Part shown: piece by piece, positions 1 to 62,215 of the stretch
Layout: each line of letters begins with the position of its first letter
Position numbering within the stretch: position 1 is the stretch's first letter
Assembly (NCBI GenBank): GCA_016873395.1
Contig: VGXG01000008.1
Coordinates: 1-62,215, forward strand
DNA from: Nitrospira sp.
Lineage (GTDB): Bacteria > Nitrospirota > Nitrospiria > Nitrospirales > Nitrospiraceae
DNA: 62,215 nt
Direction of reading: 5' to 3'
Position numbers and translations under genes: made by a program
Notes under the pieces: model-generated
Told to the model about the DNA's origin: nothing
The model's input: the letters and a program-made list of their open reading frames with translations, nothing else
The model's database searches: none

Positions 1-3
1 AGT

Positions 4-60
4 TGTCAGTCCTCAGTTTTCAGTTCTCGGTTTCATAACTGACGACCGAAAACTGACTGC
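4..60. repeat. Palindromic spacer element, TCAGT/ACTGA type
   Basis: The stretch is built from degenerate TCAGT words in its left half and ACTGA words in its right half, so the arms can pair into an imperfect hairpin. Elements of the same type lie at 21262-21330, 50098-50164 and 61173-61233. It lies just upstream of the first gene. Function unknown. Confidence 0.7.
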
Positions 61-88
61 TTGCTGCAAGTTTGGTATGGAGGATCCT

Positions 89-457
89 ATGCCTTCCCAG
101 TCTGCCTCGCCCGGTCACATCGAAATCACCGAAACTCTGGTCCGGCTCTATGTCTTCCTGGCCCAGTACCTGGACCGAAGCCGCGACGAGGGGATGAGAC
201 AGTCCTACCCGGAAACAGACCTCCAGGCACACCTCTCGTCGACCAAGAGCAAGATGCTGGAGATTCTGTCGGTCAACCCGGTCGTCAAAGAGAAGGTCCA
301 GAAGGAATGCGACCGGGTCCTGGCTCTGGGAGCAGCCTGTCTGAAGGAAGGGGCCAGGAACAAAGCCTTGCTGGACGACGTGAAGGCGGAGCGGGCCCTT
401 TTGCAGAACAAGACGATTGCGCTGAGCGATCTCCTTGCCGTGTTTCGGGCCTCGTAG
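89..457 (+). CDS. Hypothetical small helical protein
   Basis: This 122-residue protein is not recognised. It is charged, predicted largely helical, and has no signal peptide or membrane segment. The start at 89 is preferred over an in-frame ATG at 77 because GGAGGA at 79-84 sits just before it. The next gene follows after about 20 bases on the same strand, so the two may be co-transcribed. The length and helical look recall small accessory proteins of flagellar loci, but no neighbour supports that and no function is assigned. Confidence 0.6.
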   Translation: MPSQSASPGHIEITETLVRLYVFLAQYLDRSRDEGMRQSYPETDLQAHLSSTKSKMLEILSVNPVVKEKVQKECDRVLALGAACLKEGARNKALLDDVKAERALLQNKTIALSDLLAVFRAS

Positions 458-476
458 GGTTTCCGGGGCCGGGCTT

Positions 477-836
477 ATGCGGATCACCATCGCCGAAAAA
501 CATCAAGTGGCGGGACTGGACGAGCGTGAACGGGGGTTCAATCGGCTGGTCGAGATCGGCCTGGCGGAAGGGAGCTATCAGGCCAGCCTCCGGTATGAAA
601 CGACGCTGGTCATGACCGACCGGTGTGAGACGCAGACGGCCGCGTTGGGCGAGCTGATCCGATTGTTGCACGAGCGGGGCTACAGGCAGCTCCGCAGCCA
701 ACGGTCATTCCGCGACAATCGCTACCTTGGCAGCCAAGAGCAATGGATCGAGTATCAGGATCCGGAGCTGCCCGGCGGCCGGCATCGGGGAATCAGCGGG
801 TGGCTCGGCCGCCTGCGTCAAGCCTTAGGACTGTGA
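477..836 (+). CDS. Hypothetical protein
   Basis: The ORF encodes about 119 residues from the ATG at 477; an in-frame upstream start at 435 overlaps the preceding gene and is less likely. The protein is hydrophilic and Arg/Glu-rich, with a central segment (ETTLVMTDRCETQTAALGEL) that looks like a beta strand followed by a helix. There is no signal sequence or recognised domain. It ends shortly before a small GC hairpin at 841-857 that separates it from the E2 gene. Confidence 0.55.
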   Translation: MRITIAEKHQVAGLDERERGFNRLVEIGLAEGSYQASLRYETTLVMTDRCETQTAALGELIRLLHERGYRQLRSQRSFRDNRYLGSQEQWIEYQDPELPGGRHRGISGWLGRLRQALGL

Positions 837-840
837 GCCC

Positions 841-857
841 GCCCTCGTATAGAGGGC
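841..857 (+). terminator. Short GC hairpin, possible weak terminator
   Basis: GCCCTC and GAGGGC pair perfectly around a 5-base GTATA loop immediately after the stop of the gene ending at 836. No T-run follows, so termination would be weak or Rho-assisted. Confidence 0.3.
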
Positions 858-875
858 TTCAGGGACCGCGCATGC

Positions 876-904
876 TTGCGCCAAACTGTTGCCTCCGCTA
901 GAGT
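876..904 (+). promoter_or_regulatory. Candidate sigma-70 promoter for the E2-lipA pair
   Basis: TTGCGC (876-881) and TAGAGT (899-904) are separated by 17 bases, about 30 bases upstream of the chosen E2 start. Each hexamer matches the consensus only partly. Confidence 0.3.
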
Positions 905-935
905 AATCGTCAGCGGAGAAATGTTGGAGAGGATG

Positions 936-2129
936 ATGGCCAGTCGGGTAGTCATGCCGAAATTGACGGACACGATGGAGGAGGGAGTCGTCCTCAAGTG
1001 GAAGAAACGGGAAGGGGACCAGGTGGGAACGGGCGACGTGCTCGCTGAGATCGAGACCGACAAGGCCGTGATGGATCTCGAGGCCTTTTCCTCCGGCACG
1101 TTGAAGAAGGTGCTGGCCGGCGAAGGAGAAACCGTGAAGGCCGGCGCTCTCATCGCCGTGATCGCCGAGCCGGATGAAGACATTGCTTCTGTCATGACTG
1201 AAGCCGGTCCCTCGGTGCAGGCGGCAGCCTCACCCTCGTCCGCTCAGCTCTCCGCCGCTCCCTCAGCCCAGGCTCCCGTTTCACGCGAGGAAGAGCTACG
1301 GCAAAGAGTGTCGCCCCGAGCCAGGATGATGGCGGCTGAGCGGGGGCTCGACCTGGCAACGATCAAGGGGTCGGGGCCGGGTGGGCGCATCGTCGAACAG
1401 GACGTCATCGCAGCCTCGGCTGCCGTCTCGCCCAGGGCCGGAACCGACCTCCCGCTCAGCCAGATGCGGAAGGCCATCGCCCGGGCCACCACCCAGAGCA
1501 AGGCGCCGGTCCCCCATTTTTACCTCACCGCCGAGATCGCGATGGACGAGGCGGAGAAGCTGCGCGCTCAGTTTAAAGAGAGCCGCCGGGAGCATCCGAG
1601 CATGACGGCGCTGCTCGTCAAGGCGGCGGCGGTGGCCTTAATGCGCCACCCGGAGATCAACGTCTCCTACGCCGGCGACCGGCTCCGGCAGCATGCCACG
1701 ATCGACATTGGAATCGCCGTGGGGCTGGAGGAAGGCCTCATCTCCCCCGTCCTGCGGGATTGCGGTCCCAGGACCTTGGACAACATCTCGACCGAGTTGC
1801 GGGAGTTGATCGAGCGGGCGCGCAGCAGGCGGCTTCAACCGGAGGAGTATACGGGCGCCACCTTTTCCATCTCCAACCTCGGAATGTTCGAGGTGGAGAG
1901 CTTCATCGCGATCCTGATGCCGCCTGAAGCTGCGGCGCTGGCGGTCGGGGCCATCCGCAGTCTGCCGGTCGCCGAGGCCGGCGGGATCGCAGTCGGCCGG
2001 CGCATGAAGGTGACGCTCTCCTGCGACCACCGAGCGTTGGACGGGGTGCAGGCCGCCAAGTTCCTTCAGGAGTTCAAGCGCGGCATGGAACATCCCCAGG
2101 AACTTCTTCAGCCGCAAGGATCATCATGA
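936..2129 (+). CDS. pdhC: Dihydrolipoamide acetyltransferase (pyruvate dehydrogenase E2)
   Basis: This is the E2 core enzyme that transfers acetyl groups from lipoamide to CoA in the pyruvate dehydrogenase complex. It has about 397 residues from ATG 936, chosen because GGAGAGG lies at 926-932; upstream in-frame ATGs at 921 and 933 are alternatives. An N-terminal lipoyl domain carries ETDKAVMD, with the lipoyl lysine near residue 43. A Pro/Ala-rich linker leads to a peripheral subunit-binding domain near residues 124-158 (VSPRARMMAAERGLD, GPGGRI). The C-terminal catalytic domain has the CDHRALDG signature, which supplies the catalytic His and Asp. The stop overlaps the start of lipA by four bases (ATGA), which suits translational coupling since LipA makes the lipoyl cofactor. 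E1 and E3 genes are outside the window. Confidence 0.93.
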   Translation: MASRVVMPKLTDTMEEGVVLKWKKREGDQVGTGDVLAEIETDKAVMDLEAFSSGTLKKVLAGEGETVKAGALIAVIAEPDEDIASVMTEAGPSVQAAASPSSAQLSAAPSAQAPVSREEELRQRVSPRARMMAAERGLDLATIKGSGPGGRIVEQDVIAASAAVSPRAGTDLPLSQMRKAIARATTQSKAPVPHFYLTAEIAMDEAEKLRAQFKESRREHPSMTALLVKAAAVALMRHPEINVSYAGDRLRQHATIDIGIAVGLEEGLISPVLRDCGPRTLDNISTELRELIERARSRRLQPEEYTGATFSISNLGMFEVESFIAILMPPEAAALAVGAIRSLPVAEAGGIAVGRRMKVTLSCDHRALDGVQAAKFLQEFKRGMEHPQELLQPQGSS

Positions 2130-3046
2130 GCTTCGTGCCACTGAACCAGCTTCGGGCGTCAGGCGCTGATCGTTCATCACCCATCAGCCATCGGCCATCA
2201 CCCATCGGCCGTCTCCCTCCCTGGTTCAAGGTCAAGATCAGCCAGGGGCCGGATTACCAGGACATCCGGCAGACCATGGACAAGCTGGCGCTCCATACGA
2301 TCTGTGAGGAAGCTCGCTGCCCCAACGTTTGGGAATGTTGGAACAATCGAACCGCCACCTTTCTGATCCTGGGCGACATCTGCACCCGCCGCTGCCACTA
2401 TTGCGCGGTGGCGACCGGACGGCCCTTGGAGTTGGACCGGGGCGAACCCCTCCGCGTGGCCCAAGCGGTGCAAGCCTTGGGGCTCAGACATGCGGTGATC
2501 ACCTCGGTCAACCGGGATGAATTGGAGGATGGGGGCGCCTCGATCTTCGCGGAGACGATCCAGCAGATCAGGCGATTGATTCCGTCCTGCGCCGTGGAGG
2601 TCCTCATTCCTGACTTTGAAGGAAACGAAGCGGCGCTCGGCTCCGTGCTGGCCGAGCGGCCCGATATCCTGAATCACAACATCGAGACGGTCCGTCGTCT
2701 GTTTCCTCCGATCAGGCCTCAGGGAAAATATGATCGGTCGATGGAACTGCTGGGGCGGGCCAAGCGGGCAGGGGCCAGAACCAAATCGGGCCTGATCGTC
2801 GGTATGGGAGAGACAATCGACGAAATCAGCGAAGTGATGCGTGACCTCCGGTCAGTCGGCTGTGACATCCTCACCATCGGCCAGTACCTTCAGCCCACCA
2901 AGCAGCACTTGCCGGTCGCTCGTTTTTACCATCCGGAGGAGTTTGGGGCGCTCGAAGAAGAAGGGCTTACCCTCGGCTTCAGCCATGTTGAGTCCGGCCC
3001 GCTCGTTCGTAGCTCCTACCACGCGGAACGACAAGTGTCCTCCTAA
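2126..3046 (+). CDS. lipA: Lipoyl synthase, radical SAM
   Basis: LipA inserts two sulfurs into protein-bound octanoyl groups to form lipoyl cofactor. The 306-residue protein shows both cluster motifs: the auxiliary cluster cysteines C60, C65 and C71, and the radical-SAM CxxxCxxC at C86, C90 and C93. The C-terminal RSSYHAE is also typical of the family. It starts within the stop of the E2 gene. The N-terminal segment around residues 15-29 is encoded by a repeat of the CATCACCCATC/GATGGGTGATG kind that elsewhere occupies intergenic spacers, so it appears to be an in-frame insertion ahead of the conserved RLPPWFKVKI. The cysteine-bearing core is intact and function is expected to be normal. Confidence 0.94.
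   Translation: MSFVPLNQLRASGADRSSPISHRPSPIGRLPPWFKVKISQGPDYQDIRQTMDKLALHTICEEARCPNVWECWNNRTATFLILGDICTRRCHYCAVATGRPLELDRGEPLRVAQAVQALGLRHAVITSVNRDELEDGGASIFAETIQQIRRLIPSCAVEVLIPDFEGNEAALGSVLAERPDILNHNIETVRRLFPPIRPQGKYDRSMELLGRAKRAGARTKSGLIVGMGETIDEISEVMRDLRSVGCDILTIGQYLQPTKQHLPVARFYHPEEFGALEEEGLTLGFSHVESGPLVRSSYHAERQVSS
2168..2212. repeat. CATCACCCATC-type repeat inside lipA
   Basis: Degenerate tandem words (catcacccatc, agccatcgg) like those in the spacer at 14851-14887 lie here inside the lipA reading frame and add about 15 residues without shifting it. Confidence 0.55.
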
Positions 3047-3049
3047 GTG

Positions 3050-3146
3050 GAAGGACAGCCTGGTTAATCCCCGTGCTCGCAGAGCCCCCACGATAAAACT
3101 GTGGTCGCTCGATGCGCGCAGTTAGGGATCAACCAGGCCGCCCTTC
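3050..3146 (-). other. Long inverted repeat, possible structured RNA or decayed mini-element
   Basis: The 22-base arms at 3050-3071 and 3125-3146 are complementary except for three positions. Read on the minus strand, all three are G-U pairs, so a minus-strand RNA could form an uninterrupted 22-bp stem around a 53-base loop. It lies in the roughly 300-base gap between lipA and the TIR gene, downstream of the latter. It could be a small RNA, part of the TIR transcript's 3' end, or the ends of a mobile mini-element. Confidence 0.45.
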
Positions 3147-3196
3147 AAAATGAAGTGATATCTCACCTTCCAGCCGAGGCAAAAAAGAGAAGTGGA

Positions 3197-3229
3197 ATGT
3201 GGATAGGTCGCTTGTAGACCTATCCACAT
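3197..3229 (-). terminator. Perfect 13-bp hairpin downstream of the TIR gene
   Basis: ATGTGGATAGGTC (3197-3209) and GACCTATCCACAT (3217-3229) pair perfectly around a 7-base loop. On the minus strand a T-rich stretch follows about 10 bases beyond the stem, so it may end the TIR transcript, though the spacing is not ideal for an intrinsic terminator. Apart from this and the 3050-3146 repeat, nothing is seen in the 3047-3354 gap. Confidence 0.45.
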
Positions 3230-3354
3230 CTTAGGACTTCCTAAGAGGATAGCTTGTCCCTGTTTCTACGACCGAGCGTCGACGCCAGCTGCGTGCTGGC
3301 GAAACGTGAGCAAAATGGAACGACCCCGGTTGGCGTATTCGCTCCATGTCGAGG

Positions 3355-4194
3355 TTAGGCTGCAGCGGATCGGATTTGGTCAATGATTTGCCGTGCGACT
3401 TCCTCCATGCCAAGGTCCGTCGATACACCTATCCGGTCAGCGAGGAACGGACTCTGCCGTGCTACCGCTTTATAATCTACCTGATGCCAAACAGGTAGCA
3501 GACGCTTGCGCCCGTCTGCGTCTTCGAGGGCGAGAATGGCCCGCACCTCCTGCATGGGCCATTTTTTGGCAAAGAAGTTTGGGCTCAGCACCACAACGCC
3601 GTATCGAGAGTTCCTGAGCCCCTCATCTATTTTCTCCCGCAGAGAATCCCCAAGCTTAAGCGAGAATCTGTCAAGCCAGACACGATACCCTTGGGTTTCG
3701 ATTGCTCTCATCAGTGGCTCAGCGACGGTTGTTGTATCCTCGCTTGCGTGACTCAGAAAGCAGTTAGCATCTTCACTGGGGTCACGCGTTGGTCGGTACG
3801 GAATAGGGACCACGAGCTGCAGCAGCCCCCGGGCACTCTCGGCAAGGCTTTCAAGTTGAATCCCAGCGTGCGCGCATTCATCTGCATTCCAGTTTTCAGG
3901 ATCGCTCCAAAACTCAGCTTTGCGACGGAGTCGGATAGCAAGATCGCTGTCAAAGGCAGCGACTGCGATAGCTGCTTCTCTCCAAAGATCTACGAGCTCC
4001 GGGTTCGGTGCGTAGCTTTTTGGTTGGACGCCCCGAAGCCGTCCTAAGTGCATGGTGGTTGCGTCCACAGCAGTGAACACAGCTCGTATCGCATCTTTTT
4101 GAGGTTCGCTGGGTCGGGCGACGCTTCTCAGAGTTTCTCGCAAGGTTCGGTTGAGATCTGACAGAGCATTACTGAAATCGATCCCGTTGTTCAT
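3355..4194 (-). CDS. TIR-domain protein with helical N-terminal domain
   Basis: This is a 279-residue protein. Residues 1-140 look mainly helical and are not recognised. Residues 144-275 form a TIR domain: FLSHASED in the first strand/loop, a strand around YRVWLD (170-175), a helix with DSLREKI, then VVVLSPNFFAKKWPMQEV, where E216 is the candidate catalytic glutamate of TIR NADases. Bacterial TIR proteins often consume NAD+ in anti-phage responses, with the N-terminal part sensing or oligomerising; that role is inference here. AGGAG precedes the start with good spacing. The gene follows the PilZ gene by about 40 bases and is probably co-transcribed. Its base composition looks less GC-rich than its neighbours, hinting at acquisition by transfer. 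Confidence 0.85.
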   Translation of the reverse strand: MNNGIDFSNALSDLNRTLRETLRSVARPSEPQKDAIRAVFTAVDATTMHLGRLRGVQPKSYAPNPELVDLWREAAIAVAAFDSDLAIRLRRKAEFWSDPENWNADECAHAGIQLESLAESARGLLQLVVPIPYRPTRDPSEDANCFLSHASEDTTTVAEPLMRAIETQGYRVWLDRFSLKLGDSLREKIDEGLRNSRYGVVVLSPNFFAKKWPMQEVRAILALEDADGRKRLLPVWHQVDYKAVARQSPFLADRIGVSTDLGMEEVARQIIDQIRSAAA

Positions 4195-4235
4195 GCCCCA
4201 ACTCCTATAGCCGTCGGCTTACCTGCCTTGACCAA

Positions 4236-4577
4236 TTATGAGGCGTGGCGGAAATCGCCGCCGTCGGTCTTCCGCGTGAGCGCGCTGGTGAAGCGTTCGA
4301 GCCGTTCTTTCTCCTCCAGCCGCAGGCGCGCGAACTCCAGGCCGTACTCCCGCCCGCTCGCCCACCGCACCTCGGCCAGATCGACCTTGAGAGGCGCGTA
4401 CTGTTCGGGTAGTTGGATGCGCAGCGCCAGCATGACTCCGTCCGGGATCAGCTCGTCGCTCACCATCGTGCAGCCGTGAGCCGAGAGTCCCGAGACCATT
4501 CCACCGCCGGCGATGCCGCTCCCGGAGAAGGAGACGGGCAGTTCGACGGCAAAGCGCGCGAACTCACGTTTATCCAT
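4236..4577 (-). CDS. PilZ-domain protein (possible c-di-GMP receptor)
   Basis: This protein has about 113 residues from the ATG at 4577; a longer frame runs to 4622, but MDKREFAR is the natural domain start. It carries the first PilZ c-di-GMP signature REFAR (RxxxR). The second (usually D/NxSxxG) is present as GLSAHG, with Gly replacing the acidic or Asn residue, so ligand binding is plausible but not certain. YGLEF near the C-terminus fits the PilZ barrel. The protein is a single domain, presumably cytosolic. It is the first gene of a probable bicistron with the TIR protein. Confidence 0.8.
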   Translation of the reverse strand: MDKREFARFAVELPVSFSGSGIAGGGMVSGLSAHGCTMVSDELIPDGVMLALRIQLPEQYAPLKVDLAEVRWASGREYGLEFARLRLEEKERLERFTSALTRKTDGGDFRHAS

Positions 4578-4671
4578 GGGACACCCCCTGCCGGTCAGGG
4601 ACCATCCCGAGAGTCTTCGCAAGTGTCAGGGCTTCGACTATAGCAGCACCTCTTTTACGAATCCAGCTTCA

Positions 4672-4700
4672 TTGACTCTCCTCCGACCCGTCCCTATAAT
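4672..4700 (+). promoter_or_regulatory. Strong sigma-70 promoter for the MutL-membrane cluster
   Basis: TTGACT (4672-4677) and TATAAT (4695-4700) are 17 bases apart. A start near 4707 would give a leader of about 33 bases before the ATG at 4740. This is one of the best housekeeping promoter matches in the window. Confidence 0.65.
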
Positions 4701-4739
4701 GGCCTCCGGTTCCTGTTTTATCACCTGCCTGCACAAGCG

Positions 4740-5111
4740 ATGACATCGTTTTCTAAGGATAATTTGACGAAACTGGTCGGTGGGTTCAAAGCCGGCTTGA
4801 AGCATGCGTTTGCCGTCACGCGTGAGCAGGACGCCCTTTCCTTGGATGACCTCGCGCTCCTGGAACGAGTCGCCGACGCAGTTATCGCGCGAGGCATGGC
4901 TGCTCCTGCTACGGTCTTTCTGGAGTCCGCCGGCCCCATGAACTTTCTCGGCAGCCAGGCGCTGCATTTTTTGACTCCCATTCTTGATCTGGCCTGCAAA
5001 ACCAGTGAGATCGAACATGTCGCCCGCCTGCTTGAACGGCGTGACGCCATCCCCCGCCTGATCGCCCTCATCGAGGCCAAGTCCGCTCTTCAAGGAACCT
5101 CTCCTCGATGA
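4740..5111 (+). CDS. Small helical protein, first gene of the MutL cluster
   Basis: A 123-residue protein of unknown family. It appears alpha-helical with an amphipathic N-terminus, and has no signal peptide or clear membrane span, although the segment around NFLGSQALHFLTPILDLAC is fairly hydrophobic. No strong ribosome binding site precedes ATG 4740. Its stop overlaps the next start by four bases (ATGA at 5108-5111), so it is translationally coupled to the MutL-type ATPase and probably works with it. Confidence 0.7.
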   Translation: MTSFSKDNLTKLVGGFKAGLKHAFAVTREQDALSLDDLALLERVADAVIARGMAAPATVFLESAGPMNFLGSQALHFLTPILDLACKTSEIEHVARLLERRDAIPRLIALIEAKSALQGTSPR

Positions 5112-6925
5112 CCGCCTCAACCATGCCTCTTTCGGTTATTATCGCCACGGACTGCGGCAGCACCACGACCAAGGCCATTCTGATCGAGAAGGTCGGCGAG
5201 GAGTACCGGCAGACCTTCCGCGGAGAGGCCCCGACTACCGTGGAGGCGCCCTTCGAGGATGTGACGCGCGGCGTGCTCAACGCCATCGCGGAAGTCGAGG
5301 AGCTCTCCGGGCGGAAAATCCTGGACGGGGAGCGCATCATCACTCCGAGCCGGAAAGATGCCAAGACCGGAGTAGACATCTATGTGTCGACCAGCAGCGC
5401 GGGCGGCGGGTTGCAGATGATGGTGGCCGGCGCCGTCCAGAGCATGACCGGCGAGAGTGCGCAGCGGTGTGCGCTGGGAGCCGGCGCAATCGTCATGGAC
5501 GTCCTGGCTTCCAATGACGGGCGGCTGCCACATGAAAAAATCGAGCGCATCCGGGCCCTCCGGCCGGACATGATCCTCCTGTCCGGCGGGACGGACGGAG
5601 GGACCGTGACCCACGTAGTGGAGATGGCTGAATACATCGCCGCAGCCGACCCGCACCCCCGGCTTGGCATGTCCTATGCTCTCCCCTTGATTTACGCGGG
5701 CAACAAGGACGCACGGGAACGGGTCAAGGACATCCTGGGGGAGAAAACCGCGCTGGTCATCACCGAGAACATCCGACCGGTGCTGGAACGAGAAAATCTG
5801 GCACCGGCCCGCAACAAGATCCATGACCTTTTTCTCGAGCACGTCATGGCTCAGGCGCCCGGCTACAAGAAACTGATTGCCTGGGCCGGGGCGCCGATCA
5901 TGCCGACGCCGGCCGCGGTCGGCCTCATCATGCGAACCATCGCCAAGCGGGACCGCTTGAACCTGATCGGCGTGGACATCGGCGGAGCCACAACGGACGT
6001 CTTTTCGGTCTTCGGCGAGACCTTCAATCGCACCGTGAGCGCCAACCTCGGCATGTCCTACAGCATCTCGAATGTCCTGGCGGAAGCGGGTCTCGCGAAC
6101 ATCATGCGCTGGGTCCCCTTCACAATCGAGGAGCAGACGCTGCGCGATCGGATCAAGAACAAGATGATCCGGCCAACGACCATTCCTCAGACCCTCGATG
6201 AGCTCCAGATCGAGCATGCAATTGCGCGGGAAGCCTTGCGCTTGGCGCTCGTGCATCACAAGGCGCTCGCCACCGGCCTCAAGGGCGTCCAGCAGGAACG
6301 GACGATCTCCGACATCTTCGAGCAGAAGGCCTCCGGCGAGACCCTCATCGACATGCTGAAACTGGACCTGATCGTCGGCAGCGGCGGCATCCTGTCCCAC
6401 GCCCCTCGGCGCATCCAATCCATGCTCATGATGGTGGATGCCTACGAGCCCTTGGGCTGTACCCATTTGTCCGTGGACAGTATCTTCATGATGCCGCACC
6501 TGGGCGTCCTGTCCACCGTGGATGAGAAGGCCGCCACGGATGTCTTCGTCCGCGACTGCATGGTCTACCTCGGCACCTGCGTCGCCCCTATCGGACAGGG
6601 GAGGGAGGGAGACAAGTGCGCCGACTACCAGATCACATTTGAAGGGGGCCGAGCGCCGGAGAGCGGAACCTTGCCGTTCGGCGAGCTGCGCCTGCTGTCC
6701 TTGGCGACGGAGGAGCGGACGAAAATCGAGCTGCGGCCGGCCAAGCAGGTGGATGTCGGGGAGGGCAGGGGCGTGCCGGTCACACGTGAGGTGAAGGGTG
6801 GAGTTGCAGGGCTCCTGCTGGATGGTCGCGGGCGGCCACTCCAGTTGCCGGCCGATCCACAGGCCAGGATCAAGGCTTTGACCAAGTGGCATCAGGCAGT
6901 TAACCTTTACCCGGAAAAGAGCTGA
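5108..6925 (+). CDS. MutL-type ASKHA ATPase (glutamate mutase L family)
   Basis: This 605-residue protein belongs to the MutL family named after the ATPase of clostridial glutamate mutase operons; it is unrelated to the DNA mismatch repair MutL. The actin/Hsp70-like fold is indicated by a phosphate-1 loop DCGSTTTKAILIE at residues 15-27 and a second one, GVDIGGATTDVFSVFGE, in the middle. Other clear blocks are MILLSGGTDGG and AWAGAPIMPTP. In known pathways MutL-like proteins are thought to repair or load B12-dependent mutases, but no mutase subunit gene is nearby. Instead, the downstream genes encode a barrel-sandwich protein and four membrane proteins. This suggests the ATPase has been recruited to a membrane complex; that is inference. 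Confidence 0.85.
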   Translation: MTASTMPLSVIIATDCGSTTTKAILIEKVGEEYRQTFRGEAPTTVEAPFEDVTRGVLNAIAEVEELSGRKILDGERIITPSRKDAKTGVDIYVSTSSAGGGLQMMVAGAVQSMTGESAQRCALGAGAIVMDVLASNDGRLPHEKIERIRALRPDMILLSGGTDGGTVTHVVEMAEYIAAADPHPRLGMSYALPLIYAGNKDARERVKDILGEKTALVITENIRPVLERENLAPARNKIHDLFLEHVMAQAPGYKKLIAWAGAPIMPTPAAVGLIMRTIAKRDRLNLIGVDIGGATTDVFSVFGETFNRTVSANLGMSYSISNVLAEAGLANIMRWVPFTIEEQTLRDRIKNKMIRPTTIPQTLDELQIEHAIAREALRLALVHHKALATGLKGVQQERTISDIFEQKASGETLIDMLKLDLIVGSGGILSHAPRRIQSMLMMVDAYEPLGCTHLSVDSIFMMPHLGVLSTVDEKAATDVFVRDCMVYLGTCVAPIGQGREGDKCADYQITFEGGRAPESGTLPFGELRLLSLATEERTKIELRPAKQVDVGEGRGVPVTREVKGGVAGLLLDGRGRPLQLPADPQARIKALTKWHQAVNLYPEKS

Positions 6926-7003
6926 TAGCGTATGGCATATAGCACGAAAGCAGAAGCCGCCCGCTCCAGCTTGTGCCATAAGCCATTTGCCATACGCTCT
7001 TAG
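6919..7003. repeat. Palindromic spacer element, GGCATATGCC type
   Basis: The arms AGCGTATGGC (6927-6936) and GCCATACGCT (6989-6998) pair perfectly, with more degenerate pairing inside. The element fills the whole gap between two genes of one probable operon. Similar elements lie at 13220-13296, 14203-14280 and 58965-59041. Confidence 0.7.
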
Positions 7004-7008
7004 ACTTT

Positions 7009-8160
7009 ATGGCGCACTCCTATACACCGGGTCTTACAGTCAGCGAGACGACGGTTCTGCGGAAGAAGCGGCTGCTGCCGATTCCCGGTACCGTCACAGC
7101 TCAGGTCGGCGATCTGGTTCAGGCTGACTCAGTCGTGGCCCAGACCAAGTTGGCCGGCAAGGTCCATGTCGTGAACGTGGCCAACCTGCTCGGCGTCGCC
7201 CCGGACGAAATCCGTGAATACTTGGTCAAGAAAGAGGGGGAGACGATCGGCCTGGATGAGGTGCTGGCCGAAAACAAACCGTTCATCAAGTGGTTCAAGA
7301 CGGAGGTTCGCTCGCCGATCCAGGGTAAGGTGGAGTCTCTTTCAACCGTTACCGGCCAGATGCTGCTGCGCGAACCGCCCCGTTCCCTGGATCTCCTGGC
7401 CTATGTCGATGGGGTTGTCGTGGAGGTGCATGTCAGGCAAGGGGTCACGGTCGAGACGGACTGCAGCTTCGTCCAAGGCATCTTCGGGATCGGCGGCGAG
7501 ACCTGGGGCCCGTTGGTCCTGGCGGTGAAGAGGCCGGAAGAACCGTTGACGCCTGACCGCCTCGATTCAACGATGAAGGGCAAGGTCGTCATTGCGGGCT
7601 CTTTTCTCGGAGCCGATGTGATGGCTCGCGCCAAGGAGATCGGCGTCGCAGGCTTGGTTGTGGGCGGCATCCACGACAAGGACCTTCGTGCCTTGCTGGG
7701 CTATGACCTGGGCGTCGCCATCACCGGCACCGAACGGGTCGGCTTTTCACTGATCGTCACCGAGGGTTTCGGGGTCATCCCGATGGCGGCCAAGACGTTC
7801 GGGCTCCTGTCTGCGCACGTCGGCCAGAAGGCTTGTATGTCCGGGGCGACTCAGATCCGGGCCGGCGTGATCCGTCCAGAAATCATCATTCCACGTTCAT
7901 CTTCCATCTCCTCGCCCCCGCTTCGGGGGAGAGGGGCGGGTGAGGGGGCAGGGGAGGGGGAGCGAGCCGGCCTCCGCGCAGGCGACCAGGTTCGCATCAT
8001 CCGGGATCCGCTGTTCGGAAAAATCGGACTCGTGCGCTCGTTGCCATCCGACCTCAGGCAAATCGAGACCGAAAGCCACGTTCGGGTCTTGGAGGTGGAG
8101 TTTCCAGACAGCACAACGGCCGTGATCCCCCGGGCCAACGTGGAGCTGATCGAAGGCTAG
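7009..8160 (+). CDS. Barrel-sandwich (lipoyl-like) and KOW-like protein, cluster component
   Basis: A 383-residue soluble protein. The N-terminal half has repeated short beta motifs around Gly that resemble lipoyl/barrel-sandwich hybrid folds without an attachment lysine: LPIPGTVTAQVGD, VRSPIQGKVESLS and AYVDGVVVEVHVRQG. A middle alpha/beta region (GLVVGGIHDKDLRALLG, VTEGFGVIPM) follows. The end resembles a KOW/SH3-like barrel (AGDQVRIIRDPLFGKIGLV) closing with IPRANVELIEG. Between the last two regions, residues near 295-320 are encoded by a GC-rich palindromic repeat and read as a low-complexity Gly/Arg/Glu stretch. No recognisable ribosome binding site precedes the ATG. Catalytic role unknown; a scaffold or adaptor between the ATPase and the membrane proteins is a guess. 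Confidence 0.7.
   Translation: MAHSYTPGLTVSETTVLRKKRLLPIPGTVTAQVGDLVQADSVVAQTKLAGKVHVVNVANLLGVAPDEIREYLVKKEGETIGLDEVLAENKPFIKWFKTEVRSPIQGKVESLSTVTGQMLLREPPRSLDLLAYVDGVVVEVHVRQGVTVETDCSFVQGIFGIGGETWGPLVLAVKRPEEPLTPDRLDSTMKGKVVIAGSFLGADVMARAKEIGVAGLVVGGIHDKDLRALLGYDLGVAITGTERVGFSLIVTEGFGVIPMAAKTFGLLSAHVGQKACMSGATQIRAGVIRPEIIIPRSSSISSPPLRGRGAGEGAGEGERAGLRAGDQVRIIRDPLFGKIGLVRSLPSDLRQIETESHVRVLEVEFPDSTTAVIPRANVELIEG
7897..7970. repeat. GC-rich palindrome inside the barrel-sandwich protein gene
   Basis: CCCCCG-CTT-CGGGGG and flanking CTC/GAG steps form a hairpin within the reading frame, followed by GGTGAGGGGG and GGGGAGGGGG words. It has the same type of sequence as the element at 8442-8533 in the next gene. 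Confidence 0.6.
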
Positions 8161-8190
8161 TGATGAATGATGAGTGCAGAGTGATGAATG
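8158..8190. repeat. GATGAATGATG-type spacer repeat
   Basis: Tandem degenerate words (gatgaatgatgag, gtgatgaatga) fill the gap and provide the ATG used for the next gene. It resembles 14851-14887 and 22762-22793. Confidence 0.5.
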
Positions 8191-9540
8191 AAGATTACTG
8201 AACGAAAAGAGAGATTCTCTGCAATCCGCCGATCGGCCCTGTTCTGGGTGCTGCTGGTTATCGTCGGTTTCGGCTGGAGCCCTCCGGCACTGGCAACTGA
8301 ACTAACGTCGCCGAGAGAGTTCCGGGTCTTCGACACGCCGAGCGATGGAGGGGGAAGTCTCACGGTCATCTGGGCTCCCGGGGAGCATGAGGGATCAGAT
8401 GTCCGCTATCAGATTCTGCTCAGACAGGCGCCAGCAGCCGCCCCTCACCCCAGCCCTCTCCCCGGAGGGGCGAGGGAACACAAAGATCTTCCTCTCCCCC
8501 AGTTTGGGGGAGAGGAGGTAGGTGAGGGGAGAGTGGTGGCCGAGTTTCCGGCCGATTCCCACTATGTCCGGGACGCCAAGTGGCCCTGGTGGACCAGACC
8601 GGCTCCGGCAGACTTTCACCAGTACGACATCAAGTCCGGCAGAGGCCTCGATCTGAAGAACGGCACCCCCTACATCGTGTCGGTGGCGACCGTGAAAGCC
8701 GGAGAAAAGGTTGACTCTCGCTCGGCCCGTGCCGTCCCGGAGCCCAATTGGATCAACTGGAATCAGGCCAACAACCTGCTGCTTGCGATCCTCTTCGGCG
8801 CCGTGGTGATGGGGTCGATCCAGTCGGCAAAACGACGGGAGATCTTTCTGCGGCGGATTCCCGGCTTGGACGCGGTGGACGAAGCCCTCGGGCGGGCGAC
8901 GGAGTTGGGCAAGCCGATCCTCTATCTGACCGGCGCCGGCGACATGAGCGAGCCCTCGACGATTGCCGCAGCCGTGATCCTGGGGCGGGTCTCCAAGCGG
9001 GTGGCCGCCTACGAGACAGACCTGCTGGTGCCGCACCGGGACCCGATCGTGATGGCGGTCTGCCAAGAGATCACCAAACAGTCCTATCTGGAAGCCGGCA
9101 AGCCTGATGCCTTCAAGGAAGACTCGAACTTCTTTATCACAACCGATCAATTTAGCTATACGGCAGCGGTGGATGGGATTATGCTGCGCAAGAAGCCGGC
9201 TGCCAACTTTTTCATGGGCTCCTACTTCGCCGAAGCGCTACTGTTGACCGAGACGGGAGCGAGCACCGGCGCCATCCAGATCGCGGGAACCGATTCCGAC
9301 CACCAGTTGCCCTTCTTCGTGACGACCTGTGACTATACGCTGATCGGGGAAGAGCTCTACGCGGCGAGCGCCTACCTGTCGCGGGAGCCGATTCAGGTCG
9401 GTACCCTGCGCGGGCAGGACATGGGCAAAGGGTTCATCCTGGTGGTCCTGGCGCTGGGCTCGATCCTAGCGACGGCTGGACTGTTGTTCCAAGCGGACTG
9501 GCCGATGCTTTTTCTGGACCTCTTCAAGGATTTAAAATGA
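8188..9540 (+). CDS. Membrane protein with exported FN3-like domain (DUF6754-like)
   Basis: This 450-residue protein has an N-terminal signal or anchor segment (ALFWVLLVIVGFGW). An extracytoplasmic beta-rich region up to about residue 190 reads like a fibronectin type III domain (LTVIWAPG, YIVSVATVKAGEKVDSRSA). A membrane span NNLLLAILFGAVVMGSI follows, then a large presumably cytosolic alpha/beta domain with ILYLTGAGDMSEPSTIAAAV, and a last membrane span near the C-terminus. From memory the cytosolic part resembles DUF6754; this was not verified. Residues around 85-115 are encoded by an inserted palindromic repeat inside the FN3-like region. The stop overlaps the next gene by four bases. Confidence 0.7.
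   Translation: MKITERKERFSAIRRSALFWVLLVIVGFGWSPPALATELTSPREFRVFDTPSDGGGSLTVIWAPGEHEGSDVRYQILLRQAPAAAPHPSPLPGGAREHKDLPLPQFGGEEVGEGRVVAEFPADSHYVRDAKWPWWTRPAPADFHQYDIKSGRGLDLKNGTPYIVSVATVKAGEKVDSRSARAVPEPNWINWNQANNLLLAILFGAVVMGSIQSAKRREIFLRRIPGLDAVDEALGRATELGKPILYLTGAGDMSEPSTIAAAVILGRVSKRVAAYETDLLVPHRDPIVMAVCQEITKQSYLEAGKPDAFKEDSNFFITTDQFSYTAAVDGIMLRKKPAANFFMGSYFAEALLLTETGASTGAIQIAGTDSDHQLPFFVTTCDYTLIGEELYAASAYLSREPIQVGTLRGQDMGKGFILVVLALGSILATAGLLFQADWPMLFLDLFKDLK
8442..8533. repeat. Double palindrome inside the DUF6754-like gene
   Basis: An outer pair (CCCTCACCC and GGTGAGGGG) encloses two inner hairpins, CTCTCCCCGGAGGGGCGAG and CCTCTCCCCC with GGGGGAGAGG. The whole element keeps the reading frame open and adds about 30 residues. 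Confidence 0.65.
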
Positions 9541-10187
9541 ATTTCTTCCGCCGACAGTTGCCTCTGCTGATCACGCTGGTAACCGGCCTCGTCTTTGCGG
9601 CCCAATACTACGTCCCACATCCGGCTTCCGAAGAGATGCTGACCAACGTCACCAAGTGGCTCCAGATCATCGGTGGCTTCGCCCTCGTGCTGGGCGTGAC
9701 CAGTCTCTTCCACATCCACGCGGTCAAGATCAGGCGGAGGGAGCCGGGCTGGGGCTACAGCTTCGTCCTCTACGCGGGGATGCTGGGGACCATCGTGATC
9801 GGGCTTTGGCACAACGGTAAGGAAGTGGTCAACGGGACCATGACGGCCTTCGGCTGGATCTACAACTTCATGATGGTCCCGCTCCAAGGCACGATGTTCG
9901 CCATCCTGGCCTTCTTCATCGCGTCGGCTGCCTACCGGTCCTTCCGAGCCCGCAGCCGAGAAGCGGCCGTGCTCCTGGTTGCCGCCGTGATCGTCATGAT
10001 GGGACGGGTGCCGCTGGGCGAGTATCTGGTTCCTCTGAGCGGAGACTTGACGCAATGGATCTTGAACGTCCTGAACGCGTCGGTCCGGCGGGCCATCCTG
10101 ATCGGGATCAGCCTGGGAGCGGTCGCCCTGTCGCTGAAGATCATCTTCGGGATCGAACGGGCGTATCTGGGCGGCGGTAAAGAGTGA
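9537..10187 (+). CDS. Multi-spanning membrane protein, cluster component
   Basis: A 216-residue integral membrane protein with about six hydrophobic spans, for example LLITLVTGLVFAAQYYV, IIGGFALVLGVTSLF, FVLYAGMLGTIVIGL and AVLLVAAVIVMMG. The start overlaps the preceding stop (ATGA), giving strong evidence of coupled expression with the FN3-like membrane protein. No known transporter or channel motif is seen. A long palindromic spacer of the GTCAC type follows. Confidence 0.7.
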   Translation: MNFFRRQLPLLITLVTGLVFAAQYYVPHPASEEMLTNVTKWLQIIGGFALVLGVTSLFHIHAVKIRRREPGWGYSFVLYAGMLGTIVIGLWHNGKEVVNGTMTAFGWIYNFMMVPLQGTMFAILAFFIASAAYRSFRARSREAAVLLVAAVIVMMGRVPLGEYLVPLSGDLTQWILNVLNASVRRAILIGISLGAVALSLKIIFGIERAYLGGGKE

Positions 10188-10276
10188 CAGGTGACGGGTG
10201 ACACGTGACGAGTAAAACAAAAATGAGCAGCCAAAATATGGCCCATGTTGTCACGCGTCACGCGTCACGCGTCACG
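10187..10276. repeat. Palindromic spacer element, GTCAC/GTGAC type
   Basis: Tandem GGTGACG-like words on the left and GTCACGC words on the right form a long imperfect hairpin between two genes of the same cluster. A related element is at 53660-53760. Confidence 0.7.
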
Positions 10277-10284
10277 GGGTTGCA

Positions 10285-11130
10285 ATGACGTTCGCAGAGC
10301 GGATGCTGAAAATCGACCGCCGGATCATCTTCCTGGTGATCGGGCTCTGTACCTTGATTCCACTCCTCTATCCGGTGGGGCTGGCGATCAAGATCTCGCC
10401 CGAGGTCCACGGGGTCTATGACTATATCGAATCGCTGCCGGAAGGGTCTGTATTTCTCCTCTCGCTGGATTTCGACCCGGCCTCCAAGCCGGAGCTCTAC
10501 CCGCAGGCGGTTTCCTTGCTGCGTCATGCCTTCAAGAAGAACCTCCGGGTCATCGGGATGACCCTCTGGCTCCCCGGCACCGGCATGGCCAACGAGGTCA
10601 TCACGAGGGTGGCGGACGAGGCGGGGAAAGTCAGCGGAAAAGACTACGTCTTTCTAGGCTGGAGCCCAGGCGGCGGTTCGGTGATCATCAACATGGGGCA
10701 AGACCTTTACAAGGCCTTTCCGACTGATTACAACAACCAGCCCACCAAAGACCTGATGGTTCTCAAAGACGTCAAGACGCTCAGGGATGTCGCCTACGTC
10801 GTCAGCCTGGCGGCGGGCACGTCGGGAATTGAGACCTGGTATGTGTTCGGCAAGGACAAGTACAAATTCGAGCTGGGCGGGGGCTGCACCGGCGTCATTG
10901 CCCCAGGCCTCTATCCGCTTCTGCGCAGCGGTCAGATCAACGGCCTGATCGGCGGGTTGCGGGGGGCGGCTGAATATGAAGTATTGATCGACCAGAAGGG
11001 ACGGGCGGTGGCCGGCATGGACGCCCAGTCAGCCACACACCTGGCCATCATCGTGCTGGTCATTCTGTGTAACATTTTCTATTTCATGCTCCGGAAGTCG
11101 CAGGGCCGGACCGGACAGCAGCCGGGCTGA
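10285..11130 (+). CDS. Bitopic membrane protein, cluster component
   Basis: A 281-residue protein with one membrane span near the N-terminus (IIFLVIGLCTLIPLLYPVGL) and one near the C-terminus (LAIIVLVILCNIFYFML), placing a soluble domain of about 210 residues on one side of the membrane. That domain has alternating strands and helices (VFLLSLDFDP, LRVIGMTLWLPG, YVFLGWSPGGGSVI) and conserved-looking Asp/Gly turns. No catalytic motif is recognised. Its position between two polytopic proteins suggests it is a subunit of the same membrane complex. Confidence 0.7.
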   Translation: MTFAERMLKIDRRIIFLVIGLCTLIPLLYPVGLAIKISPEVHGVYDYIESLPEGSVFLLSLDFDPASKPELYPQAVSLLRHAFKKNLRVIGMTLWLPGTGMANEVITRVADEAGKVSGKDYVFLGWSPGGGSVIINMGQDLYKAFPTDYNNQPTKDLMVLKDVKTLRDVAYVVSLAAGTSGIETWYVFGKDKYKFELGGGCTGVIAPGLYPLLRSGQINGLIGGLRGAAEYEVLIDQKGRAVAGMDAQSATHLAIIVLVILCNIFYFMLRKSQGRTGQQPG

Positions 11131-11142
11131 AGCGAGGAGCCG

Positions 11143-11898
11143 ATGCCGTTTGAAATACTCTTAGGCGCGTGGGTGGCGACGGGCTTGACCCTCTTCATCT
11201 TCACGTTCCTCTATCAGGACAACCCCCTGTTCAAACTGGCCGAACACCTGTATGTCGGGGTCTCGGTAGGGTATGCGATCGTGAAGACATACGATACGGT
11301 GCTGATCCGTCTCATCTATGAGCCGATGGTCAAACAGGGCGACTGGTCGTTGCTGATCCCGCTCGGCATCGGAACCCTGATGCTGGCCCGCTATGTGCCC
11401 AAGGCGGCCTGGCTCTCGCGCATCGCCTTCGCCTTCATCGTAGGGGTCGGGTCCGGGCTGGCGATTCCGCGCGTGATTTCCTCCTACATCCTGAAGCAAG
11501 TGGAGGATACGGTCCGGCCCTTAGCGTCCATCGTCCAAGGTAGCCCCTCCTTTACCTATGACCTGTTGAACCCGGCCAGCAACCTGAACGCGGTGGTGCT
11601 GCTGGTCGGAGTCGTGTCGGTGCTCTTCTACTTTTTCTTCTCGATCGAGCACAAAGGACCGGTTAAAGTCGCCGCGCATACCGGTATCCTGTTCCTCATG
11701 GTCGCCTTCGGGGCAGCCTTCGGCTACACGGTCATGGCCCGCATGTCGCTATTGATCGGGCGGCTGACGGACCTGATCGAGTATGCGGAACCCCGATACG
11801 GCCTGGCTTCGCTCTGGCTCCTGGCAGTCACGGTGACCCTGTTGGCAGCCTGGAGTCTGACACAGCGAGGGAAAGCAGCCCCGCCCGCCGACGGCTGA
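11143..11898 (+). CDS. Polytopic membrane protein, cluster component
   Basis: A 251-residue protein with roughly six or seven hydrophobic spans (GAWVATGLTLFIFTFLY, IAFAFIVGVGSGLAI, AVVLLVGVVSVLFYFFF, LWLLAVTVTLLAAW). GAGGAG precedes the ATG and the gap from the previous gene is 12 bases, so it is part of the same operon. Family not recognised. It is the last clear member before the MEMO-family gene. Confidence 0.7.
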   Translation: MPFEILLGAWVATGLTLFIFTFLYQDNPLFKLAEHLYVGVSVGYAIVKTYDTVLIRLIYEPMVKQGDWSLLIPLGIGTLMLARYVPKAAWLSRIAFAFIVGVGSGLAIPRVISSYILKQVEDTVRPLASIVQGSPSFTYDLLNPASNLNAVVLLVGVVSVLFYFFFSIEHKGPVKVAAHTGILFLMVAFGAAFGYTVMARMSLLIGRLTDLIEYAEPRYGLASLWLLAVTVTLLAAWSLTQRGKAAPPADG

Positions 11899-11963
11899 GA
11901 GCCTCTTGAAGAGAAGCATTCGCTCCAGTACCATGAACCGTCGGTGAGGGACCAGCAAGCAAC

Positions 11964-13214
11964 ATGACTGTCTCGACGAAAGATCCCAAACAGTTCCCTG
12001 TCCTGCGCAACCTCCAGTTTTCTCCCATCAAGGACAAGGAGGAGCAGTATGTGGTCCTCTGGGACCCCACAGGGCTGAGCCAGGACAAGTTGGTCCTCCC
12101 GTTGCACTATTTTTTTCTGATCCAACACCTCAACGGTGAACATTCCCTCGAGCAGATCGGAGCCCTCTACCTCAAGCGATTCGGGGAATTCCTCATGCCG
12201 GACCGGCTGGCCAAGCTGGTGGCCGACCTGGACGCCAAACTGTTTCTGGAAGGGGAACGGGTCGAATCGGCCAGGAGGGAAGCCCAGGCTGCCTATCGAC
12301 TGGCACCGGTGCGTCCGGCCCTGTACGCCGGCAAGAGTTATGAAGGAGAGAAGGAGAAACTGATCGCGCAGCTCGACAACTTCTTCACCTCAAAAGAGGG
12401 ACCGGACTTCAAACCCTCGGCCAATCGCGGAAAGAAGATCAAAGGCCTCGTGGCACCTGACCATGAGATCAGACAGGCAGGCCCTATTTACGCCTGGGCC
12501 TATAAAGAACTCAGGGAAGCAGAAGCGCCGGACCTTTTCGTGCTCCTGGGAACCAGCCACGCAGGCTTGGCCCAGCCCTATGCAGTGACGGACAAGGACT
12601 TTGAGACACCCCTTGGAACCGTCCAGGCTGATCGGGTAGTCCTGGATCGGTTCAAGGCCAAGGGGGGGATGCCCTTCTTTGACGAGGACCTCAGCCATAG
12701 ACATGAACATTCCATCGAGTTTCAGCTCCCGTTTCTTCAACAGACTGTGGGGACAAAGAGGCCCTTCACGATCGTTCCGATCCTCTGTTCCTTCTCACCC
12801 ACCTGCCTGAGCGATCCCCAGCTTGCCCAGACGGGCAAACAGGTGGAGACCTTCATCCGAGTCTTGAAAGAGGCCCTGGCTGAATCAGGGAAAGAAGTCT
12901 GTCTGATCGCCAGTGGAGAATTGGCCCATATCGGGATGCGCTATGGAGACCCGGACCCACCCACCGACTTTTCGTTCCACAAGTGCATGCAGACCGACTT
13001 GGAAATGCTGAAGCCTGTGGAGGAGCTCAAGCCCGATGCCTTTGCCCAGTTCATCCAGAAGGAGCAGGACAGCCGACGCATCTTCGGCTTCGCGGCGATC
13101 TATACGCTCCTCAAACTGATCCAAGCGGAAAAGGGGCAGGTGCTTCGCTACGACCGGGGGATCACGGACCAGTACAATTCGACGGTGACGTACGCCAGCA
13201 TGGCCTTCTTTTAA
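11964..13214 (+). CDS. MEMO1-family protein with N-terminal extension
   Basis: A 416-residue protein. Residues 1 to about 115 form a small helical domain (FFLIQHLNGEHSLEQIGALY) that resembles PqqD-like or winged-helix modules. The rest is a MEMO domain, related to the AmmeMemoRadiSam protein B and to extradiol dioxygenases. Typical blocks are APDHEIRQAGP and LLGTSHAGL, with the candidate metal-binding histidines, then EHSIEFQLPFLQ and ASGELAHIG. It is probably a metal-binding protein, but no radical-SAM or AMMECR1 partner is next to it. It follows the membrane cluster on the same strand after 65 bases and may belong to it. Confidence 0.8.
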   Translation: MTVSTKDPKQFPVLRNLQFSPIKDKEEQYVVLWDPTGLSQDKLVLPLHYFFLIQHLNGEHSLEQIGALYLKRFGEFLMPDRLAKLVADLDAKLFLEGERVESARREAQAAYRLAPVRPALYAGKSYEGEKEKLIAQLDNFFTSKEGPDFKPSANRGKKIKGLVAPDHEIRQAGPIYAWAYKELREAEAPDLFVLLGTSHAGLAQPYAVTDKDFETPLGTVQADRVVLDRFKAKGGMPFFDEDLSHRHEHSIEFQLPFLQQTVGTKRPFTIVPILCSFSPTCLSDPQLAQTGKQVETFIRVLKEALAESGKEVCLIASGELAHIGMRYGDPDPPTDFSFHKCMQTDLEMLKPVEELKPDAFAQFIQKEQDSRRIFGFAAIYTLLKLIQAEKGQVLRYDRGITDQYNSTVTYASMAFF

Positions 13215-13219
13215 TACGA

Positions 13220-13296
13220 TGAGCAAATGGCTTATAGCTTATGGCCGATAGCCTGAAGTTTCGTCTCGGCCATATGCCATAGGCCATATGCTCTTG
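13220..13296. repeat. Palindromic spacer element, GGCATATGCC type
   Basis: Left words (gcaaatggcttatagcttatgg) and right words (ccatatgccataggccatatgc) pair imperfectly across the gap between the MEMO gene and the PNPOx-like gene. Confidence 0.7.
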
Positions 13297-13321
13297 GCTC
13301 TACACCCGGAGGTCTCCTGGC

Positions 13322-13877
13322 ATGGCCAAGTTCTATACAGAATTGAATGACGGGCTGCGCCAGTTCATCGCGGCGCAGCACGTATTCTTTAACGCCTCGG
13401 CTCCGAACGAGGGGCGCATCAACGTGTCGCCCAAGAGCCTCGACACGTTCCGCATCCTGAGCGACAAGCAGGTGGCCTACCTGGACCTGACGGGCAGCGA
13501 GAACGAGACGGCTGCCCACGTCGCCGAGAACGGGCGGCTGACACTCATGTTCTGTAGCTTTGAGGATAAGCCCTCAATCCTGCGTCTCTACGGGAAGGGG
13601 CGGGTCGTCAACTCACGCGACCCCCAATGGCAGGAACTGCGCCGCCATTTCCCAACGATCCCCCGGTGAACGACAGATCGTCCTGCTGGACATCGAATCG
13701 ATCATGACCACCTGCGGGTTTGCCGTACCTCTTTACGATTACAAGGGGCAGCGCACCCTGTTGCCGGACTGGTCCTGCAAGATGGGCGAGGAGCGGTTGG
13801 AGGAATACCGGCGCGAGAGGAATCTCAAGAGCATCGACGGGCTGCCGACGTACCTGGATGAGCAGCCATCGGAGTAA
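13322..13877 (+). pseudogene. PNPOx-like (pyridoxamine phosphate oxidase fold) protein, frameshifted
   Basis: The first frame from ATG 13322 (GGAGG upstream) gives a split-barrel flavin-binding-type protein up to RRHFPTIPR and then stops at 13669. The sequence continues without interruption in another frame as GERQIVLLDIESIMTTCGFAVPLY and ends at 13877. Removing one C from the CCCCC run at 13660-13664 restores a single frame of about 185 residues. The gene is therefore either recently inactivated or affected by a homopolymer sequencing error. Family members bind FMN or F420-like cofactors; the substrate cannot be inferred. Confidence 0.8.
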
Positions 13878-13894
13878 GCCGCAAGAGGGGAGGC

Positions 13895-14197
13895 ATGCAC
13901 TACCTGTTGTTCTACGAGAAGGGGCAGGATTACGCAGCACGTCAGGGGCCTCTGCAAGCGCCCCATCTGGCCTATGTGCAGGCAGCCGTCCGCCGTGGCG
14001 AGCTGATCCTGGGCGGGTCCTTGGGCGATCCGCCGGACGGGGCAGCGGTTCTCCTGTTTAAAGCCGACTCTCCGGCCGTCGCCGAGGCCTTCGCGAAGGC
14101 GGACCCCTATGTGACTCATGGGGTGGTCAGCCGGTGGTGGGTGCGGGCTTGGGAGACGGTGGTGGGCGAGGGCGCGGCTGTCCCGTTACCCGATTAG
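13895..14197 (+). CDS. YciI-like protein
   Basis: A 100-residue protein with the ferredoxin-like YciI fold: MHYLLFYEKG, a helix starting APHLAYVQAAVRRGEL, the GGSLGDPPDGAAVLLF turn, and DPYVTHGVVSRWWVRAWE at the end. The conserved family His is replaced or shifted (APHL). GAGGGGAGG precedes the ATG. It lies 17 bases after the frameshifted PNPOx-like gene, so the two were probably co-transcribed. Biochemical role unknown. Confidence 0.8.
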   Translation: MHYLLFYEKGQDYAARQGPLQAPHLAYVQAAVRRGELILGGSLGDPPDGAAVLLFKADSPAVAEAFAKADPYVTHGVVSRWWVRAWETVVGEGAAVPLPD

Positions 14198-14202
14198 GAG
14201 AA

Positions 14203-14280
14203 GAGCTAATAGCGTATGCTTATAGCCGATGGAAGAACCGGTCGCTCGTGCTATTAGCTATTTGCTATATGCTCTTGCGG
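14203..14280. repeat. Palindromic spacer element, GGCATATGCC/TAGC type
   Basis: GAGCTAATAGCGTATGC on the left and GCTATTTGCTATATGCTC on the right form an imperfect hairpin between the convergent YciI and cyclophilin genes, where it could terminate both transcripts. Confidence 0.65.
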
Positions 14281-14282
14281 CT

Positions 14283-14810
14283 CTACTCTTTGACCGTCAC
14301 CGTCATCTCCACCGGTTCGAGCGGGTTGTCCTGCTCGTCGCGTGGCAGGTTGACGATTTTGTCGATCACGTCCAAGCCCCGATAGACCTCGCCGAAGACT
14401 GTGTAACGTCGGTCCAAGCCGCCACAGTCCACCGCGCAGATAAAAAATTGCGAGCCGCTGTCGTTGAAATCCCTGGTGCTGTTGCTCTCGCGTGGCATCT
14501 TGGCCATCGACAGGGCGCCGCGTTTGTGAGGCCAGTCGCTCGGCTCCGGGTTGAGAAAATAGCCGGGCCCTCCGGTGCCGTGCAGGTTCCGGTCCGGATT
14601 CTTGCTAATGGGATCGCCCCCTTGGATCATGAATCCCGGAATGACTCGATGGAATCTGAGCCCGTTGAAAAAGCCCATCTTGGCCAGCGCGATGAAGTTA
14701 TCGACGTGGCGAGGGGCGGCGTCCGGGTAGAACTTGACCAGCATGTCCCCGAACTTGGTCGAGATGACCGCTCGGGGGTTCTTCTTCTGAAACTGCATGA
14801 CGGAAGACAT
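14283..14810 (-). CDS. Peptidyl-prolyl cis-trans isomerase, cyclophilin type
   Basis: A 175-residue cyclophilin that catalyses proline isomerisation during protein folding. Diagnostic segments are FHRVIPGFMIQGGDP with the catalytic Arg, GALSMAK, and SGSQFFICAV. There is no signal peptide, so it is probably cytosolic (PpiB-like). No good ribosome binding site precedes the start; an internal ATG four codons later is an alternative. Divergent neighbours give no operon context. Confidence 0.92.
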   Translation of the reverse strand: MSSVMQFQKKNPRAVISTKFGDMLVKFYPDAAPRHVDNFIALAKMGFFNGLRFHRVIPGFMIQGGDPISKNPDRNLHGTGGPGYFLNPEPSDWPHKRGALSMAKMPRESNSTRDFNDSGSQFFICAVDCGGLDRRYTVFGEVYRGLDVIDKIVNLPRDEQDNPLEPVEMTVTVKE

Positions 14811-14850
14811 GGCGGCAATCTACCAGCAGGGAATTGAGTTTCGCAACCCC

Positions 14851-14887
14851 TGACGCATCACTCATTACCCATCACCCATCACCCTTC
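14851..14887. repeat. CATCACCCATC-type spacer repeat
   Basis: Tandem words (catcactcattac, catcacccatcaccc) fill the gap between the cyclophilin and MFS genes and overlap the last codons of the latter. The same words occur inside lipA. Confidence 0.5.
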
Positions 14888-16171
14888 ACGAATCCGCAGC
14901 CCGTCATCCGGCCTGATCCCCAGCCACAAGAGCCCGCCGAGCAGCGCGACCGCGGCGGCGACGCCCAGTGCGGCGGCCCAGCCGACCTGATCGGCCAGCC
15001 AAGGGGTCAGCGTGGGGGAGAGGGTTCCGCCGAGGTTCGCACCGGTATTCATGATGCCGGACAGGGTGCCGGCATGCGGCTTGGAGAGGTCCACGGTGGA
15101 GGACCAATAGGCGCCGACCGTAAAGTAAAGCCAGCCGGCGCCGAGGGAAAGCAGGGCCAGAGCCAGGAACGGTACCTCCGCTGAAGCCCCCAGCAAGATG
15201 GCCAGGGCCGCCAGCAGCATCCCGCCGGCACCCACGATGGCCCGTCCCCGGTTGATCCCCAATCTGACTGTCAGCCTGTCTGTCGCCCATCCACCGAGCG
15301 GACAGAAGATCGTCACCGCGATAAAGGGGCCTGCGGCAAACAGGGCTCCCCGTAGAAGGCCGAAGCCCCGCACGTTCACCAGATACAGATAAAACCAAGA
15401 GAGGTAGACATAGGCCACATAGCCGAGGCAGCTATAGCTTAAGACGAGCCACCAGACGGTCGGAGTCCGTGCAAACAGGCGCCAGGGTACCGGACCGACA
15501 GGGGAAGGTTCATCTAGCTTGCGCGACCCTTCGATGAGCGCCGCTTCCGCCTCGTTCACGCGAGGGTGCTGTGCCGGCCGGTCGGTCGCATACCAATACC
15601 AGATTCCGGCGACCAACAGACCCAGCAAGCCTGCCGCATAAAAAGGGGCTTGCCAGCCATAGTTGACCATGAGCCAGGCGGTGAGCGGAGGCGTGAGCGC
15701 GGAGCCGAGGCCCAAGCCTCCGATCGTAATGCCGATGCCGAGCCCTCGTTCGCCGGACGGCAGCCAGTTGGCCACCGCGCGGTTGAAATTCGGAAGGGCC
15801 GCCGCTTCGCCCGCGCCGATCAGGAACCGGACCAGGATCAACGACCCCAAGACGCCGACCAACCCGACAGTCGGCAGGGTGGCCGCCACGGCCGTGAGCG
15901 CGGTAAAGGTGGACCACCAGATCACCGCCAGGGTCAGCACCTTCCGCGGACCCCAGCGATCCCCCAGCCAGCCGCCGGGAATCTGGAAAAGGGCATAGCC
16001 GAGCACGAAGGCAGAAAAGACTTGCCCCATTTCCAGGTCGGTGAGCCCCAGTGCCGGCATCATCTGCCGGGCCGTCACCGAGATGTTGACCCGGTCGATG
16101 TAGGTGACGACGCTGATTGCGACAAGGAGGGCCAGGATCACCCAACGGGTGCGGGACGGGGCAGCAGCCAT
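14879..16171 (-). CDS. MFS transporter, anion:cation symporter-like
   Basis: A 430-residue protein with about twelve membrane spans. The first span region AISVVTYIDRVNISV contains the YxDR(V/S)N motif of the MFS anion:cation symporter family (hexuronate, tartrate and phthalate type). GGWLGDRWGPRKVL matches the MFS loop 2-3 signature. The substrate is probably an organic anion but cannot be specified. It is a single gene on the minus strand; GGAGAAGAG lies upstream of the start. Confidence 0.88.
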   Translation of the reverse strand: MAAAPSRTRWVILALLVAISVVTYIDRVNISVTARQMMPALGLTDLEMGQVFSAFVLGYALFQIPGGWLGDRWGPRKVLTLAVIWWSTFTALTAVAATLPTVGLVGVLGSLILVRFLIGAGEAAALPNFNRAVANWLPSGERGLGIGITIGGLGLGSALTPPLTAWLMVNYGWQAPFYAAGLLGLLVAGIWYWYATDRPAQHPRVNEAEAALIEGSRKLDEPSPVGPVPWRLFARTPTVWWLVLSYSCLGYVAYVYLSWFYLYLVNVRGFGLLRGALFAAGPFIAVTIFCPLGGWATDRLTVRLGINRGRAIVGAGGMLLAALAILLGASAEVPFLALALLSLGAGWLYFTVGAYWSSTVDLSKPHAGTLSGIMNTGANLGGTLSPTLTPWLADQVGWAAALGVAAAVALLGGLLWLGIRPDDGLRIREG

Positions 16172-16378
16172 GGTTTTTCTCTTCTCCGGCGGACTGTCGC
16201 AGGGAGTCAGGTTTCGCAGGGCTTGTAGTCTGCCGCTGCAGGCCCTGTCAAGAGCGAGGGCACGCGTCTGGATTTCCTCCAGGCATTTCGGTAAGATACT
16301 AGCGTCTTTTGGTTTTTTAGGCGCCCTTCCTACGCCCCCCTGAGCAGCATTCGGAGTGGGCCCTGGTTCGGAGGAGGA

Positions 16379-19300
16379 ATGAGGGTTCGTCCCAGGCCGT
16401 TGCTGCTGGGCCTTCTGGCCGTCCTGCTCGCCGCCTTTGTCCTCTTTTCAGTCTTCTACGATCCGGAAGCCCTGAAAGCCCACTTCATCACGCAAATCGA
16501 GCAACAGCTCGGCCGGAAAATTGAAGTCGGCGCAGCCAACCTCAGCCTGTTCCCCCGCATCCGCCTCGACCTTTCCGATGTGGTGATCCGCGAGCTCGAT
16601 CCGTCGCGCGCCTTCTTTAAAGCCAAAAAAGTCGAGCTGGTGTTGCGCTCGACGCCGCTCTGGCGCCTGCGCGTGGTTGTGAAACGACTGTACATCGACC
16701 AGCCGCACGTGGAACTGCGGCGTGACGCCGGAGGACGTTGGAACTTTTTAGCCACCGTCCCCGCCATGGACAAGGCAACAAAGGAAACACCTGAAGGCGG
16801 CAATCCGTTCAGCTTGATCCTCCTCATTCAGGAAACGACACTGGCCGGAGGAGAGCTTTCACTGGTGGATGATTTTCGACCGGACGGAACCAGATCGCTG
16901 CAACTCAAGGCCCTCGACGCCGTCATGCTGACCGGCGCGAAGGAGTTTCTCGTGGACCTGCGGCTCACCGCCGCCATGCCGGCCGAACAGGGAGCCTCCT
17001 CCCTGTCTTTGGTCGGAAAAGTTACTCGCTTCGAGTCGCCGGTTCGTTCCGCTGCCACGAGCCTGGAGGGACCGAGGCCGTCCGTCCAGTTCCAAGGCCA
17101 GGCGGAAGCAAAGAATGTCGACATCCGGCCGATGGCCGATTTTTTCGGACCCAGACCGGTCCCGGATGTCCAAGGCGCAGCCGACCTCCGCAGCACGATC
17201 CGCCTGACGCCGGGCGTGGGCGGATACGATCTCGTGCTTTCGGAGATGGCCCTCGACGTAGGCCGCTTGTCGCTCCGAGGACAGGCCAGTCTTTCCGGCC
17301 TCATGACGGCTCAGCCTACGTTCTCGCTCACGTTTTCCTCGTTGCCGGTCCAACTCGCTGAACTCCTTGCGCGGTTTCCGGCCGAATGGGTGCACCCTCA
17401 GCTTGCGACGATCATAGCGGATCGAGAGATCTCCGGTACCGTCGAAGTGGTGTCGGCTTCGCTCACCGGCACAACCAAGCCGGAACTGCGAGCGGCTCTG
17501 ACCGGAGAATTTCGCCTGCAACAAGGCCATGCGTTGGTGGGAAGCGATCGGACTCCGATCGAGAACGTGACCGGCGTCATCGTCGCCGAGTCCAATCGCA
17601 TCCGCATCACAGAGCTCTCCGGACAGTACGGTGACATGGTCGTGACCGGCGGCAAGGCCACGGTGTCCTTTCTTGACGCAGGGCCCTGGCTTGATCTTGA
17701 TGTGGCGGGGAGCATGGCAGCAGCGGACTTGGCTTCTTTCCTGGCCCGCACGATCAGCCCAGGGCCTGCGACTAAAACCCTGACCGGCCTGCGAGAGGTT
17801 CAAGGCAACACCGCCGTCACCTTCAGATTGGCCGGGGCCCTGAGCGGGCTCGGTGGTCTCAAGTTCATCGGTGGAGAAGTGGTGGCCCAGAACGTGAGCT
17901 TCCGGAGCCGGCTCCTCCGTGATCCGGCCGCGGAGGTCAACGGCCGGGTGATCTTCTCTCCCAAGAGCATCGAACTGGACGGGGTAAGTGGCCGACTGGG
18001 ACAAGGCCGCCTCGAGCTTCAAGGCGCCATTGCCATCGAAGCAGCCCCGCTCTTTAAAGATTTTCACCTGAGAGCCAGCGCTGACGCGGCGCAGATCCTG
18101 AGAGAACTCCCAGCCTTAAAAATCCCTGATAAGACTCTGCAGGGGATCATCGGTGCCATCGTCGATCTGTCCGGTCCCGCCGCGGCCCCGCGGATTAAGG
18201 CTGAAGTGGAGCTCAAAGACGCGGCGTTGCATTTCTCCGAGTCGCTGCGGAAACCGGCCGGGTCGCCGGCCTCTTTGAAGATCGAAGCTAAACTTTCACC
18301 CATGAAACAACTCGCCATCGAACGGCTGGAGCTGCACTTGCCTCCTTTTCGCCTGACAGGAAAGGGGTCCCTCCAGCTCGGTGCCAGGTTCGCAGTGGAG
18401 GCGTCGATCGTCTCCGGGCCTGCGTCGCTGGCCGGCTTGCCTCCGGGCATTTCGCTGGGCAACCTTGATGCCGGCACCGCCGAGCTTACTTTGGACATCA
18501 AGGGGAGGGGCACGAGTTGGAAAACGTGGCAGTATAGCGGGTGGATCGCCCTCACGGGTGGTCGCCTCAGGTCGAAGGAGTTGGACGCTCCTGTGTCCGA
18601 TATCTATTTGCGCCTGCAGTTGGTGCGGGGCGGAGCAGACGTCAAGCGGCTGGCGTTCAAGGTCAAGGACAGCGACATCAGTCTGTCCGGCTCGATCAGG
18701 AACTGGGACAGGGCGCCGGCCATCACCCTGCAGGTACTGTCGTCGCAGCTCGATATCGACCTGCTGATTCCCAAAGGCGAGCGGTCGCCGGTGCGGGATG
18801 CTCTGGAGGATTTGGCTGCGTCCGGCCGGTTGGTTGCAATGGTCACCATCGACCGTGGGTATTATAAGGCTCTCAGCCTGCGCGGGCTCTCGACGCAAGT
18901 CAACATCCGGGAGAGCACAGTGACGCTGGATAACCTGGTCGGAGAGGTCGACGGGGGACCCTTCGAGGGGAGGTTGAAGGTCCTTTTACCGAAGCTCAAG
19001 CCGGCCGATGTGCAAGCATCTTTCCGAATTAGAGGGGTCCGCTATGAAAAGATCCTTCGCCTTTTCGGGGACGAGCGACGGGTGGTGACGGGCGACCTGT
19101 CCGCGAGCGGGACCTTGCAAGGGAATGGCCGTGATCCCAAGGGAACCCTGCATAGCCTCAACGGGAAGGCGAACCTATCGATTACGCAGGGGCGCATTTA
19201 CAAAGGGACCGTTGTCACCAAAATCCTCACGATCCTCAACCTCCCGACCCTGTTACAGGGGAAAGTCGATTTGAGCAAGGATGGCATGCCCTTCGACACA

Positions 19301-19774
19301 GTCTCCGCCACCTTGACGGTCGCAAATGGAATCGTGACCACGGAGAACTTCCTGGTCGATAGTCCTGTCCTCAAGATCACCGGAGCCGGCAACTACGATA
19401 TAACGCACGATCAATTGAATGCCGTGACTGTGGCCAGTCCGCTGGGATCTTATACAAAGTTGCTCCAGAGCATCCCGCTCTTCGGCAAATTGTTCGCCGG
19501 AGAACGGCAGGGATTCACCACCGCTTTTTTTGAAGTAACCGGGCCATTCAAGGACCCGCAGGTCGACTATATGCCCTTAAAGTCATTCGGCACCGGAGTG
19601 ACCGGACTGGCCCAGCTGGCCTTCGATCTGCTCAAAAATACGGTTATGCTCCCGAAAGAACTGATCACGCCGAGCGATGAGTCGCCGACCTCACCTGAAA
19701 CTTCCCCACCGCCGGCCACCGACAAGGCCACGCAACCAGCTCCCCTTAGCGTCCCGGCGCCAGCCGCTCCGTAG
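16379..19774 (+). CDS. AsmA-family envelope protein
   Basis: A 1131-residue protein with an N-terminal anchor (LLLGLLAVLLAAFVLFSVFY) followed by the AsmA-type start: a predicted helix, then GRKIEVGAANLSLFPRIRL. Long repetitive beta-strand segments continue to a C-terminal AsmA domain with LSITQGRIYKGTVVTKILTI and FDTVSATLTVANGI. Large AsmA-like proteins are thought to form bridges carrying phospholipids between inner and outer membranes, so a Gram-negative envelope is implied. The tail is Pro/Thr/Ala-rich. GGAGGAGG precedes the ATG. The gene stands alone. Confidence 0.88.
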   Translation: MRVRPRPLLLGLLAVLLAAFVLFSVFYDPEALKAHFITQIEQQLGRKIEVGAANLSLFPRIRLDLSDVVIRELDPSRAFFKAKKVELVLRSTPLWRLRVVVKRLYIDQPHVELRRDAGGRWNFLATVPAMDKATKETPEGGNPFSLILLIQETTLAGGELSLVDDFRPDGTRSLQLKALDAVMLTGAKEFLVDLRLTAAMPAEQGASSLSLVGKVTRFESPVRSAATSLEGPRPSVQFQGQAEAKNVDIRPMADFFGPRPVPDVQGAADLRSTIRLTPGVGGYDLVLSEMALDVGRLSLRGQASLSGLMTAQPTFSLTFSSLPVQLAELLARFPAEWVHPQLATIIADREISGTVEVVSASLTGTTKPELRAALTGEFRLQQGHALVGSDRTPIENVTGVIVAESNRIRITELSGQYGDMVVTGGKATVSFLDAGPWLDLDVAGSMAAADLASFLARTISPGPATKTLTGLREVQGNTAVTFRLAGALSGLGGLKFIGGEVVAQNVSFRSRLLRDPAAEVNGRVIFSPKSIELDGVSGRLGQGRLELQGAIAIEAAPLFKDFHLRASADAAQILRELPALKIPDKTLQGIIGAIVDLSGPAAAPRIKAEVELKDAALHFSESLRKPAGSPASLKIEAKLSPMKQLAIERLELHLPPFRLTGKGSLQLGARFAVEASIVSGPASLAGLPPGISLGNLDAGTAELTLDIKGRGTSWKTWQYSGWIALTGGRLRSKELDAPVSDIYLRLQLVRGGADVKRLAFKVKDSDISLSGSIRNWDRAPAITLQVLSSQLDIDLLIPKGERSPVRDALEDLAASGRLVAMVTIDRGYYKALSLRGLSTQVNIRESTVTLDNLVGEVDGGPFEGRLKVLLPKLKPADVQASFRIRGVRYEKILRLFGDERRVVTGDLSASGTLQGNGRDPKGTLHSLNGKANLSITQGRIYKGTVVTKILTILNLPTLLQGKVDLSKDGMPFDTVSATLTVANGIVTTENFLVDSPVLKITGAGNYDITHDQLNAVTVASPLGSYTKLLQSIPLFGKLFAGERQGFTTAFFEVTGPFKDPQVDYMPLKSFGTGVTGLAQLAFDLLKNTVMLPKELITPSDESPTSPETSPPPATDKATQPAPLSVPAPAAP

Positions 19775-19793
19775 TCTTTTCCCGGTCCGTGCC

Positions 19794-19822
19794 TTGACCC
19801 TCATGGCCTCGCATGCTAGCAT
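19794..19822 (+). promoter_or_regulatory. Sigma-70 promoter with extended -10, upstream of the M24 gene
   Basis: TTGACC (19794-19799), a 17-base spacer, and TAGCAT (19817-19822) preceded by TCGCATGC. The spacer end and -10 are nearly the same as in the promoter at 54120-54148. It would give a leader of about 300 bases containing the repeat at 19870-20078. Confidence 0.5.
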
Positions 19823-19869
19823 TCAACCATCTACGAGTTTTCCTTCACGTTCACCCGCCTACGCAGGAA

Positions 19870-20078
19870 GCCACGGCTGCCCGGCCTTCGTAGCCGACGC
19901 TACTTCGGCGGAGTAGGCTAAAGCCGTGGATGAATGCGGAGCGGGTGTCCTCCGAAGCCTCGGCGAAGGAGGACAAGCTTCGGCGGGTTTCGCCGAAGCC
20001 AAGTGGAGGGACGACGGCTGCCCGGCCTTCGCAGCAAAGCTGCTTCGGTGGAGTAGGCTAAAGCCATGGGGCTCCACT
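19870..20078. repeat. Composite structured repeat, two copies of a CCGGCCTTCG unit
   Basis: Two related units (19870-19929 and 20010-20078) share CGGCTGCCCGGCCTTCG, a central TTCGG hairpin and GGAGTAGGCTAAAGCC. Between them lies a hairpin with CTTCGGCG/CGCCGAAG arms (about 19978-20000). An inverted relative occupies 49079-49275. The element explains most of the 356-base gap before the M24 gene; no ORF in it looks real. Confidence 0.7.
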
Positions 20079-20130
20079 CGATCAGGCATCTCAGCAGGCC
20101 TGTCCGCCGGTCCTCCAAGGAGAGTCGATC

Positions 20131-21261
20131 GTGACGCTAGAGCAAGCCACGCTCATGATCGCGGCCAGCGAGTCGGACTCCAACCTCTATTACGCCACTC
20201 GATTTATCGCGCCGGATCCTTTTATCTTCATCGAGATCAAGGGCGAGCGGCTGCTGGTGATGAGCGATCTGGAGATGGATCGGGCGCGAAGCCAGGCGTC
20301 GGTGGATCGTGTCTTGTCCTATTCCGAAATCGAACGCCGGCTGCGCACGCAAGGGGTGAAGGATCCGGGGCCGTCCGAGGTGATCCATACAGTGCTGCAA
20401 GACGAGAGGGTGGCCCGGCTGCTGGTGCCGGGCAATTTTCCCTATGCCCATGCAGCCAGGCTCCAGGAACTCGGCTACCGGCTCGACACGAAAAAGGAGC
20501 CGTTCTTCGAGCGGCGCGCCGTCAAGACGAGCGAAGAGGTCCGTCATATTGAAGCCACCCAACGAGCCGTTGAAGAGGCCGTGGCTGCCGCCCATGACGC
20601 CTTGCGCGGGGCCACTCCACGTGAAGAGGTCCTGTGGCTGGAGGGCGAGCCGCTGACCTCGGAGCGGATCAAGAAATTGATCAACGTGAAGCTGATGGAG
20701 CGGGACTGTGTCGCCCAGCACACGATCGTGGCGGGAGGGGAGCAGGCCTGCGATCCCCACCAGGAAGGGAGCGGACCGCTGCCGGCTAACCGGAGCATCA
20801 TCTTCGACGTGTTCCCGCGCTCCGGCCAATCACGCTATTTCGCCGACATGTCCCGTACGGTCGTCCGAGGAAAGCCCTCGCCGGAACTCAAGAAGCTGTA
20901 CCAGGCCGTCAAAGATGCCCAGGAGGAGGCCATCACCAAGATCCGCGACGGGGCCGACGGGGCCAAGATCCATCAAGGGATCTGCGAGCGGTTCGAGGCG
21001 GCCGGGTACCTGACCGGCCTCGTGAACGGGCGGATGCAGGGCTATTTTCACGGGACCGGGCACGGAGTGGGGCTGGACATCCATGAGCCACCCCGCATCA
21101 GTCGCACCGGCTCGCCCTTGCAGGAAGGGCACATCGTCACCGTCGAGCCGGGGCTCTATTATCCAGGCCTGGGAGCGGTCCGCATTGAAGACATGGTCCT
21201 GGTCACCAACGACGGCTGCCGCAACCTCACGGATTTCCCCAAAACCTTCGAGTTGGAGTAA
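20131..21261 (+). CDS. M24-family metallopeptidase (Xaa-Pro aminopeptidase-like)
   Basis: A 376-residue protein with a GTG start supported by AAGGAGAG at 20117-20124. Residues 1-135 form the creatinase-like N-terminal domain. The C-terminal pita-bread domain shows the metal ligands in order: Asp in IIFDVFPR, Asp in FADMSRT, His in GTGHGVGLDIHE, Glu in VTVEPGLYY and Glu in RIEDMVLV. It is likely a cytosolic dipeptidase or aminopeptidase acting on proline-containing peptides. A TCAGT spacer element separates it from the next gene. Confidence 0.9.
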   Translation: MTLEQATLMIAASESDSNLYYATRFIAPDPFIFIEIKGERLLVMSDLEMDRARSQASVDRVLSYSEIERRLRTQGVKDPGPSEVIHTVLQDERVARLLVPGNFPYAHAARLQELGYRLDTKKEPFFERRAVKTSEEVRHIEATQRAVEEAVAAAHDALRGATPREEVLWLEGEPLTSERIKKLINVKLMERDCVAQHTIVAGGEQACDPHQEGSGPLPANRSIIFDVFPRSGQSRYFADMSRTVVRGKPSPELKKLYQAVKDAQEEAITKIRDGADGAKIHQGICERFEAAGYLTGLVNGRMQGYFHGTGHGVGLDIHEPPRISRTGSPLQEGHIVTVEPGLYYPGLGAVRIEDMVLVTNDGCRNLTDFPKTFELE

Positions 21262-21330
21262 GTTGTCAGTGGTCAGTCTTCAGTCGTCAGTGCTTCGGAC
21301 CGAACTGTCAACTGATCACTGATAACTGCA
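21262..21330. repeat. Palindromic spacer element, TCAGT/ACTGA type
   Basis: GTCAGTGGTCAGTCTTCAGT on the left can pair with AACTGATCACTGATAAC-like words on the right. It fills the gap between the M24 and SdhB/TfrB-like genes. Confidence 0.7.
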
Positions 21331-21340
21331 AACAGTCTCT

Positions 21341-22312
21341 ATGCGCCTGACCTTCACCATCACACGCTTTAATCCCGAAACGGACGCCCGGCCGCACGAG
21401 GAAGACTACCGCCTCGAAGTCGGACGCGGCATGACCGTCTTGGAAGCCTTGATTCGCATCAAGAACGAACAGGACGGGTCGCTGTCGCTCCGCTACTCCT
21501 GCCGCTCTGCAATCTGCGGTTCCTGCGCGATGGAAATCAACGGAGCCGAAAAACTCGCCTGCCGTACGTCGGTTCGTAAGGAACTGGAGCGGCGCGGACG
21601 GATCACGGTCGCGCCTCTCCGCAACCTGCCGGTCATCAAGGACCTGGTCGTGGACCTGTCCTCCTTCTGGGACAAGATCCAGGAAGTGACCCCCTGGCTC
21701 TCGGCGCCCCGCCAGAGTCACATGGCACACCCATCGAGCCAGATGACGCTCCTGCCGGGCAGCTATCGGTTTCACAATGTGGATGCCTGCATCATGTGCG
21801 GCGCCTGCGTCGCAGCCTGCACGGCCCATGAGGTCTCACGCGCGTTTCTGGGTCCGGCGGCTCTGGCCAAGGCGGACCGGTTCATGGCCGATCCACGGGA
21901 ACCCCAGGCGATGAAGCGGGCACGCCTGGGTTCATTAGAAACAGAACACGGGATCTGGGACTGCACCCGCTGCAATTTCTGCGTCGAGGTCTGTCCCAAG
22001 GACGTGAAGCCGATGGAAGCCATCATTCGCCTGCGGCACGCCGCCCTCGAGGCGGGACTCGTCTCGACCGGCGGCGCCCGCCACGTCATCGGATTCTTCC
22101 GGCTCATCCAGCGTCAGGGACGGCTCAACGAGGCCCTGATGCCGCTGAAAGTCGTTGGGTTCAGCCTGATGCGGCTCCTGCACATTCTCCCGTTAGGCAT
22201 CCGGATGTGGCTCAAAGGCAAAGTCCCCAACCCGTTGGCTCAGCCTATCGTCGGCATCGCTCAGGTCCGTGCGATCTTTGCCTCGGCTCAGCGACCCTCC
22301 AAGGCATCCTGA
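21341..22312 (+). CDS. SdhB/TfrB-like iron-sulfur subunit of a succinate dehydrogenase or fumarate reductase
   Basis: A 323-residue protein. The N-terminal plant-type ferredoxin domain has the [2Fe-2S] cysteines in YSCRSAICGSCAMEING and LACRT. The second domain carries CIMCGACVAACT and CTRCNFCVEVCPKDVKP. The second of these is a full CxxCxxCxxxCP motif, as in HdrC/TfrB-type subunits. A C-terminal extension of about 85 residues (RHVIGFFRLIQRQGRLNEAL) goes beyond classical SdhB (about 240 residues) and resembles the HdrC-like part of TfrB/SdhB of non-classical enzymes. An HdrB-like protein, the usual partner in such enzymes, is encoded at 28077. The flavoprotein subunit is not in the window. 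Confidence 0.88.
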   Translation: MRLTFTITRFNPETDARPHEEDYRLEVGRGMTVLEALIRIKNEQDGSLSLRYSCRSAICGSCAMEINGAEKLACRTSVRKELERRGRITVAPLRNLPVIKDLVVDLSSFWDKIQEVTPWLSAPRQSHMAHPSSQMTLLPGSYRFHNVDACIMCGACVAACTAHEVSRAFLGPAALAKADRFMADPREPQAMKRARLGSLETEHGIWDCTRCNFCVEVCPKDVKPMEAIIRLRHAALEAGLVSTGGARHVIGFFRLIQRQGRLNEALMPLKVVGFSLMRLLHILPLGIRMWLKGKVPNPLAQPIVGIAQVRAIFASAQRPSKAS

Positions 22313-22321
22313 ACGAACCGC

Positions 22322-22759
22322 ATGGCTCCATTCAGATTTCTTGAAGAGGTCGCGCTGGCGGACGCGGCGTTCGAAGCCACGGGGGACACTCCCTCCGATC
22401 TGTTTCAGGCTGCCGCGCAGGCGGTCATCGAGACCCTGGTGAACCCGGCAACGCTCCTCCCCACCTGCCGGAAAACCATCGAGCACCGAGCGCCCGATCT
22501 GCCTGCCTTGCTCTTCGACTGGCTCTCCGATATCGTCTACCTGAAGGACGCAGAAGGACTGCTGTTCAAAGACACAACCGTGGTCGTGCAGTGCGACCGG
22601 TCCGACGGAAGCTGGACGCTGCACGCCACCCTGGCCGGCGAGCCGATTGATCCAGCCCGCCATGAGCTGCGGGCCGACGTGAAGGCGGTCACCAAACACC
22701 TGTTCGATGTCCGGCAGGACGGTCGGCGCTGGGTGGCACGGGTCGTACTGGATATTTAA
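22322..22759 (+). CDS. Archease
   Basis: A 145-residue archease, the small protein that helps RtcB ligase turn over and accept guanylate. Recognisable features are FRFLEEVALADAAFEATGDT at the start, with the metal-ligand acidic residues, LLFDWLSDIVYLKDAEGLLF in the middle, and a C-terminal KAVTKHLFDV followed by ARVVLDI ending in an acidic residue. It lies directly upstream of rtcB on the same strand, which confirms the assignment. Confidence 0.9.
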   Translation: MAPFRFLEEVALADAAFEATGDTPSDLFQAAAQAVIETLVNPATLLPTCRKTIEHRAPDLPALLFDWLSDIVYLKDAEGLLFKDTTVVVQCDRSDGSWTLHATLAGEPIDPARHELRADVKAVTKHLFDVRQDGRRWVARVVLDI

Positions 22760-22761
22760 AA

Positions 22762-22793
22762 CCGTGATGCGTGATCAGTGATGGGGGAGTGCG
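22762..22793. repeat. GTGATG-type spacer repeat merging into the rtcB ribosome binding site
   Basis: Words gtgatgcgtgatcagtgatgg run straight into GGGGGAG (22783-22789), the ribosome binding site of rtcB. Confidence 0.45.
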
Positions 22794-24245
22794 ATGAAGC
22801 TGAACACTGCCATGACGGTCAACAGGATCTCTGACGAGGTCTGGGAAATCCCAGTCACGGAGAAGCCGGGCATGGTCGTGCCAGCGCGGATTTACGCCAC
22901 CGAACAGATCCTGACCAGCATGGACAGCGGAGTCTTCGAGCAGGTAACCAATGTCGCCTGCCTCCCCGGCATCCGCCGCTACGCCCTCTGCATGCCGGAC
23001 GGCCATTGGGGCTACGGATTTCCGATCGGCGGGGTGGCGGCGTTCGATCCCCATGAAGGGGTCATCTCGCCGGGCGGAGTCGGGTACGACATCAACTGCG
23101 GCATGCGACTGATCCGCACGGACCTCACGCTGGAGGATGTCAGACCACGCCTGGAACCATTGATGACCGAGTTGTTCCGGAAAGTCCCGGCCGGAGTCGG
23201 TTCCACCGGCTTCGTGCGGGTCAATCGGCAAGAGTTTGAAGAGGTCATGCGCAAGGGCGCCCGTTGGTGCGTGGCGCGGGGCTACGGCTGGCAGCAGGAC
23301 TTGGAGCGAATCGAGGAACAGGGGTGCATCCCCGGCGCCGACCCGTCCAAGATCAGCGACCAGGCTGTGAAGCGCGGCATCAACCAGCTCGGCACGTTAG
23401 GGTCCGGCAACCACTACCTGGAAGTCCAGGTGGCCGCCCAGGAACGGATCTTCGATCGGGAGACGGCCGCGAAGCTGGGGGTCACCGGCCATGATCAGAT
23501 CGTGGTCATGGTGCACTGCGGGTCACGCGGTTTTGGACACCAGGTGGCAAGCGACTACCTCAAGGTCTTCGAGAAGGCCATGCCACGCTACGGCATCTCC
23601 GTCAAGGACCAGCAACTCGCCTGTGCGCCCTTCCGTTCCCCGGAAGGGCAGGACTATTTCGCGGCCATGAACTGCGCGGCCAACAGCGCCTTTGCCAACC
23701 GACAGGTCATTACCCACCAGATCAGGGAAGCCTTTTCTTCGGTATTCGGCCGGCCGGCCGAAGCCATGGGCATGGAGATCGTCTACGACGTGGCCCACAA
23801 CATCGCCAAGGTGGAACGGTACGAAGAGGGAGAGCTGGTCGTCCATCGGAAAGGCTCCACGCGGGCCTTTGGACCCAACCGCCCGGAACTGCCGGACCGC
23901 TATAAAGAGACAGGACAACCGGTGATTTGCGGCGGTTCCATGGAGACCGGTTCCTATCTCCTCGTGGGGACCGACCGGGCCATGCACGAGACGTTCGGGT
24001 CCACGATGCACGGCTCGGGCCGGACCATGTCGCGCGCCCAGGCGAAGCGGTCGATACGAGGCGAGCAGTTGAAGAAAGATATGGCGCAGCGCGGGATTAT
24101 CGTCAAAGCCGTCTCGATGTCCGGTCTGGCCGAAGAAGCCGGCTTTGCCTACAAAAATATTTCCGATGTGGTCGAGACCGTAGACCGGGCCGGGATCACC
24201 AGAAAAGTGGCGGAGCTGCGTCCGATCGGGAATATCAAGGGGTAA
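22794..24245 (+). CDS. rtcB: RNA-splicing ligase RtcB
   Basis: A 483-residue RtcB, which joins 2',3'-cyclic phosphate or 3'-phosphate ends to 5'-OH ends of RNA using GTP and Mn2+. Active-site blocks are present in order: GVGYDINCGMRLIRT with the metal-binding Cys, GSGNHYLEVQ, MVHCGSRGFGHQV, VYDVAHNIAK and MHGSGRTMSRAQAKR, which contains the histidine that is guanylylated. The length is typical. Co-location with archease suggests RNA repair or RNA processing. It could act in stress-induced RNA cleavage and repair, but no nuclease target is visible next to it. Confidence 0.95.
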   Translation: MKLNTAMTVNRISDEVWEIPVTEKPGMVVPARIYATEQILTSMDSGVFEQVTNVACLPGIRRYALCMPDGHWGYGFPIGGVAAFDPHEGVISPGGVGYDINCGMRLIRTDLTLEDVRPRLEPLMTELFRKVPAGVGSTGFVRVNRQEFEEVMRKGARWCVARGYGWQQDLERIEEQGCIPGADPSKISDQAVKRGINQLGTLGSGNHYLEVQVAAQERIFDRETAAKLGVTGHDQIVVMVHCGSRGFGHQVASDYLKVFEKAMPRYGISVKDQQLACAPFRSPEGQDYFAAMNCAANSAFANRQVITHQIREAFSSVFGRPAEAMGMEIVYDVAHNIAKVERYEEGELVVHRKGSTRAFGPNRPELPDRYKETGQPVICGGSMETGSYLLVGTDRAMHETFGSTMHGSGRTMSRAQAKRSIRGEQLKKDMAQRGIIVKAVSMSGLAEEAGFAYKNISDVVETVDRAGITRKVAELRPIGNIKG

Positions 24246-24249
24246 CGGA

Positions 24250-24639
24250 GTGCTGCTGAGGCCGGGCCTATTGCTTCTTTTTTCCCTGGCTGCCTGTGCC
24301 CACGCGGTCACGCTCACGAATGTGCGCGACGGCACTGAAGCCACAGGGACCCATCATCCTTGGAGTCAGTCGATTCAGATCATCCTGCCGTCAGGCGAAC
24401 GGTGCGAAGGCCGATATCAGACACTGACGACCAAGACGCTAGGGGAGGAGTCCCTGTTTTACCGGTCGCACGTAGGCACGATCCTGGGACGCAATACGGT
24501 GGAACGGTTTCATGGGTATGCCCGCCTGACGGGAGAACAGGGCACCGTAGTCGAGGTCGTCTTTTCCAGCGGATGGACCGGAGGCGGCTTCGGTGTGGCC
24601 AAGGCCAGCTCCGGCGAGGAATATAGAGTGACCTTCTAG
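24250..24639 (+). CDS. Small lipoprotein, hypothetical
   Basis: A 129-residue protein with a GTG start just after rtcB. LLLLFSLAAC forms a lipoprotein signal with the lipid-attached Cys near residue 16. The mature part is beta-rich (IQIILPSGERCEGRYQTL, GTVVEVVFSSGWTGGGFGVAKASSG), with two glycine-rich strands. Family not recognised. Its stop shares a base with the possible GTG start of the WD40-caspase gene, suggesting the two are co-expressed. Confidence 0.7.
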   Translation: MLLRPGLLLLFSLAACAHAVTLTNVRDGTEATGTHHPWSQSIQIILPSGERCEGRYQTLTTKTLGEESLFYRSHVGTILGRNTVERFHGYARLTGEQGTVVEVVFSSGWTGGGFGVAKASSGEEYRVTF

Positions 24640-27600
24640 TGCATACGTTTCTTTGGCAGAACTCCATGACTGCATCGCGTCCGACCACGCATGTCCTCTC
24701 TGCCATGACCCTGTTGTGTGCACTCTTTCTGGCTGGCAGCCTGGCTCAGGCCAGACACACGCCGGGAGAAATTTTTGTGCCGCTGGGTCACGCAGGAGGG
24801 ATCGAGGCCGTGGCGTTCTCTCCGGACGGGCAATGGGCCCTGTCGGGCAGCGAGGACCAAACCCTCAAACTCTGGGAAGTGGCCACGGGGCGTGAGGTGC
24901 GGACCTTCAGCGGCCATGTCCAGGCGGTGACATCGGTCACCTTTTCCCCCGACGGCAAGTGGGCCCTGTCCGGAAGCTACGATCGGACCCTCAAGCTGTG
25001 GGACGTCGCGACGGGACAGGAACTGAGGACCTTCACCGGCCATGCCGAAGGGGTCTGGGACGTGGCCTTCTCACCGGACGGCAAGCAAGCTGTGTCGGCC
25101 AGCTATGACCAGACGCTTAAGCTTTGGGACGTCGAGACCGGACAGGAGATCCGCACGTTCAGCGGCCACACAGGCGGAGTGGGGGCCGTGGAATTTTCGC
25201 CGGACGGAAAATGGATCATCTCCGCGAGCGTGGACCAGACGATGAAGCTCTGGGACATCGCGACAGGGAGAGAAATCCGCACCCTCAGGGGCCATTCGCA
25301 AGCGGTGCGGGATGTCCTCTTCTCCCCGGACGGCAGGTGGGTCCTCTCGAGCAGCGAGGACCAGACCCTCAAGCTCTGGGAGGTCGCCACCGGACGAGTG
25401 GTCCAGACCTTCGCCGGCCATGTCCAAGGAATACGGGACGTGGCCTTCTCGCCCAACGGGCAGTTGGTTGCGTCCGCGAGTGAAGACCAGACGCTCAAGC
25501 TCTGGGACTTGAAGACCGGGCACGTCGTGCGGACTCTGAGCGGTCATAGCGAGCCGGTACGGGATGTCGTCTTCTCGCCTGATGGAAAGTGGGTCCTGTC
25601 CGGGAGCGAGGATCAGACGATCCGCCTGTGGGACGCGGCTACGGGAGGGGAGGTGCGGATTTTCAGCGGGCAGTTGCGGGAGACGCGAGATGTGGCCTTC
25701 TCGCCGGATGGACGCTGGGCCTTGACCGGTAGCCGGGACCGTACCTTGCGGCTCTGGGAGATCTCCACCGGACGGGCCTTGTGGACCCTCCGTGGACACG
25801 ATCGCGTGGTCACGGCTGTGACCTTCTCGCCGGACAATCGGTGGATCCTGTCCGGGAGCGAGGACCGGACCCTCAAGCTGTGGGACATGGCGACGGGCCG
25901 AGAACTGCGCACCTTCCGCGGGCATACCTGGGGGATTACAGACGTGGAATTCTCCCCCGATGGGCGCTGGGCCTTGTCCGGGAGCGGTGACCAGACCCTC
26001 AAGCTGTGGGAGGTCACGACAGGCCGGGAAGTTCGGACTTTCTACGGCCATGCACAGGCGGTGTGGGATGTCGCGTTTTCACCGGATGGACGCCGGGCAT
26101 TATCCGGGAGTGAAGACCAGACGATCAAGCTCTGGGACCTTGCCACGGGACGCCTTGTGAAGACATTCAGCGGCCACACGCAAGCGGTGCGGGATGTTCA
26201 ATTTTCCCCGGACGGGAAGTGGATCCTCTCCGGGAGCGTGGACCGGACGCTCAAACTCTGGGAGGTCGCCACCGGCCGAGAGGTGCGGACCTTCGAGGGT
26301 CATGGAGGGGGTGTCTGGGATGCGGCCTTCTCTCCCGATGGACGATGGCTCTTATCCGGGAGCGAGGATCAGACGCTCAAGCTCTGGGACGCGGGGACAG
26401 GGCAGACCTTGCGCACGTTCAGCGGCCACGCAGCAGTGGTGGCCGCCGTCGCCTTTTCAAAAGACGGACAATCGGCTCTCTCAGGAAGCCTGGACGGAAC
26501 GCTCAAGCTCTGGGAAATCAAGACCGGCAACCTGATCGCCACGCTGGTGGGGTTTCGGGACGGGGAATGGGTGGTCATGACCCCGGAAGGCTATTACAAT
26601 GCGTCGGTGGATGGGGATCAGCACTTGAACCTCCGCATCGGCTCCCACGTTTACGGCGTCGACCAGTTCCGGGCCACTTTCTACCAGCCGTCGATCGTCG
26701 AAGCCGCGTTGCGTCTGGGCGATAGCCAGAAGGCCCTCGCGGAAGTTCTGGGCGGTCGTCGCGACTTGCTTCAGGGTGTGGTCCTCCACACAATCGAGCC
26801 CCCTTCTGTGGTGATCAAAGCGCCTGGGAATGGCACGAGCCTGCCCACGCTGACTCCCACTCTTTCCATCCACGTCGAGGACTGGCATCAACCCATCCGC
26901 TGGCTGAGGGTCTACGTCAATGGGAGACGGATTACCGGACGGAACAACGAGGCCGGTCCCCAGGCAAATGGGGGTGCGCCGGTGGCATTCAGCTATCCGA
27001 TTCCGGAAGGGCGAAAGACGCTGGACCTCGATATTCCGGTCCGCCTGGAGCCGGGTGAGAATCTGGTGAAAGTCGTGGCCTTCAACGGGTTGGCCGAAAC
27101 AGGCGTGACCAGCCGCTTCACCGTCCCTATGATCCAACCTGCGCAACAGGACAAACAGACTCTGCCCAGACTGTGGATTCTCGCCGTGGGGGTCAACGTC
27201 TATCAGGACCATGAGCTTCCGTCCCTCTCCTATGCCGAGGCCGATGCGGATGCACTGGTACAGACCCTCACCACGCAACAGGGGAAGCTTTTTCGGGAAG
27301 TCCGGTCCCTGCGCCTCACCGATCACGGCCCCCTCAAACCGACCCATGACAACATCTTCAACAACCTTCCCTACCTGGCCCAGGCCGGAGAAGAAGATGT
27401 CCTGCTGATTTTTTTGGCGGGACATGGGCTTACCAACGAGCAAGGGGAGTTCTCGTTCCTCCCCAGCGACGCGGTGGTCCAGCAGGGGGGCACGATGCTC
27501 CCATCGCGGACGGTACCCTGGCGCAACCTGGCGACCGTGTTGGACCTCCCGGCCAGGAAGCTGTTCGTGACCGACACCTGCCACCTCGAAGGCTTCAAGG

Positions 27601-27914
27601 GCAACAAGGACCGTGCCGTGGACAATGACCGATTGGTCAAGGATCTCCAAGAATTTAACGCCACGATCATCACCGCCTGCCACCTGCGGGAGATCTCACG
27701 CGAAGACGAGCGGGCAGGACATGGCCTGTTTACCTTCTCCTTGCTCAAGGGGCTCAGCGGAGCAGCGGATCTGAACGGAGATCGCTCCGTCACGGTCACG
27801 GAATTAGGCAGCTACCTTTCAGAAGCTCTCCCGCTCTTGACGAACGGGGCTCAGTATCCGACGATCTACATCCCTCCCGGGTATGCCACCCTTCGCATGA
27901 CCGTTTTGGAATGA
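24639..27914 (+). CDS. Exported WD40-repeat caspase-like protein
   Basis: A 1091-residue protein from GTG 24639, or 1082 residues from ATG 24666, which gives a more normal signal peptide (TLLCALFLAGSLAQA). Fourteen WD40 repeats of about 42 residues follow, enough for two seven-bladed propellers; most end in LKLWD or LKLWE. A linker with an Ig-like segment (HQPIRWLRVYVNGRRI) leads to a C14 caspase-like domain. The His is in FLAGHG (H920, counting from ATG 24666) and the Cys in FVTDTCH (C972), so the dyad is intact. The signal peptide implies the peptidase acts outside the cytoplasm, unusual for prokaryotic caspase homologues. Substrates are unknown; a role in envelope stress or conflict is inference. 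Confidence 0.88.
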   Translation: MHTFLWQNSMTASRPTTHVLSAMTLLCALFLAGSLAQARHTPGEIFVPLGHAGGIEAVAFSPDGQWALSGSEDQTLKLWEVATGREVRTFSGHVQAVTSVTFSPDGKWALSGSYDRTLKLWDVATGQELRTFTGHAEGVWDVAFSPDGKQAVSASYDQTLKLWDVETGQEIRTFSGHTGGVGAVEFSPDGKWIISASVDQTMKLWDIATGREIRTLRGHSQAVRDVLFSPDGRWVLSSSEDQTLKLWEVATGRVVQTFAGHVQGIRDVAFSPNGQLVASASEDQTLKLWDLKTGHVVRTLSGHSEPVRDVVFSPDGKWVLSGSEDQTIRLWDAATGGEVRIFSGQLRETRDVAFSPDGRWALTGSRDRTLRLWEISTGRALWTLRGHDRVVTAVTFSPDNRWILSGSEDRTLKLWDMATGRELRTFRGHTWGITDVEFSPDGRWALSGSGDQTLKLWEVTTGREVRTFYGHAQAVWDVAFSPDGRRALSGSEDQTIKLWDLATGRLVKTFSGHTQAVRDVQFSPDGKWILSGSVDRTLKLWEVATGREVRTFEGHGGGVWDAAFSPDGRWLLSGSEDQTLKLWDAGTGQTLRTFSGHAAVVAAVAFSKDGQSALSGSLDGTLKLWEIKTGNLIATLVGFRDGEWVVMTPEGYYNASVDGDQHLNLRIGSHVYGVDQFRATFYQPSIVEAALRLGDSQKALAEVLGGRRDLLQGVVLHTIEPPSVVIKAPGNGTSLPTLTPTLSIHVEDWHQPIRWLRVYVNGRRITGRNNEAGPQANGGAPVAFSYPIPEGRKTLDLDIPVRLEPGENLVKVVAFNGLAETGVTSRFTVPMIQPAQQDKQTLPRLWILAVGVNVYQDHELPSLSYAEADADALVQTLTTQQGKLFREVRSLRLTDHGPLKPTHDNIFNNLPYLAQAGEEDVLLIFLAGHGLTNEQGEFSFLPSDAVVQQGGTMLPSRTVPWRNLATVLDLPARKLFVTDTCHLEGFKGNKDRAVDNDRLVKDLQEFNATIITACHLREISREDERAGHGLFTFSLLKGLSGAADLNGDRSVTVTELGSYLSEALPLLTNGAQYPTIYIPPGYATLRMTVLE
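24787..26530 (+). repeat. Fourteen near-identical 126-bp WD40-coding repeats
   Basis: The WD40 units are alike at DNA level (gacgggaagtggatcctgtc, ctcaagctctgggac and similar recur), which suggests recent duplication or gene conversion. Repeat number may vary between strains and assembly collapse is possible. Confidence 0.85.
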
Positions 27915-28076
27915 GAAAGTCTCACGCCGTGAGCCGTACCAAAACCGGGGCGGCCGGAAAGCCGGGAAGAGAAAGCGCGCATTCGAAGATGACCTAGTCA
28001 GGCGGGTTTGGCTAATATAGAGCTGGACCTATCCCGTATTTGTCTTGAAGCCTGCTGCTCGCACCGTGAGGAATTC

Positions 28077-28985
28077 ATGCCGCTGAAATACGCGCTCTAT
28101 CCAGGCTGCGCCGCAAAGGGCGCTACGCCGGAACTGTACCAGTCCACGATGGCGATCATCGGACGCCTCGGGATCGAGGTCGTGGAGTTGGGGGCTGCCT
28201 CCTGCTGCGGGGCCGGGGTGGTCGGGGAGGCTGATCCGGACGTCGCCCTGGCGCTAAATGCCAGGACCTTTGCTCAAGCCGAGCAACTGGGTCTGGACGT
28301 GATGACCATCTGTGGGACCTGCCAGGGAGTGATGGGGGCTGCCAACAAACGGCTGAAGCAGGAATCGGGGTTGTTGGAACGGACGAACCGCCTCTTGCAG
28401 CAGGACGGCATTGCCTACCGCGGCACCGTCCAGGTCAAACATCTCCTCTGGATCGTGGTTCGGGAAGTGGGGCTGGCGAAGCTGGCCTCACTGGTGCGGG
28501 TCCCGTTCGATGATCTCCGGATTGCCCCTTTCTACGGCTGCTACATCCTCCGGCCCTCGTGGGACCTCGGATTCGACGATCCGGAAAATCCCACCTCCCT
28601 GGAAAAAGTCATCCAAACGGTCAAGGGTACGCCGGTGCCCTATGCGGGACGGACTAAATGCTGCGGCTTCCCGATTATCCTGGAGAAGGAAGCGATTGCT
28701 ATGGCTATGGCTGGCGCGAATATGAAGGAAGCCAAGGATGAGGGAGCCGATTTCATGGTCACGCCTTGTCCGCTCTGCCATATGAGTCTGGACATCTATC
28801 AGGAACGGGCGGGCCAGGCGGTCAAGACGAACCTGAACTTGCCCATCCTACACTTACCTCAGTTGCTCGGCTTGGCCATGGGCGTCCCGGCCAAGGACCT
28901 GGGCCTCTCGCGCCATCTCGTGCCGGTTGATTCGATCATCAAAACTATCGAAAAACGACGGGCTGAGCCAACGCCAGTCCAGTAG
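28077..28985 (+). CDS. HdrB-like CCG-domain protein (SdhE/TfrB C-terminal type)
   Basis: About 302 residues from ATG 28077 (GAGGA just upstream); an upstream in-frame start at 28008 is less likely. It has two CCG domains with non-cubane [4Fe-4S] ligands. The first has LYPGCAAKG, SCCGAG and CGTCQG; the second has YGCYILRP, KCCGFP and CPLCHMSL. Such proteins are HdrB, or the E subunit of non-classical succinate:quinone reductases, or the C-terminal half of thiol:fumarate reductase. With the SdhB/TfrB-like gene 5.8 kb upstream, a role in fumarate/succinate metabolism is the leading idea. It is probably soluble or membrane-associated through amphipathic helices. Confidence 0.88.
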   Translation: MPLKYALYPGCAAKGATPELYQSTMAIIGRLGIEVVELGAASCCGAGVVGEADPDVALALNARTFAQAEQLGLDVMTICGTCQGVMGAANKRLKQESGLLERTNRLLQQDGIAYRGTVQVKHLLWIVVREVGLAKLASLVRVPFDDLRIAPFYGCYILRPSWDLGFDDPENPTSLEKVIQTVKGTPVPYAGRTKCCGFPIILEKEAIAMAMAGANMKEAKDEGADFMVTPCPLCHMSLDIYQERAGQAVKTNLNLPILHLPQLLGLAMGVPAKDLGLSRHLVPVDSIIKTIEKRRAEPTPVQ

Positions 28986-28997
28986 GGAGTTATTGAT

Positions 28998-29315
28998 ATG
29001 AAGGTCATTAATCTTTCTGATTATCATCGGTTTAGCCATGAGAAGATGAAGAAGAACAATATCTTTCAGACGCCGAGGTTTTTTTGCGATATCTATTGTT
29101 TTGAGCCGGGGCAGGAGCAAAAAGGGCACGTGCACGGGGAACAGGACAAAGTCTACCTGGTGTTGGAAGGGCAGGGCACGTTCAAAGTCGGGGCTGAAGA
29201 AAAGGTCCTGGGTCCGGGCGAGGGAACGATAGCTCCTGCGGGCGAGGAGCATGGAGTCTTTAACCATACGAACGGGCGGCTGAAGGTGCTGGTTTTTGTC
29301 GCCCCGAACCCGTGA
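28998..29315 (+). CDS. Cupin-domain protein
   Basis: A 105-residue single cupin. Motif 1 is GHVHGEQDKVYLVLEGQG and motif 2 is PAGEEHGVFN, giving a His/His/Glu/His-type metal site. GGGAG lies upstream of the ATG and the gap to the HdrB-like gene is only 12 bases, so the two are probably co-transcribed. Small stand-alone cupins may be enzymes or ligand-binding proteins; no substrate is suggested by the sequence. Confidence 0.87.
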   Translation: MKVINLSDYHRFSHEKMKKNNIFQTPRFFCDIYCFEPGQEQKGHVHGEQDKVYLVLEGQGTFKVGAEEKVLGPGEGTIAPAGEEHGVFNHTNGRLKVLVFVAPNP

Positions 29316-29370
29316 ATCGCGGGCGTTGACAGCAAGGGCTCTGGCAACGTCTCGGCTCGCACGCTTCACG

Positions 29371-30126
29371 CTACTCGGATAACGGAATAGCCACGCTGAT
29401 CGCTCCCGCTGCTTCACCTTCCCGATGCCCTTCCTTCCGATAACCCGAAATGTCGATCTCTCCTTTTGGCGTTCCATGACAAACAAGGCAGTCTTTCTTA
29501 TGGTAGAGCGGAAGCATTAAACGTAGGGTCTTGCCGCCGTTCGTCACTTCACTGAGAACTTGCTGTCCTTCCCTCGGGTAGTCCGGTGCGGCGAACTTCC
29601 GGAGGATGCGCGTCTCGAATTCGTCCGGAGCATTGTTCGGATTCCGGTAATCCAAGGCCGTCTGCTTCAGCAGCACATGATTGCGTTGAGAGAATTTCTG
29701 GCTCGTCCAGGTTCCCCATGTAGCCGGGATGACGTTCTTGTACCCGAGAAATCTTTCATTGATGATCGCCTGCTTTCCGTCAATGACTTCTTGGCCCGCG
29801 GCCAACAGGGCCTGGAGCAGGCTTTTGCCCTTGTCGGGAATCATCACCGCATCAAGCTGTCTGAGATCTATTCCACCCGACCTTTTCTTAAACTCCTCGA
29901 CCACCTGCGCTTCGAAAGCGGCCGCCGTAAACCCCTTCTCCCCTTTCGTCGCATCATTGATCAGCGGTTGATTGTGCGCCAGCACGACTCTCCCTGACGA
30001 CAGAAGAAGGGCGAGCAACCGCGCAACCACTTCTGTTTCAGCCTGGCTGGCTGAACAGACATCGCGGTTCATACAGATGCCCACAAGGACGGCCAGGCAC
30101 AGCGCTCGAAAGGGAGACGGTTTCAT
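29371..30126 (-). CDS. Exported DUF3365-like haem c protein
   Basis: A 251-residue protein starting at MKPSPFRALCLAVLVG, a signal peptide. The mature region resembles DUF3365/Tll0287-like sensor domains (RNPNNAPDEFETRIL, LMLPLYHKKDCLVCHG) and carries one CxxCH haem c site. The protein should therefore be periplasmic and bind one covalent haem, perhaps as a redox or gas sensor. The start codon overlaps the stop of the upstream lipoprotein gene by one base (TAATG), a strong sign of translational coupling. Confidence 0.82.
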   Translation of the reverse strand: MKPSPFRALCLAVLVGICMNRDVCSASQAETEVVARLLALLLSSGRVVLAHNQPLINDATKGEKGFTAAAFEAQVVEEFKKRSGGIDLRQLDAVMIPDKGKSLLQALLAAGQEVIDGKQAIINERFLGYKNVIPATWGTWTSQKFSQRNHVLLKQTALDYRNPNNAPDEFETRILRKFAAPDYPREGQQVLSEVTNGGKTLRLMLPLYHKKDCLVCHGTPKGEIDISGYRKEGHREGEAAGAISVAIPLSE

Positions 30127-31328
30127 TACTTGGCGATGGTAATGCTGGGGACCAGCACTTTGGAGACGTCCGTCACCGTCATCTGGAATAGATGATACAG
30201 CATGCGGAAGGCTTCGAGATTCCATCCGCTGGCTGCCTCGTCACCTTGGCTCTGCCCCCGGACTGCGTAGACACGTCTGTTGTATCTGGCAATAAACGCG
30301 GCGTCGGCGGGCTGTGAATCTCCTTCAACAATCTCAAGCGTCTTCGGAGGATTAAATTTGGACGGCCCTGTCCGCGGATCTTTTTCGACGTGATGTTCCG
30401 GTTCTTCCGCGATGCCTTTGGCAAGAAAGCTCAGAATGGAGTTAAAGCTCCGAAGCCTGAACCCGCCGTGGAACGGATACTCTCCACCGGGATAGCCGGG
30501 CCGAATGTCAACTAGGATTTGGTTGGAAGGCCACTTGCTGGCTTCCACGTGCAGGTGATAGCGGACCTCGCTGGAAAGGATATCCGGATCGTAATTCGTG
30601 ATCACAATTCGCCCGGTGACTTGCTTGCGCAAAATGTACGCCCGGTCCTTCTCGTTGTGAGCAATGTGGTAGCCCTTCTCCAGCGCCTGGAAGGCTTCAG
30701 CGGAATTCAGAGGGAGCTCCCACGTTTTCTCAAAAACCATCGGTTCGATATAGAGTTTGCGCGCCTGATGAAGAGCGCTCAGGTGCAGCACACGTCGGCG
30801 AAACTCCTGGTATTCCGAAGGACTGCTCGGGGAGTTGGCAAAGACCACCTCTCCCTCAGGCCCTTCGCTTCGAAATCCCCTTGCCATGAGCCTCAGCAGC
30901 ATACTGAGATCCACGCCTTGCCTGAGCAGGAAGTGAAATTTGCTTTCATCCAGCGGCGTCAAGATTCGTTTCGTAAACTCTTCACCCTCAACCGGCACGA
31001 TACTGACGGTCGGATTCTCAGCGACGGTGCTCCCGAATATAGGAAGAATTTCCGGGCCATCTCCCGCAGCCAAGCGCGGCGTCACGCCTGCACTCGTACG
31101 AAAGTCGAAGGTGGCCGCCACGTTTGAGACGACCGTGAAGTGGATCGGATGGTGATGACGGGCCCGCGCAATGTTCAATAGCAGTTGCTCAGTAATCACG
31201 CTCGTCACGGCGCGGTCATATTCCACCCCGGCCCGTTCGATGGTCACAGGGGACAGGCATCCTGTGAGGGAAAGGAGAGCCAGAGCGCCGGTGCTGAACC
31301 CCGCTATCCGCAGCCTGTTTCGTTTCAT
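30126..31328 (-). CDS. Lipoprotein of unknown function coupled to the haem c protein
   Basis: A 400-residue protein with a lipoprotein signal peptide ending in SLTGC. The mature protein mixes helices and strands (RAVTSVITEQLLLNIARARH, VVSNVAATFDF) and has no recognised catalytic motif. The segment TEQLLLNIARAR recurs, as far as I recall, in uncharacterised proteobacterial lipoproteins. Its coupling with the haem c protein suggests a shared envelope function. Confidence 0.75.
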   Translation of the reverse strand: MKRNRLRIAGFSTGALALLSLTGCLSPVTIERAGVEYDRAVTSVITEQLLLNIARARHHHPIHFTVVSNVAATFDFRTSAGVTPRLAAGDGPEILPIFGSTVAENPTVSIVPVEGEEFTKRILTPLDESKFHFLLRQGVDLSMLLRLMARGFRSEGPEGEVVFANSPSSPSEYQEFRRRVLHLSALHQARKLYIEPMVFEKTWELPLNSAEAFQALEKGYHIAHNEKDRAYILRKQVTGRIVITNYDPDILSSEVRYHLHVEASKWPSNQILVDIRPGYPGGEYPFHGGFRLRSFNSILSFLAKGIAEEPEHHVEKDPRTGPSKFNPPKTLEIVEGDSQPADAAFIARYNRRVYAVRGQSQGDEAASGWNLEAFRMLYHLFQMTVTDVSKVLVPSITIAK

Positions 31329-31403
31329 CGCGCTCCAAAGACTTGTAGGGCTCCCGTTCAGGATAGTAGCGGAAATATATCACCTGGAGGCCACCACAGC
31401 GAG

Positions 31404-31444
31404 AGAAAAATTTGGCGGGGGTGATTATCATCATCGGCCCCGCC
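31404..31444 (-). terminator. Intrinsic terminator after nirK
   Basis: On the minus strand GGCGGGG and CCCCGCC form a 7-bp GC stem with a 17-base loop, followed by AAATTTTTC. It begins about 25 bases after the nirK stop and separates nirK from the lipoprotein gene. Confidence 0.6.
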
Positions 31445-31468
31445 ACTCGGTGTCCAACGACGGTCCGC

Positions 31469-32464
31469 TTATTGTGCGGGAGGCGTGATTTCCGTCTGCG
31501 GGATCTCCACCTTCCACGGAGTGTGCGGCATCAGCGGAGCCGGCTTGGCATCGGGCGAAGCCACCAGCACCGCGATCGCCCCGCGCAACGCGCCGGTCAA
31601 GGAGTGGGTCACCAGCGGATAGGCCCCCGCCGACTCCACGATCACGTCAAAGGTGGCGGCGCTGCCAGGCCCCACCACATAGGTCTGCACTCCGCTCAGC
31701 TTGTTCGCCGGGTTGCCGCTTTCATAGACATTGTCCCAGATCTCGCCGATCGGGTGGAACGAGGAAAACTCGTTCGGCCCCGCATTGACGAAATACACAC
31801 GCACCCGCTCGCCCGGCTTGGCTTGTAGTGGCTTTCCGCCGGTTACGAAGGGATGGTATTTGAAGATGCCTCCATTGAAGACGATGTGGTCGAATTTCCG
31901 GTCGAACATGGCCGGCACGTCATCGGGATTCTTAAACAGCTCCGATTGGACCAGCACATATTCCCGGTCCGCCTTGGGCCAGGCCTTGGCATTCTTGGGG
32001 TCCACGACGATCGCGCCGAACATGCCGCGCGCCACGTGTTGGATCATGGGCGGAGCCCCGCAGTGATAAAAAAAGACCCCGGGCTTCTTGGCCACGAAGG
32101 TGTAAGTGATCGTTTCCCCCGCATTGATCGCCCGGTAATTCTTTAGAAAGTCGATCTCGGCCGCATGGAAGTCCATCGCGTGGGGATAGGTGTTCGTCTT
32201 GGGATTATGAAGGGTGAACTTGATCGTGTCGCCCTCCGTGACCCTCACGACCGGGCCGGGGAACTGGCCGTTGAAGGTCCAGGCCTTGTACATGGCTCCG
32301 TTCCCTTCGATCACCACATCCTGCTCGATCGCCGTCATTTCGACCTCGTGCGTCTTGGCCGAGGCCGGCTGGGCCGTCCCAGTCATTCCTCCGAAGGCTG
32401 TGGCGACGGCCAGTGCAGCGGCAAGCAATTCCTTCTTTCCAGGCAACATGTGAACAGACAGCAT
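31469..32464 (-). CDS. nirK: Copper-containing nitrite reductase (NO-forming), NirK type
   Basis: A 331-residue two-domain cupredoxin protein with a signal peptide (LLAAALAVATAFGG...AQPASA), hence periplasmic. All copper ligands of NirK can be placed: type 1 H95, C135, H143 and M148; type 2 H100, H134 and H287. The catalytic Asp (D98) and a second-sphere His (H237) are also present. It reduces nitrite to nitric oxide. Nitrite-oxidising Nitrospira commonly carry such a gene, and its role there is debated. GGAGGGG lies ideally before the ATG. It is followed by an intrinsic terminator and preceded by a 30-bp palindrome near a Crp/Fnr gene, pointing to specific regulation. Confidence 0.9.
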   Translation of the reverse strand: MLSVHMLPGKKELLAAALAVATAFGGMTGTAQPASAKTHEVEMTAIEQDVVIEGNGAMYKAWTFNGQFPGPVVRVTEGDTIKFTLHNPKTNTYPHAMDFHAAEIDFLKNYRAINAGETITYTFVAKKPGVFFYHCGAPPMIQHVARGMFGAIVVDPKNAKAWPKADREYVLVQSELFKNPDDVPAMFDRKFDHIVFNGGIFKYHPFVTGGKPLQAKPGERVRVYFVNAGPNEFSSFHPIGEIWDNVYESGNPANKLSGVQTYVVGPGSAATFDVIVESAGAYPLVTHSLTGALRGAIAVLVASPDAKPAPLMPHTPWKVEIPQTEITPPAQ

Positions 32465-32540
32465 TGATACCCCTCCTTACACAGTCAACGGAGCCAATAT
32501 AGTGGTTCGTGCGCGCGGCAAGAATAGGCGATCGGAGCAA

Positions 32541-32570
32541 TTAAAAACATGACCTAGGTCATGTTTTTAA
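32541..32570. promoter_or_regulatory. 30-bp perfect palindrome between crp-like gene and nirK
   Basis: TTAAAAACATGAC-CTAG-GTCATGTTTTTAA is perfectly symmetric. Reading the minus strand it lies 18 bases after the Crp/Fnr stop and ends in a T-run, so it can be that gene's intrinsic terminator. It is also centred about 66 bases upstream of the start expected from a candidate nirK promoter (TTCTTG at 32519-32524, TATATT at 32496-32501, minus strand). That is the usual place for a class I activator site, so a dual role is possible. Confidence 0.6.
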
Positions 32571-32587
32571 AATAATCTCAAAGCGGG

Positions 32588-33298
32588 TTATTTGCCGGAG
32601 GGTAGGGGACTGGAAGCTTCGGTGAGGCGTTCAAGCCTCCCTTGATCTTGAATCAGGAGCCGCTTGGCCGTCCCGGAGACCAGCCCGGCTCGTTTGAACT
32701 GGCTCATGAGCCTGGTCGCAGTCTCCACGGCTATGCCAGCCATGTCGGCCAAATCCTGGCGTGTCAGCCGGACAGAGAGGCGGATACCGTCTGCCTCTCG
32801 CACTCCGGCGCGCGCGGCCAGCTTGATCAGCAGGCTGGCCAACCGCTGCTCGGCCCGGTCCAGCGCCAGCAGCTTGGCGTTCTCCTGCGCTTCGTTGAGG
32901 CGGTGGCCTAGATATTTGATGACATCGAGTGCCGCGTCGGGGTTGCGGCGCAAGAGGTCATAATAGGCTTTCTTGCTGAGGCGCAGGACACTGACGTCCC
33001 CGATCGGCTGGGCGCAGCCTGGGTGGGTGGCCCCGTCGAAGACCGATGCGTCACAGCAGAAGAGATCCCCCGGCATCAAGACTTTGAGCGCGACTTCCTT
33101 GCCGGTCGACGAGGTCTTAACGCACTTGACCGAGCCTTCCTTTAAAATATGGAAGCTGTCGGCCGGGTCTCCCTCGCGAAAGATGAACTGGCCTTTGCCG
33201 TAACGGGCCTCGACCACTTCTTCCGCGATCTTGCCGCGCTCTCGCGCTGTCAGGCGGCTGAAGAGCGGAATCTTCCGGAGCGGATCCGCTTTCTTCAT
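32588..33298 (-). CDS. Crp/Fnr-family transcriptional regulator
   Basis: A 236-residue regulator. The cyclic-nucleotide-binding-like domain spans about residues 10-130 (FREGDPADSFHILKEGSVK, GDLFCCDASVF). The C-terminal winged helix has LTRQDLADMAGIAVETATRLM, whose recognition helix ETATR recalls the E-xx-SR pattern of FNR. Four cysteines (C59, C81, C82, C95) sit in the sensor domain, not in the N-terminal FNR arrangement, so the signal is unclear; NO, redox or a small ligand are options. The start is 11 bases after the transketolase stop, so it is probably in that operon. nirK lies next downstream and is a natural target. Confidence 0.88.
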   Translation of the reverse strand: MKKADPLRKIPLFSRLTARERGKIAEEVVEARYGKGQFIFREGDPADSFHILKEGSVKCVKTSSTGKEVALKVLMPGDLFCCDASVFDGATHPGCAQPIGDVSVLRLSKKAYYDLLRRNPDAALDVIKYLGHRLNEAQENAKLLALDRAEQRLASLLIKLAARAGVREADGIRLSVRLTRQDLADMAGIAVETATRLMSQFKRAGLVSGTAKRLLIQDQGRLERLTEASSPLPSGK

Positions 33299-33308
33299 GG
33301 CATGTAGA

Positions 33309-35171
33309 TTAGAGGATCTTCTTGACGGCGTCCACGATCGCGCGGGCGCTGATCCCGAAGCGATCCAGCAGCTCGTCCGGCTTGCCGCTGTGGGGGATCT
33401 CCCGGACCGCAAGCTTATGCACGCGAATCCCCTCGCTCCCCACCGCGCTCAGGACCGCATCCCCCAGCCCCCCGTGCTCGTAGTGGTCTTCCACCGTAAG
33501 AATGCGGCTGCCGGTCACGCGTGCGCAATCCAGCAGGGTCGTGCAGTCGATCGGCACGATGCTGTACAGGTCGATGACCCGGACCGGGATGCCGGCCGCC
33601 TTCAATTGGTCATGCGCCTTCAAGGCTTCAAACAGGGTCACGCCGGCTGCGACGATCGTGAGCTTGTCGCCCTGGCTTTGCCGGACCACCTTCGAGCCGC
33701 CGATCTTAAAAACCTCGTCGCTCCCGTACAGAATGGGCGACTTGGGCCGGCCGGTCCGCACGTAGACGGGCCCGCGATGGGCCGCGGCCGCTTCCATGAG
33801 ACGGTGTGTGCAGACTCCGTCGGAGGGGTACAGTACGACCATGCCCGGCTGCGCCGCCATCATGGCGAGATCCTCCAGGCCCATTTGGGAAGGGCCGTCC
33901 TCGCCGATGCTGATGCCGGCGTGCGTGCCCACCAACTTGATGTTGGAGTGGCTGATCGCGGCCATCCGGATGAAGTCATAGGCGCGCGTCAGGAAGCAGG
34001 CGAAGGTGGCGACAAAGGGAATCTTGCCGCAGGCGGCCAGCCCCACGGCGGCGCCTACCATGTTTTGTTCGGCAATGAAGTTCTCAAAGAATCGCTCAGG
34101 AAACTGCTTGCCGAACTTATCGGTGAACGTGGAATTCTTCACGTCGGCGTCCAATCCGACGACCAGCGGGTTGGCTTCGCCGAGCGCAGCGAGAACGGTA
34201 CCAAACGCTTCACGAGTGGCCACCTGGTCCGTCGGTTTGTAAGCCGGCGGTGCCATGGTCTTGGCTTGTTTGGGCTGGCCGGCTGAGACGGCCGGTCGTT
34301 TGATCTCCGGCTCACTCGCGCCCGGCTTCAGGCAGGCAGCCAGTTCGTCCAAGGCTTTCTGGGTCTCCTCGCCTTTCTTGAGCGCCTTACCGTGCCAGTC
34401 CGGCTTGTCCTCGACGAAGGAGATTCCCTTGCCTTTCAGCGTTCGGGCCAAGAGCACCGTCGGCCTGCCCTTCGTCCGGGCTGCCTCCTCGAAGGCAGCC
34501 AAGAGCGCGGGAATGTCGTGCCCGTCCACCACGATTGCATGCCAACCGAATCCGGCCCAGCGTGAGCGGTAGGCCTCCATGTCGTGCTGCAGCATCGTGG
34601 GGTCGCTTTGCCCGAGTCGGTTCACATCCACGATCGCGCAGAGGTTGTCGAGCCCAAAGTGGCGGCCCAGTTCGACCGCTTCCCAGACCGAGCCTTCCAC
34701 TGATTCTCCATCGCCCATAAGCACATAGGTCCTGGCCTCGGATCGGTCGATCCGCTTTGCGCTGAGCGCCATCCCGATGCCTGCCGAGAGGCCCTGTCCG
34801 AGCGACCCGGTGGCTACATCGACGAACGATAGCCTCGGCGTCGGATGCCCTTCCAGATCGGACTTCAACGTCCGGAGCCTAAGCAGGTCGCGCTTATCGA
34901 AGAGCCCTGCTTCCGCCCAGGCTGCGTAGAGCAGGGGAGCGGCATGACCCTTTGAGAGGATGAATCGGTCGTTGTTGGGAGCCTTCGGGTTCTTCGGGTC
35001 ATAACGCATGACGGAGAAGAACAGCGTGGCCACGATGTCGGCTGCGGAGCAGCAACTGGAGGGATGGCCGCTGCCAGCCTCCGATGTGGCGCGCACGCTC
35101 TCGATCCTAAGGTGAGCGGCTTTATTGCCGATCGCCGCGATAAGGACATCCTGCGTCGTGTGAGCCGCCAT
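33309..35171 (-). CDS. tkt: Transketolase
   Basis: A 620-residue transketolase of the pentose phosphate pathway from the ATG at 35171, chosen because AAAGGAGAG precedes it; a longer frame to 35210 lacks such a site. The thiamine diphosphate motif is GDGESVEGSVWEAVELGRHF followed by VDVNRLGQSD. The central pyrimidine domain has FIAEQNMVGAAVG, and GHAAPLLYAAW and TGSLGQGLSAG are also typical. The form resembles the shorter transketolases related to animal TKT, with a Lys/Pro/Ala-rich linker near residues 285-315. Confidence 0.95.
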   Translation of the reverse strand: MAAHTTQDVLIAAIGNKAAHLRIESVRATSEAGSGHPSSCCSAADIVATLFFSVMRYDPKNPKAPNNDRFILSKGHAAPLLYAAWAEAGLFDKRDLLRLRTLKSDLEGHPTPRLSFVDVATGSLGQGLSAGIGMALSAKRIDRSEARTYVLMGDGESVEGSVWEAVELGRHFGLDNLCAIVDVNRLGQSDPTMLQHDMEAYRSRWAGFGWHAIVVDGHDIPALLAAFEEAARTKGRPTVLLARTLKGKGISFVEDKPDWHGKALKKGEETQKALDELAACLKPGASEPEIKRPAVSAGQPKQAKTMAPPAYKPTDQVATREAFGTVLAALGEANPLVVGLDADVKNSTFTDKFGKQFPERFFENFIAEQNMVGAAVGLAACGKIPFVATFACFLTRAYDFIRMAAISHSNIKLVGTHAGISIGEDGPSQMGLEDLAMMAAQPGMVVLYPSDGVCTHRLMEAAAAHRGPVYVRTGRPKSPILYGSDEVFKIGGSKVVRQSQGDKLTIVAAGVTLFEALKAHDQLKAAGIPVRVIDLYSIVPIDCTTLLDCARVTGSRILTVEDHYEHGGLGDAVLSAVGSEGIRVHKLAVREIPHSGKPDELLDRFGISARAIVDAVKKIL

Positions 35172-35322
35172 GATGGTCTCTCCTTTTCCGGTCGTCAGTG
35201 TCGGAGTCAACTGTAAACAAAGAGGCGGTCGTCAGTCAATCGTGCTGGCATGCGCAACGGGTTGATGCGTCAGCTTCCAACAGGCCTCTCCGTTTCCTGT
35301 TATCGGCTGCGATCAAAAAAAC

Positions 35323-36171
35323 TTAAGACAGGCTGGCCGCCGCTCTATTGCGAAAGAACCAGTAAAGCAGGTAGACATCGGTCACCACCACAGCCGCCAG
35401 GATGCCATAGGCTCCAGGGCTCGCGAGCAGGTGCAGTTCAATGCAGACCTTGGATAGCCCGAAGCCCACGACCCATGCATCAAAGCTCATGCAGATCCTT
35501 CGGAAAGTTTCGGGATCGATACGACTGATAAGGTAAGTTCCCAGCGGAATGCCGAGCAGAACGCTGGGAACAATGGAAGGGAGCAACTGGGTGCTTTCAA
35601 CACTGTACAGCCCCAAGAAATAGTAGGCGACACCGGTCAAGGCGGACTCTGCTACCCGGATGAGGCTGAGGGCTGCTCGAAACTCTTGCTTGGCATAGCC
35701 TTGATTGTTAAAGAGAACGGCCAGGGGAGGCCCAGAGATGGTGGTGACCGAATAGAGGACCCCGATGCTCATTCCAAACGGCAGCCCTATGGCCTTCTCT
35801 GAGCGGATCGGCCGTCTAATGCCGGCCGCCTGGAGGAGGATCAAGGGGAGGAGCACGGCGTAGGTGAAAAACTTGAGCCATCCAGGCTTCACCATAAAGA
35901 GAATGTAGCTGCCGATGAGGACCCCGGGAATCACGCCAACCACAAGGGGAAGCACGCGCTTCCAAATCTGCGGCACACTGTGCCGATTGATGAACAGGAC
36001 GTACGCATTGATGGCCATTTCGACCAGAACCAATGCCGGATTCAAAATTCTGTTCGTGTAGAAAAGCAGTGCAACGGGGACGGTGATTGAGGAGAACCCA
36101 TACCCTAAGGCCCCATTCACCGTGGCGGCAAAGAAGGTGATCAGGATAAGGCCGATCTGTTCCGTGCTCAT
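35323..36171 (-). CDS. TauE/SafE-family membrane permease
   Basis: A 282-residue membrane protein with about eight spans in two halves, typical of the sulfite exporter TauE/SafE family (FAATVNGALGYGFSSITVPV and ISGPPLAVLFNNQG as the paired motifs). It probably exports sulfite, a sulfonate or another small anion. GGAGAG precedes the ATG. It lies 87 bases downstream of an Rrf2 regulator on the same strand, so its expression may depend on iron-sulfur or redox state. Confidence 0.85.
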   Translation of the reverse strand: MSTEQIGLILITFFAATVNGALGYGFSSITVPVALLFYTNRILNPALVLVEMAINAYVLFINRHSVPQIWKRVLPLVVGVIPGVLIGSYILFMVKPGWLKFFTYAVLLPLILLQAAGIRRPIRSEKAIGLPFGMSIGVLYSVTTISGPPLAVLFNNQGYAKQEFRAALSLIRVAESALTGVAYYFLGLYSVESTQLLPSIVPSVLLGIPLGTYLISRIDPETFRRICMSFDAWVVGFGLSKVCIELHLLASPGAYGILAAVVVTDVYLLYWFFRNRAAASLS

Positions 36172-36258
36172 TCCTTGCTCTCCTCAACGAGGCGGCTGCA
36201 TGGCGGCATATTGGGTCGCACGCGAACCTTGTCGTTCACTTGTTCAGGAGCAAGCACG

Positions 36259-36711
36259 TTAGGAAGTTGACCGCGTGCGACGTCCCGAAGCAAAGTCGCC
36301 GATTGTATAGTTATCTAGAATATCCGCGATGGCGTTGCGCACCTCCAGCATGACTTGCTGGATGGGACAACCTTTTTCATCTGTCTGCTCCGCATAGGGA
36401 CAATCGCTGCACTTTTGGTACGCGGTCTTACTCACGCAGGCGATCGGAGCAAGGGGGCCATCCAGAAGGCGAATGATCTGGCCTAGGGTGATTTCATCCG
36501 GAGACTTAATGAGGCTGTAGCCTCCTGTCACACCGCGTTTGCTGGCCAGGAGCCCCGCGTTTTTAAGCGTGAGGAGGATTTGTTCGAGGAACTCGATGGG
36601 GATGTTTTGTCTGTCCGCAATTTCGTGTCGCTGGAGCAGGGATCTCTTGTATTGAGCGGTGAGCTCAATGAGAGCACGGAGGGCGTATTCACTCTTTTTT
36701 GAAAATTTCAT
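36259..36711 (-). CDS. Rrf2-family transcriptional regulator
   Basis: A 150-residue Rrf2 protein: winged helix at the N-terminus (KFSKKSEYALRALIEL, RHEIADRQNIP, KRGVTGGYSL). The C-terminal Cys cluster C92, C101, C104 and C115 suggests an iron-sulfur cluster as in IscR or NsrR, though the spacing differs from both. It heads a probable bicistron with the TauE/SafE permease and may control itself through the AT-rich region upstream. Confidence 0.88.
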   Translation of the reverse strand: MKFSKKSEYALRALIELTAQYKRSLLQRHEIADRQNIPIEFLEQILLTLKNAGLLASKRGVTGGYSLIKSPDEITLGQIIRLLDGPLAPIACVSKTAYQKCSDCPYAEQTDEKGCPIQQVMLEVRNAIADILDNYTIGDFASGRRTRSTS

Positions 36712-36742
36712 CTCGTGATAGAAATGTAAACTGAGTTACTAA

Positions 36743-36769
36743 ATTATAGATACAATAGCTCATCGCCAA
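36743..36769 (-). promoter_or_regulatory. AT-rich promoter of the Rrf2 gene
   Basis: On the minus strand a perfect TATAAT (36748 to 36743) is preceded at 15 bases by TTGGCG (36769 to 36764). The surrounding AT-rich sequence is unusual for this window and is a plausible Rrf2 binding region. The remaining 36712-37009 gap holds only the weak signals listed for glyQ. Confidence 0.35.
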
Positions 36770-36883
36770 GGGCCCGTCAAGCTTGCACAAGAAGTTTTTC
36801 TCAATGAAAAGAAGCCTCAGAAGCCGGCTTGCCAGCCGTTGTCAGAGGCACTGAACACGTGTCAGACGCAGAGCCGCTTTGTC

Positions 36884-36912
36884 TTGACAGGCAAACCGAA
36901 TCTTGTTAGTTT
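36884..36912 (+). promoter_or_regulatory. Candidate glyQ promoter
   Basis: TTGACA (36884-36889) with a 17-base spacer to the weak TAGTTT (36907-36912). Downstream, CGCTTTCG (36918-36925) and CGAAAGCG (36940-36947) form an inverted repeat in the leader of about 95 bases. Confidence 0.3.
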
Positions 36913-37009
36913 GGCGACGCTTTCGAAAGTTACGCTTCGCGAAAGCGAACCCCTTGGGCGTCAATCAGCCTGGTCCGGTGCATACCGCGCAACAACGCAA
37001 GGACGATCC

Positions 37010-37921
37010 GTGACCCTCCAGGAGTTGATCCTCTCCCTCCATCGCTACTGGGCCGACCGAGGCTGCGTCATCCACCAACCCTACGACTTGGAAATGGGAG
37101 CCGGTACGTTTCATCCGGCCACTTTCCTGCGCGCCCTGGGCCCCGAGCCCTGGAAGGCTGCCTATGCGCAGCCTTGCCGCCGCCCTACAGACGGCCGGTA
37201 TGGGGAGAACCCAAACCGGATGCAACATTATTACCAGTATCAAGTTGTCCTCAAACCCTCTCCAGACGATATCCAGGCCTTGTACCTAGACAGTCTTGCC
37301 CGCCTGGGGATCAATCCCAAACAACATGACATCCGATTTATCCAGGATGATTGGGAATCCCCGACATTGGGGGCCTGGGGGCTGGGATGGGAAGTGAGAC
37401 TGGACGGAATGGAAATCACCCAGTTCACCTATTTCCAGGAAGTCGGCGGGATCGAGCTGAACCCCATCACGGTTGAGATTACCTATGGGGCCGAGCGAAT
37501 CGCGATGTACCTGCAACAGGTGAACAATGTCTTTGATCTGGCCTGGACCGACAGGGTCACCTATGGCGATATTCATCACCAAACCGAAGTTCAGTTCTCA
37601 AAGTACAACTTCGAAGCAGCCGAGGTCGGGCGGCTGGTGAAACTGTTTGAAGAATGTGAGTCGGAATGCCGGCGACTCACTGAACAGGGCCTGGTCCTGC
37701 CGGCCTACGATTATTGCATCAAGTCCTCCCACCTCTTCAATTTGCTCGACGCGCGCGGCGCGATCAGCGTCGCGGAACGAACCAGTTATATCGCCCGGGT
37801 CCGGGCCCTGGCCTACCAGTGCGCAGAAGGCTACCTGGCGCTGCGAGAGCATTTGGGCTTTCCCTTGCTTAATCGAAAGAAGCAGCCTGACGGCAAGGCC
37901 GCCTCGCTGCCTCGCGCCTAA
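37010..37921 (+). CDS. glyQ: Glycyl-tRNA synthetase, alpha subunit
   Basis: A 303-residue alpha subunit of the bacterial alpha2beta2 glycyl-tRNA synthetase. The GTG at 37010 is chosen because AAGGA (36999-37003) precedes it and [18 protein letters not shown] is the normal N-terminus; the open frame upstream to 36839 is not conserved-looking. Typical segments are [39 protein letters not shown] and QVGGIELNP-like [17 protein letters not shown]. glyS follows after 8 bases. Confidence 0.95.
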
Positions 37922-37929
37922 CTTATACC

Positions 37930-40128
37930 ATGGTCAGGCTCAAGGTAAAAACGCGACGACAACAGTCCGGGCAAGCAATCAAGAGGACAAGGAAGCTTGC
38001 CAAACGTCCTCATGCCGACTCACAGTCCGGGGAGTTGCTGTTCGAGATCGGGACAGAGGAATTGCCCTATCAGTTTGTGTCGCCCGCGCTTGATTCCTGC
38101 AAGGGCTCGGCCGAACGGCTCTTCAAGGAGCACCGTCTCACCCACGGGACCATCCGCGCATTCGGCACGCCGCGACGCTTGACGCTGGCGGTTGAGGCTC
38201 TCTCCAACCATCAAGCTGCGACCGTCAAGGAAGCGATGGGCCCCTCTAAAGCCGTGGCCTTCGACGCAACCGGCCAGCCGACCAAGGCAGCCCTGGGATT
38301 TGCGGCAGGGCAGGGCGTGGAAGTCCATGATCTGATAATTCGACAGACTGCCAAAGGCGATTATGTCTTTGCCGTGAAGCGCGACCCTGGCCGTACAGCC
38401 AGCGTCGTGCTCGCCGAGATCCTTCCGCAACTGATCGGGGCTCTCTCCTTTCCAAAATCCATGCGCTGGAACGAGACCGGCGTGCGGTTCGCGCGCCCGA
38501 TCCGTTGGATTCTCGCCCTATATGCAGGAAAATCCATTGAGTTCCAGGTAGGTGCAGTCAGGGTAGGCAACAGGACCTGGGGCCATCGGTTTCTCAGTGC
38601 GGGCGCAGCTGGCGGCGGGCAGGGCTTTTGCGTGAAAGATACTGCCTCCTACCTGGCGGTGCTGGAGCGCCACGGTGTGGTCCTGGACCAGGAACGGCGC
38701 CGCAAAATGATCCATGACCAGATCGAAAGCCTGGCTAAGTCAGTACGAGGGCAGGTCCATCGCGACGAGGAGCTTTTGGAACAAGCCGTCTATACCGTCG
38801 AGTGCCCTCACGCGATCCTGGGCTCATTCAACCCGCAATATCTCTCGCTCCCAAAAGAGATTCTCATTACGTCGATGAAGGAACACCAGGGATTCTTTTC
38901 CGTCATACAGCGGGATGGCAGCCTGCTTCCCCAGTTCATCTCGGTCACCAATATGAAGCTGGCGAACATGAATTTGATTCGCGAGGGTAATGAGCGGGTC
39001 CTGGCGGCACGCCTGGCCGATGCCAAGTTTTTCTTTGACGAAGACCGCAAGAGCAAGCTTGCGGATCGGGTTGAGAAGCTCAAGGGCGTGGTCTTCCATC
39101 AGAAGCTTGGCACGCTTTATGAGAAGCAGCAGCGGGTCAGGCAGTTGGTGGAACGTCTTGCCGTCATGTTTTCTTTCGACGAAGATACCCGCCGCGCCAG
39201 TGTGAGGGCGGCTGAACTCTGCAAAGCCGATCTGACCACCGGCATCGTCGGCGAATTTCCCGCCCTTCAGGGCATCATGGGCGGAGACTATGCTAAACAT
39301 GACGGAGAGACGGACGCGGTGTGTCGGGCAATCGCCGAGCAGTATCTCCCCCCCTCTATGGAAGGGAACATCCCCCAGACGCCGGCCGGCCGGGTGCTTT
39401 CGCTGGCCGACCGGCTCGATACTATCTTCGCCTTTTTCCGCGTCGGCCTTGTACCATCAGGCTCCGAAGATCCTTTTGCCCTTCGACGCAATGCGCTGGC
39501 TGTCGTCCGAATCGCTCTTGAGGGACAGCTTCCCCTGAACCTAAGCGAGTTGAGCATTCAAGGCTTCGACTCAGCTATAAACTCCAGCAACATCCCTATC
39601 CAATTCATACTGGATCGTCTTGCGTTTTATGGTCTCACGGTTGATAACATGCGCGCTGACGTTGCGTCAGCCATCTTGAGCGGTCCACTGAGAAACCCAC
39701 GTCAGTTCAGCTTGAACTTACTCGACCTCTACGCCAAGATAAAGGCCTTGCAGGCGATCACGACACGTCCCGAGTTCGACCCGCTCATGGTCGGCTTCAA
39801 GCGGGCGCACCGGTTGGTCGAGAAGGAGAATTGGAAGGAAGAGGAAGTGAATCCGGTACTCTTCCAACATCCAGCCGAAGAGAAGCTTCACATGGCGCTG
39901 GAGGAAACGAGACTTCAAGTCCCATATGCGATCGAGCAGATGAACTACGAGACCGCCCTCGAAGGGTTGGTCCGGCTGAAACCAGCCATTGACGCATTTT
40001 TTACCAACGTGATGGTCAATACGGAGGAGCAGGGGCTCCGTGCAAACCGGCTTTCGCTGCTCCGCGCCGTAGACCAATTGTTCCTGAAGTTCGCGGATTT
40101 CTCGCAGATCACGGTGCAAGGAACCTGA
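37930..40128 (+). CDS. glyS: Glycyl-tRNA synthetase, beta subunit
   Basis: A 732-residue beta subunit, which binds tRNA and acts with GlyQ. The conserved part begins at ELLFEIGTEELP near residue 35, so the first 34 basic residues are either an extension or the true start is later; no clear ribosome binding site helps to decide. Further markers are RWNETGVRFARPIRW, GDYAKHDGE and ADRLDTIFAFFRVG. The C-terminal anticodon-binding part (VMVNTEEQGLRANRLSLL) is present. Confidence 0.94.
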   Translation: MVRLKVKTRRQQSGQAIKRTRKLAKRPHADSQSGELLFEIGTEELPYQFVSPALDSCKGSAERLFKEHRLTHGTIRAFGTPRRLTLAVEALSNHQAATVKEAMGPSKAVAFDATGQPTKAALGFAAGQGVEVHDLIIRQTAKGDYVFAVKRDPGRTASVVLAEILPQLIGALSFPKSMRWNETGVRFARPIRWILALYAGKSIEFQVGAVRVGNRTWGHRFLSAGAAGGGQGFCVKDTASYLAVLERHGVVLDQERRRKMIHDQIESLAKSVRGQVHRDEELLEQAVYTVECPHAILGSFNPQYLSLPKEILITSMKEHQGFFSVIQRDGSLLPQFISVTNMKLANMNLIREGNERVLAARLADAKFFFDEDRKSKLADRVEKLKGVVFHQKLGTLYEKQQRVRQLVERLAVMFSFDEDTRRASVRAAELCKADLTTGIVGEFPALQGIMGGDYAKHDGETDAVCRAIAEQYLPPSMEGNIPQTPAGRVLSLADRLDTIFAFFRVGLVPSGSEDPFALRRNALAVVRIALEGQLPLNLSELSIQGFDSAINSSNIPIQFILDRLAFYGLTVDNMRADVASAILSGPLRNPRQFSLNLLDLYAKIKALQAITTRPEFDPLMVGFKRAHRLVEKENWKEEEVNPVLFQHPAEEKLHMALEETRLQVPYAIEQMNYETALEGLVRLKPAIDAFFTNVMVNTEEQGLRANRLSLLRAVDQLFLKFADFSQITVQGT

Positions 40129-40142
40129 CGTAGCAGAAGCCA

Positions 40143-40652
40143 ATGGCTTCAACGGGTGCAGAACCAGCGACACCGATAGGACCGAGGGTCTATCGTCTGC
40201 CGGAAGAGCAGAAGAGGAGAAAGCTCCGGCTCTACACTTACGCCGTCTCCACCCTGATGGCGGTGCTCTGCAGTGCGGTCTTTTTGCTCGGCCTTTGGGG
40301 CAGCCGAGTCAACCTGGACACCTTGATTAGAATGCCAGACCACTTTGATCCGACCACGGATGTCTGTCTGCGGCTGGGCTGGCACCGGGTCACGGGCGCC
40401 GAGACCCCTGTTGAGCTGTGCAACGAGTGGATCAACCTCTCCGATCCATCGGGCGAAACGCACACGTTTCAGCAAGGCACGAAGGTCGTCCAGGGGGCCG
40501 ACGGGAGACTCTATTTCGATCACCCGGCGCGGGTGGACTATCGGTTGTTCCTGCTCGGAGGATTCGTCGTGGCCGTTATCGTGTCGGGCCTGCTGCTCAA
40601 ACGATATTTAATCGCACGGTACAGACTGCGGCTGGAGGGTGTCGGCAATTGA
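40143..40652 (+). CDS. Small bitopic membrane protein
   Basis: A 169-residue protein with a basic N-terminal region (RLPEEQKRRKLRLYTYAV), one span (TLMAVLCSAVFLLGLWG), a soluble loop of about 75 residues and a second span (LFLLGGFVVAVIVSGLLL). No family recognised. It lies 14 bases after glyS and 52 before the PPDK gene, so it may be co-transcribed with both. The basic start suggests cytosolic termini and an exported loop. Confidence 0.7.
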   Translation: MASTGAEPATPIGPRVYRLPEEQKRRKLRLYTYAVSTLMAVLCSAVFLLGLWGSRVNLDTLIRMPDHFDPTTDVCLRLGWHRVTGAETPVELCNEWINLSDPSGETHTFQQGTKVVQGADGRLYFDHPARVDYRLFLLGGFVVAVIVSGLLLKRYLIARYRLRLEGVGN

Positions 40653-40704
40653 CTGCAGGAGATTGATCGCGCCTTCATCCGGAACGACATAGAGGAGACA
40701 CAGC

Positions 40705-43605
40705 GTGGGCACAAAGAAATGGGTCTACTACTTCGGGGACGGCAAGGCCGAAGGCACCGGCAACATGAAGGAGCTACTGGGCGGCAAGGGAGCCGGCTTG
40801 GCGGAGATGACCAATCTTAACATCTCCGTGCCGCCCGGCTTCACGATTTCGACCGATGCTTGCGTGGAATACTACCGGCGCAAAAAAGCCTATCCACCCG
40901 GGATGTGGGACCAGGCGCTCCAGTGTCTCAAGCGGGTGGAACGGTCGATGGGATCACGCTTCGGCGATCCTGCCAACCCGCTGCTGGTCTCGGTCCGCTC
41001 CGGCGCCAGAGCCTCCATGCCCGGCATGATGGATACGGTGCTGAACGTGGGGTTGAACGAACGCACGGTCGAAGGGCTTGCCGCCAAGACGAACAACGAA
41101 CGGTTTGCGCTGGACAGCTACCGGCGCTTCATCACGATGTTCGGCAGCGTGGTCATGGACGTCCCCCGCGAGCACTTTGAAGAGTTGCTCAAACATATGA
41201 AGCTGGACCGGGGGGTCAAACAGGACACCGAGCTGGACATCAAGGCGCTCAAGGAGCTTGTTCGCCGGTTCAAGGCGGCGGTTCACCACGATACGGGCCG
41301 TGATTTTCCAGAAGACCCCTTCGAGCAGCTTCGCATGGGCGTGAACGCCGTCTTCTCCTCCTGGTACGGGGCGCGCGCGGTCATCTACCGACGCCTCTAC
41401 AACATTCCGGACAGCTGGGGGACGGCGATCAACGTCGTCGCGATGGTCTTCGGCAACATGGGGGAGACCAGTGGCACGGGAGTGGCCTTCACCCGCAACC
41501 CGGCTTCCGGAGAGCCTACGTTCTTCGGTGAATGTCTGCTGAACGCGCAAGGGGAAGACGTCGTGGCCGGCATCAGGACGCCGCTGCCTGTCGTGGCTCT
41601 CGCCAAAACGCTCCCTGGAGCGTACAACGAGCTCGTCAAGACCTACCGGACGCTGGAACGCCACTACCGGGACATGCTGGATCTGGAGTTCACCATCCAG
41701 GAAGGCAAGCTCTATATGTTGCAGACCCGGGTAGGGAAACGAACCGGCATCGCCGCGGTCCGGATCGCGGTGGACATGGTGAAAGAAGGGTTGATCAGCA
41801 AACGCGAGGCGGTGCTCCGCCTGGGACCGGAGCAACTATCCCAGTACCTGTACCCGATCTTCGACTCAGCGGAAGAAAGCAGGTACCAGTCCATCGGGAA
41901 GGGCCTGCCCGCCGGCCCTGGGGCGGCCGCCGGGAAGATCGCGCTGACGCCCGACAAGGCGGTCGAGATGCAGGGGCGGGGAGAGCGGGTCATTTTGGTC
42001 CGGCAGGAGACCAGCCCGGACGACATTCACGGGATGCACGCGTCGCTGGGCTTCCTGACCGCGCGTGGGGGGATGACGTCCCATGCCGCAGTCGTCGCGC
42101 GGCAGATGGGAAAAGTGTGTGTCGCCGGTTGCGAGGCCGTCGAGGTGATCGACGGCGCGACGGTTAAAATCGGCTCCCAAACGTTCAAAGAGGGCAATTA
42201 CCTGTCAATCAACGGCTTCACCGGCCATGTCTATGGAGGGGACATCCCGGTTGTCGCGTCCGAGGTTATTCAAGTTATCCAGGGCAAGTTGGAGGCCCGC
42301 CGGTCTGAGAAGTATCAGCGGTTCTCCAGTTTCTTACAGTGGGCCGACGAATTCCGGCGGCTCAGGGTCAGGGCCAACGCGGATGTGCCCGATCAGGCCA
42401 TGATCGCCAGAGGGTTCGGTGCCGAAGGCATCGGCCTCTGCCGGACGGAGCATATGTTTTTCGCCGAGGATCGCATCCCGATCATGCAACGCATGATCCT
42501 GGCACGCACCAGCGAAGAGCGAGAACGGTACCTCGCCCAGTTGCTGCCTCTGCAGAAACAGGACTTTATCGGGCTCTACCGAGAGATGAAGGGTTTTCCG
42601 GTGACGATCCGCCTGCTGGACCCGCCGCTGCACGAATTCCTGCCCAAGCGGGAAGACCTCATGGTGGAAATCGCCAGGCTGGAGTTGACCGGAGGAGATC
42701 CGGCGCTGGTCGAAGAGAAGCGCCGTCTACTGGCTCGGGTGGAAGAACTGCACGAGTTCAACCCCATGCTGGGCCTGCGCGGCTGCCGGCTGGGCATCAC
42801 GATGCCGGAGATCACCCGCATGCAGACCCGCGCCATCATCGAGGCGGCTTGTGAGGTGGCACGGGAAGGGAAGAAGATGGTTCCGGAGATCATGATCCCG
42901 TTGGTCGGCATGGTCTCGGAAATGAAGGCCCAAAAGGACTTGATCCGGGAAGTGGCGGACGAAACCTTGAAGCACTGCGGGATCAAACTGACTTACCTGG
43001 TCGGAACCATGATCGAGCTGCCGCGGGCCGCCGTCACAGCCGGGCGAATCGCAGAGGAAGCTGAGTTTTTCTCCTTCGGGACCAACGATCTGACCCAGAC
43101 CACGTTCGGCTTTTCACGTGACGACGCGGCCAAGTTCGTGGCCTTCTACATGCGTCGCCAGGACAGTTGCCCCCGTTGCCTGAGCACCGATGTGGACTGG
43201 AAGGAGATGAGATGCCGGAGCTGCGGGATCACGATTACGACCAAGGCGGAGAATATCCTGGAGGCCGATCCCTTCGCCGTCCTGGACCGGGAAGGAGTGG
43301 GTGCCATGATGAAGATGGCCATGACGGAAGGGCGGAAGACCAGGCTGGACATCAAGCTGGGCATCTGCGGTGAGCATGGAGGCGACCCCAGCTCGGTGGA
43401 GTTCTGCCATGAGATCGGCCTGGACTATGTCAGTTGCTCGCCGTACCGGGTCGCGATCGCCCGCCTGGCGGCAGCACAGGCTGCCCTGGCCGGCTCGCCT
43501 GGCGGACCGACCGGCGCGCCGTCCAGGAAGCGATCAGGCGCCGGAGCCGGCCGTGGCCGGACCAGCCGCAGGGGCCGCCCGCGAAAAGCGCGGCGTGTCA
43601 GGTGA
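40705..43605 (+). CDS. ppdK: Pyruvate, phosphate dikinase with zinc-ribbon insert and basic tail
   Basis: A 966-residue PPDK (typical length about 880) that interconverts pyruvate, ATP and Pi with PEP, AMP and PPi. The GTG start is backed by AGAGGAG. The ATP-grasp domain starts with GGKGAGLAEMTNL; the swivelling domain has GGMTSHAAVVARQMG with phospho-accepting H460 and regulatory T458; the C-terminal barrel has GTNDLTQTTFGFSRDD and GICGEHGGDP with C888. Between these barrel motifs a zinc-ribbon-like insert carries C822, C825, C837 and C840. After the normal end (SCSPYRVAIARLAAAQAAL), a tail of about 38 Gly/Arg/Pro-rich residues contains RRGRPRKARR, an AT-hook-like motif. ribD overlaps the stop. 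Confidence 0.94.
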   Translation: MGTKKWVYYFGDGKAEGTGNMKELLGGKGAGLAEMTNLNISVPPGFTISTDACVEYYRRKKAYPPGMWDQALQCLKRVERSMGSRFGDPANPLLVSVRSGARASMPGMMDTVLNVGLNERTVEGLAAKTNNERFALDSYRRFITMFGSVVMDVPREHFEELLKHMKLDRGVKQDTELDIKALKELVRRFKAAVHHDTGRDFPEDPFEQLRMGVNAVFSSWYGARAVIYRRLYNIPDSWGTAINVVAMVFGNMGETSGTGVAFTRNPASGEPTFFGECLLNAQGEDVVAGIRTPLPVVALAKTLPGAYNELVKTYRTLERHYRDMLDLEFTIQEGKLYMLQTRVGKRTGIAAVRIAVDMVKEGLISKREAVLRLGPEQLSQYLYPIFDSAEESRYQSIGKGLPAGPGAAAGKIALTPDKAVEMQGRGERVILVRQETSPDDIHGMHASLGFLTARGGMTSHAAVVARQMGKVCVAGCEAVEVIDGATVKIGSQTFKEGNYLSINGFTGHVYGGDIPVVASEVIQVIQGKLEARRSEKYQRFSSFLQWADEFRRLRVRANADVPDQAMIARGFGAEGIGLCRTEHMFFAEDRIPIMQRMILARTSEERERYLAQLLPLQKQDFIGLYREMKGFPVTIRLLDPPLHEFLPKREDLMVEIARLELTGGDPALVEEKRRLLARVEELHEFNPMLGLRGCRLGITMPEITRMQTRAIIEAACEVAREGKKMVPEIMIPLVGMVSEMKAQKDLIREVADETLKHCGIKLTYLVGTMIELPRAAVTAGRIAEEAEFFSFGTNDLTQTTFGFSRDDAAKFVAFYMRRQDSCPRCLSTDVDWKEMRCRSCGITITTKAENILEADPFAVLDREGVGAMMKMAMTEGRKTRLDIKLGICGEHGGDPSSVEFCHEIGLDYVSCSPYRVAIARLAAAQAALAGSPGGPTGAPSRKRSGAGAGRGRTSRRGRPRKARRVR

Positions 43606-44765
43606 CCAGCCCCGACGTAGATCAACAGCACATGACGCTGGCGCTCCATCTGGCAGCCAAGGGACGGGGCCGAACTAGTCCCAATCCGATGGTCGGTGCC
43701 GTGGTCGCGGCAGGGAACCGGATCGTCGGACAGGGTTATCACCGGAGAGCCGGCGGTCCTCATGCGGAAATCCTGGCGCTCCGAGCGGCCGGTAGGCGGA
43801 GCCGGGGTGCGACTCTCTACGTCACCCTCGAGCCTTGCTGCCACGAGGGCAAGCGGACCCCTCCTTGTGTTCCCGCCCTGATCGAGTCAGGCCTCAAGCG
43901 TGTCGTCGTTGCCATGCAGGATCCCAATCCATCCGTATCCGGACGAGGCATCAACCTGCTGCGCAGGGCCGGCATGAGGGTCTCAGTCGGATGTCTCCGC
44001 AGCAAAGCCGAGCAGTTGAACGAAACCTATTGCCATTGGATCATGACCGGGCGGCCCCATGTCTTTCTGAAAGCCGCGATGACCCTGGATGGGAAGATTG
44101 CCACGGCGTCGGGCGAGTCCCGCTGGATCACCGGAGCCGAAGCCAGGCGGGATGTCCACCGCATGAGGAGCCAAGTAGATGCGATCATGGTCGGGATCGG
44201 CACGATCTTGAAAGATGATCCGCTTCTCACGGCCAGACCGGCAGGGCGAGCAGGGGGCACAACCCAACCCAGGCAACCGCTTCGCGTGATCCTTGACAGC
44301 CGGCTCCGCATCCCGGAAGGGGCCCGCGTCCTCTCTCTTCGCAAAGGCACCAGCGATCTCACCGGCACGCTCATTGCCACGACGGAGAAGGCCTCCAAGC
44401 GCCGCATCGATCACCTGCGAGCGCGTGGCATTTCCGTGTTGGTCCTCCCGACTCAAGACGGCCATGTCTCTCTTTCTGCCTGTCTCAATCGCCTCGGGCA
44501 GCTCGGTGTCAGCAGTGTCATGATCGAAGGCGGAGGCCAGCTCAATGCCTCGGCACTTCGTGAAAAGCTGGTCAACCGAGTACGCTTTTATATGGCCCCC
44601 TCGCTCCTCGGCGGGCAGGAGTCGAAAGGGGTGCTCGGAGGTCATTCTCCTAGACGGCTGGCTGAGGCTGTTCCGCTGACAGACATGCGGATCAGACGGG
44701 TCGGGAAGGACGTTGTCATTGAAGGTCGAATCGTCACGAAAACTCACGCAACTCGTACAAATTAA
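43602..44765 (+). CDS. ribD: Bifunctional riboflavin deaminase/reductase RibD
   Basis: A 388-residue enzyme of riboflavin synthesis. GTG 43602 overlaps the PPDK stop (GTGA) and gives the family N-terminus DQQHMTLALHLAAKG; the longer frame from 43434 lies within PPDK. The deaminase domain has the zinc ligands HAE in GGPHAEI and the two Cys in EPCCHEGKRTPPC. The reductase domain has KAAMTLDGKIAT, DAIMVGIGTILKDDP and IEGGGQLNASAL. Both activities are expected. ribE lies 4.7 kb downstream, separated by unrelated genes. Confidence 0.93.
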   Translation: MTSPDVDQQHMTLALHLAAKGRGRTSPNPMVGAVVAAGNRIVGQGYHRRAGGPHAEILALRAAGRRSRGATLYVTLEPCCHEGKRTPPCVPALIESGLKRVVVAMQDPNPSVSGRGINLLRRAGMRVSVGCLRSKAEQLNETYCHWIMTGRPHVFLKAAMTLDGKIATASGESRWITGAEARRDVHRMRSQVDAIMVGIGTILKDDPLLTARPAGRAGGTTQPRQPLRVILDSRLRIPEGARVLSLRKGTSDLTGTLIATTEKASKRRIDHLRARGISVLVLPTQDGHVSLSACLNRLGQLGVSSVMIEGGGQLNASALREKLVNRVRFYMAPSLLGGQESKGVLGGHSPRRLAEAVPLTDMRIRRVGKDVVIEGRIVTKTHATRTN

Positions 44766-44868
44766 GATACATTTATACAGAACTGTACAGAGTCCGTGGG
44801 CGGCAACGAAGGCCACTAGGATAGTCATTCTATGAAATCAACCACTTGCAAGAGACCATGCCGAGGCA

Positions 44869-45624
44869 TTGGACTTACTCACTACCAATGCCATGGAACT
44901 GACTTCAGCGAGACAAGGGTCACCCAGTCCTCTCAATCACGCCGCCGATTCCCAATACACGATTGATGTCGCGATCGAAGCCTTAGGGGAAGCGCTCAAT
45001 GTTCAGGACAGCGACACCCTCGCCCATTCTCAGCGAGTGGTCCGTTACGCCCAAGCGCTGGGCAGGATCCTTGATCTTCCCGATTCCAAGCTCCTCACCT
45101 TGAGGCGGGGAGTGTTTCTGCACGATATCGGCAAGATGTACGTGCCAGCCTCCATTCTTAACAAGCCCGGCCAATTGTCTCCGGTTGAATGGTCAGTCAT
45201 GCAGCGCCACCCGGTGACCGGCTACAAGATCGTGCGGTCTCATCTTTCACTTTCAATGGAGGAGGTTGCGACCATCGTGCTGTTCCACCATGAGTGGTAC
45301 GATGGAACCGGCTATCCTTCCGGACTCACGGGAGAAGAGATCCCGCTGGGAGCCAGGATCTGCTCAGTGGTGGATGTGCTGGACGCCCTGACATCCGACC
45401 GCCCCTATCGAAAGCCCGTGAGCTTCGCCGAAGCCTGCGAACTGATCCGGTCCGAACGAGAGACCCATTTTGATCCCATCGTGGTGGAAGCCTTCCTCAG
45501 CATCAAGCCGGCGCGGTGGCAAGCGTTCCAGGTTGTGGCATGCCCGCGCCAGCTTTTCCTCCACCCCTCACCGGCTGAGACCAGCCAACTGTTGTTCGAC
45601 CAACCAGCCGTCTCCGTCTTTTGA
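44869..45624 (+). CDS. HD-GYP-domain phosphodiesterase
   Basis: A 251-residue protein, almost only the HD-GYP domain, which hydrolyses c-di-GMP. The HD pair (FLHDIGKM), the proline-rich NKPGQLSPVEWSVMQRHP and the GYP signature HHEWYDGTGYPSG are intact. No receiver or membrane sensor is attached, so activity may be constitutive or depend on partners. The start is uncertain: TTG 44869 or ATG 44893. The gap before it contains a perfect palindrome TACAGAACTGTA. It is one of two c-di-GMP-related genes in the window, along with the PilZ gene. Confidence 0.9.
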   Translation: MDLLTTNAMELTSARQGSPSPLNHAADSQYTIDVAIEALGEALNVQDSDTLAHSQRVVRYAQALGRILDLPDSKLLTLRRGVFLHDIGKMYVPASILNKPGQLSPVEWSVMQRHPVTGYKIVRSHLSLSMEEVATIVLFHHEWYDGTGYPSGLTGEEIPLGARICSVVDVLDALTSDRPYRKPVSFAEACELIRSERETHFDPIVVEAFLSIKPARWQAFQVVACPRQLFLHPSPAETSQLLFDQPAVSVF

Positions 45625-45757
45625 CAAGCCGGAAGTAAAGATGGTACCGTTTCGCAGTGGTACCGAGGACTCCCTTCCTCATCTTTAGAACCTTTTGGTT
45701 TCATCTTCCCTTTTCCCTCCATACACGCTCTCCGATGTCCCTTTCGAGAGGGTCAGG

Positions 45758-47065
45758 ATGTTTATCGGCATCATTCTAGCCGGCGGAATTCTGACCGGGC
45801 TGGCAGCAATGCCGGGTCCGGCGTTTTCCGGTGATCCACGGTCGGCCGTGCCGGCCGACACGGCCGTCCAGTCTCTCTCATTGTTGGTTCAGCAGTACCT
45901 TGAAGCCGATGAGCCGGAAAAGACAGGCCGACTTTTGGCGGAAATCCTCCATGACCCGGATGCAAACGTAGAAACGGTAGCGGTGATCATCAAGACCGGT
46001 CGGCCTTACGGCCCCGAACCGGTTGGGCTACAGCCGAGCCGACCGGTGCAGGTCCGAGGCAGGATCTACCACTACGGGCTCTCCGTGCCGCAGTCCTATC
46101 AACCTGCGCAGGCTTATGGTCTGGTCGTCTGCCTGCACGGAGCGGGCTTTACAGGCGATGCCTATCTGGAGCGCTGGCAGCCTCGCCTCGGGGAGGACTA
46201 CCTCCTGGCCTGTCCGACGTTTCCTTCCGGCGCCTGGTGGACCAGGCAAGCGGAGGAGCTCGTCCTGGCGACGATCCGATCGGTCGAGGCTCGGTACCAC
46301 GTGGACCCGGATCGCATCTTCCTGACCGGCATGTCCAATGGAGGCATCGGCACTTATCTGATCGGCATGCACCATGCCTCCCTTTTCGCAGGCCTGGCTC
46401 CGATGGCCAGCGGGCTTGATGAGGTGCTGCTGCCGTTTTTGGAAAACCTGCGTCACACGCCGGTCTATGTGATTCACGGTCGGAGCGACCAGGTCATGCC
46501 GGTGGAGCTCAGTCGCTCCATCGTCAAGGAGATGGGGCGGCTGGGCTACGATGTCACCTATCGGGAGCATGAGCGGGTCCACCCCATGGCCGGCGGGCAT
46601 TTCTTTCCACGCGAAGAGTTGCCGGCCCTGGTGGCCTGGTTGGGAAGCCACCGCCGCGATTCCGATCCAAAAAGCCTGACGGTGGTGCGGGATGCCACGC
46701 ATCTGACTTCATTTGGCTGGATCAGAATTGATGCAACGGACCGCATCGCTGCCTTTACGGACAGTCTGATCGACAACCGCGATGAGGCCGTCGTCAACCG
46801 GGTCTATGCCAGGCTGGAAGCGGCCGTGGTCGCGCCGAACCGAATCGAGGTGCGGACCCGGCGGGTGAAACGCTTCAGCCTGTTTCTGAACCGCTCGCTG
46901 GTGGATCTGGCCGAGCCGGTCACGATCGTGACCAACGGACGCGTGAGTTTTCAGGGGCCGGTTATGCCCGGCTTGGAAACCCTGCTGCGCGAGGCTCGCC
47001 TGCGCCGGGACCGGCATCGGCTCTTCCCGGTCCTTATAACTATCCCGGTGGAGGCAGCGCCATGA
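45758..47065 (+). CDS. Exported alpha/beta hydrolase (esterase/depolymerase-like)
   Basis: About 435 residues from ATG 45758, chosen for GAGAGGG upstream and because it gives a signal peptide (GIILAGGILTGLAAM...AFS). The hydrolase core has LVVCLHGAGFTGDAY (oxyanion region), the nucleophile elbow GMSNGG, the acid in HGRSDQVMP and the His in HPMAGGHFF. This resembles PHB depolymerase or feruloyl esterase-type enzymes. The C-terminal 120 residues form a beta-rich domain (IRIDATDRIAAFTD). The stop overlaps the next start (ATGA), linking it to the exported unknown and the MFS pump. Confidence 0.85.
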   Translation: MFIGIILAGGILTGLAAMPGPAFSGDPRSAVPADTAVQSLSLLVQQYLEADEPEKTGRLLAEILHDPDANVETVAVIIKTGRPYGPEPVGLQPSRPVQVRGRIYHYGLSVPQSYQPAQAYGLVVCLHGAGFTGDAYLERWQPRLGEDYLLACPTFPSGAWWTRQAEELVLATIRSVEARYHVDPDRIFLTGMSNGGIGTYLIGMHHASLFAGLAPMASGLDEVLLPFLENLRHTPVYVIHGRSDQVMPVELSRSIVKEMGRLGYDVTYREHERVHPMAGGHFFPREELPALVAWLGSHRRDSDPKSLTVVRDATHLTSFGWIRIDATDRIAAFTDSLIDNRDEAVVNRVYARLEAAVVAPNRIEVRTRRVKRFSLFLNRSLVDLAEPVTIVTNGRVSFQGPVMPGLETLLREARLRRDRHRLFPVLITIPVEAAP

Positions 47066-47871
47066 CCCCCGATCGAAGCGGCCTCCGCAGCTTGGTTGCA
47101 GGAAACCGGTTGGTCGGCGCGTCGGTCGCCGCAGCGCTGCTGGCCAGCCTGGTCTCTGCGTGGCCGGGGGAACCCTGCCGGGTCACCTTGCAGGCCACTG
47201 GCTTCGCATTTCCAGCCGAGCGGGTGGATCCCGCGACGCTGTGTCTGATCGAGCCCATCATCAACAGTGCCACGACCTCCGGTGTGGTCGGTCCCACCAC
47301 AACGCCGATCCCGCCATCGTTTTACGCCTACTTGCTTGACCACCCCGGCACCATCGCGTCGCTGGTCGAGCGGTTCGGCATCGGGTCCTATCAATTCATC
47401 ACCAAAGGCTCCAACCAATTTTGGGGGGACGATCGGGAGGGAACCCACGGGTTGCTCACCTTGCTGTATCAGGACCAACGAAGCCGGCTGTATCACATCG
47501 ACGGCTACCATGAAGGGCATGTGTTCCCGATCGTTCGGGTCAAGGCGGCGGTCTTCCTTCGGACCACGCCGGTGACCACCCCAGAGGGCTACCAGGCAAT
47601 CGAGACTTCGCTTGCCGCCTACACCAAACTGAACGACCCAGTCCTCGCCACGCTCGTCTCCGTTCTGAAGCCGCTGATCGGGGATGCGGTCACTCGCAAG
47701 CTCACGAAGGGGTTCAATGCCACCACCCAGTTGGGCGCGCTCATCGCCAAGGATCCGCATCGCGTCATCCAGGAAGTCCGCTCGTTGCCGGCCATTCAAC
47801 CGGACGAACGGGAAGTGCTGACGGCGCTGCTGCAAGGACTGCCTCAACCAACCCGCGCGCCAACTCCCTGA
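47062..47871 (+). CDS. Exported protein of unknown function
   Basis: A 269-residue protein with a signal peptide (VGASVAAALLASLVSAW). The mature part includes IINSATTSGVVGPTTTPIPPSFYAYLLDHP and a region rich in Tyr/His/Asp (SRLYHIDGYHEGHVFPIVRVKAAVF). No catalytic motif recognised. It overlaps the upstream hydrolase (ATGA) and the downstream transporter start (TGATG), so the three genes form a tightly coupled unit. Confidence 0.75.
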   Translation: MTPDRSGLRSLVAGNRLVGASVAAALLASLVSAWPGEPCRVTLQATGFAFPAERVDPATLCLIEPIINSATTSGVVGPTTTPIPPSFYAYLLDHPGTIASLVERFGIGSYQFITKGSNQFWGDDREGTHGLLTLLYQDQRSRLYHIDGYHEGHVFPIVRVKAAVFLRTTPVTTPEGYQAIETSLAAYTKLNDPVLATLVSVLKPLIGDAVTRKLTKGFNATTQLGALIAKDPHRVIQEVRSLPAIQPDEREVLTALLQGLPQPTRAPTP

Positions 47872-49034
47872 TGGTGAGGCGCAGCTTCATACTCCTGTGC
47901 GGGATCGGTGTTTTCTGCTTCATCAGTTACAACCTGGTCCGGATGCCCGTCCTTGCTCTCTTCGCCCAGTCGCTCGGCGCCGGCCCCGAGCGCATCGGGC
48001 TCGTAGTCTCGGTTTCCACCCTGACCGGCGTCCTGCTGAAGCTGCCGGCCGGTGCCCTGTCGGACATCTACGGCCGGCGCCTGTTGATGCAGGTCGGGGT
48101 CCTGGCCTTTGCGCTGCCGCCCTTTGCCTATCCCCTGATCGCCGATTTGAACCTGTTGGTCGGGTTGCGGTTCATCCATGGTCTGGCAACGGCAATCTTC
48201 GCGCCGGCCGCGTTGGCGACTGTCGCAGACCTGTATCGAGAACGGCGCGGCGCGGCGCTCGGCTGGTACACCGCCTCCACGCAGGCCGGCGCCCTCCTTG
48301 GCCCGGTGCTCGGCGGCTGGCTCGTCTATGCGGCGGGGTTCTCGACCGCCTTCATGACCGCCGGGGCCTTCGGCTGCCTGGGGCTGCTGTTCTTCTTCAG
48401 CCTCCGCCTGTCTCCGCTTCCTCCCAGCGCGCGGGAACACGGATTCCGGGCGGTGCTGACCGAAATGCTGAAGGGCTTCCGGTTGGTCTGGCGCAACAAG
48501 CGCGTGCTTGTCACAAGCGTAACCGACGGGGCCAAGATGATCGCCAACGGCGCGTTGATGGCGTTTTTGCCGATCTACGGGCTGGCCGTCGGGTTAAATC
48601 CGGGCGAGGTGGGGTTCCTGTTCGGCATCCAGGGCGTCACCTCGTTTTTCTCAAAGCCGGTCATGGGCTGGGCCTCGGACCGGGTTGGGCGGCGACCGTT
48701 GATCTTGATCGGGTTGGCGATCTGCGCCGGCACCTTCATCCTGATCCCTCAGGTGTCCAGCCTCCCCATCCTGCTGGCACTGGCGGCCGGTTTCGGCTTT
48801 GGGGAAGCAGTGGTCTCCTCATCAACTTCCGCTCTGGTGGCCGACCTGTCAGAACTGAAGACTCTGGGGGCCGGCATGGGCATGCAGGGGACCATCTCGG
48901 ATATCGGCCATGCCAGCGGCCCGCTGCTGGCCGGCCTGCTGATCGCGCACCTGGATTACCAGGGAGCCTTTACGGTGATCGCCGCCGTGCAGCTCGTCTC
49001 TGCGGCGGTTTTCTGGGCTCTCGTGAAAAGATAG
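47871..49034 (+). CDS. MFS transporter, drug/metabolite efflux-like
   Basis: A 387-residue protein with twelve predicted spans. The loop 2-3 motif reads GALSDIYGRRLLM and is repeated in the second half as GWASDRVGRRPLIL, typical of DHA-type efflux pumps. The start shares a base with the upstream stop. Substrate unknown; the coupling to a secreted hydrolase suggests uptake or export of a related product. Confidence 0.88.
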   Translation: MVRRSFILLCGIGVFCFISYNLVRMPVLALFAQSLGAGPERIGLVVSVSTLTGVLLKLPAGALSDIYGRRLLMQVGVLAFALPPFAYPLIADLNLLVGLRFIHGLATAIFAPAALATVADLYRERRGAALGWYTASTQAGALLGPVLGGWLVYAAGFSTAFMTAGAFGCLGLLFFFSLRLSPLPPSAREHGFRAVLTEMLKGFRLVWRNKRVLVTSVTDGAKMIANGALMAFLPIYGLAVGLNPGEVGFLFGIQGVTSFFSKPVMGWASDRVGRRPLILIGLAICAGTFILIPQVSSLPILLALAAGFGFGEAVVSSSTSALVADLSELKTLGAGMGMQGTISDIGHASGPLLAGLLIAHLDYQGAFTVIAAVQLVSAAVFWALVKR

Positions 49035-49078
49035 TTGGCCAGCGTGGAGACGGCGCCGCGTCGGTGTGGCGGACTATG

Positions 49079-49275
49079 GTGGAGCCCCACGGGCTTAGCC
49101 TACTCTGCCGAAGCAGCTGCTTCGGCTGCGAAGGCCGGGCGCCCGTGGCACCCTCCACACGCGTCGTCGGGCGGAACCCTCCGAAGCGTATCCTCCTTCG
49201 CTCAAGCTACGGAGGATACCCTCATTCATCCCCGTCTTGACAGGCGGGGCTTTCTCCGCTCGCTTTCGCTCGCGG
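49079..49275. repeat. Composite structured repeat, inverted relative of 19870-20078
   Basis: The reverse complement of 49079-49157 matches the 20010-20078 unit closely (CCCGGCCTTCGCAGC, GAGTAGGCTAA, GGGGCTCCAC). It is followed by hairpins around TCCTCCTTCG and CTCCGC/GCGGAG. It occupies most of the gap before the small membrane peptide; the long frame through it (49035-49433) is not considered coding before 49317. Confidence 0.7.
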
Positions 49276-49316
49276 AGGAGGGTAAGATCGGCCGGCAGTT
49301 GTTCCGGGAGCTAGCC

Positions 49317-49433
49317 GTGAAACCGGAGATGGGAACAGCCGACATCGTCGTCGGCGTACTGGGCGCGATCGGCGTGGTCGTGCTGATCATTGTCTTCGTG
49401 TTCGTGGTCAAGAAGGTGCTGCTCGACAAGTAA
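49317..49433 (+). CDS. 38-residue single-span membrane peptide
   Basis: GTG 49317 is preceded by GGGAG at 49306-49310. The peptide is almost only a membrane span (GVLGAIGVVVLIIVFVFVV) with a basic end (KKVLLDK), so the C-terminus probably faces the cytosol. It ends three bases before the ribE start and may be co-translated with it. An ATG at 49329 is an alternative start with a poorly spaced site. Function unknown. Confidence 0.6.
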   Translation: MKPEMGTADIVVGVLGAIGVVVLIIVFVFVVKKVLLDK

Positions 49434-49436
49434 CCG

Positions 49437-50093
49437 ATGTTTACCGGGATCGTAGAAGAGATGGGCGTCGTGATGGGGCTGGAGAAAAACCTGGCCGGTG
49501 CCAGGCTGACCCTCCTCGCCCAGACAATCATGACCGACCTGACGGAAGGCGCCAGCGTCAGCGTGAACGGCGCCTGCCTCACTGTCGTGGCAAAAGGCGA
49601 ACGAGACTTTTCCGTCGATCTCTCTCCCGAAACGCTCTTAGTGACCACCCTAGGCAGGCTGGCAGCCGGCATGCCGGTCAATCTTGAGCGGGCGATGAAG
49701 CTCAACGAACGGCTCGGCGGCCATCTGGTGGCCGGCCATGTGGACGGGGTCGGGATGGTCCGGAGCCGCAGACAGGACGGCAACGCCATCGTGCTGACGA
49801 TCGAGACGCCACCGGAATTAGTGCGTTATTGCGTGCCGAAGGGTTCCATCACCATTGATGGAATCAGTATGACGATCAACGAGGTAACGGACCGGACCTT
49901 CAGTATCGCGGTGATTCCCCACACGGCCAAGGTCACGACCTTGGGACTCATGAAGGAAGGGGACCAAGTCAACCTCGAATCGGACCTCATCGGCAAGTAC
50001 GTCGAGCGGCTGCTTCAGGAGCGAGGCGTCCTGCCCTCCAAACCAGCCCCCGTCATCGACCGCGACTATCTGCAGAAGCGGGGACTGATCTAA
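49437..50093 (+). CDS. ribE: Riboflavin synthase, alpha subunit
   Basis: A 218-residue riboflavin synthase that dismutates two lumazine molecules into riboflavin. It shows the two homologous barrels: MFTGIVEEMG and SVNGACLTV in the first, GHLVAGHVDGVG and SITIDGISMTINEV in the second. It follows the small membrane peptide by three bases and is followed by a TCAGT spacer element. ribD is 4.7 kb upstream, so the usual rib cluster is interrupted here. Confidence 0.95.
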   Translation: MFTGIVEEMGVVMGLEKNLAGARLTLLAQTIMTDLTEGASVSVNGACLTVVAKGERDFSVDLSPETLLVTTLGRLAAGMPVNLERAMKLNERLGGHLVAGHVDGVGMVRSRRQDGNAIVLTIETPPELVRYCVPKGSITIDGISMTINEVTDRTFSIAVIPHTAKVTTLGLMKEGDQVNLESDLIGKYVERLLQERGVLPSKPAPVIDRDYLQKRGLI

Positions 50094-50097
50094 GGGG

Positions 50098-50164
50098 AGT
50101 TTTCAGTTCACTGCTCTCAGTTCTCAGTTTCCAACTCAGTGCTGACGACTGATTACTGACAACT
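50098..50164. repeat. Palindromic spacer element, TCAGT/ACTGA type
   Basis: TTTTCAGTTCACTGCTCTCAG words on the left face GACTGATTACTGACAAC on the right. It lies between the convergent ribE and acsA genes, where a hairpin could end both transcripts. Confidence 0.7.
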
Positions 50165-50169
50165 ATTCG

Positions 50170-52068
50170 TCACTCCTCAATCGTCGAGATATCCCCCGGA
50201 TCCTGCCCGAGCTCCTGAGCCTTGAGCACCCGTCGCATGATCTTGCCGGAACGGGTCTTGGGCAGGGAGGTGACCACGTCGATCTCATGTGGCACCGCAA
50301 TCTTGCCCAACTCTTTCAGCACGTGATCCTTCAGCGCATGAAGCAACTCGTGGCTGCTCTGATAGCCCTGTTTGAGAATCACGAAGGCCTTGATGGATTC
50401 GCCCACCGTCTTGTGGGGCTTGCCGATCACCGCCGCTTCGGCCACGGCCTGGTGGCTGACCAGGGCGCTCTCCACCTCGGCCGTCCCGATGCGGTTGCCG
50501 GCGACTTTGATCACGTCATCGGCGCGCCCCATGAACCACAAATACCCCTGCTCATCCTTCCGGCAGACATCCCCGGCCGTGTAGCAGTTGGGAATCGTGT
50601 TCCAATAGACTTGATAGCGGTCCGGGTCCTTGTAGATCGTGCGCATCATGGCGGGCCACGGCTTCTTGATCACGGCAAACCCTCCGGCATTGGCCGGCAA
50701 GCTGTTGCCCGCTCGATCCACCACGTCCGCCTCAATGCCCAGGAACGGCCTGGTCGCCGATCCCGGCTTGAGCGGCACGGAGGGGAGGGGAGTGACCAGG
50801 ATCATGCCGGTCTCGGTCTGCCACCAGGTATCCATGATCGGTTTGTCGCCGCCGGTTACTCGGTGGTACCACTCCCAGGCTTCCGGGTTGATCGGCTCGC
50901 CGACCGTGCCCAGAACCCGGAGCGTCGAGAGATCGTACTTCTTGGGCCACTCCTCCCCGTACTTCATCAGCAACCGGACCGCCGTCGGGGTGGTGTAGAA
51001 GATCGAGACGCCGTACCGTTCGATCAAGTGCCACCAGCGGCCAGGGTTGGGATAGTCCGGCTTGCCCTCGGCGGTGAGGATGGTGGCTCCGTTGAGCAGG
51101 GGGCCATACACAATATAACTGTGGCCCGTGACCCACCCGGGATCGGCCACACAGAAGTAGACGTCCTCCTCCTTGAGATCGAACACATACTTCGTCGTGA
51201 TGTAGGTCCCCACCATGTATCCACCGTGCACGTGCACCACCCCTTTGGGCTTGCCGGTCGTACCGGAGGTATACAGAATGTAGAGGGGCGTTTCTGCATC
51301 CAGCGGCTCCGCCTCGCATTGAGCCCTTTCTCCCGCCAACCAGTCGTCCCAATCCACTTCTTTGGAAGCCGTGAGGGGAACTCCCGGCTTTTCTCGTCGG
51401 ACCACCACGACGGTCTCCACGGTCCCGCAGTTGGAGACAGCCTGGTCCACGACCGTTTTGAGGGCGATGCGCTTGCCCCGGTCATAGCCGCAGTCCGCGG
51501 TGATGACCACCCGCGATTCCGCATCCTGAATGCGGCTTTCCAACGCCGGCGCGCTGAACCCGGAATACACGACGCTGTGGATCACGCCGATCCTGGCACA
51601 GGCCAGCATCGCCACGATCTGCTCGGGGATCTTCGGCAGATAGATCGTAACCCGGTCGCCCTTCTTGAGCCCGAGCGCTTTCAACGCGTTCGCGCAGCGA
51701 TTGACCTGGCGAAGGAGCTCGCCGTAGGTGAAGACCCGCTCCTCTCCCTGTTCTCCCACCCAGATCACGGCCACCTTGTTCCTTCGCCAGGTCTTCACGT
51801 GGCGGTCCAGGCAGTTGTAGGAGATGTTGCAGGTGGCGCCGACGAACCACTTGGCCCAGGGATAGTTCCACTCAAGGACCTTCGTCCAGGGGCTGAACCA
51901 TTCCAATTCCTTCGCTATCTTGTCCCAAAAAGCCTCCGGATCGGCGATTGATCGGCGATACTCTACTTCATAATCTTTGATGTGTGCGGCAGCTTTGGTC
52001 TCTGCGGTCGGATGCACAATCCGGCCGGTTTGCGACAGACTCTCGATTGGCTCGTCCCTCTTGTCCAT
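50170..52068 (-). CDS. acsA: Acetyl-CoA synthetase
   Basis: A 632-residue AMP-forming acetate-CoA ligase. The ATP motif is YTSGTTGKPKG. The acyl pocket region has DTWWQTETGMI, the hinge GRADDVIKVAGNRI, and the C-terminal catalytic and acetylation-site Lys lies in PKTRSGKIMRR. GGGAG precedes the ATG. It is a single gene on the minus strand with its own promoter, which fits acetate assimilation to acetyl-CoA. Confidence 0.96.
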   Translation of the reverse strand: MDKRDEPIESLSQTGRIVHPTAETKAAAHIKDYEVEYRRSIADPEAFWDKIAKELEWFSPWTKVLEWNYPWAKWFVGATCNISYNCLDRHVKTWRRNKVAVIWVGEQGEERVFTYGELLRQVNRCANALKALGLKKGDRVTIYLPKIPEQIVAMLACARIGVIHSVVYSGFSAPALESRIQDAESRVVITADCGYDRGKRIALKTVVDQAVSNCGTVETVVVVRREKPGVPLTASKEVDWDDWLAGERAQCEAEPLDAETPLYILYTSGTTGKPKGVVHVHGGYMVGTYITTKYVFDLKEEDVYFCVADPGWVTGHSYIVYGPLLNGATILTAEGKPDYPNPGRWWHLIERYGVSIFYTTPTAVRLLMKYGEEWPKKYDLSTLRVLGTVGEPINPEAWEWYHRVTGGDKPIMDTWWQTETGMILVTPLPSVPLKPGSATRPFLGIEADVVDRAGNSLPANAGGFAVIKKPWPAMMRTIYKDPDRYQVYWNTIPNCYTAGDVCRKDEQGYLWFMGRADDVIKVAGNRIGTAEVESALVSHQAVAEAAVIGKPHKTVGESIKAFVILKQGYQSSHELLHALKDHVLKELGKIAVPHEIDVVTSLPKTRSGKIMRRVLKAQELGQDPGDISTIEE

Positions 52069-52144
52069 GCGAACGCTCCCTACTCCGACTCAATTCGATC
52101 TCGCGCTTGCCCCTCCGCTTCTGCGGCCTGGACAGCGGGAGATC

Positions 52145-52173
52145 ATTATGGGCAAGCCGGCGGAGATGTTCAA
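52145..52173 (-). promoter_or_regulatory. Promoter of acsA
   Basis: On the minus strand TTGAAC (52173 to 52168) and CATAAT (52150 to 52145) are 17 bases apart, about 75 bases upstream of the acsA start. Confidence 0.5.
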
Positions 52174-52285
52174 GCCCGGCGCGAGCCCCATCCTTGACAG
52201 CCTGAAGACCCGAAGAGTAGCATCCCTTCAAAAAGCAGTTTTCACCTGATGGGTCGATGCATTTGAAAGACCCGACGCCTCTGTC

Positions 52286-53653
52286 ATGCAACGATTACGT
52301 ACCCCGTTCACAAAACTGGCCTTGACGGCGGTTCTGGTCTGTACCGCCGCCACCACCGCGTCAGGCCAGCTCGGCCGCCCCGAAGGTTTGTACTACAAAT
52401 CCTGGGGAGTAGTGATCGGTATCGACGACTACCAAGTCGCTCCGAAACTGGCCGGGTCCGTGTCCGACGCCAAGTCCGTTGCCGTCGCACTGCGTCAGCT
52501 CGGCTTCGACGACATCATCGAGGTCTACGACAAAGACGCGAAGTCCAGAAACCTCAAAGCCATCCTGTCGAACGATCTGCCGCGGAAGGTGGGCCGCCAG
52601 GACCGGGTCGTCGTGTTTTTCGCAGGTCATGCCGCTGTCACGCGCGACATGAACGGGAAAGACCTGGGTTACCTCGTGCCCTGGGACGCCCAGATCGCCA
52701 ACGTTTCCAAAGCCGTGACCTTGGACGACCTGAAGGAGTTTTCGCGCCGCGTGATGTCCAAACACGTTCTGTTCGTGCTGGACGCTGCGGTGGCCGGATG
52801 GGACATCACGCCGCCTCAACAACTGTCTCTGGAAGGACGGCTCTCCCCGGAGGATGAAACCGATCGGCGGTCAGTCCAGATCCTCACGGCCGCCGGCAAG
52901 GGAGAGACCGTGACTCAGAAAGACGGGCAGGGAATCTTCACGCAGGCCTTCATGGCCGGGCTCAAGGGCGCTGCCGACAACAACAAGAACGGCTGGGTTA
53001 TGGGCACCGAGCTGGCCGCCTATATCAAGCAACAGGTGGAGCAGGCCACGGGAGGCGCCCAGCATCCTCAATTCGCCCGCCTGGATGGGGATGGGGACAT
53101 CGTCTTGGTCGAAGGGAAAAAGAGCGCGTTTCGGGCCGGGCCGGAGCCCAAGACCCAGACCGAACGGACGGCGGCGGCGAAAGAAGAGTATGACAAGGCC
53201 TATTCGCTGTTGCAGCAGCAACGTTCCGTGCAGGAAGCGATCGAACGGCTGAACAAGGCGATCGGGTATGACCCCGCCTTCGGAGATGCTTACGTGCTGA
53301 AGAGCTATATCCTGTTGGAACTCCAGCCCAACCTGGATGAGGCCCTGGTGGCCGGCGAATTGGCGGTCAAACACGCGCCCAAGAATCCGGACTCGCACTA
53401 TACGCTTGGATTAGTGCTGCAAAAGAAAGGCCGCTTCGCGGACGCGGAGCGGGCCCTGCTCCAAGCGGCGGCCGTCAATGCTGCCTATACGGATGTCTAT
53501 CTCTCGCTAGGGGACCTCTACGCGGAAGACCTCAAGGATCAGAAGAAGGCCGCGGAAGCCTACCGCCGCTACCTGAAGACAGGCGGCACTGAAAACAGAG
53601 TGCGGGACTACCTGCAAGAGAAGGGCGGCGCCGCGCCGCCTACGAAACAGTAG
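52286..53653 (+). CDS. Exported caspase-like/TPR protein lacking the catalytic Cys
   Basis: A 455-residue protein with a signal peptide (LALTAVLVCTAATTASG). Residues 35-260 have the C14 caspase fold (WGVVIGIDDYQ, DAKSVAVALRQLGFDDI). The His is kept (FFAGHA, H115), but where active homologues have DAC the sequence reads LDAAVAG, with A168 replacing Cys. It is therefore probably not a peptidase. Residues 290-440 contain about four TPR units (AIERLNKAIGYDPAFGDAY, PDSHYTLGLVLQKKGRFADA). It may act as a periplasmic scaffold. It lies about 600 bases before a lipoprotein operon on the same strand. Confidence 0.85.
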   Translation: MQRLRTPFTKLALTAVLVCTAATTASGQLGRPEGLYYKSWGVVIGIDDYQVAPKLAGSVSDAKSVAVALRQLGFDDIIEVYDKDAKSRNLKAILSNDLPRKVGRQDRVVVFFAGHAAVTRDMNGKDLGYLVPWDAQIANVSKAVTLDDLKEFSRRVMSKHVLFVLDAAVAGWDITPPQQLSLEGRLSPEDETDRRSVQILTAAGKGETVTQKDGQGIFTQAFMAGLKGAADNNKNGWVMGTELAAYIKQQVEQATGGAQHPQFARLDGDGDIVLVEGKKSAFRAGPEPKTQTERTAAAKEEYDKAYSLLQQQRSVQEAIERLNKAIGYDPAFGDAYVLKSYILLELQPNLDEALVAGELAVKHAPKNPDSHYTLGLVLQKKGRFADAERALLQAAAVNAAYTDVYLSLGDLYAEDLKDQKKAAEAYRRYLKTGGTENRVRDYLQEKGGAAPPTKQ

Positions 53654-53659
53654 AAAAGG

Positions 53660-53760
53660 GTCATTGGTCAATCGTCATCGGTCACTGGGGAGGAAAGCCA
53701 TTCCAAAATTGGCCATGCTCCTCATTGCCGGTGACCATTAACTAGTGACCATTGACGTTT
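53660..53760. repeat. Palindromic spacer element, GGTCATTGGTCA type
   Basis: GGTCATTGGTCAATCGTCATC on the left pairs imperfectly with GGTGACCATTAACTAGTGACC on the right, with an inner CCATTCCAAAATTGG-like arm. It lies just downstream of the pseudo-caspase gene. Confidence 0.7.
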
Positions 53761-53762
53761 TT

Positions 53763-53945
53763 TTAGTCCTGCGCTCCGCCTTTCAGATACCCCAGCCCGA
53801 TCTTGAGCGCGCGCCGCGTCACCTCCGCCCAGCGGACCTCCGGATACTCAGCCAGCACCGCTGCAGCTTTCGGGTCCTGCACATCCAACTCGATGACCTT
53901 GATGACTCCATCCTGAATCTTGACCTGTGCCACGCCATCCTCCAT
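53763..53945 (-). CDS. Small ORF, possible antitoxin-like protein
   Basis: A 60-residue ORF (start MEDGVAQVKIQDG). The C-terminal YPEVRWAEVTRRALKIGLGYL resembles the helix of VapB/RHH antitoxins (xxINWSEVVRRAL). No toxin gene is adjacent and no strong ribosome binding site is seen. It could be a remnant or an orphan. Confidence 0.35.
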   Translation of the reverse strand: MEDGVAQVKIQDGVIKVIELDVQDPKAAAVLAEYPEVRWAEVTRRALKIGLGYLKGGAQD

Positions 53946-53962
53946 ACCGAGCTTCGCTTGAG

Positions 53963-54086
53963 CCGCGCCCTTCGATCAAATGGGCGCGGATAGTTATTTT
54001 GCCTCCAGTGAAATGTGAACCAAACTTCGTTTGAGCCCGGGTACCCGTTGCTCGGGGTGCCCGTTGCTCTTTCCACAGCAACGGGC
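53963..54086. other. Cluster of GC hairpins upstream of the lipoprotein operon
   Basis: CCGCGCCC/GGGCGCGG (53963-53989) and GCCCGTTGCT/AGCAACGGGC (54059-54086) are perfect hairpins, and CCCGTTGCTC occurs twice (54044, 54060). The region lies upstream of the promoter at 54120 and is not explained by any gene. Confidence 0.5.
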
Positions 54087-54119
54087 CAGCGCAATGGGTG
54101 AAACGGCTCCCGCGCTTCG

Positions 54120-54148
54120 TTGACAGGTCTCGGGTCGCATGTTAGCAT
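54120..54148 (+). promoter_or_regulatory. Strong promoter of the envelope lipoprotein operon
   Basis: TTGACA (54120-54125), a 17-base spacer ending TCGCATGT, and TAGCAT (54143-54148). The leader to the first ATG is about 100 bases. Confidence 0.65.
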
Positions 54149-54255
54149 GAATCAAAGTGATTTCGGCAACCATCGTCAACGAATCTCTCGCCAGGGACGG
54201 CGCAAATCCCCCAACGACCCCCAGGAAGCGAGACGGGTCAGGAAGGAGTTCTCTC

Positions 54256-54822
54256 ATGATCTCGACCAAATCACAGGTGGCAAAACTGATAGGCAGCGCC
54301 GTGGCTGTCGTTTTGCTGGCCGGGCTCACCGCCTGCGGCGGTCCTCCGGCCTGGGTAAAAAAGGGCTCCGGCGTCTATAACGAAAAAGACAACAAGTCGT
54401 TTTACGGGGTCGGAGCAGTGACCGGGGTGAGGAACGAACCCCTGGCTTGGGACGCGGCCGAGAACCGGGCTCGCGCTGAGCTGACCAAAAGCTTCCAGAC
54501 CTACACCGCCTACTTGATGCGAGACTATGCGGCCTCGACCACGGCAGGCGACTTCAATAAATCGGCGGAGGAACAGAACATCGAACGGGCGATCAAGACC
54601 TTTGCCTCGGCGACCCTCAGTGGGGTGCGCCCGATCGATCGGTACAAAGATGAAAAGACCGGCACCTACTATGTCCTGACGAAACTGTCGCTGAAGGAAA
54701 TGCAGGACGCCCTTGAGCAGACGAAAGAACTGAACGCCCAGGTCCGTGACTATGTCCGCCGGAACAGCGAGAAGGCCTTCGAGCGGCTCGAAAAGGAAGA
54801 AGACAAACAGGGAAAGAAATAA
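54256..54822 (+). CDS. LPP20-like lipoprotein
   Basis: A 188-residue lipoprotein with start ATG 54256 backed by GGAAGGAG. The signal peptide ends in LLAGLTAC. The mature part has PPAWVKKGSGVYNEKDNKSF then FYGVGAVTG, AENRARAELTKSF and TGTYYVLTKLSL, matching the LPP20 fold seen in outer-membrane lipoproteins. The tail is a charged coiled coil (EKAFERLEKEEDK). It is the first gene of a four-gene operon of envelope proteins. Confidence 0.8.
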   Translation: MISTKSQVAKLIGSAVAVVLLAGLTACGGPPAWVKKGSGVYNEKDNKSFYGVGAVTGVRNEPLAWDAAENRARAELTKSFQTYTAYLMRDYAASTTAGDFNKSAEEQNIERAIKTFASATLSGVRPIDRYKDEKTGTYYVLTKLSLKEMQDALEQTKELNAQVRDYVRRNSEKAFERLEKEEDKQGKK

Positions 54823-54897
54823 TGAAGTCGGAACGATGAATGATGAATAAGGAAGCGCCAACCTTTTTATTCAGCATTCAGCACACAGCGCTCAGCT
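54822..54897. repeat. Spacer repeat overlapping the LpoB-like gene start
   Basis: Words tgaatgatgaataag and attcagcattcagcacacagc form imperfectly pairing arms. They span the intergenic gap and the first codons of the LpoB-like gene. Confidence 0.5.
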
Positions 54898-55508
54898 TTC
54901 GCCTCTGGCGGGCCGTCGCTGCCGTGATGCTGTCCGCACTCCTGGTGATGGTCGCCGGATGTGGAAGCGCCGCCAAGGTGACCAGAGTGGACGCCGACGT
55001 TGTCACGGATTTAAGCGGACGCTGGAACGATACCGACTCCAGGCTGGTGGCGGAAACGATGGTCAGGGAGGCGCTTGATAGCCCCTGGCTGGGAAACTAC
55101 ACGAGAGCCAGAGGCCGCCAGCCCGTCGTCGTGGTCGGTACGATCCTGAACCGAAGCCACGACCACATCAATGTCCAGACCTTCGTGACGGACCTCTCCC
55201 GCGAGTTGACGAATTCCCAGAAGGTCGCCTTCGTGGCCGGCAAAGGGGAGCGGGAGGAGATCCGGGAGGAACGGCGCGAACAGGCCATCCATGCCCGCGA
55301 GGACACGCAGAAGGCGCCTGGGAAGGAGATCGGAGCCGACTATATCCTGAAAGGCTCCATCTCCAGCATCCCCGACGAGTCGGATGGCGTCAAGGCGATG
55401 TTCTACCAGGTCGACCTGGAGATGATCGATCTCGAAAGCAACGTCAAGTCCTGGTTTGGCCAGAAGAAGATCAAGAAAGTGATTGAACGTAAGCGCGTAC
55501 TCTTTTAG
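54840..55508 (+). CDS. LpoB-like lipoprotein (penicillin-binding protein activator type)
   Basis: A 222-residue lipoprotein; the signal peptide ends VMVAGC. The mature segment DLSGRWNDTDSRLVAETMVREAL and the fold that follows (VVVGTILNRSHDHIN, GADYILKGSISSI) resemble LpoB/CsgG-like proteins, which in enterobacteria activate PBP1b. The first 20 or so codons run through a GATGAATGATG/CAGCATTCAGC spacer repeat, so the true N-terminus may lie further in; the n-region arginines before the hydrophobic core favour an upstream start. Confidence 0.8.
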   Translation: MMNKEAPTFLFSIQHTALSFRLWRAVAAVMLSALLVMVAGCGSAAKVTRVDADVVTDLSGRWNDTDSRLVAETMVREALDSPWLGNYTRARGRQPVVVVGTILNRSHDHINVQTFVTDLSRELTNSQKVAFVAGKGEREEIREERREQAIHAREDTQKAPGKEIGADYILKGSISSIPDESDGVKAMFYQVDLEMIDLESNVKSWFGQKKIKKVIERKRVLF

Positions 55509-55550
55509 GTCCCGTCCGACTGAGCTGTTCGACAAGTCCGTTCGACCTCC

Positions 55551-57023
55551 GTGGCAGAATCCAGCTTGCTTGCCAATCCGGCATCACGCCCGCTGTTTCA
55601 GTCCTTCCTGACCCTATGGTTGATGGCGGCAGCGATTTCCGGCTGTAGCTCCGCGCACAACCGCTACCTCCTGGTGGAGGAGAGCCTCAGGACCGGCAAC
55701 GTGATGCAGGCGGACCAGATCGTCGCGCAGGCCGAACGGGACTATGGCTCGACCAGCCGCGTCCTGTACCGGATGGACCGAGGCATGACGCTGCACTTGG
55801 CCGGCCGCTATCAGGAGAGCACGGCGATCCTGGAGCAGGCGGAAACGGAAGTGGAGGATCTCTACACCCGCCGGGTGCGCACCGAAACAAAAGCCTTCCT
55901 CGTCAACGATACCCTCTTGCCGTATGAAGGGGAGCCCTATGAACAGGTCATGGTCAACGTGCTCAAGGCCCTCAACTACGCCGAGATGGGGAGCCTGTAC
56001 GAGGCCTTGGTTGAAGCCCGAAAGATCGACCAGCGATTGAACGGCTTCGCTGACCAGGCGCGCGACAAGGACACCTATCGCGACGACGCCTTTGCCCGGT
56101 ACCTGACCGGCATCCTGTATGAAGCGACCGGCGATCTCGACAACGCGTTCATCGCGTACCGCAAGGCCTACGAGGCCTACCTCCGGGCACGTCCCTGGGC
56201 CCGCGTGACCGCCCCTTCCATGCTCCAGTCGGACCTTCTGCGGGTGACGGACGCATTGCATCTGCACCAGGAGCACGAGGGGTATAAGGAAGCGTTCGGA
56301 GAGACGGCATGGCAGCCGGCCGACCAGCTCCATCACCTCGCCCACCTCGTGGTAATCAGCTATAATGGGCGCGCCCCGCGGAAGGAAGACCAATTCATCG
56401 ACCTCCCGATCAGCCTGGAGGCGTTGCGGCTTGTCCTGTTGACGAAAGGGACGATCGGAGCCAGCACCCAGGACTCGCGAGTGCCGGAAAGCTTCTTGTA
56501 TGGGCTGAGCGGGCGAGTGGTCCGGGTGGCGCTCCCCCGTCTCGTGCCGCAGAAGTCGCAAGTGGCCTATGGACAGGTGAGCCTGATCGGAGCCGGAGAA
56601 TCCTTCACCGGACGGACCGAGCTGACGCAGGACTTCAGCGCCCTGGCTGCCAAAAGCCTGAATGATCGCTATACCCAACTGGCGATCAAGGCTGTGGCCC
56701 GGGCGGCGGTGAAATACGCGCTGGCGCAAGGGGCCGGTCGAGGCGCCCAAGCTGCCGCCGGCCGGGATGCGGGACCGCTTGTCGGGATTCTCGTTGGGAC
56801 CCTGGCCCATGCCTTAGCCATCGGCACGGAAGAATCGGACACGCGAAGCTGGCGCACGTTGCCGGATGAGATCCAGATCCTGCGCCTGTGGGTGCCTCCC
56901 GGATCCTATGAGTTGCATGTCCGACCGGTAGGCCGTAACGGCAACCAGGGACGTGCCTCCATGCAAACCGTGACCCTTGAGAGCGGGGAGACCACATTCT
57001 TCATCGAGCGGGTCATGCACTAA
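55551..57023 (+). CDS. TPR-like lipoprotein (COG3014-type)
   Basis: A 490-residue lipoprotein with a GTG start and a signal ending AAAISGC. The first 220 residues contain TPR-like helices (MTLHLAGRYQESTAILEQAE, ILYEATGDLDNAFIAYRKAY). The second half includes a Gly/Ala-rich stretch with a possible amphipathic or membrane segment (GPLVGILVGTLAHALAIG) and a beta-rich end. The arrangement of a COG3014-type protein beside LpoB-like and LPP20 proteins recurs in several Gram-negative genomes as far as I recall. The stop shares a base with the next start. Confidence 0.75.
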   Translation: MAESSLLANPASRPLFQSFLTLWLMAAAISGCSSAHNRYLLVEESLRTGNVMQADQIVAQAERDYGSTSRVLYRMDRGMTLHLAGRYQESTAILEQAETEVEDLYTRRVRTETKAFLVNDTLLPYEGEPYEQVMVNVLKALNYAEMGSLYEALVEARKIDQRLNGFADQARDKDTYRDDAFARYLTGILYEATGDLDNAFIAYRKAYEAYLRARPWARVTAPSMLQSDLLRVTDALHLHQEHEGYKEAFGETAWQPADQLHHLAHLVVISYNGRAPRKEDQFIDLPISLEALRLVLLTKGTIGASTQDSRVPESFLYGLSGRVVRVALPRLVPQKSQVAYGQVSLIGAGESFTGRTELTQDFSALAAKSLNDRYTQLAIKAVARAAVKYALAQGAGRGAQAAAGRDAGPLVGILVGTLAHALAIGTEESDTRSWRTLPDEIQILRLWVPPGSYELHVRPVGRNGNQGRASMQTVTLESGETTFFIERVMH

Positions 57024-58207
57024 TGCCTGTGCCGATGGTAAGACTCCAGCGGCGGCTCCTGCTCGTGATCATGGCAGCGCTCCTGGCGGCCGGCCTCCCA
57101 AGCGGCTGTGCCGGAAGCAGGGGAGGATCGCCTGCCTGGATCGAAGGGGTGAGCCGGGATTATCCGTCCGACCAGTACCTCACGGGAGTAGGACAGGCCG
57201 AGTCCCAACCGGCCGCCGCCGAGCGGGCCTATGCCGCTGTGGCGAGGATTTTCAAAGCCGAGGTCAGCGCCCAGTCACGGGATTGGGAATCCTTCTTGCT
57301 GCTGGAAAAACGAAGCGGCGCACAGACCGAACGGCGATTAACGTTGGATCAGGTCACCAAGGTCTCGACGGACAAGGTCCTGGAGAATGTCCGGATCCTG
57401 GACGGGTGGTTCGATCAAAAGTCCGGCCGCCACTACGCCCTGGCCGGAATGAACCGGACGCAAGCAGGGGTGGCGCTGCAGGAGCGGATCGCCGAATTGG
57501 ACGGGATGGTAGAGGCGGAGCTGAAAGAATCCGGCCAGGCCCAGGACAAGCTGGCCCGCTTGCGGAATATTCGGCGCGCGGTAAAAAGCCTCGTGTTGCG
57601 GGAGGCCTACAACGCTGATTTGCGCGTCATCCGGCAGAGCGGCCGGGGCGTCGAGGCAGTCTATCGGGTAGCCGACCTCACGGCTGAAATGGAGCGGTTT
57701 GTCACCGCCAACGTGACGATCTCCGTCGAAGTGACCGGCGAGCAGGCAGAACCGGTCAGACGAGCGGTGACGGAAGGGCTGATCCGCGAAGGCCTGCCGG
57801 TCAGCTCCCGCCGCGCCGGGACGACAGCCGGCCCGGATGGAGCGGAGAGTGCCCCCAAGCCAGTAGAGTTGCTCGTGAAGGGAACCGCGAGGTTGTGGAA
57901 AGCCAACGTCCCTGATCCCCAGTTTCGGTATATCCGCTGGTGCAGCGACTTCGTCATTGTGGAGACCGGCACCCAGCTGGTGGTCGGAGCCGTGTCGAGA
58001 AGCGGCAGGGAAGGACATCTTACCGAGGGGGAGGCCCAGGCCAAGGCCATCCGTGTGATGCAACAAGAAGTGACGTCGGAGTTGGCCAAATCCCTCGCCG
58101 GTTATGTCTACGGAGATATGGATCAGCCGGACGCCATCCTTCCGGCTGCCTGTCCGCGCGAAGAGGGAGCGGCACCGGCCTCCCTCTCGCCAATCGGACC
58201 CCTGTGA
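57023..58207 (+). CDS. LPP20-family lipoprotein
   Basis: A 394-residue lipoprotein with signal LLAAGLPSGC. After GGSPAWIEGVSRDYPSDQYLT comes the LPP20-type YLTGVGQAESQPAAAERAY and a long helical middle (AELDGMVEAELKESGQAQDK). A C-terminal domain (VTISVEVTGEQAEPVRRAV) reads like an Lpo/CsgG-type alpha/beta unit. It is the second LPP20-type gene of the operon and ends it, ahead of the toxin-antitoxin pair. Confidence 0.78.
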   Translation: MPVPMVRLQRRLLLVIMAALLAAGLPSGCAGSRGGSPAWIEGVSRDYPSDQYLTGVGQAESQPAAAERAYAAVARIFKAEVSAQSRDWESFLLLEKRSGAQTERRLTLDQVTKVSTDKVLENVRILDGWFDQKSGRHYALAGMNRTQAGVALQERIAELDGMVEAELKESGQAQDKLARLRNIRRAVKSLVLREAYNADLRVIRQSGRGVEAVYRVADLTAEMERFVTANVTISVEVTGEQAEPVRRAVTEGLIREGLPVSSRRAGTTAGPDGAESAPKPVELLVKGTARLWKANVPDPQFRYIRWCSDFVIVETGTQLVVGAVSRSGREGHLTEGEAQAKAIRVMQQEVTSELAKSLAGYVYGDMDQPDAILPAACPREEGAAPASLSPIGPL

Positions 58208-58217
58208 GGCCAAAACC

Positions 58218-58505
58218 ATGAGCAAAGCATCCAGACAGCGATCTTCGGCGAAAGCGCCGGCATCATCCGAGTCCGCGCGCCCAACCGGGGCAGGATCGGA
58301 GTCCAAGCGCCAGACCCCCGGCCGGCTGGGGAAGGCACGGGTGATGGAGCGGATTCTGAGCGACACGCGGCACGTCCGCCAAGGCAGCTTTCTGACTCCT
58401 TTGCGAAAGCAGGGGTACGAAGAGCTGCCGCTCGACGAGATTCAGGACCGTCTCTCGAAGCTGCGGACCGCGTTGGCCGAGTTCATCGTATCCAGGAGGG
58501 GATGA
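58218..58505 (+). CDS. Antitoxin of a PIN-domain toxin pair
   Basis: A 95-residue protein from ATG 58218. The N-terminus is Ser/Arg/Ala-rich and probably disordered. The C-terminal part (LTPLRKQGYEELPLDEIQDRLSKL) is a helix that could bind the toxin. Assignment rests mainly on position: the PIN gene starts three bases after its stop. No DNA-binding motif is obvious. Confidence 0.65.
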   Translation: MSKASRQRSSAKAPASSESARPTGAGSESKRQTPGRLGKARVMERILSDTRHVRQGSFLTPLRKQGYEELPLDEIQDRLSKLRTALAEFIVSRRG

Positions 58506-58507
58506 CC

Positions 58508-58951
58508 ATGCCGGTCTATTACTTCGACACGTCTGCTCTGGTCAAACGTTACAGCCGGGAGCGGGGCACCAGAACCGTCAATACGTTGTTGGCCAAGCGG
58601 GGGAAGACAGCCATCCTTGGAACCCTGTCGATCACCGAATTCTACTCGGCCCTGGCGCTGAAAGCCCGGGAAGGGGAATTGACAAGGGATGACTGGTATT
58701 CGGTGCTCTTTAAGTTCGAAGCCGAAGCGGACCGGGGGCTTTTCCACTTCGTCGCCCCCTCCAGCCGGACTTTCGTCGCAACCAAACAACTGATCCTGGA
58801 CCACCCGTTCCTGCGAACCGCCCAGGCCCTCCACCTGGCCTTGGCTCAGGAATTGAGGTCGCTCAGGCTGTCACTGGTGAGTTCCGATCGGCAGATGCTG
58901 GAGTTGTGCCGTCCCCTCGGGATCAAGCCGATCAATCCGGAAGACGACTGA
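58508..58951 (+). CDS. PIN-domain protein, VapC-like toxin with altered active site
   Basis: A 147-residue PIN protein. ATG 58508 is preferred to 58502 because AGGAGGG at 58494-58500 is then well spaced. Acidic residues D7 (FDTSALVKRY), E44 (SITEFYSAL) and D127 (VSSDRQML) are present. The third usual Asp (LRxxDALHLA) is replaced by Gln106 (LRTAQALHLA). Nuclease activity may be reduced or lost. VapC-type toxins cut tRNA or rRNA; the target here is unknown. Confidence 0.82.
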   Translation: MPVYYFDTSALVKRYSRERGTRTVNTLLAKRGKTAILGTLSITEFYSALALKAREGELTRDDWYSVLFKFEAEADRGLFHFVAPSSRTFVATKQLILDHPFLRTAQALHLALAQELRSLRLSLVSSDRQMLELCRPLGIKPINPEDD

Positions 58952-58964
58952 CTGACATCAAGAG

Positions 58965-59041
58965 TTAATGGCATAGAGCTGATAGCAAGAAATCTTCTGG
59001 CTGCACCCAACCATTCTCCATCTGCCATAGGCCATGAGCTC
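58965..59041. repeat. Palindromic spacer element, GGCATATGCC/TAGC type
   Basis: AATGGCATAGAGCTGATAGC on the left and CTGCCATAGGCCATGAGCTC on the right pair imperfectly between the convergent PIN and HEAT-repeat genes. Confidence 0.6.
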
Positions 59042-59047
59042 CCATCT

Positions 59048-60124
59048 TCATTGGATGTACTCCCAGGTATCAATCTGCTTGAGCGTGTAGTTCACCGCGT
59101 CTTTGAGTTTTTTCTGCTTGGGGTCTGCCTCGGTGTTATGGACCTTCTGCAGGGATTTATAGAGTGCGAACAGCGGCTCGTAGGACCGCCGGTCCGGTAA
59201 TTTGCCCAGAGCCAAGACCACCTCGGTCTTGACGGTGACATCGTCGATGTTCAGCGAGTCGAGAAGCGGCGTGATCACCGAAAATTCACTGTGCAACGTG
59301 CCGAGCACTCCCAGTCCCTTGGCCGCAGCCGCCTGCAATTCAGGCTTGCCGCTCTTCAGGACCTCCACCAGAGCCGGGATACTGTCTTTCTGGCCGATGT
59401 TACCCAGGGCGACCGCCGCGGCCTTCGCTGTGTCAAGGTCCGAGCCCTTCAGCTCGGTCAGCAGTCGCGGCACGGCTTTGGCCGAGAAGATGTCGCCCAA
59501 CACCGAGATAATCTGGACCTTGCGCGGCAGCCCAGCGGCGGGATCAGCGAGCAATTTCAGCAGCCGGTCCTCTTGCCCCCACTCGGCCGTGATCAGCACC
59601 GGAAAGTCATACTGCTCGAGCCGCTCCTTCAGCTTGGCCAAGGCAAAGGCGCCTGGGTCATCCGCCTTGGCGGCTGCGGCTGCTTGAAGAGCATCCGAAA
59701 AATCGGTGCGGACCTCCTTCCGCCAGCCGGTCTTTTTCCCGCTCAGCAGGTAGGAAAGCTGACAGGCCGGCCCCTTCCAGACACGGGAAGGGGAATCGGG
59801 CAGATCGGCGTCACTGCCCATCGTGGACGTGCCCTCCCAGACTTTCCGCTGCTCGCATTTCACCTTGAACTCAACGTCGTACGGTTGCGCCGGATCGGTT
59901 ACCACCTGATATCCGACCTCCTTCATACGTCTGACCACCACCTCAGCCAATGGTCCCGGCTCGGTCGGGCCCTTGTCGGTGATGGCCAACACTTCGACCA
60001 ACACCCGATCCACCCTTTCCAGTAACTCCTTTTGTTTGGTCGTAAGGAGGTCCCGGCGAGCGAAGGACTCGGTGCCAGCCAGGGCGATGAGCAGCAGTAG
60101 AGAAAGACAGATGATCCGTCTCAT
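59048..60124 (-). CDS. Exported HEAT-repeat protein
   Basis: A 358-residue protein from ATG 60124 (GGAGGAAG upstream; the longer frame to 60196 is not preferred). A signal peptide (CLSLLLLIALAGTESFA) sends it to the periplasm. Residues 30-190 form an unrecognised domain with ITDKGPTEPGPLAEVVV and two Cys. Residues 200-340 contain about four HEAT or PBS-lyase-like repeats (AVPRLLTELKGSDLDTAKAAAVALGNIG). It is probably a protein-binding scaffold. A single gene, divergent from proC. Confidence 0.82.
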   Translation of the reverse strand: MRRIICLSLLLLIALAGTESFARRDLLTTKQKELLERVDRVLVEVLAITDKGPTEPGPLAEVVVRRMKEVGYQVVTDPAQPYDVEFKVKCEQRKVWEGTSTMGSDADLPDSPSRVWKGPACQLSYLLSGKKTGWRKEVRTDFSDALQAAAAAKADDPGAFALAKLKERLEQYDFPVLITAEWGQEDRLLKLLADPAAGLPRKVQIISVLGDIFSAKAVPRLLTELKGSDLDTAKAAAVALGNIGQKDSIPALVEVLKSGKPELQAAAAKGLGVLGTLHSEFSVITPLLDSLNIDDVTVKTEVVLALGKLPDRRSYEPLFALYKSLQKVHNTEADPKQKKLKDAVNYTLKQIDTWEYIQ

Positions 60125-60216
60125 GATGACTTCCTCCAATGGATCGAACACGCCCGAATAAAGACCCTGCAGCCAACTGTACCCAAAGCTACGCAACCGT
60201 TCAAGATGCGGGCAAG

Positions 60217-60245
60217 TTGAAGGGGAGAGTCACAGCCAGTATAAT
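60217..60245 (+). promoter_or_regulatory. Sigma-70 promoter placed for a leaderless proC transcript
   Basis: TTGAAG (60217-60222), a 17-base spacer and TATAAT (60240-60245). Only six bases separate the -10 from the proC ATG, so transcription should begin at or next to the start codon. Confidence 0.65.
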
Positions 60246-60251
60246 CGCTCC

Positions 60252-61076
60252 ATGTCATTTCCACAGCAATGCGTACTGATCGGCGCCGGCAACATGGCCG
60301 AGGCCTTGGTCGCCGGCATGTTGAAGGCCGAGTTGGTTCATCCTGAGCAGATCTTCGCCGCCGATATCCAGCCGAATCGTCTGACCTATCTCCAGGACCG
60401 CTACCGCATCAAGGTCGGCCGGAGCAATGGAGAGGCGGCAGGCTGGGGACAGGTGCTCATCCTCTCCGTAGAACCTCAAGTGCTCGATGAAGTCTTGCGC
60501 GAAATTGCTCGTTCCATCAAGCAGGATACCCTCATCATTTCAGTGGCTGCCGGCTATCCCATCGTGCGCGTCGCCGGCCACCTCAAGCCAGGCCAACGGA
60601 TCATTCGCGCCATGCCCAATACCCCTTCCTCGGTACTCGAGGGGGTCACGGCCTTGTCATGTGGAGCTGGCGTTTCGGAGGAGGACCAGCGGACGGCGCG
60701 AGCCATCTTCGGATCAATCGGAAAGGTCGTTGAGGTGGAGGAGCGTCTGATGGACGCGGTCACCGGCCTGAGCGGGAGCGGGCCGGCGTATGTCTACCTC
60801 ATGATCGAAGCGCTGGCGGACGGGGGAGTCAAGGCCGGCCTCTCACGTCCAGTGGCCGAGCTCTTGGCAATCCAGACAACCCTTGGAGCGGCACGCATGG
60901 TGATCGAGAGCGGGGAACATCCGGCGCAACTGAAAAACCGGGTGGCTTCTCCCGGGGGCACGACGATCGCCGGTCTTCACAAACTGGAGGAAGGCCGGCT
61001 GAGGGCGACCCTCATGGCGGCGGTGGAGACAGCAACCAAGCGCTCGCAGGAATTGGGAACTGCACCCGAAAAGTAA
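60252..61076 (+). CDS. proC: Pyrroline-5-carboxylate reductase
   Basis: A 274-residue enzyme for the last step of proline synthesis. The NAD(P)-binding loop is IGAGNMAEALVAGM, and the active-site and dimer blocks are MPNTPSSVLEGVTAL, DAVTGLSGSGPAYVYLMIEALADGG and VASPGGTTIAGL. No Shine-Dalgarno sequence is present; the -10 element is too close for one, which suggests leaderless translation. Confidence 0.95.
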   Translation: MSFPQQCVLIGAGNMAEALVAGMLKAELVHPEQIFAADIQPNRLTYLQDRYRIKVGRSNGEAAGWGQVLILSVEPQVLDEVLREIARSIKQDTLIISVAAGYPIVRVAGHLKPGQRIIRAMPNTPSSVLEGVTALSCGAGVSEEDQRTARAIFGSIGKVVEVEERLMDAVTGLSGSGPAYVYLMIEALADGGVKAGLSRPVAELLAIQTTLGAARMVIESGEHPAQLKNRVASPGGTTIAGLHKLEEGRLRATLMAAVETATKRSQELGTAPEK

Positions 61077-61172
61077 CGGCCGGGCAAGAAGCCCTTGCTC
61101 ACCATCCCGCAATCCAGTAGACTGCCGCCCCAGCAGACGACCGTGCTGGCTCGCGAATCGCCGATCGTCAAG

Positions 61173-61233
61173 AGTTGATCGTGATCAGTGCTCAGTTTCC
61201 GGAACTGACAACCGAGAACTGAATACTGAAAAC
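61173..61233. repeat. Palindromic spacer element, TCAGT/ACTGA type
   Basis: GTGATCAGTGCTCAGTTTCCGG pairs imperfectly with AACTGACAACCGAGAACTGA words in the gap between proC and the small conserved gene. Confidence 0.7.
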
Positions 61234-61270
61234 CCCTTTCCTACGCTTCCCGCCTTCAAAGGAGTCGACC

Positions 61271-61465
61271 GTGGTCTATTGGGTTAAAGTCGTCTTCACC
61301 GATAATCAGGAATTGCTCGTCAAGGATGCCATCCGGCACACCATCAGCGAAGACATGGAAGTGTTGGAAGTGGACTCAGCCAAAGAAGTCATCATCATTC
61401 CGATGAAGCAGATCAAGTACATCGCCTGCGACGCGACGGTGTTTGCGACAAAACCAAAGGCTTAG
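61271..61465 (+). CDS. Small conserved-looking protein
   Basis: A 64-residue protein with a GTG start and AAAGGAG upstream. It is beta-rich: YWVKVVFTDNQELLV, EDMEVLEVDSAKEVIIIPMKQIKYI. The pattern (strand, helix, strand, acidic loop, then MKQIKYI) suggests a small barrel-like domain. Family not recognised; the good ribosome binding site and codon use suggest a real gene. Confidence 0.65.
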   Translation: MVYWVKVVFTDNQELLVKDAIRHTISEDMEVLEVDSAKEVIIIPMKQIKYIACDATVFATKPKA

Positions 61466-61548
61466 CTGCGACGGGGAGGGGAACGTCACGGTTCTAGAGG
61501 GACCCGCCTATGACCGCTGACCACTCCGTCACCGTCAATCGAGATTGC

Positions 61549-62215
61549 ATGGTCAGAGGGGGCGCGCTGCTCCTCTGTGCCTGCGTTATCGTCGGCTGTG
61601 TCTCCTCTGGCGATGTGGACCGGCTCCGGACGGAACAGGAGCAGGCCAAGGCCAAGATGAGCGCCGAGTCCATCCTCCCAACAAGATCTGGCACACCAAG
61701 GACATCGTCAGAACCCCCGGCAACCTGTCCTTCCTCTATGCCTCCCATATCACGTTCCGGCACAACCGATTCGAGCGTTTGGGCGCGGTGGCGTTGGATT
61801 TCGGCACCGGGAGCAAGTGCAACGTGATCCGGGACAATCGGTTTCAGGATATTTCTTCGGCGGCCATACAGTTGGGCGGGATCTCCGATAGCGACCATCT
61901 GCCGCTGCCGCAGGGAGAGCCGCACATCACGAGCGACAATACCATCGTGAACAACGTCATCGAGCAAACCGGACGGGAGTACGTGGACGCGGCGGGAATT
62001 TTCGTGGGGTTCACGCGGAACACCCTGATCGAGCACAATACCATCCGCGACGTGCCGTGGGCCTGCATCACCGTCGGCTGGGGCTGGGGCCTGCTCGACG
62101 AGAGCGGGTTCCCGGGTCTTCCGGGGGCTGCCTGGCACCAGTGGGGCCACTATCCGCTCACGCCGAACAGCGGCAACAAGATCCGCTACAATCTCTTTGA
62201 GCGGTTCCTTGGCGA
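61549..62215 (+). pseudogene. Lipoprotein/parallel beta-helix gene, frame-disrupted and cut by the window end
   Basis: A lipoprotein start (MVRGGALLLCACVIVGC, ATG 61549, or 61510 upstream) continues as a short coiled coil to about 61675 and then turns into nonsense ending at 61827. In the -1 frame from about 61680 the sequence reads as a right-handed beta-helix protein (NKIWHTKDIVRTPGNLSF, ITFRHNRFERLGAVALDFG, NTIVNNVIEQTGREYVDAAG) and stays open to the window end. That frame has no good start of its own. Either a frameshift or a deletion joined the two parts, or there is a sequencing error. Beta-helix proteins of this kind are often carbohydrate-active. Confidence 0.65.

Follow-up and report, generated by a model that had tools for sequence, protein, structure and literature searches.

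A predicted exported WD40 double-propeller caspase of Nitrospira with conserved putative contact faces

What role could be played by a bacterial protein in which fourteen WD40 blades and a caspase domain lie behind an apparent signal peptide: that of an exported peptidase with fixed binding surfaces, that of a recognition protein whose repeats change rapidly under conflict, that of a scaffold, or that of a cytosolic regulator? The question is raised by a locus of Nitrospira sp. (contig VGXG01000008.1), analysed here within a window of 62,215 nucleotides, by which we mean the whole stretch of DNA considered. A single open reading frame spans positions 24639-27914 of this window, and both the gene and its placement are confirmed. 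The open frame begins at GTG 24639, and ATG 24666 has been taken as the start because a clean signal peptide results from it; the residue numbers used below (His929, Cys981, Asp869, Asp979 and R39) nevertheless are counted from the GTG of the open frame. The parts of the protein succeed one another in the order signal peptide, 14 WD40 blades, DGEW-TPEGYY linker, Ig-like domain and Peptidase_C14:

24666..27914, + strand: coding sequence of the WD40-caspase, predicted to be exported, 1082 aa counted from the ATG
24666..24752, + strand: predicted signal peptide MTASRPTTHVLSAMTLLCALFLAGSLAQA, cleavage predicted before R39 (sequence, heuristic scan, signal-peptide-like orthologue N-termini)
24786..25631, + strand: propeller 1, WD40 blades 1-7 (PF00400; model against the 7-bladed 7bie)
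25632..26513, + strand: propeller 2, WD40 blades 8-14 (PF00400; R1 code RTTWRW[A/V], D-1 code RxGEVEL; model against 2ymu)
26547..26633, + strand: conserved linker VGFRDGEWVVMTPEGYYNAS, hallmark of the SP-WD40-caspase family
26805..27125, + strand: Ig-like domain (Big_7 matched weakly, E=0.03; strands of a beta-sandwich in the model)
27177..27869, + strand: caspase (Peptidase_C14) domain (PF00656; Foldseek)

The double propeller announced in a preliminary description of this locus is borne out by both sequence and model. The 14 PF00400 stretches correspond to 14 units of exactly 42 aa each, and the full-length model (mean pLDDT 84.9) arranges the 14 blades in two rings, each within the 6-8 blades that characterize a WD40 double propeller, together with the Ig and caspase domains. 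Propeller 1 of the model superimposes on the 7-bladed WRAP-T (7bie) with an rmsd of 0.8 A over 286 residues (Z 49.9), and the comparison with the double propeller 2ymu gives a Z of 50.2 over 561 residues, the rmsd being 14.6 over both rings; the VIA rows refer mainly to propeller 1 and are uninformative on the caspase part. In the C-terminal part, PF00656 is matched with 40.6 bits against a cut-off of 21.4 (E=3e-10), and Foldseek, starting from the C-terminal model (mean pLDDT 67), recovers MALT1 (7ak0, E=1.9e-9) and metacaspases (E=2e-8 and weaker), which, together with the His-Cys dyad, places the protein in the C14 family. A phmmer search of the C-terminus against PDB sequences returned no match, the connection to solved caspases being one of fold comparison only.

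The WD40-caspase is an accessory gene, present in few genomes: the gene or a close relative is found, in a patchy manner, in 7 of the 236 genomes of the order, the source genome included, and the named relatives belong to Nitrospira, to Nitrospirota MAGs and to Candidatus Magnetobacterium casense. Full-length 14-blade orthologues occur in G019, G030 (MAG REEB37), G011 and G198 (Nitrospira sp. M_DeepCast_65m, whose contig C17 is our locus L060), and with the source genome included, five genomes from three genera thus share a blade number of 14. The four are alike in their signal-peptide-like N-terminus, 14 blades, linker, Ig and caspase domains and closely similar R1/D-1 codes, and the identity of the C-terminal part to them is 44-49%; they differ from the source gene in occupying another chromosomal place, head-to-head with a GAF-sigma54 regulator, and, in G011, in carrying Gln for the catalytic His. 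Further away, the family defined by the DGEW-TPEGYY linker (Ca. Magnetobacterium casense, Smithella, Sideroxydans, Holophaga, Armatimonadetes) retains the N-terminal export signal, WD40, linker, Ig and C14, with 28-40% identity in the C-terminal part and differing blade numbers.

With respect to location, the N-terminus, MTASRPTTHVLSAMTLLCALFLAGSLAQA followed by R, is signal-peptide-like according to a simple rule, inspection by eye and comparison with orthologues, and N-termini similar in kind are present in all four 14-blade orthologues; the export predicted in the preliminary description is supported by sequence and model. It could be argued that the hydrophobic N-terminal stretch is a misread start and that the protein is a cytosolic regulator, as in NACHT/WD40 metacaspases, given that the ATG start is a predicted one and the frame could begin at GTG 24639 or further in. 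We regard this as very improbable, since hydrophobic, mostly A-x-A ended N-termini recur in the four 14-blade orthologues and in most distant relatives, and the mature chain of 1053 aa is poor in Cys (two in all).

What finds no support is the idea that the protein would be unusual because it is exported. In a small and non-random sample, the caspase-fold ORFs of the fetched loci whose 5′ end is readable, an export-like N-terminus (signal- or lipoprotein-like by a simple rule) is seen in 14 out of 19, and the same plan of signal peptide, WD40, linker, Ig and caspase reappears in Holophaga, Smithella, Sideroxydans and Armatimonadetes MAGs, all of which suggests that WD40-caspases are commonly exported, in Nitrospirales as well as outside them. 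Furthermore, among the 671 prokaryotic metacaspases surveyed in 2012, WD40 was the commonest partner domain (73/671), and N-terminal helices were pointed out there as likely signal peptides (PMC3501461), so that this kind of protein was already known; the WD40 forms singled out in that survey are NACHT-linked, whereas the Nitrospira WD40-caspase has no NTPase domain.

The residues on which proteolysis would depend are the following:

27423..27425, + strand: catalytic His929, in AGHG (sequence, alignment)
27579..27581, + strand: catalytic Cys981, in DTCH, C972 counted from the ATG (sequence, alignment)
27243..27245, + strand: Asp869, at the position of the S1-pocket Asp95 of TbMCA2, invariant in 15 aligned sequences (PMC4357240, PMC6426788)
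27573..27575, + strand: Asp979, at the position of the S1-pocket Asp211 of TbMCA2, by alignment (PMC4357240, PMC6426788)

The dyad is intact, as had been claimed, in sequence and model alike, and C972 is the correct number when counted from ATG 24666. In the basic-specific metacaspase TbMCA2 the S1 aspartates are D95 and D211 (PMC4357240, PMC6426788), and by alignment position the two acidic S1 residues typical of orthocaspases and metacaspases are both present here, in such a way that the His929/Cys981 dyad and the acidic pair (Asp869, Asp979) would predict cleavage after Arg or Lys. The His, the Cys and both aspartates are also intact in G019, G030, G198, G061 and G077. In G011 (L037) and in Candidatus Magnetobacterium casense (L061), Gln takes the place of the catalytic His, and catalysis would therefore be dispensable in some lineages. 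Another exported protein with a caspase fold, carrying TPR repeats, is encoded in the same window at 52286-53653 (+); in it the His is kept (FFAGHA) and the Cys is replaced (LDAAVAGW), and it is therefore likely a pseudo-caspase.

These replacements keep in play another explanation, according to which the protein is a pseudo-protease or scaffold: an exported adaptor would use its caspase fold for binding or as a structural module, and only part of the clade would have kept the dyad. The exported protein without Cys could be adduced in its favor, as could the fact that pseudo-orthocaspases are known (PMC6426788). Nevertheless, as the full set of catalytic and S1 residues has been maintained in the source gene and in the five genomes just mentioned, we consider it unlikely for the Nitrospira protein.

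The preliminary description had spoken of fourteen nearly identical WD40 units. The number stands but the near identity does not: the mean pairwise identity of the blades is 60% in protein (48-79) and 64% in DNA (52-75), and synonymous sites are close to randomized, the identity at four-fold degenerate sites between blades being 0.40 vs 0.36 expected from codon usage. The longest exact repeat of the array is 21 nt, for which reason its collapse in short-read assembly is unlikely, and TRF detects only a 68% array of about 5.6 copies. Propellers have been classed as highly repetitive when their median blade identity is above 60% (PMC9218822), and with a mean of 60% the array would therefore lie at the edge of that class and be old; the recent amplification visible at the DNA level (PMC9218822) is not seen in it. 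In other words, it shares with highly repetitive propellers such as PDB 2ymu the 14 blades and the two rings, and differs from them in blades that stand at the threshold, diverged anciently and have no recent amplification (PMC9218822).

The positions R1-2, R1 and D-1 are those used for contact by most WD40 complexes (PMC3419727), and correspond here to unit positions 17, 19 and 35. They are among the most variable positions between the blades of one protein, and all three are nonetheless kept at the same blade from genus to genus. When the same blade is compared across genera, D-1 identity is 0.79 vs 0.22 in permuted blade order, and R1 identity 0.57 vs 0.20, with 0 of 2000 permutations reaching the observed value in either case, and of all unit positions these two show the largest same-blade gain. 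Taken by itself, propeller 1 gives a weaker signal, the R1 residues of its blades 4-7 not being the same in the source genome as in the others. Such blade-by-blade retention across genera points to purifying selection on the contact faces, which would form a predicted fixed binding surface, the opposite of what an arms race would leave behind.

The arms-race reading goes back to the preliminary description, which had proposed fast turnover as in recognition proteins under conflict, the blades amplifying and diversifying so as to track a changing target, and had named as its own refutation a repeat number and sequence fixed among relatives. For the Nitrospira gene this reading is contradicted and largely refuted, and we hold it to be decidedly improbable: the number of blades does not depart from 14 in the five genomes, each blade has conserved surface positions of its own, and the synonymous sites between blades are near saturation. 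Moreover, the neighbors of the caspase are housekeeping genes with none of defence type among them, and PADLOC gives only weak matches to its generic caspase model, short of an anti-phage defence assignment. The patchy distribution in the order would fit with conflict, as would two observations made in relatives.

The first of these concerns L060. Its four-fold identity to G019 is 0.78 in blades 1-7 and 0.85 in the caspase, and falls to 0.49 in blades 8-14 and 0.54 in the linker and Ig domain, the similarity breaking at the border between blades 7 and 8; the linker-Ig part is instead common to L060 and G030, with a four-fold identity of 0.77. We read the propeller-2/Ig block of L060 as the product of recombination with a diverged homologue, although it may be a MAG chimera, and a search for the donor of the propeller-2 block did not find one. 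In the incoming propeller the R1 code is retained.

The second observation concerns G061 (L101 = G061:C436) and G077 (L102 = G077:C37), where WD40-caspase paralogues form a tandem of three genes. The first paralogue is 96% identical between the two in its C-terminal part and has at least 10 blades in G061 and 5 in G077, where there is an exact blade repeat of 133 nt. The difference in blade number fits real turnover, assembly collapse being the alternative; the turnover idea is contradicted for the 14-blade Nitrospira gene and fits a paralogue in another genus. A gene for a CHASE2-sigma54 protein follows the first of the three tandem genes in L101 and L102.

The genomic context directs attention to two further candidates for association with the caspase, the first of which belongs to the following arrangement:

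22794-24639 and 28077-28985: conserved rtcB-lipoprotein-HdrB-like block around the caspase, interrupted by it only in the source genome among those compared

The upstream lipoprotein gene, whose linkage to the caspase the preliminary description had proposed to check, is part of this block, and the linkage is not conserved. In G019, G197 and G198 about 130 nt separate the lipoprotein from the HdrB-like gene, with no caspase between them, so that the caspase gene was either inserted in the source genome or lost from this site in those three; in G019 and G198 it is on a contig other than that of the lipoprotein homologue. The lipoprotein is consequently rejected as a partner, its homologues adjoining rtcB and the HdrB-like gene. 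In the source genome, the gene spacing indicates that the caspase is probably transcribed together with the block. Its codon usage is that of the neighborhood, with no sign by this measure of recent foreign origin, and the search for plasmid or phage carriage gave distant matches only.

The second candidate is the divergent GAF-sigma54 regulator that stands head-to-head with the caspase in G019, G198, G030 and G011. Between the two genes, near the start of the regulator, there is a conserved palindrome, TGCCCATATGTGGGCA (L036 9858, L037 9924, L038 10784, L060 3980), which is absent from the source window, and no sigma54-type promoter was found upstream of the caspase genes. Relatives of the regulator occur in 50 of 172 genomes, many of them without the caspase, and none is present in the source genome (G000); with this distribution and a window lacking the palindrome, the regulator is rejected as an obligate partner, and the comparison yields no partner gene that is conserved.

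In summary, we consider it probable that the gene encodes a Sec-exported, soluble, periplasmic or released orthocaspase-like peptidase with two fixed WD40 faces and a predicted cleavage after Arg or Lys. Sec export would deliver the soluble protein to the periplasm or beyond the cell; the two 7-bladed propellers would present fixed faces for protein binding, by which a single conserved partner or substrate is positioned; through the linker and the Ig-like domain they would be joined to the C14 caspase domain; and the binding of a ligand to the propellers would control or direct cleavage. We infer the periplasmic location, the proteolytic activity, the basic specificity and the control by ligand from the features described above.

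A double WD40 propeller is also found in Apaf-1, a plan common to the Nitrospira WD40-caspase. From this shared plan one could imagine a one-chain, exported analogue of the apoptosome, which would sense a conserved periplasmic protein and switch on the proteolysis of envelope proteins, a highly speculative analogy to which we attach very little probability. The periplasm is the compartment of the bacterial c-type cytochromes and, since the export of WD40-caspases is apparently common, it would be a place in which to seek their substrates. A concrete bait could be designed from the contact code conserved in propeller 2, and the loss of the His in two lineages that have kept the remaining architecture would serve as a natural experiment on the need for proteolysis.
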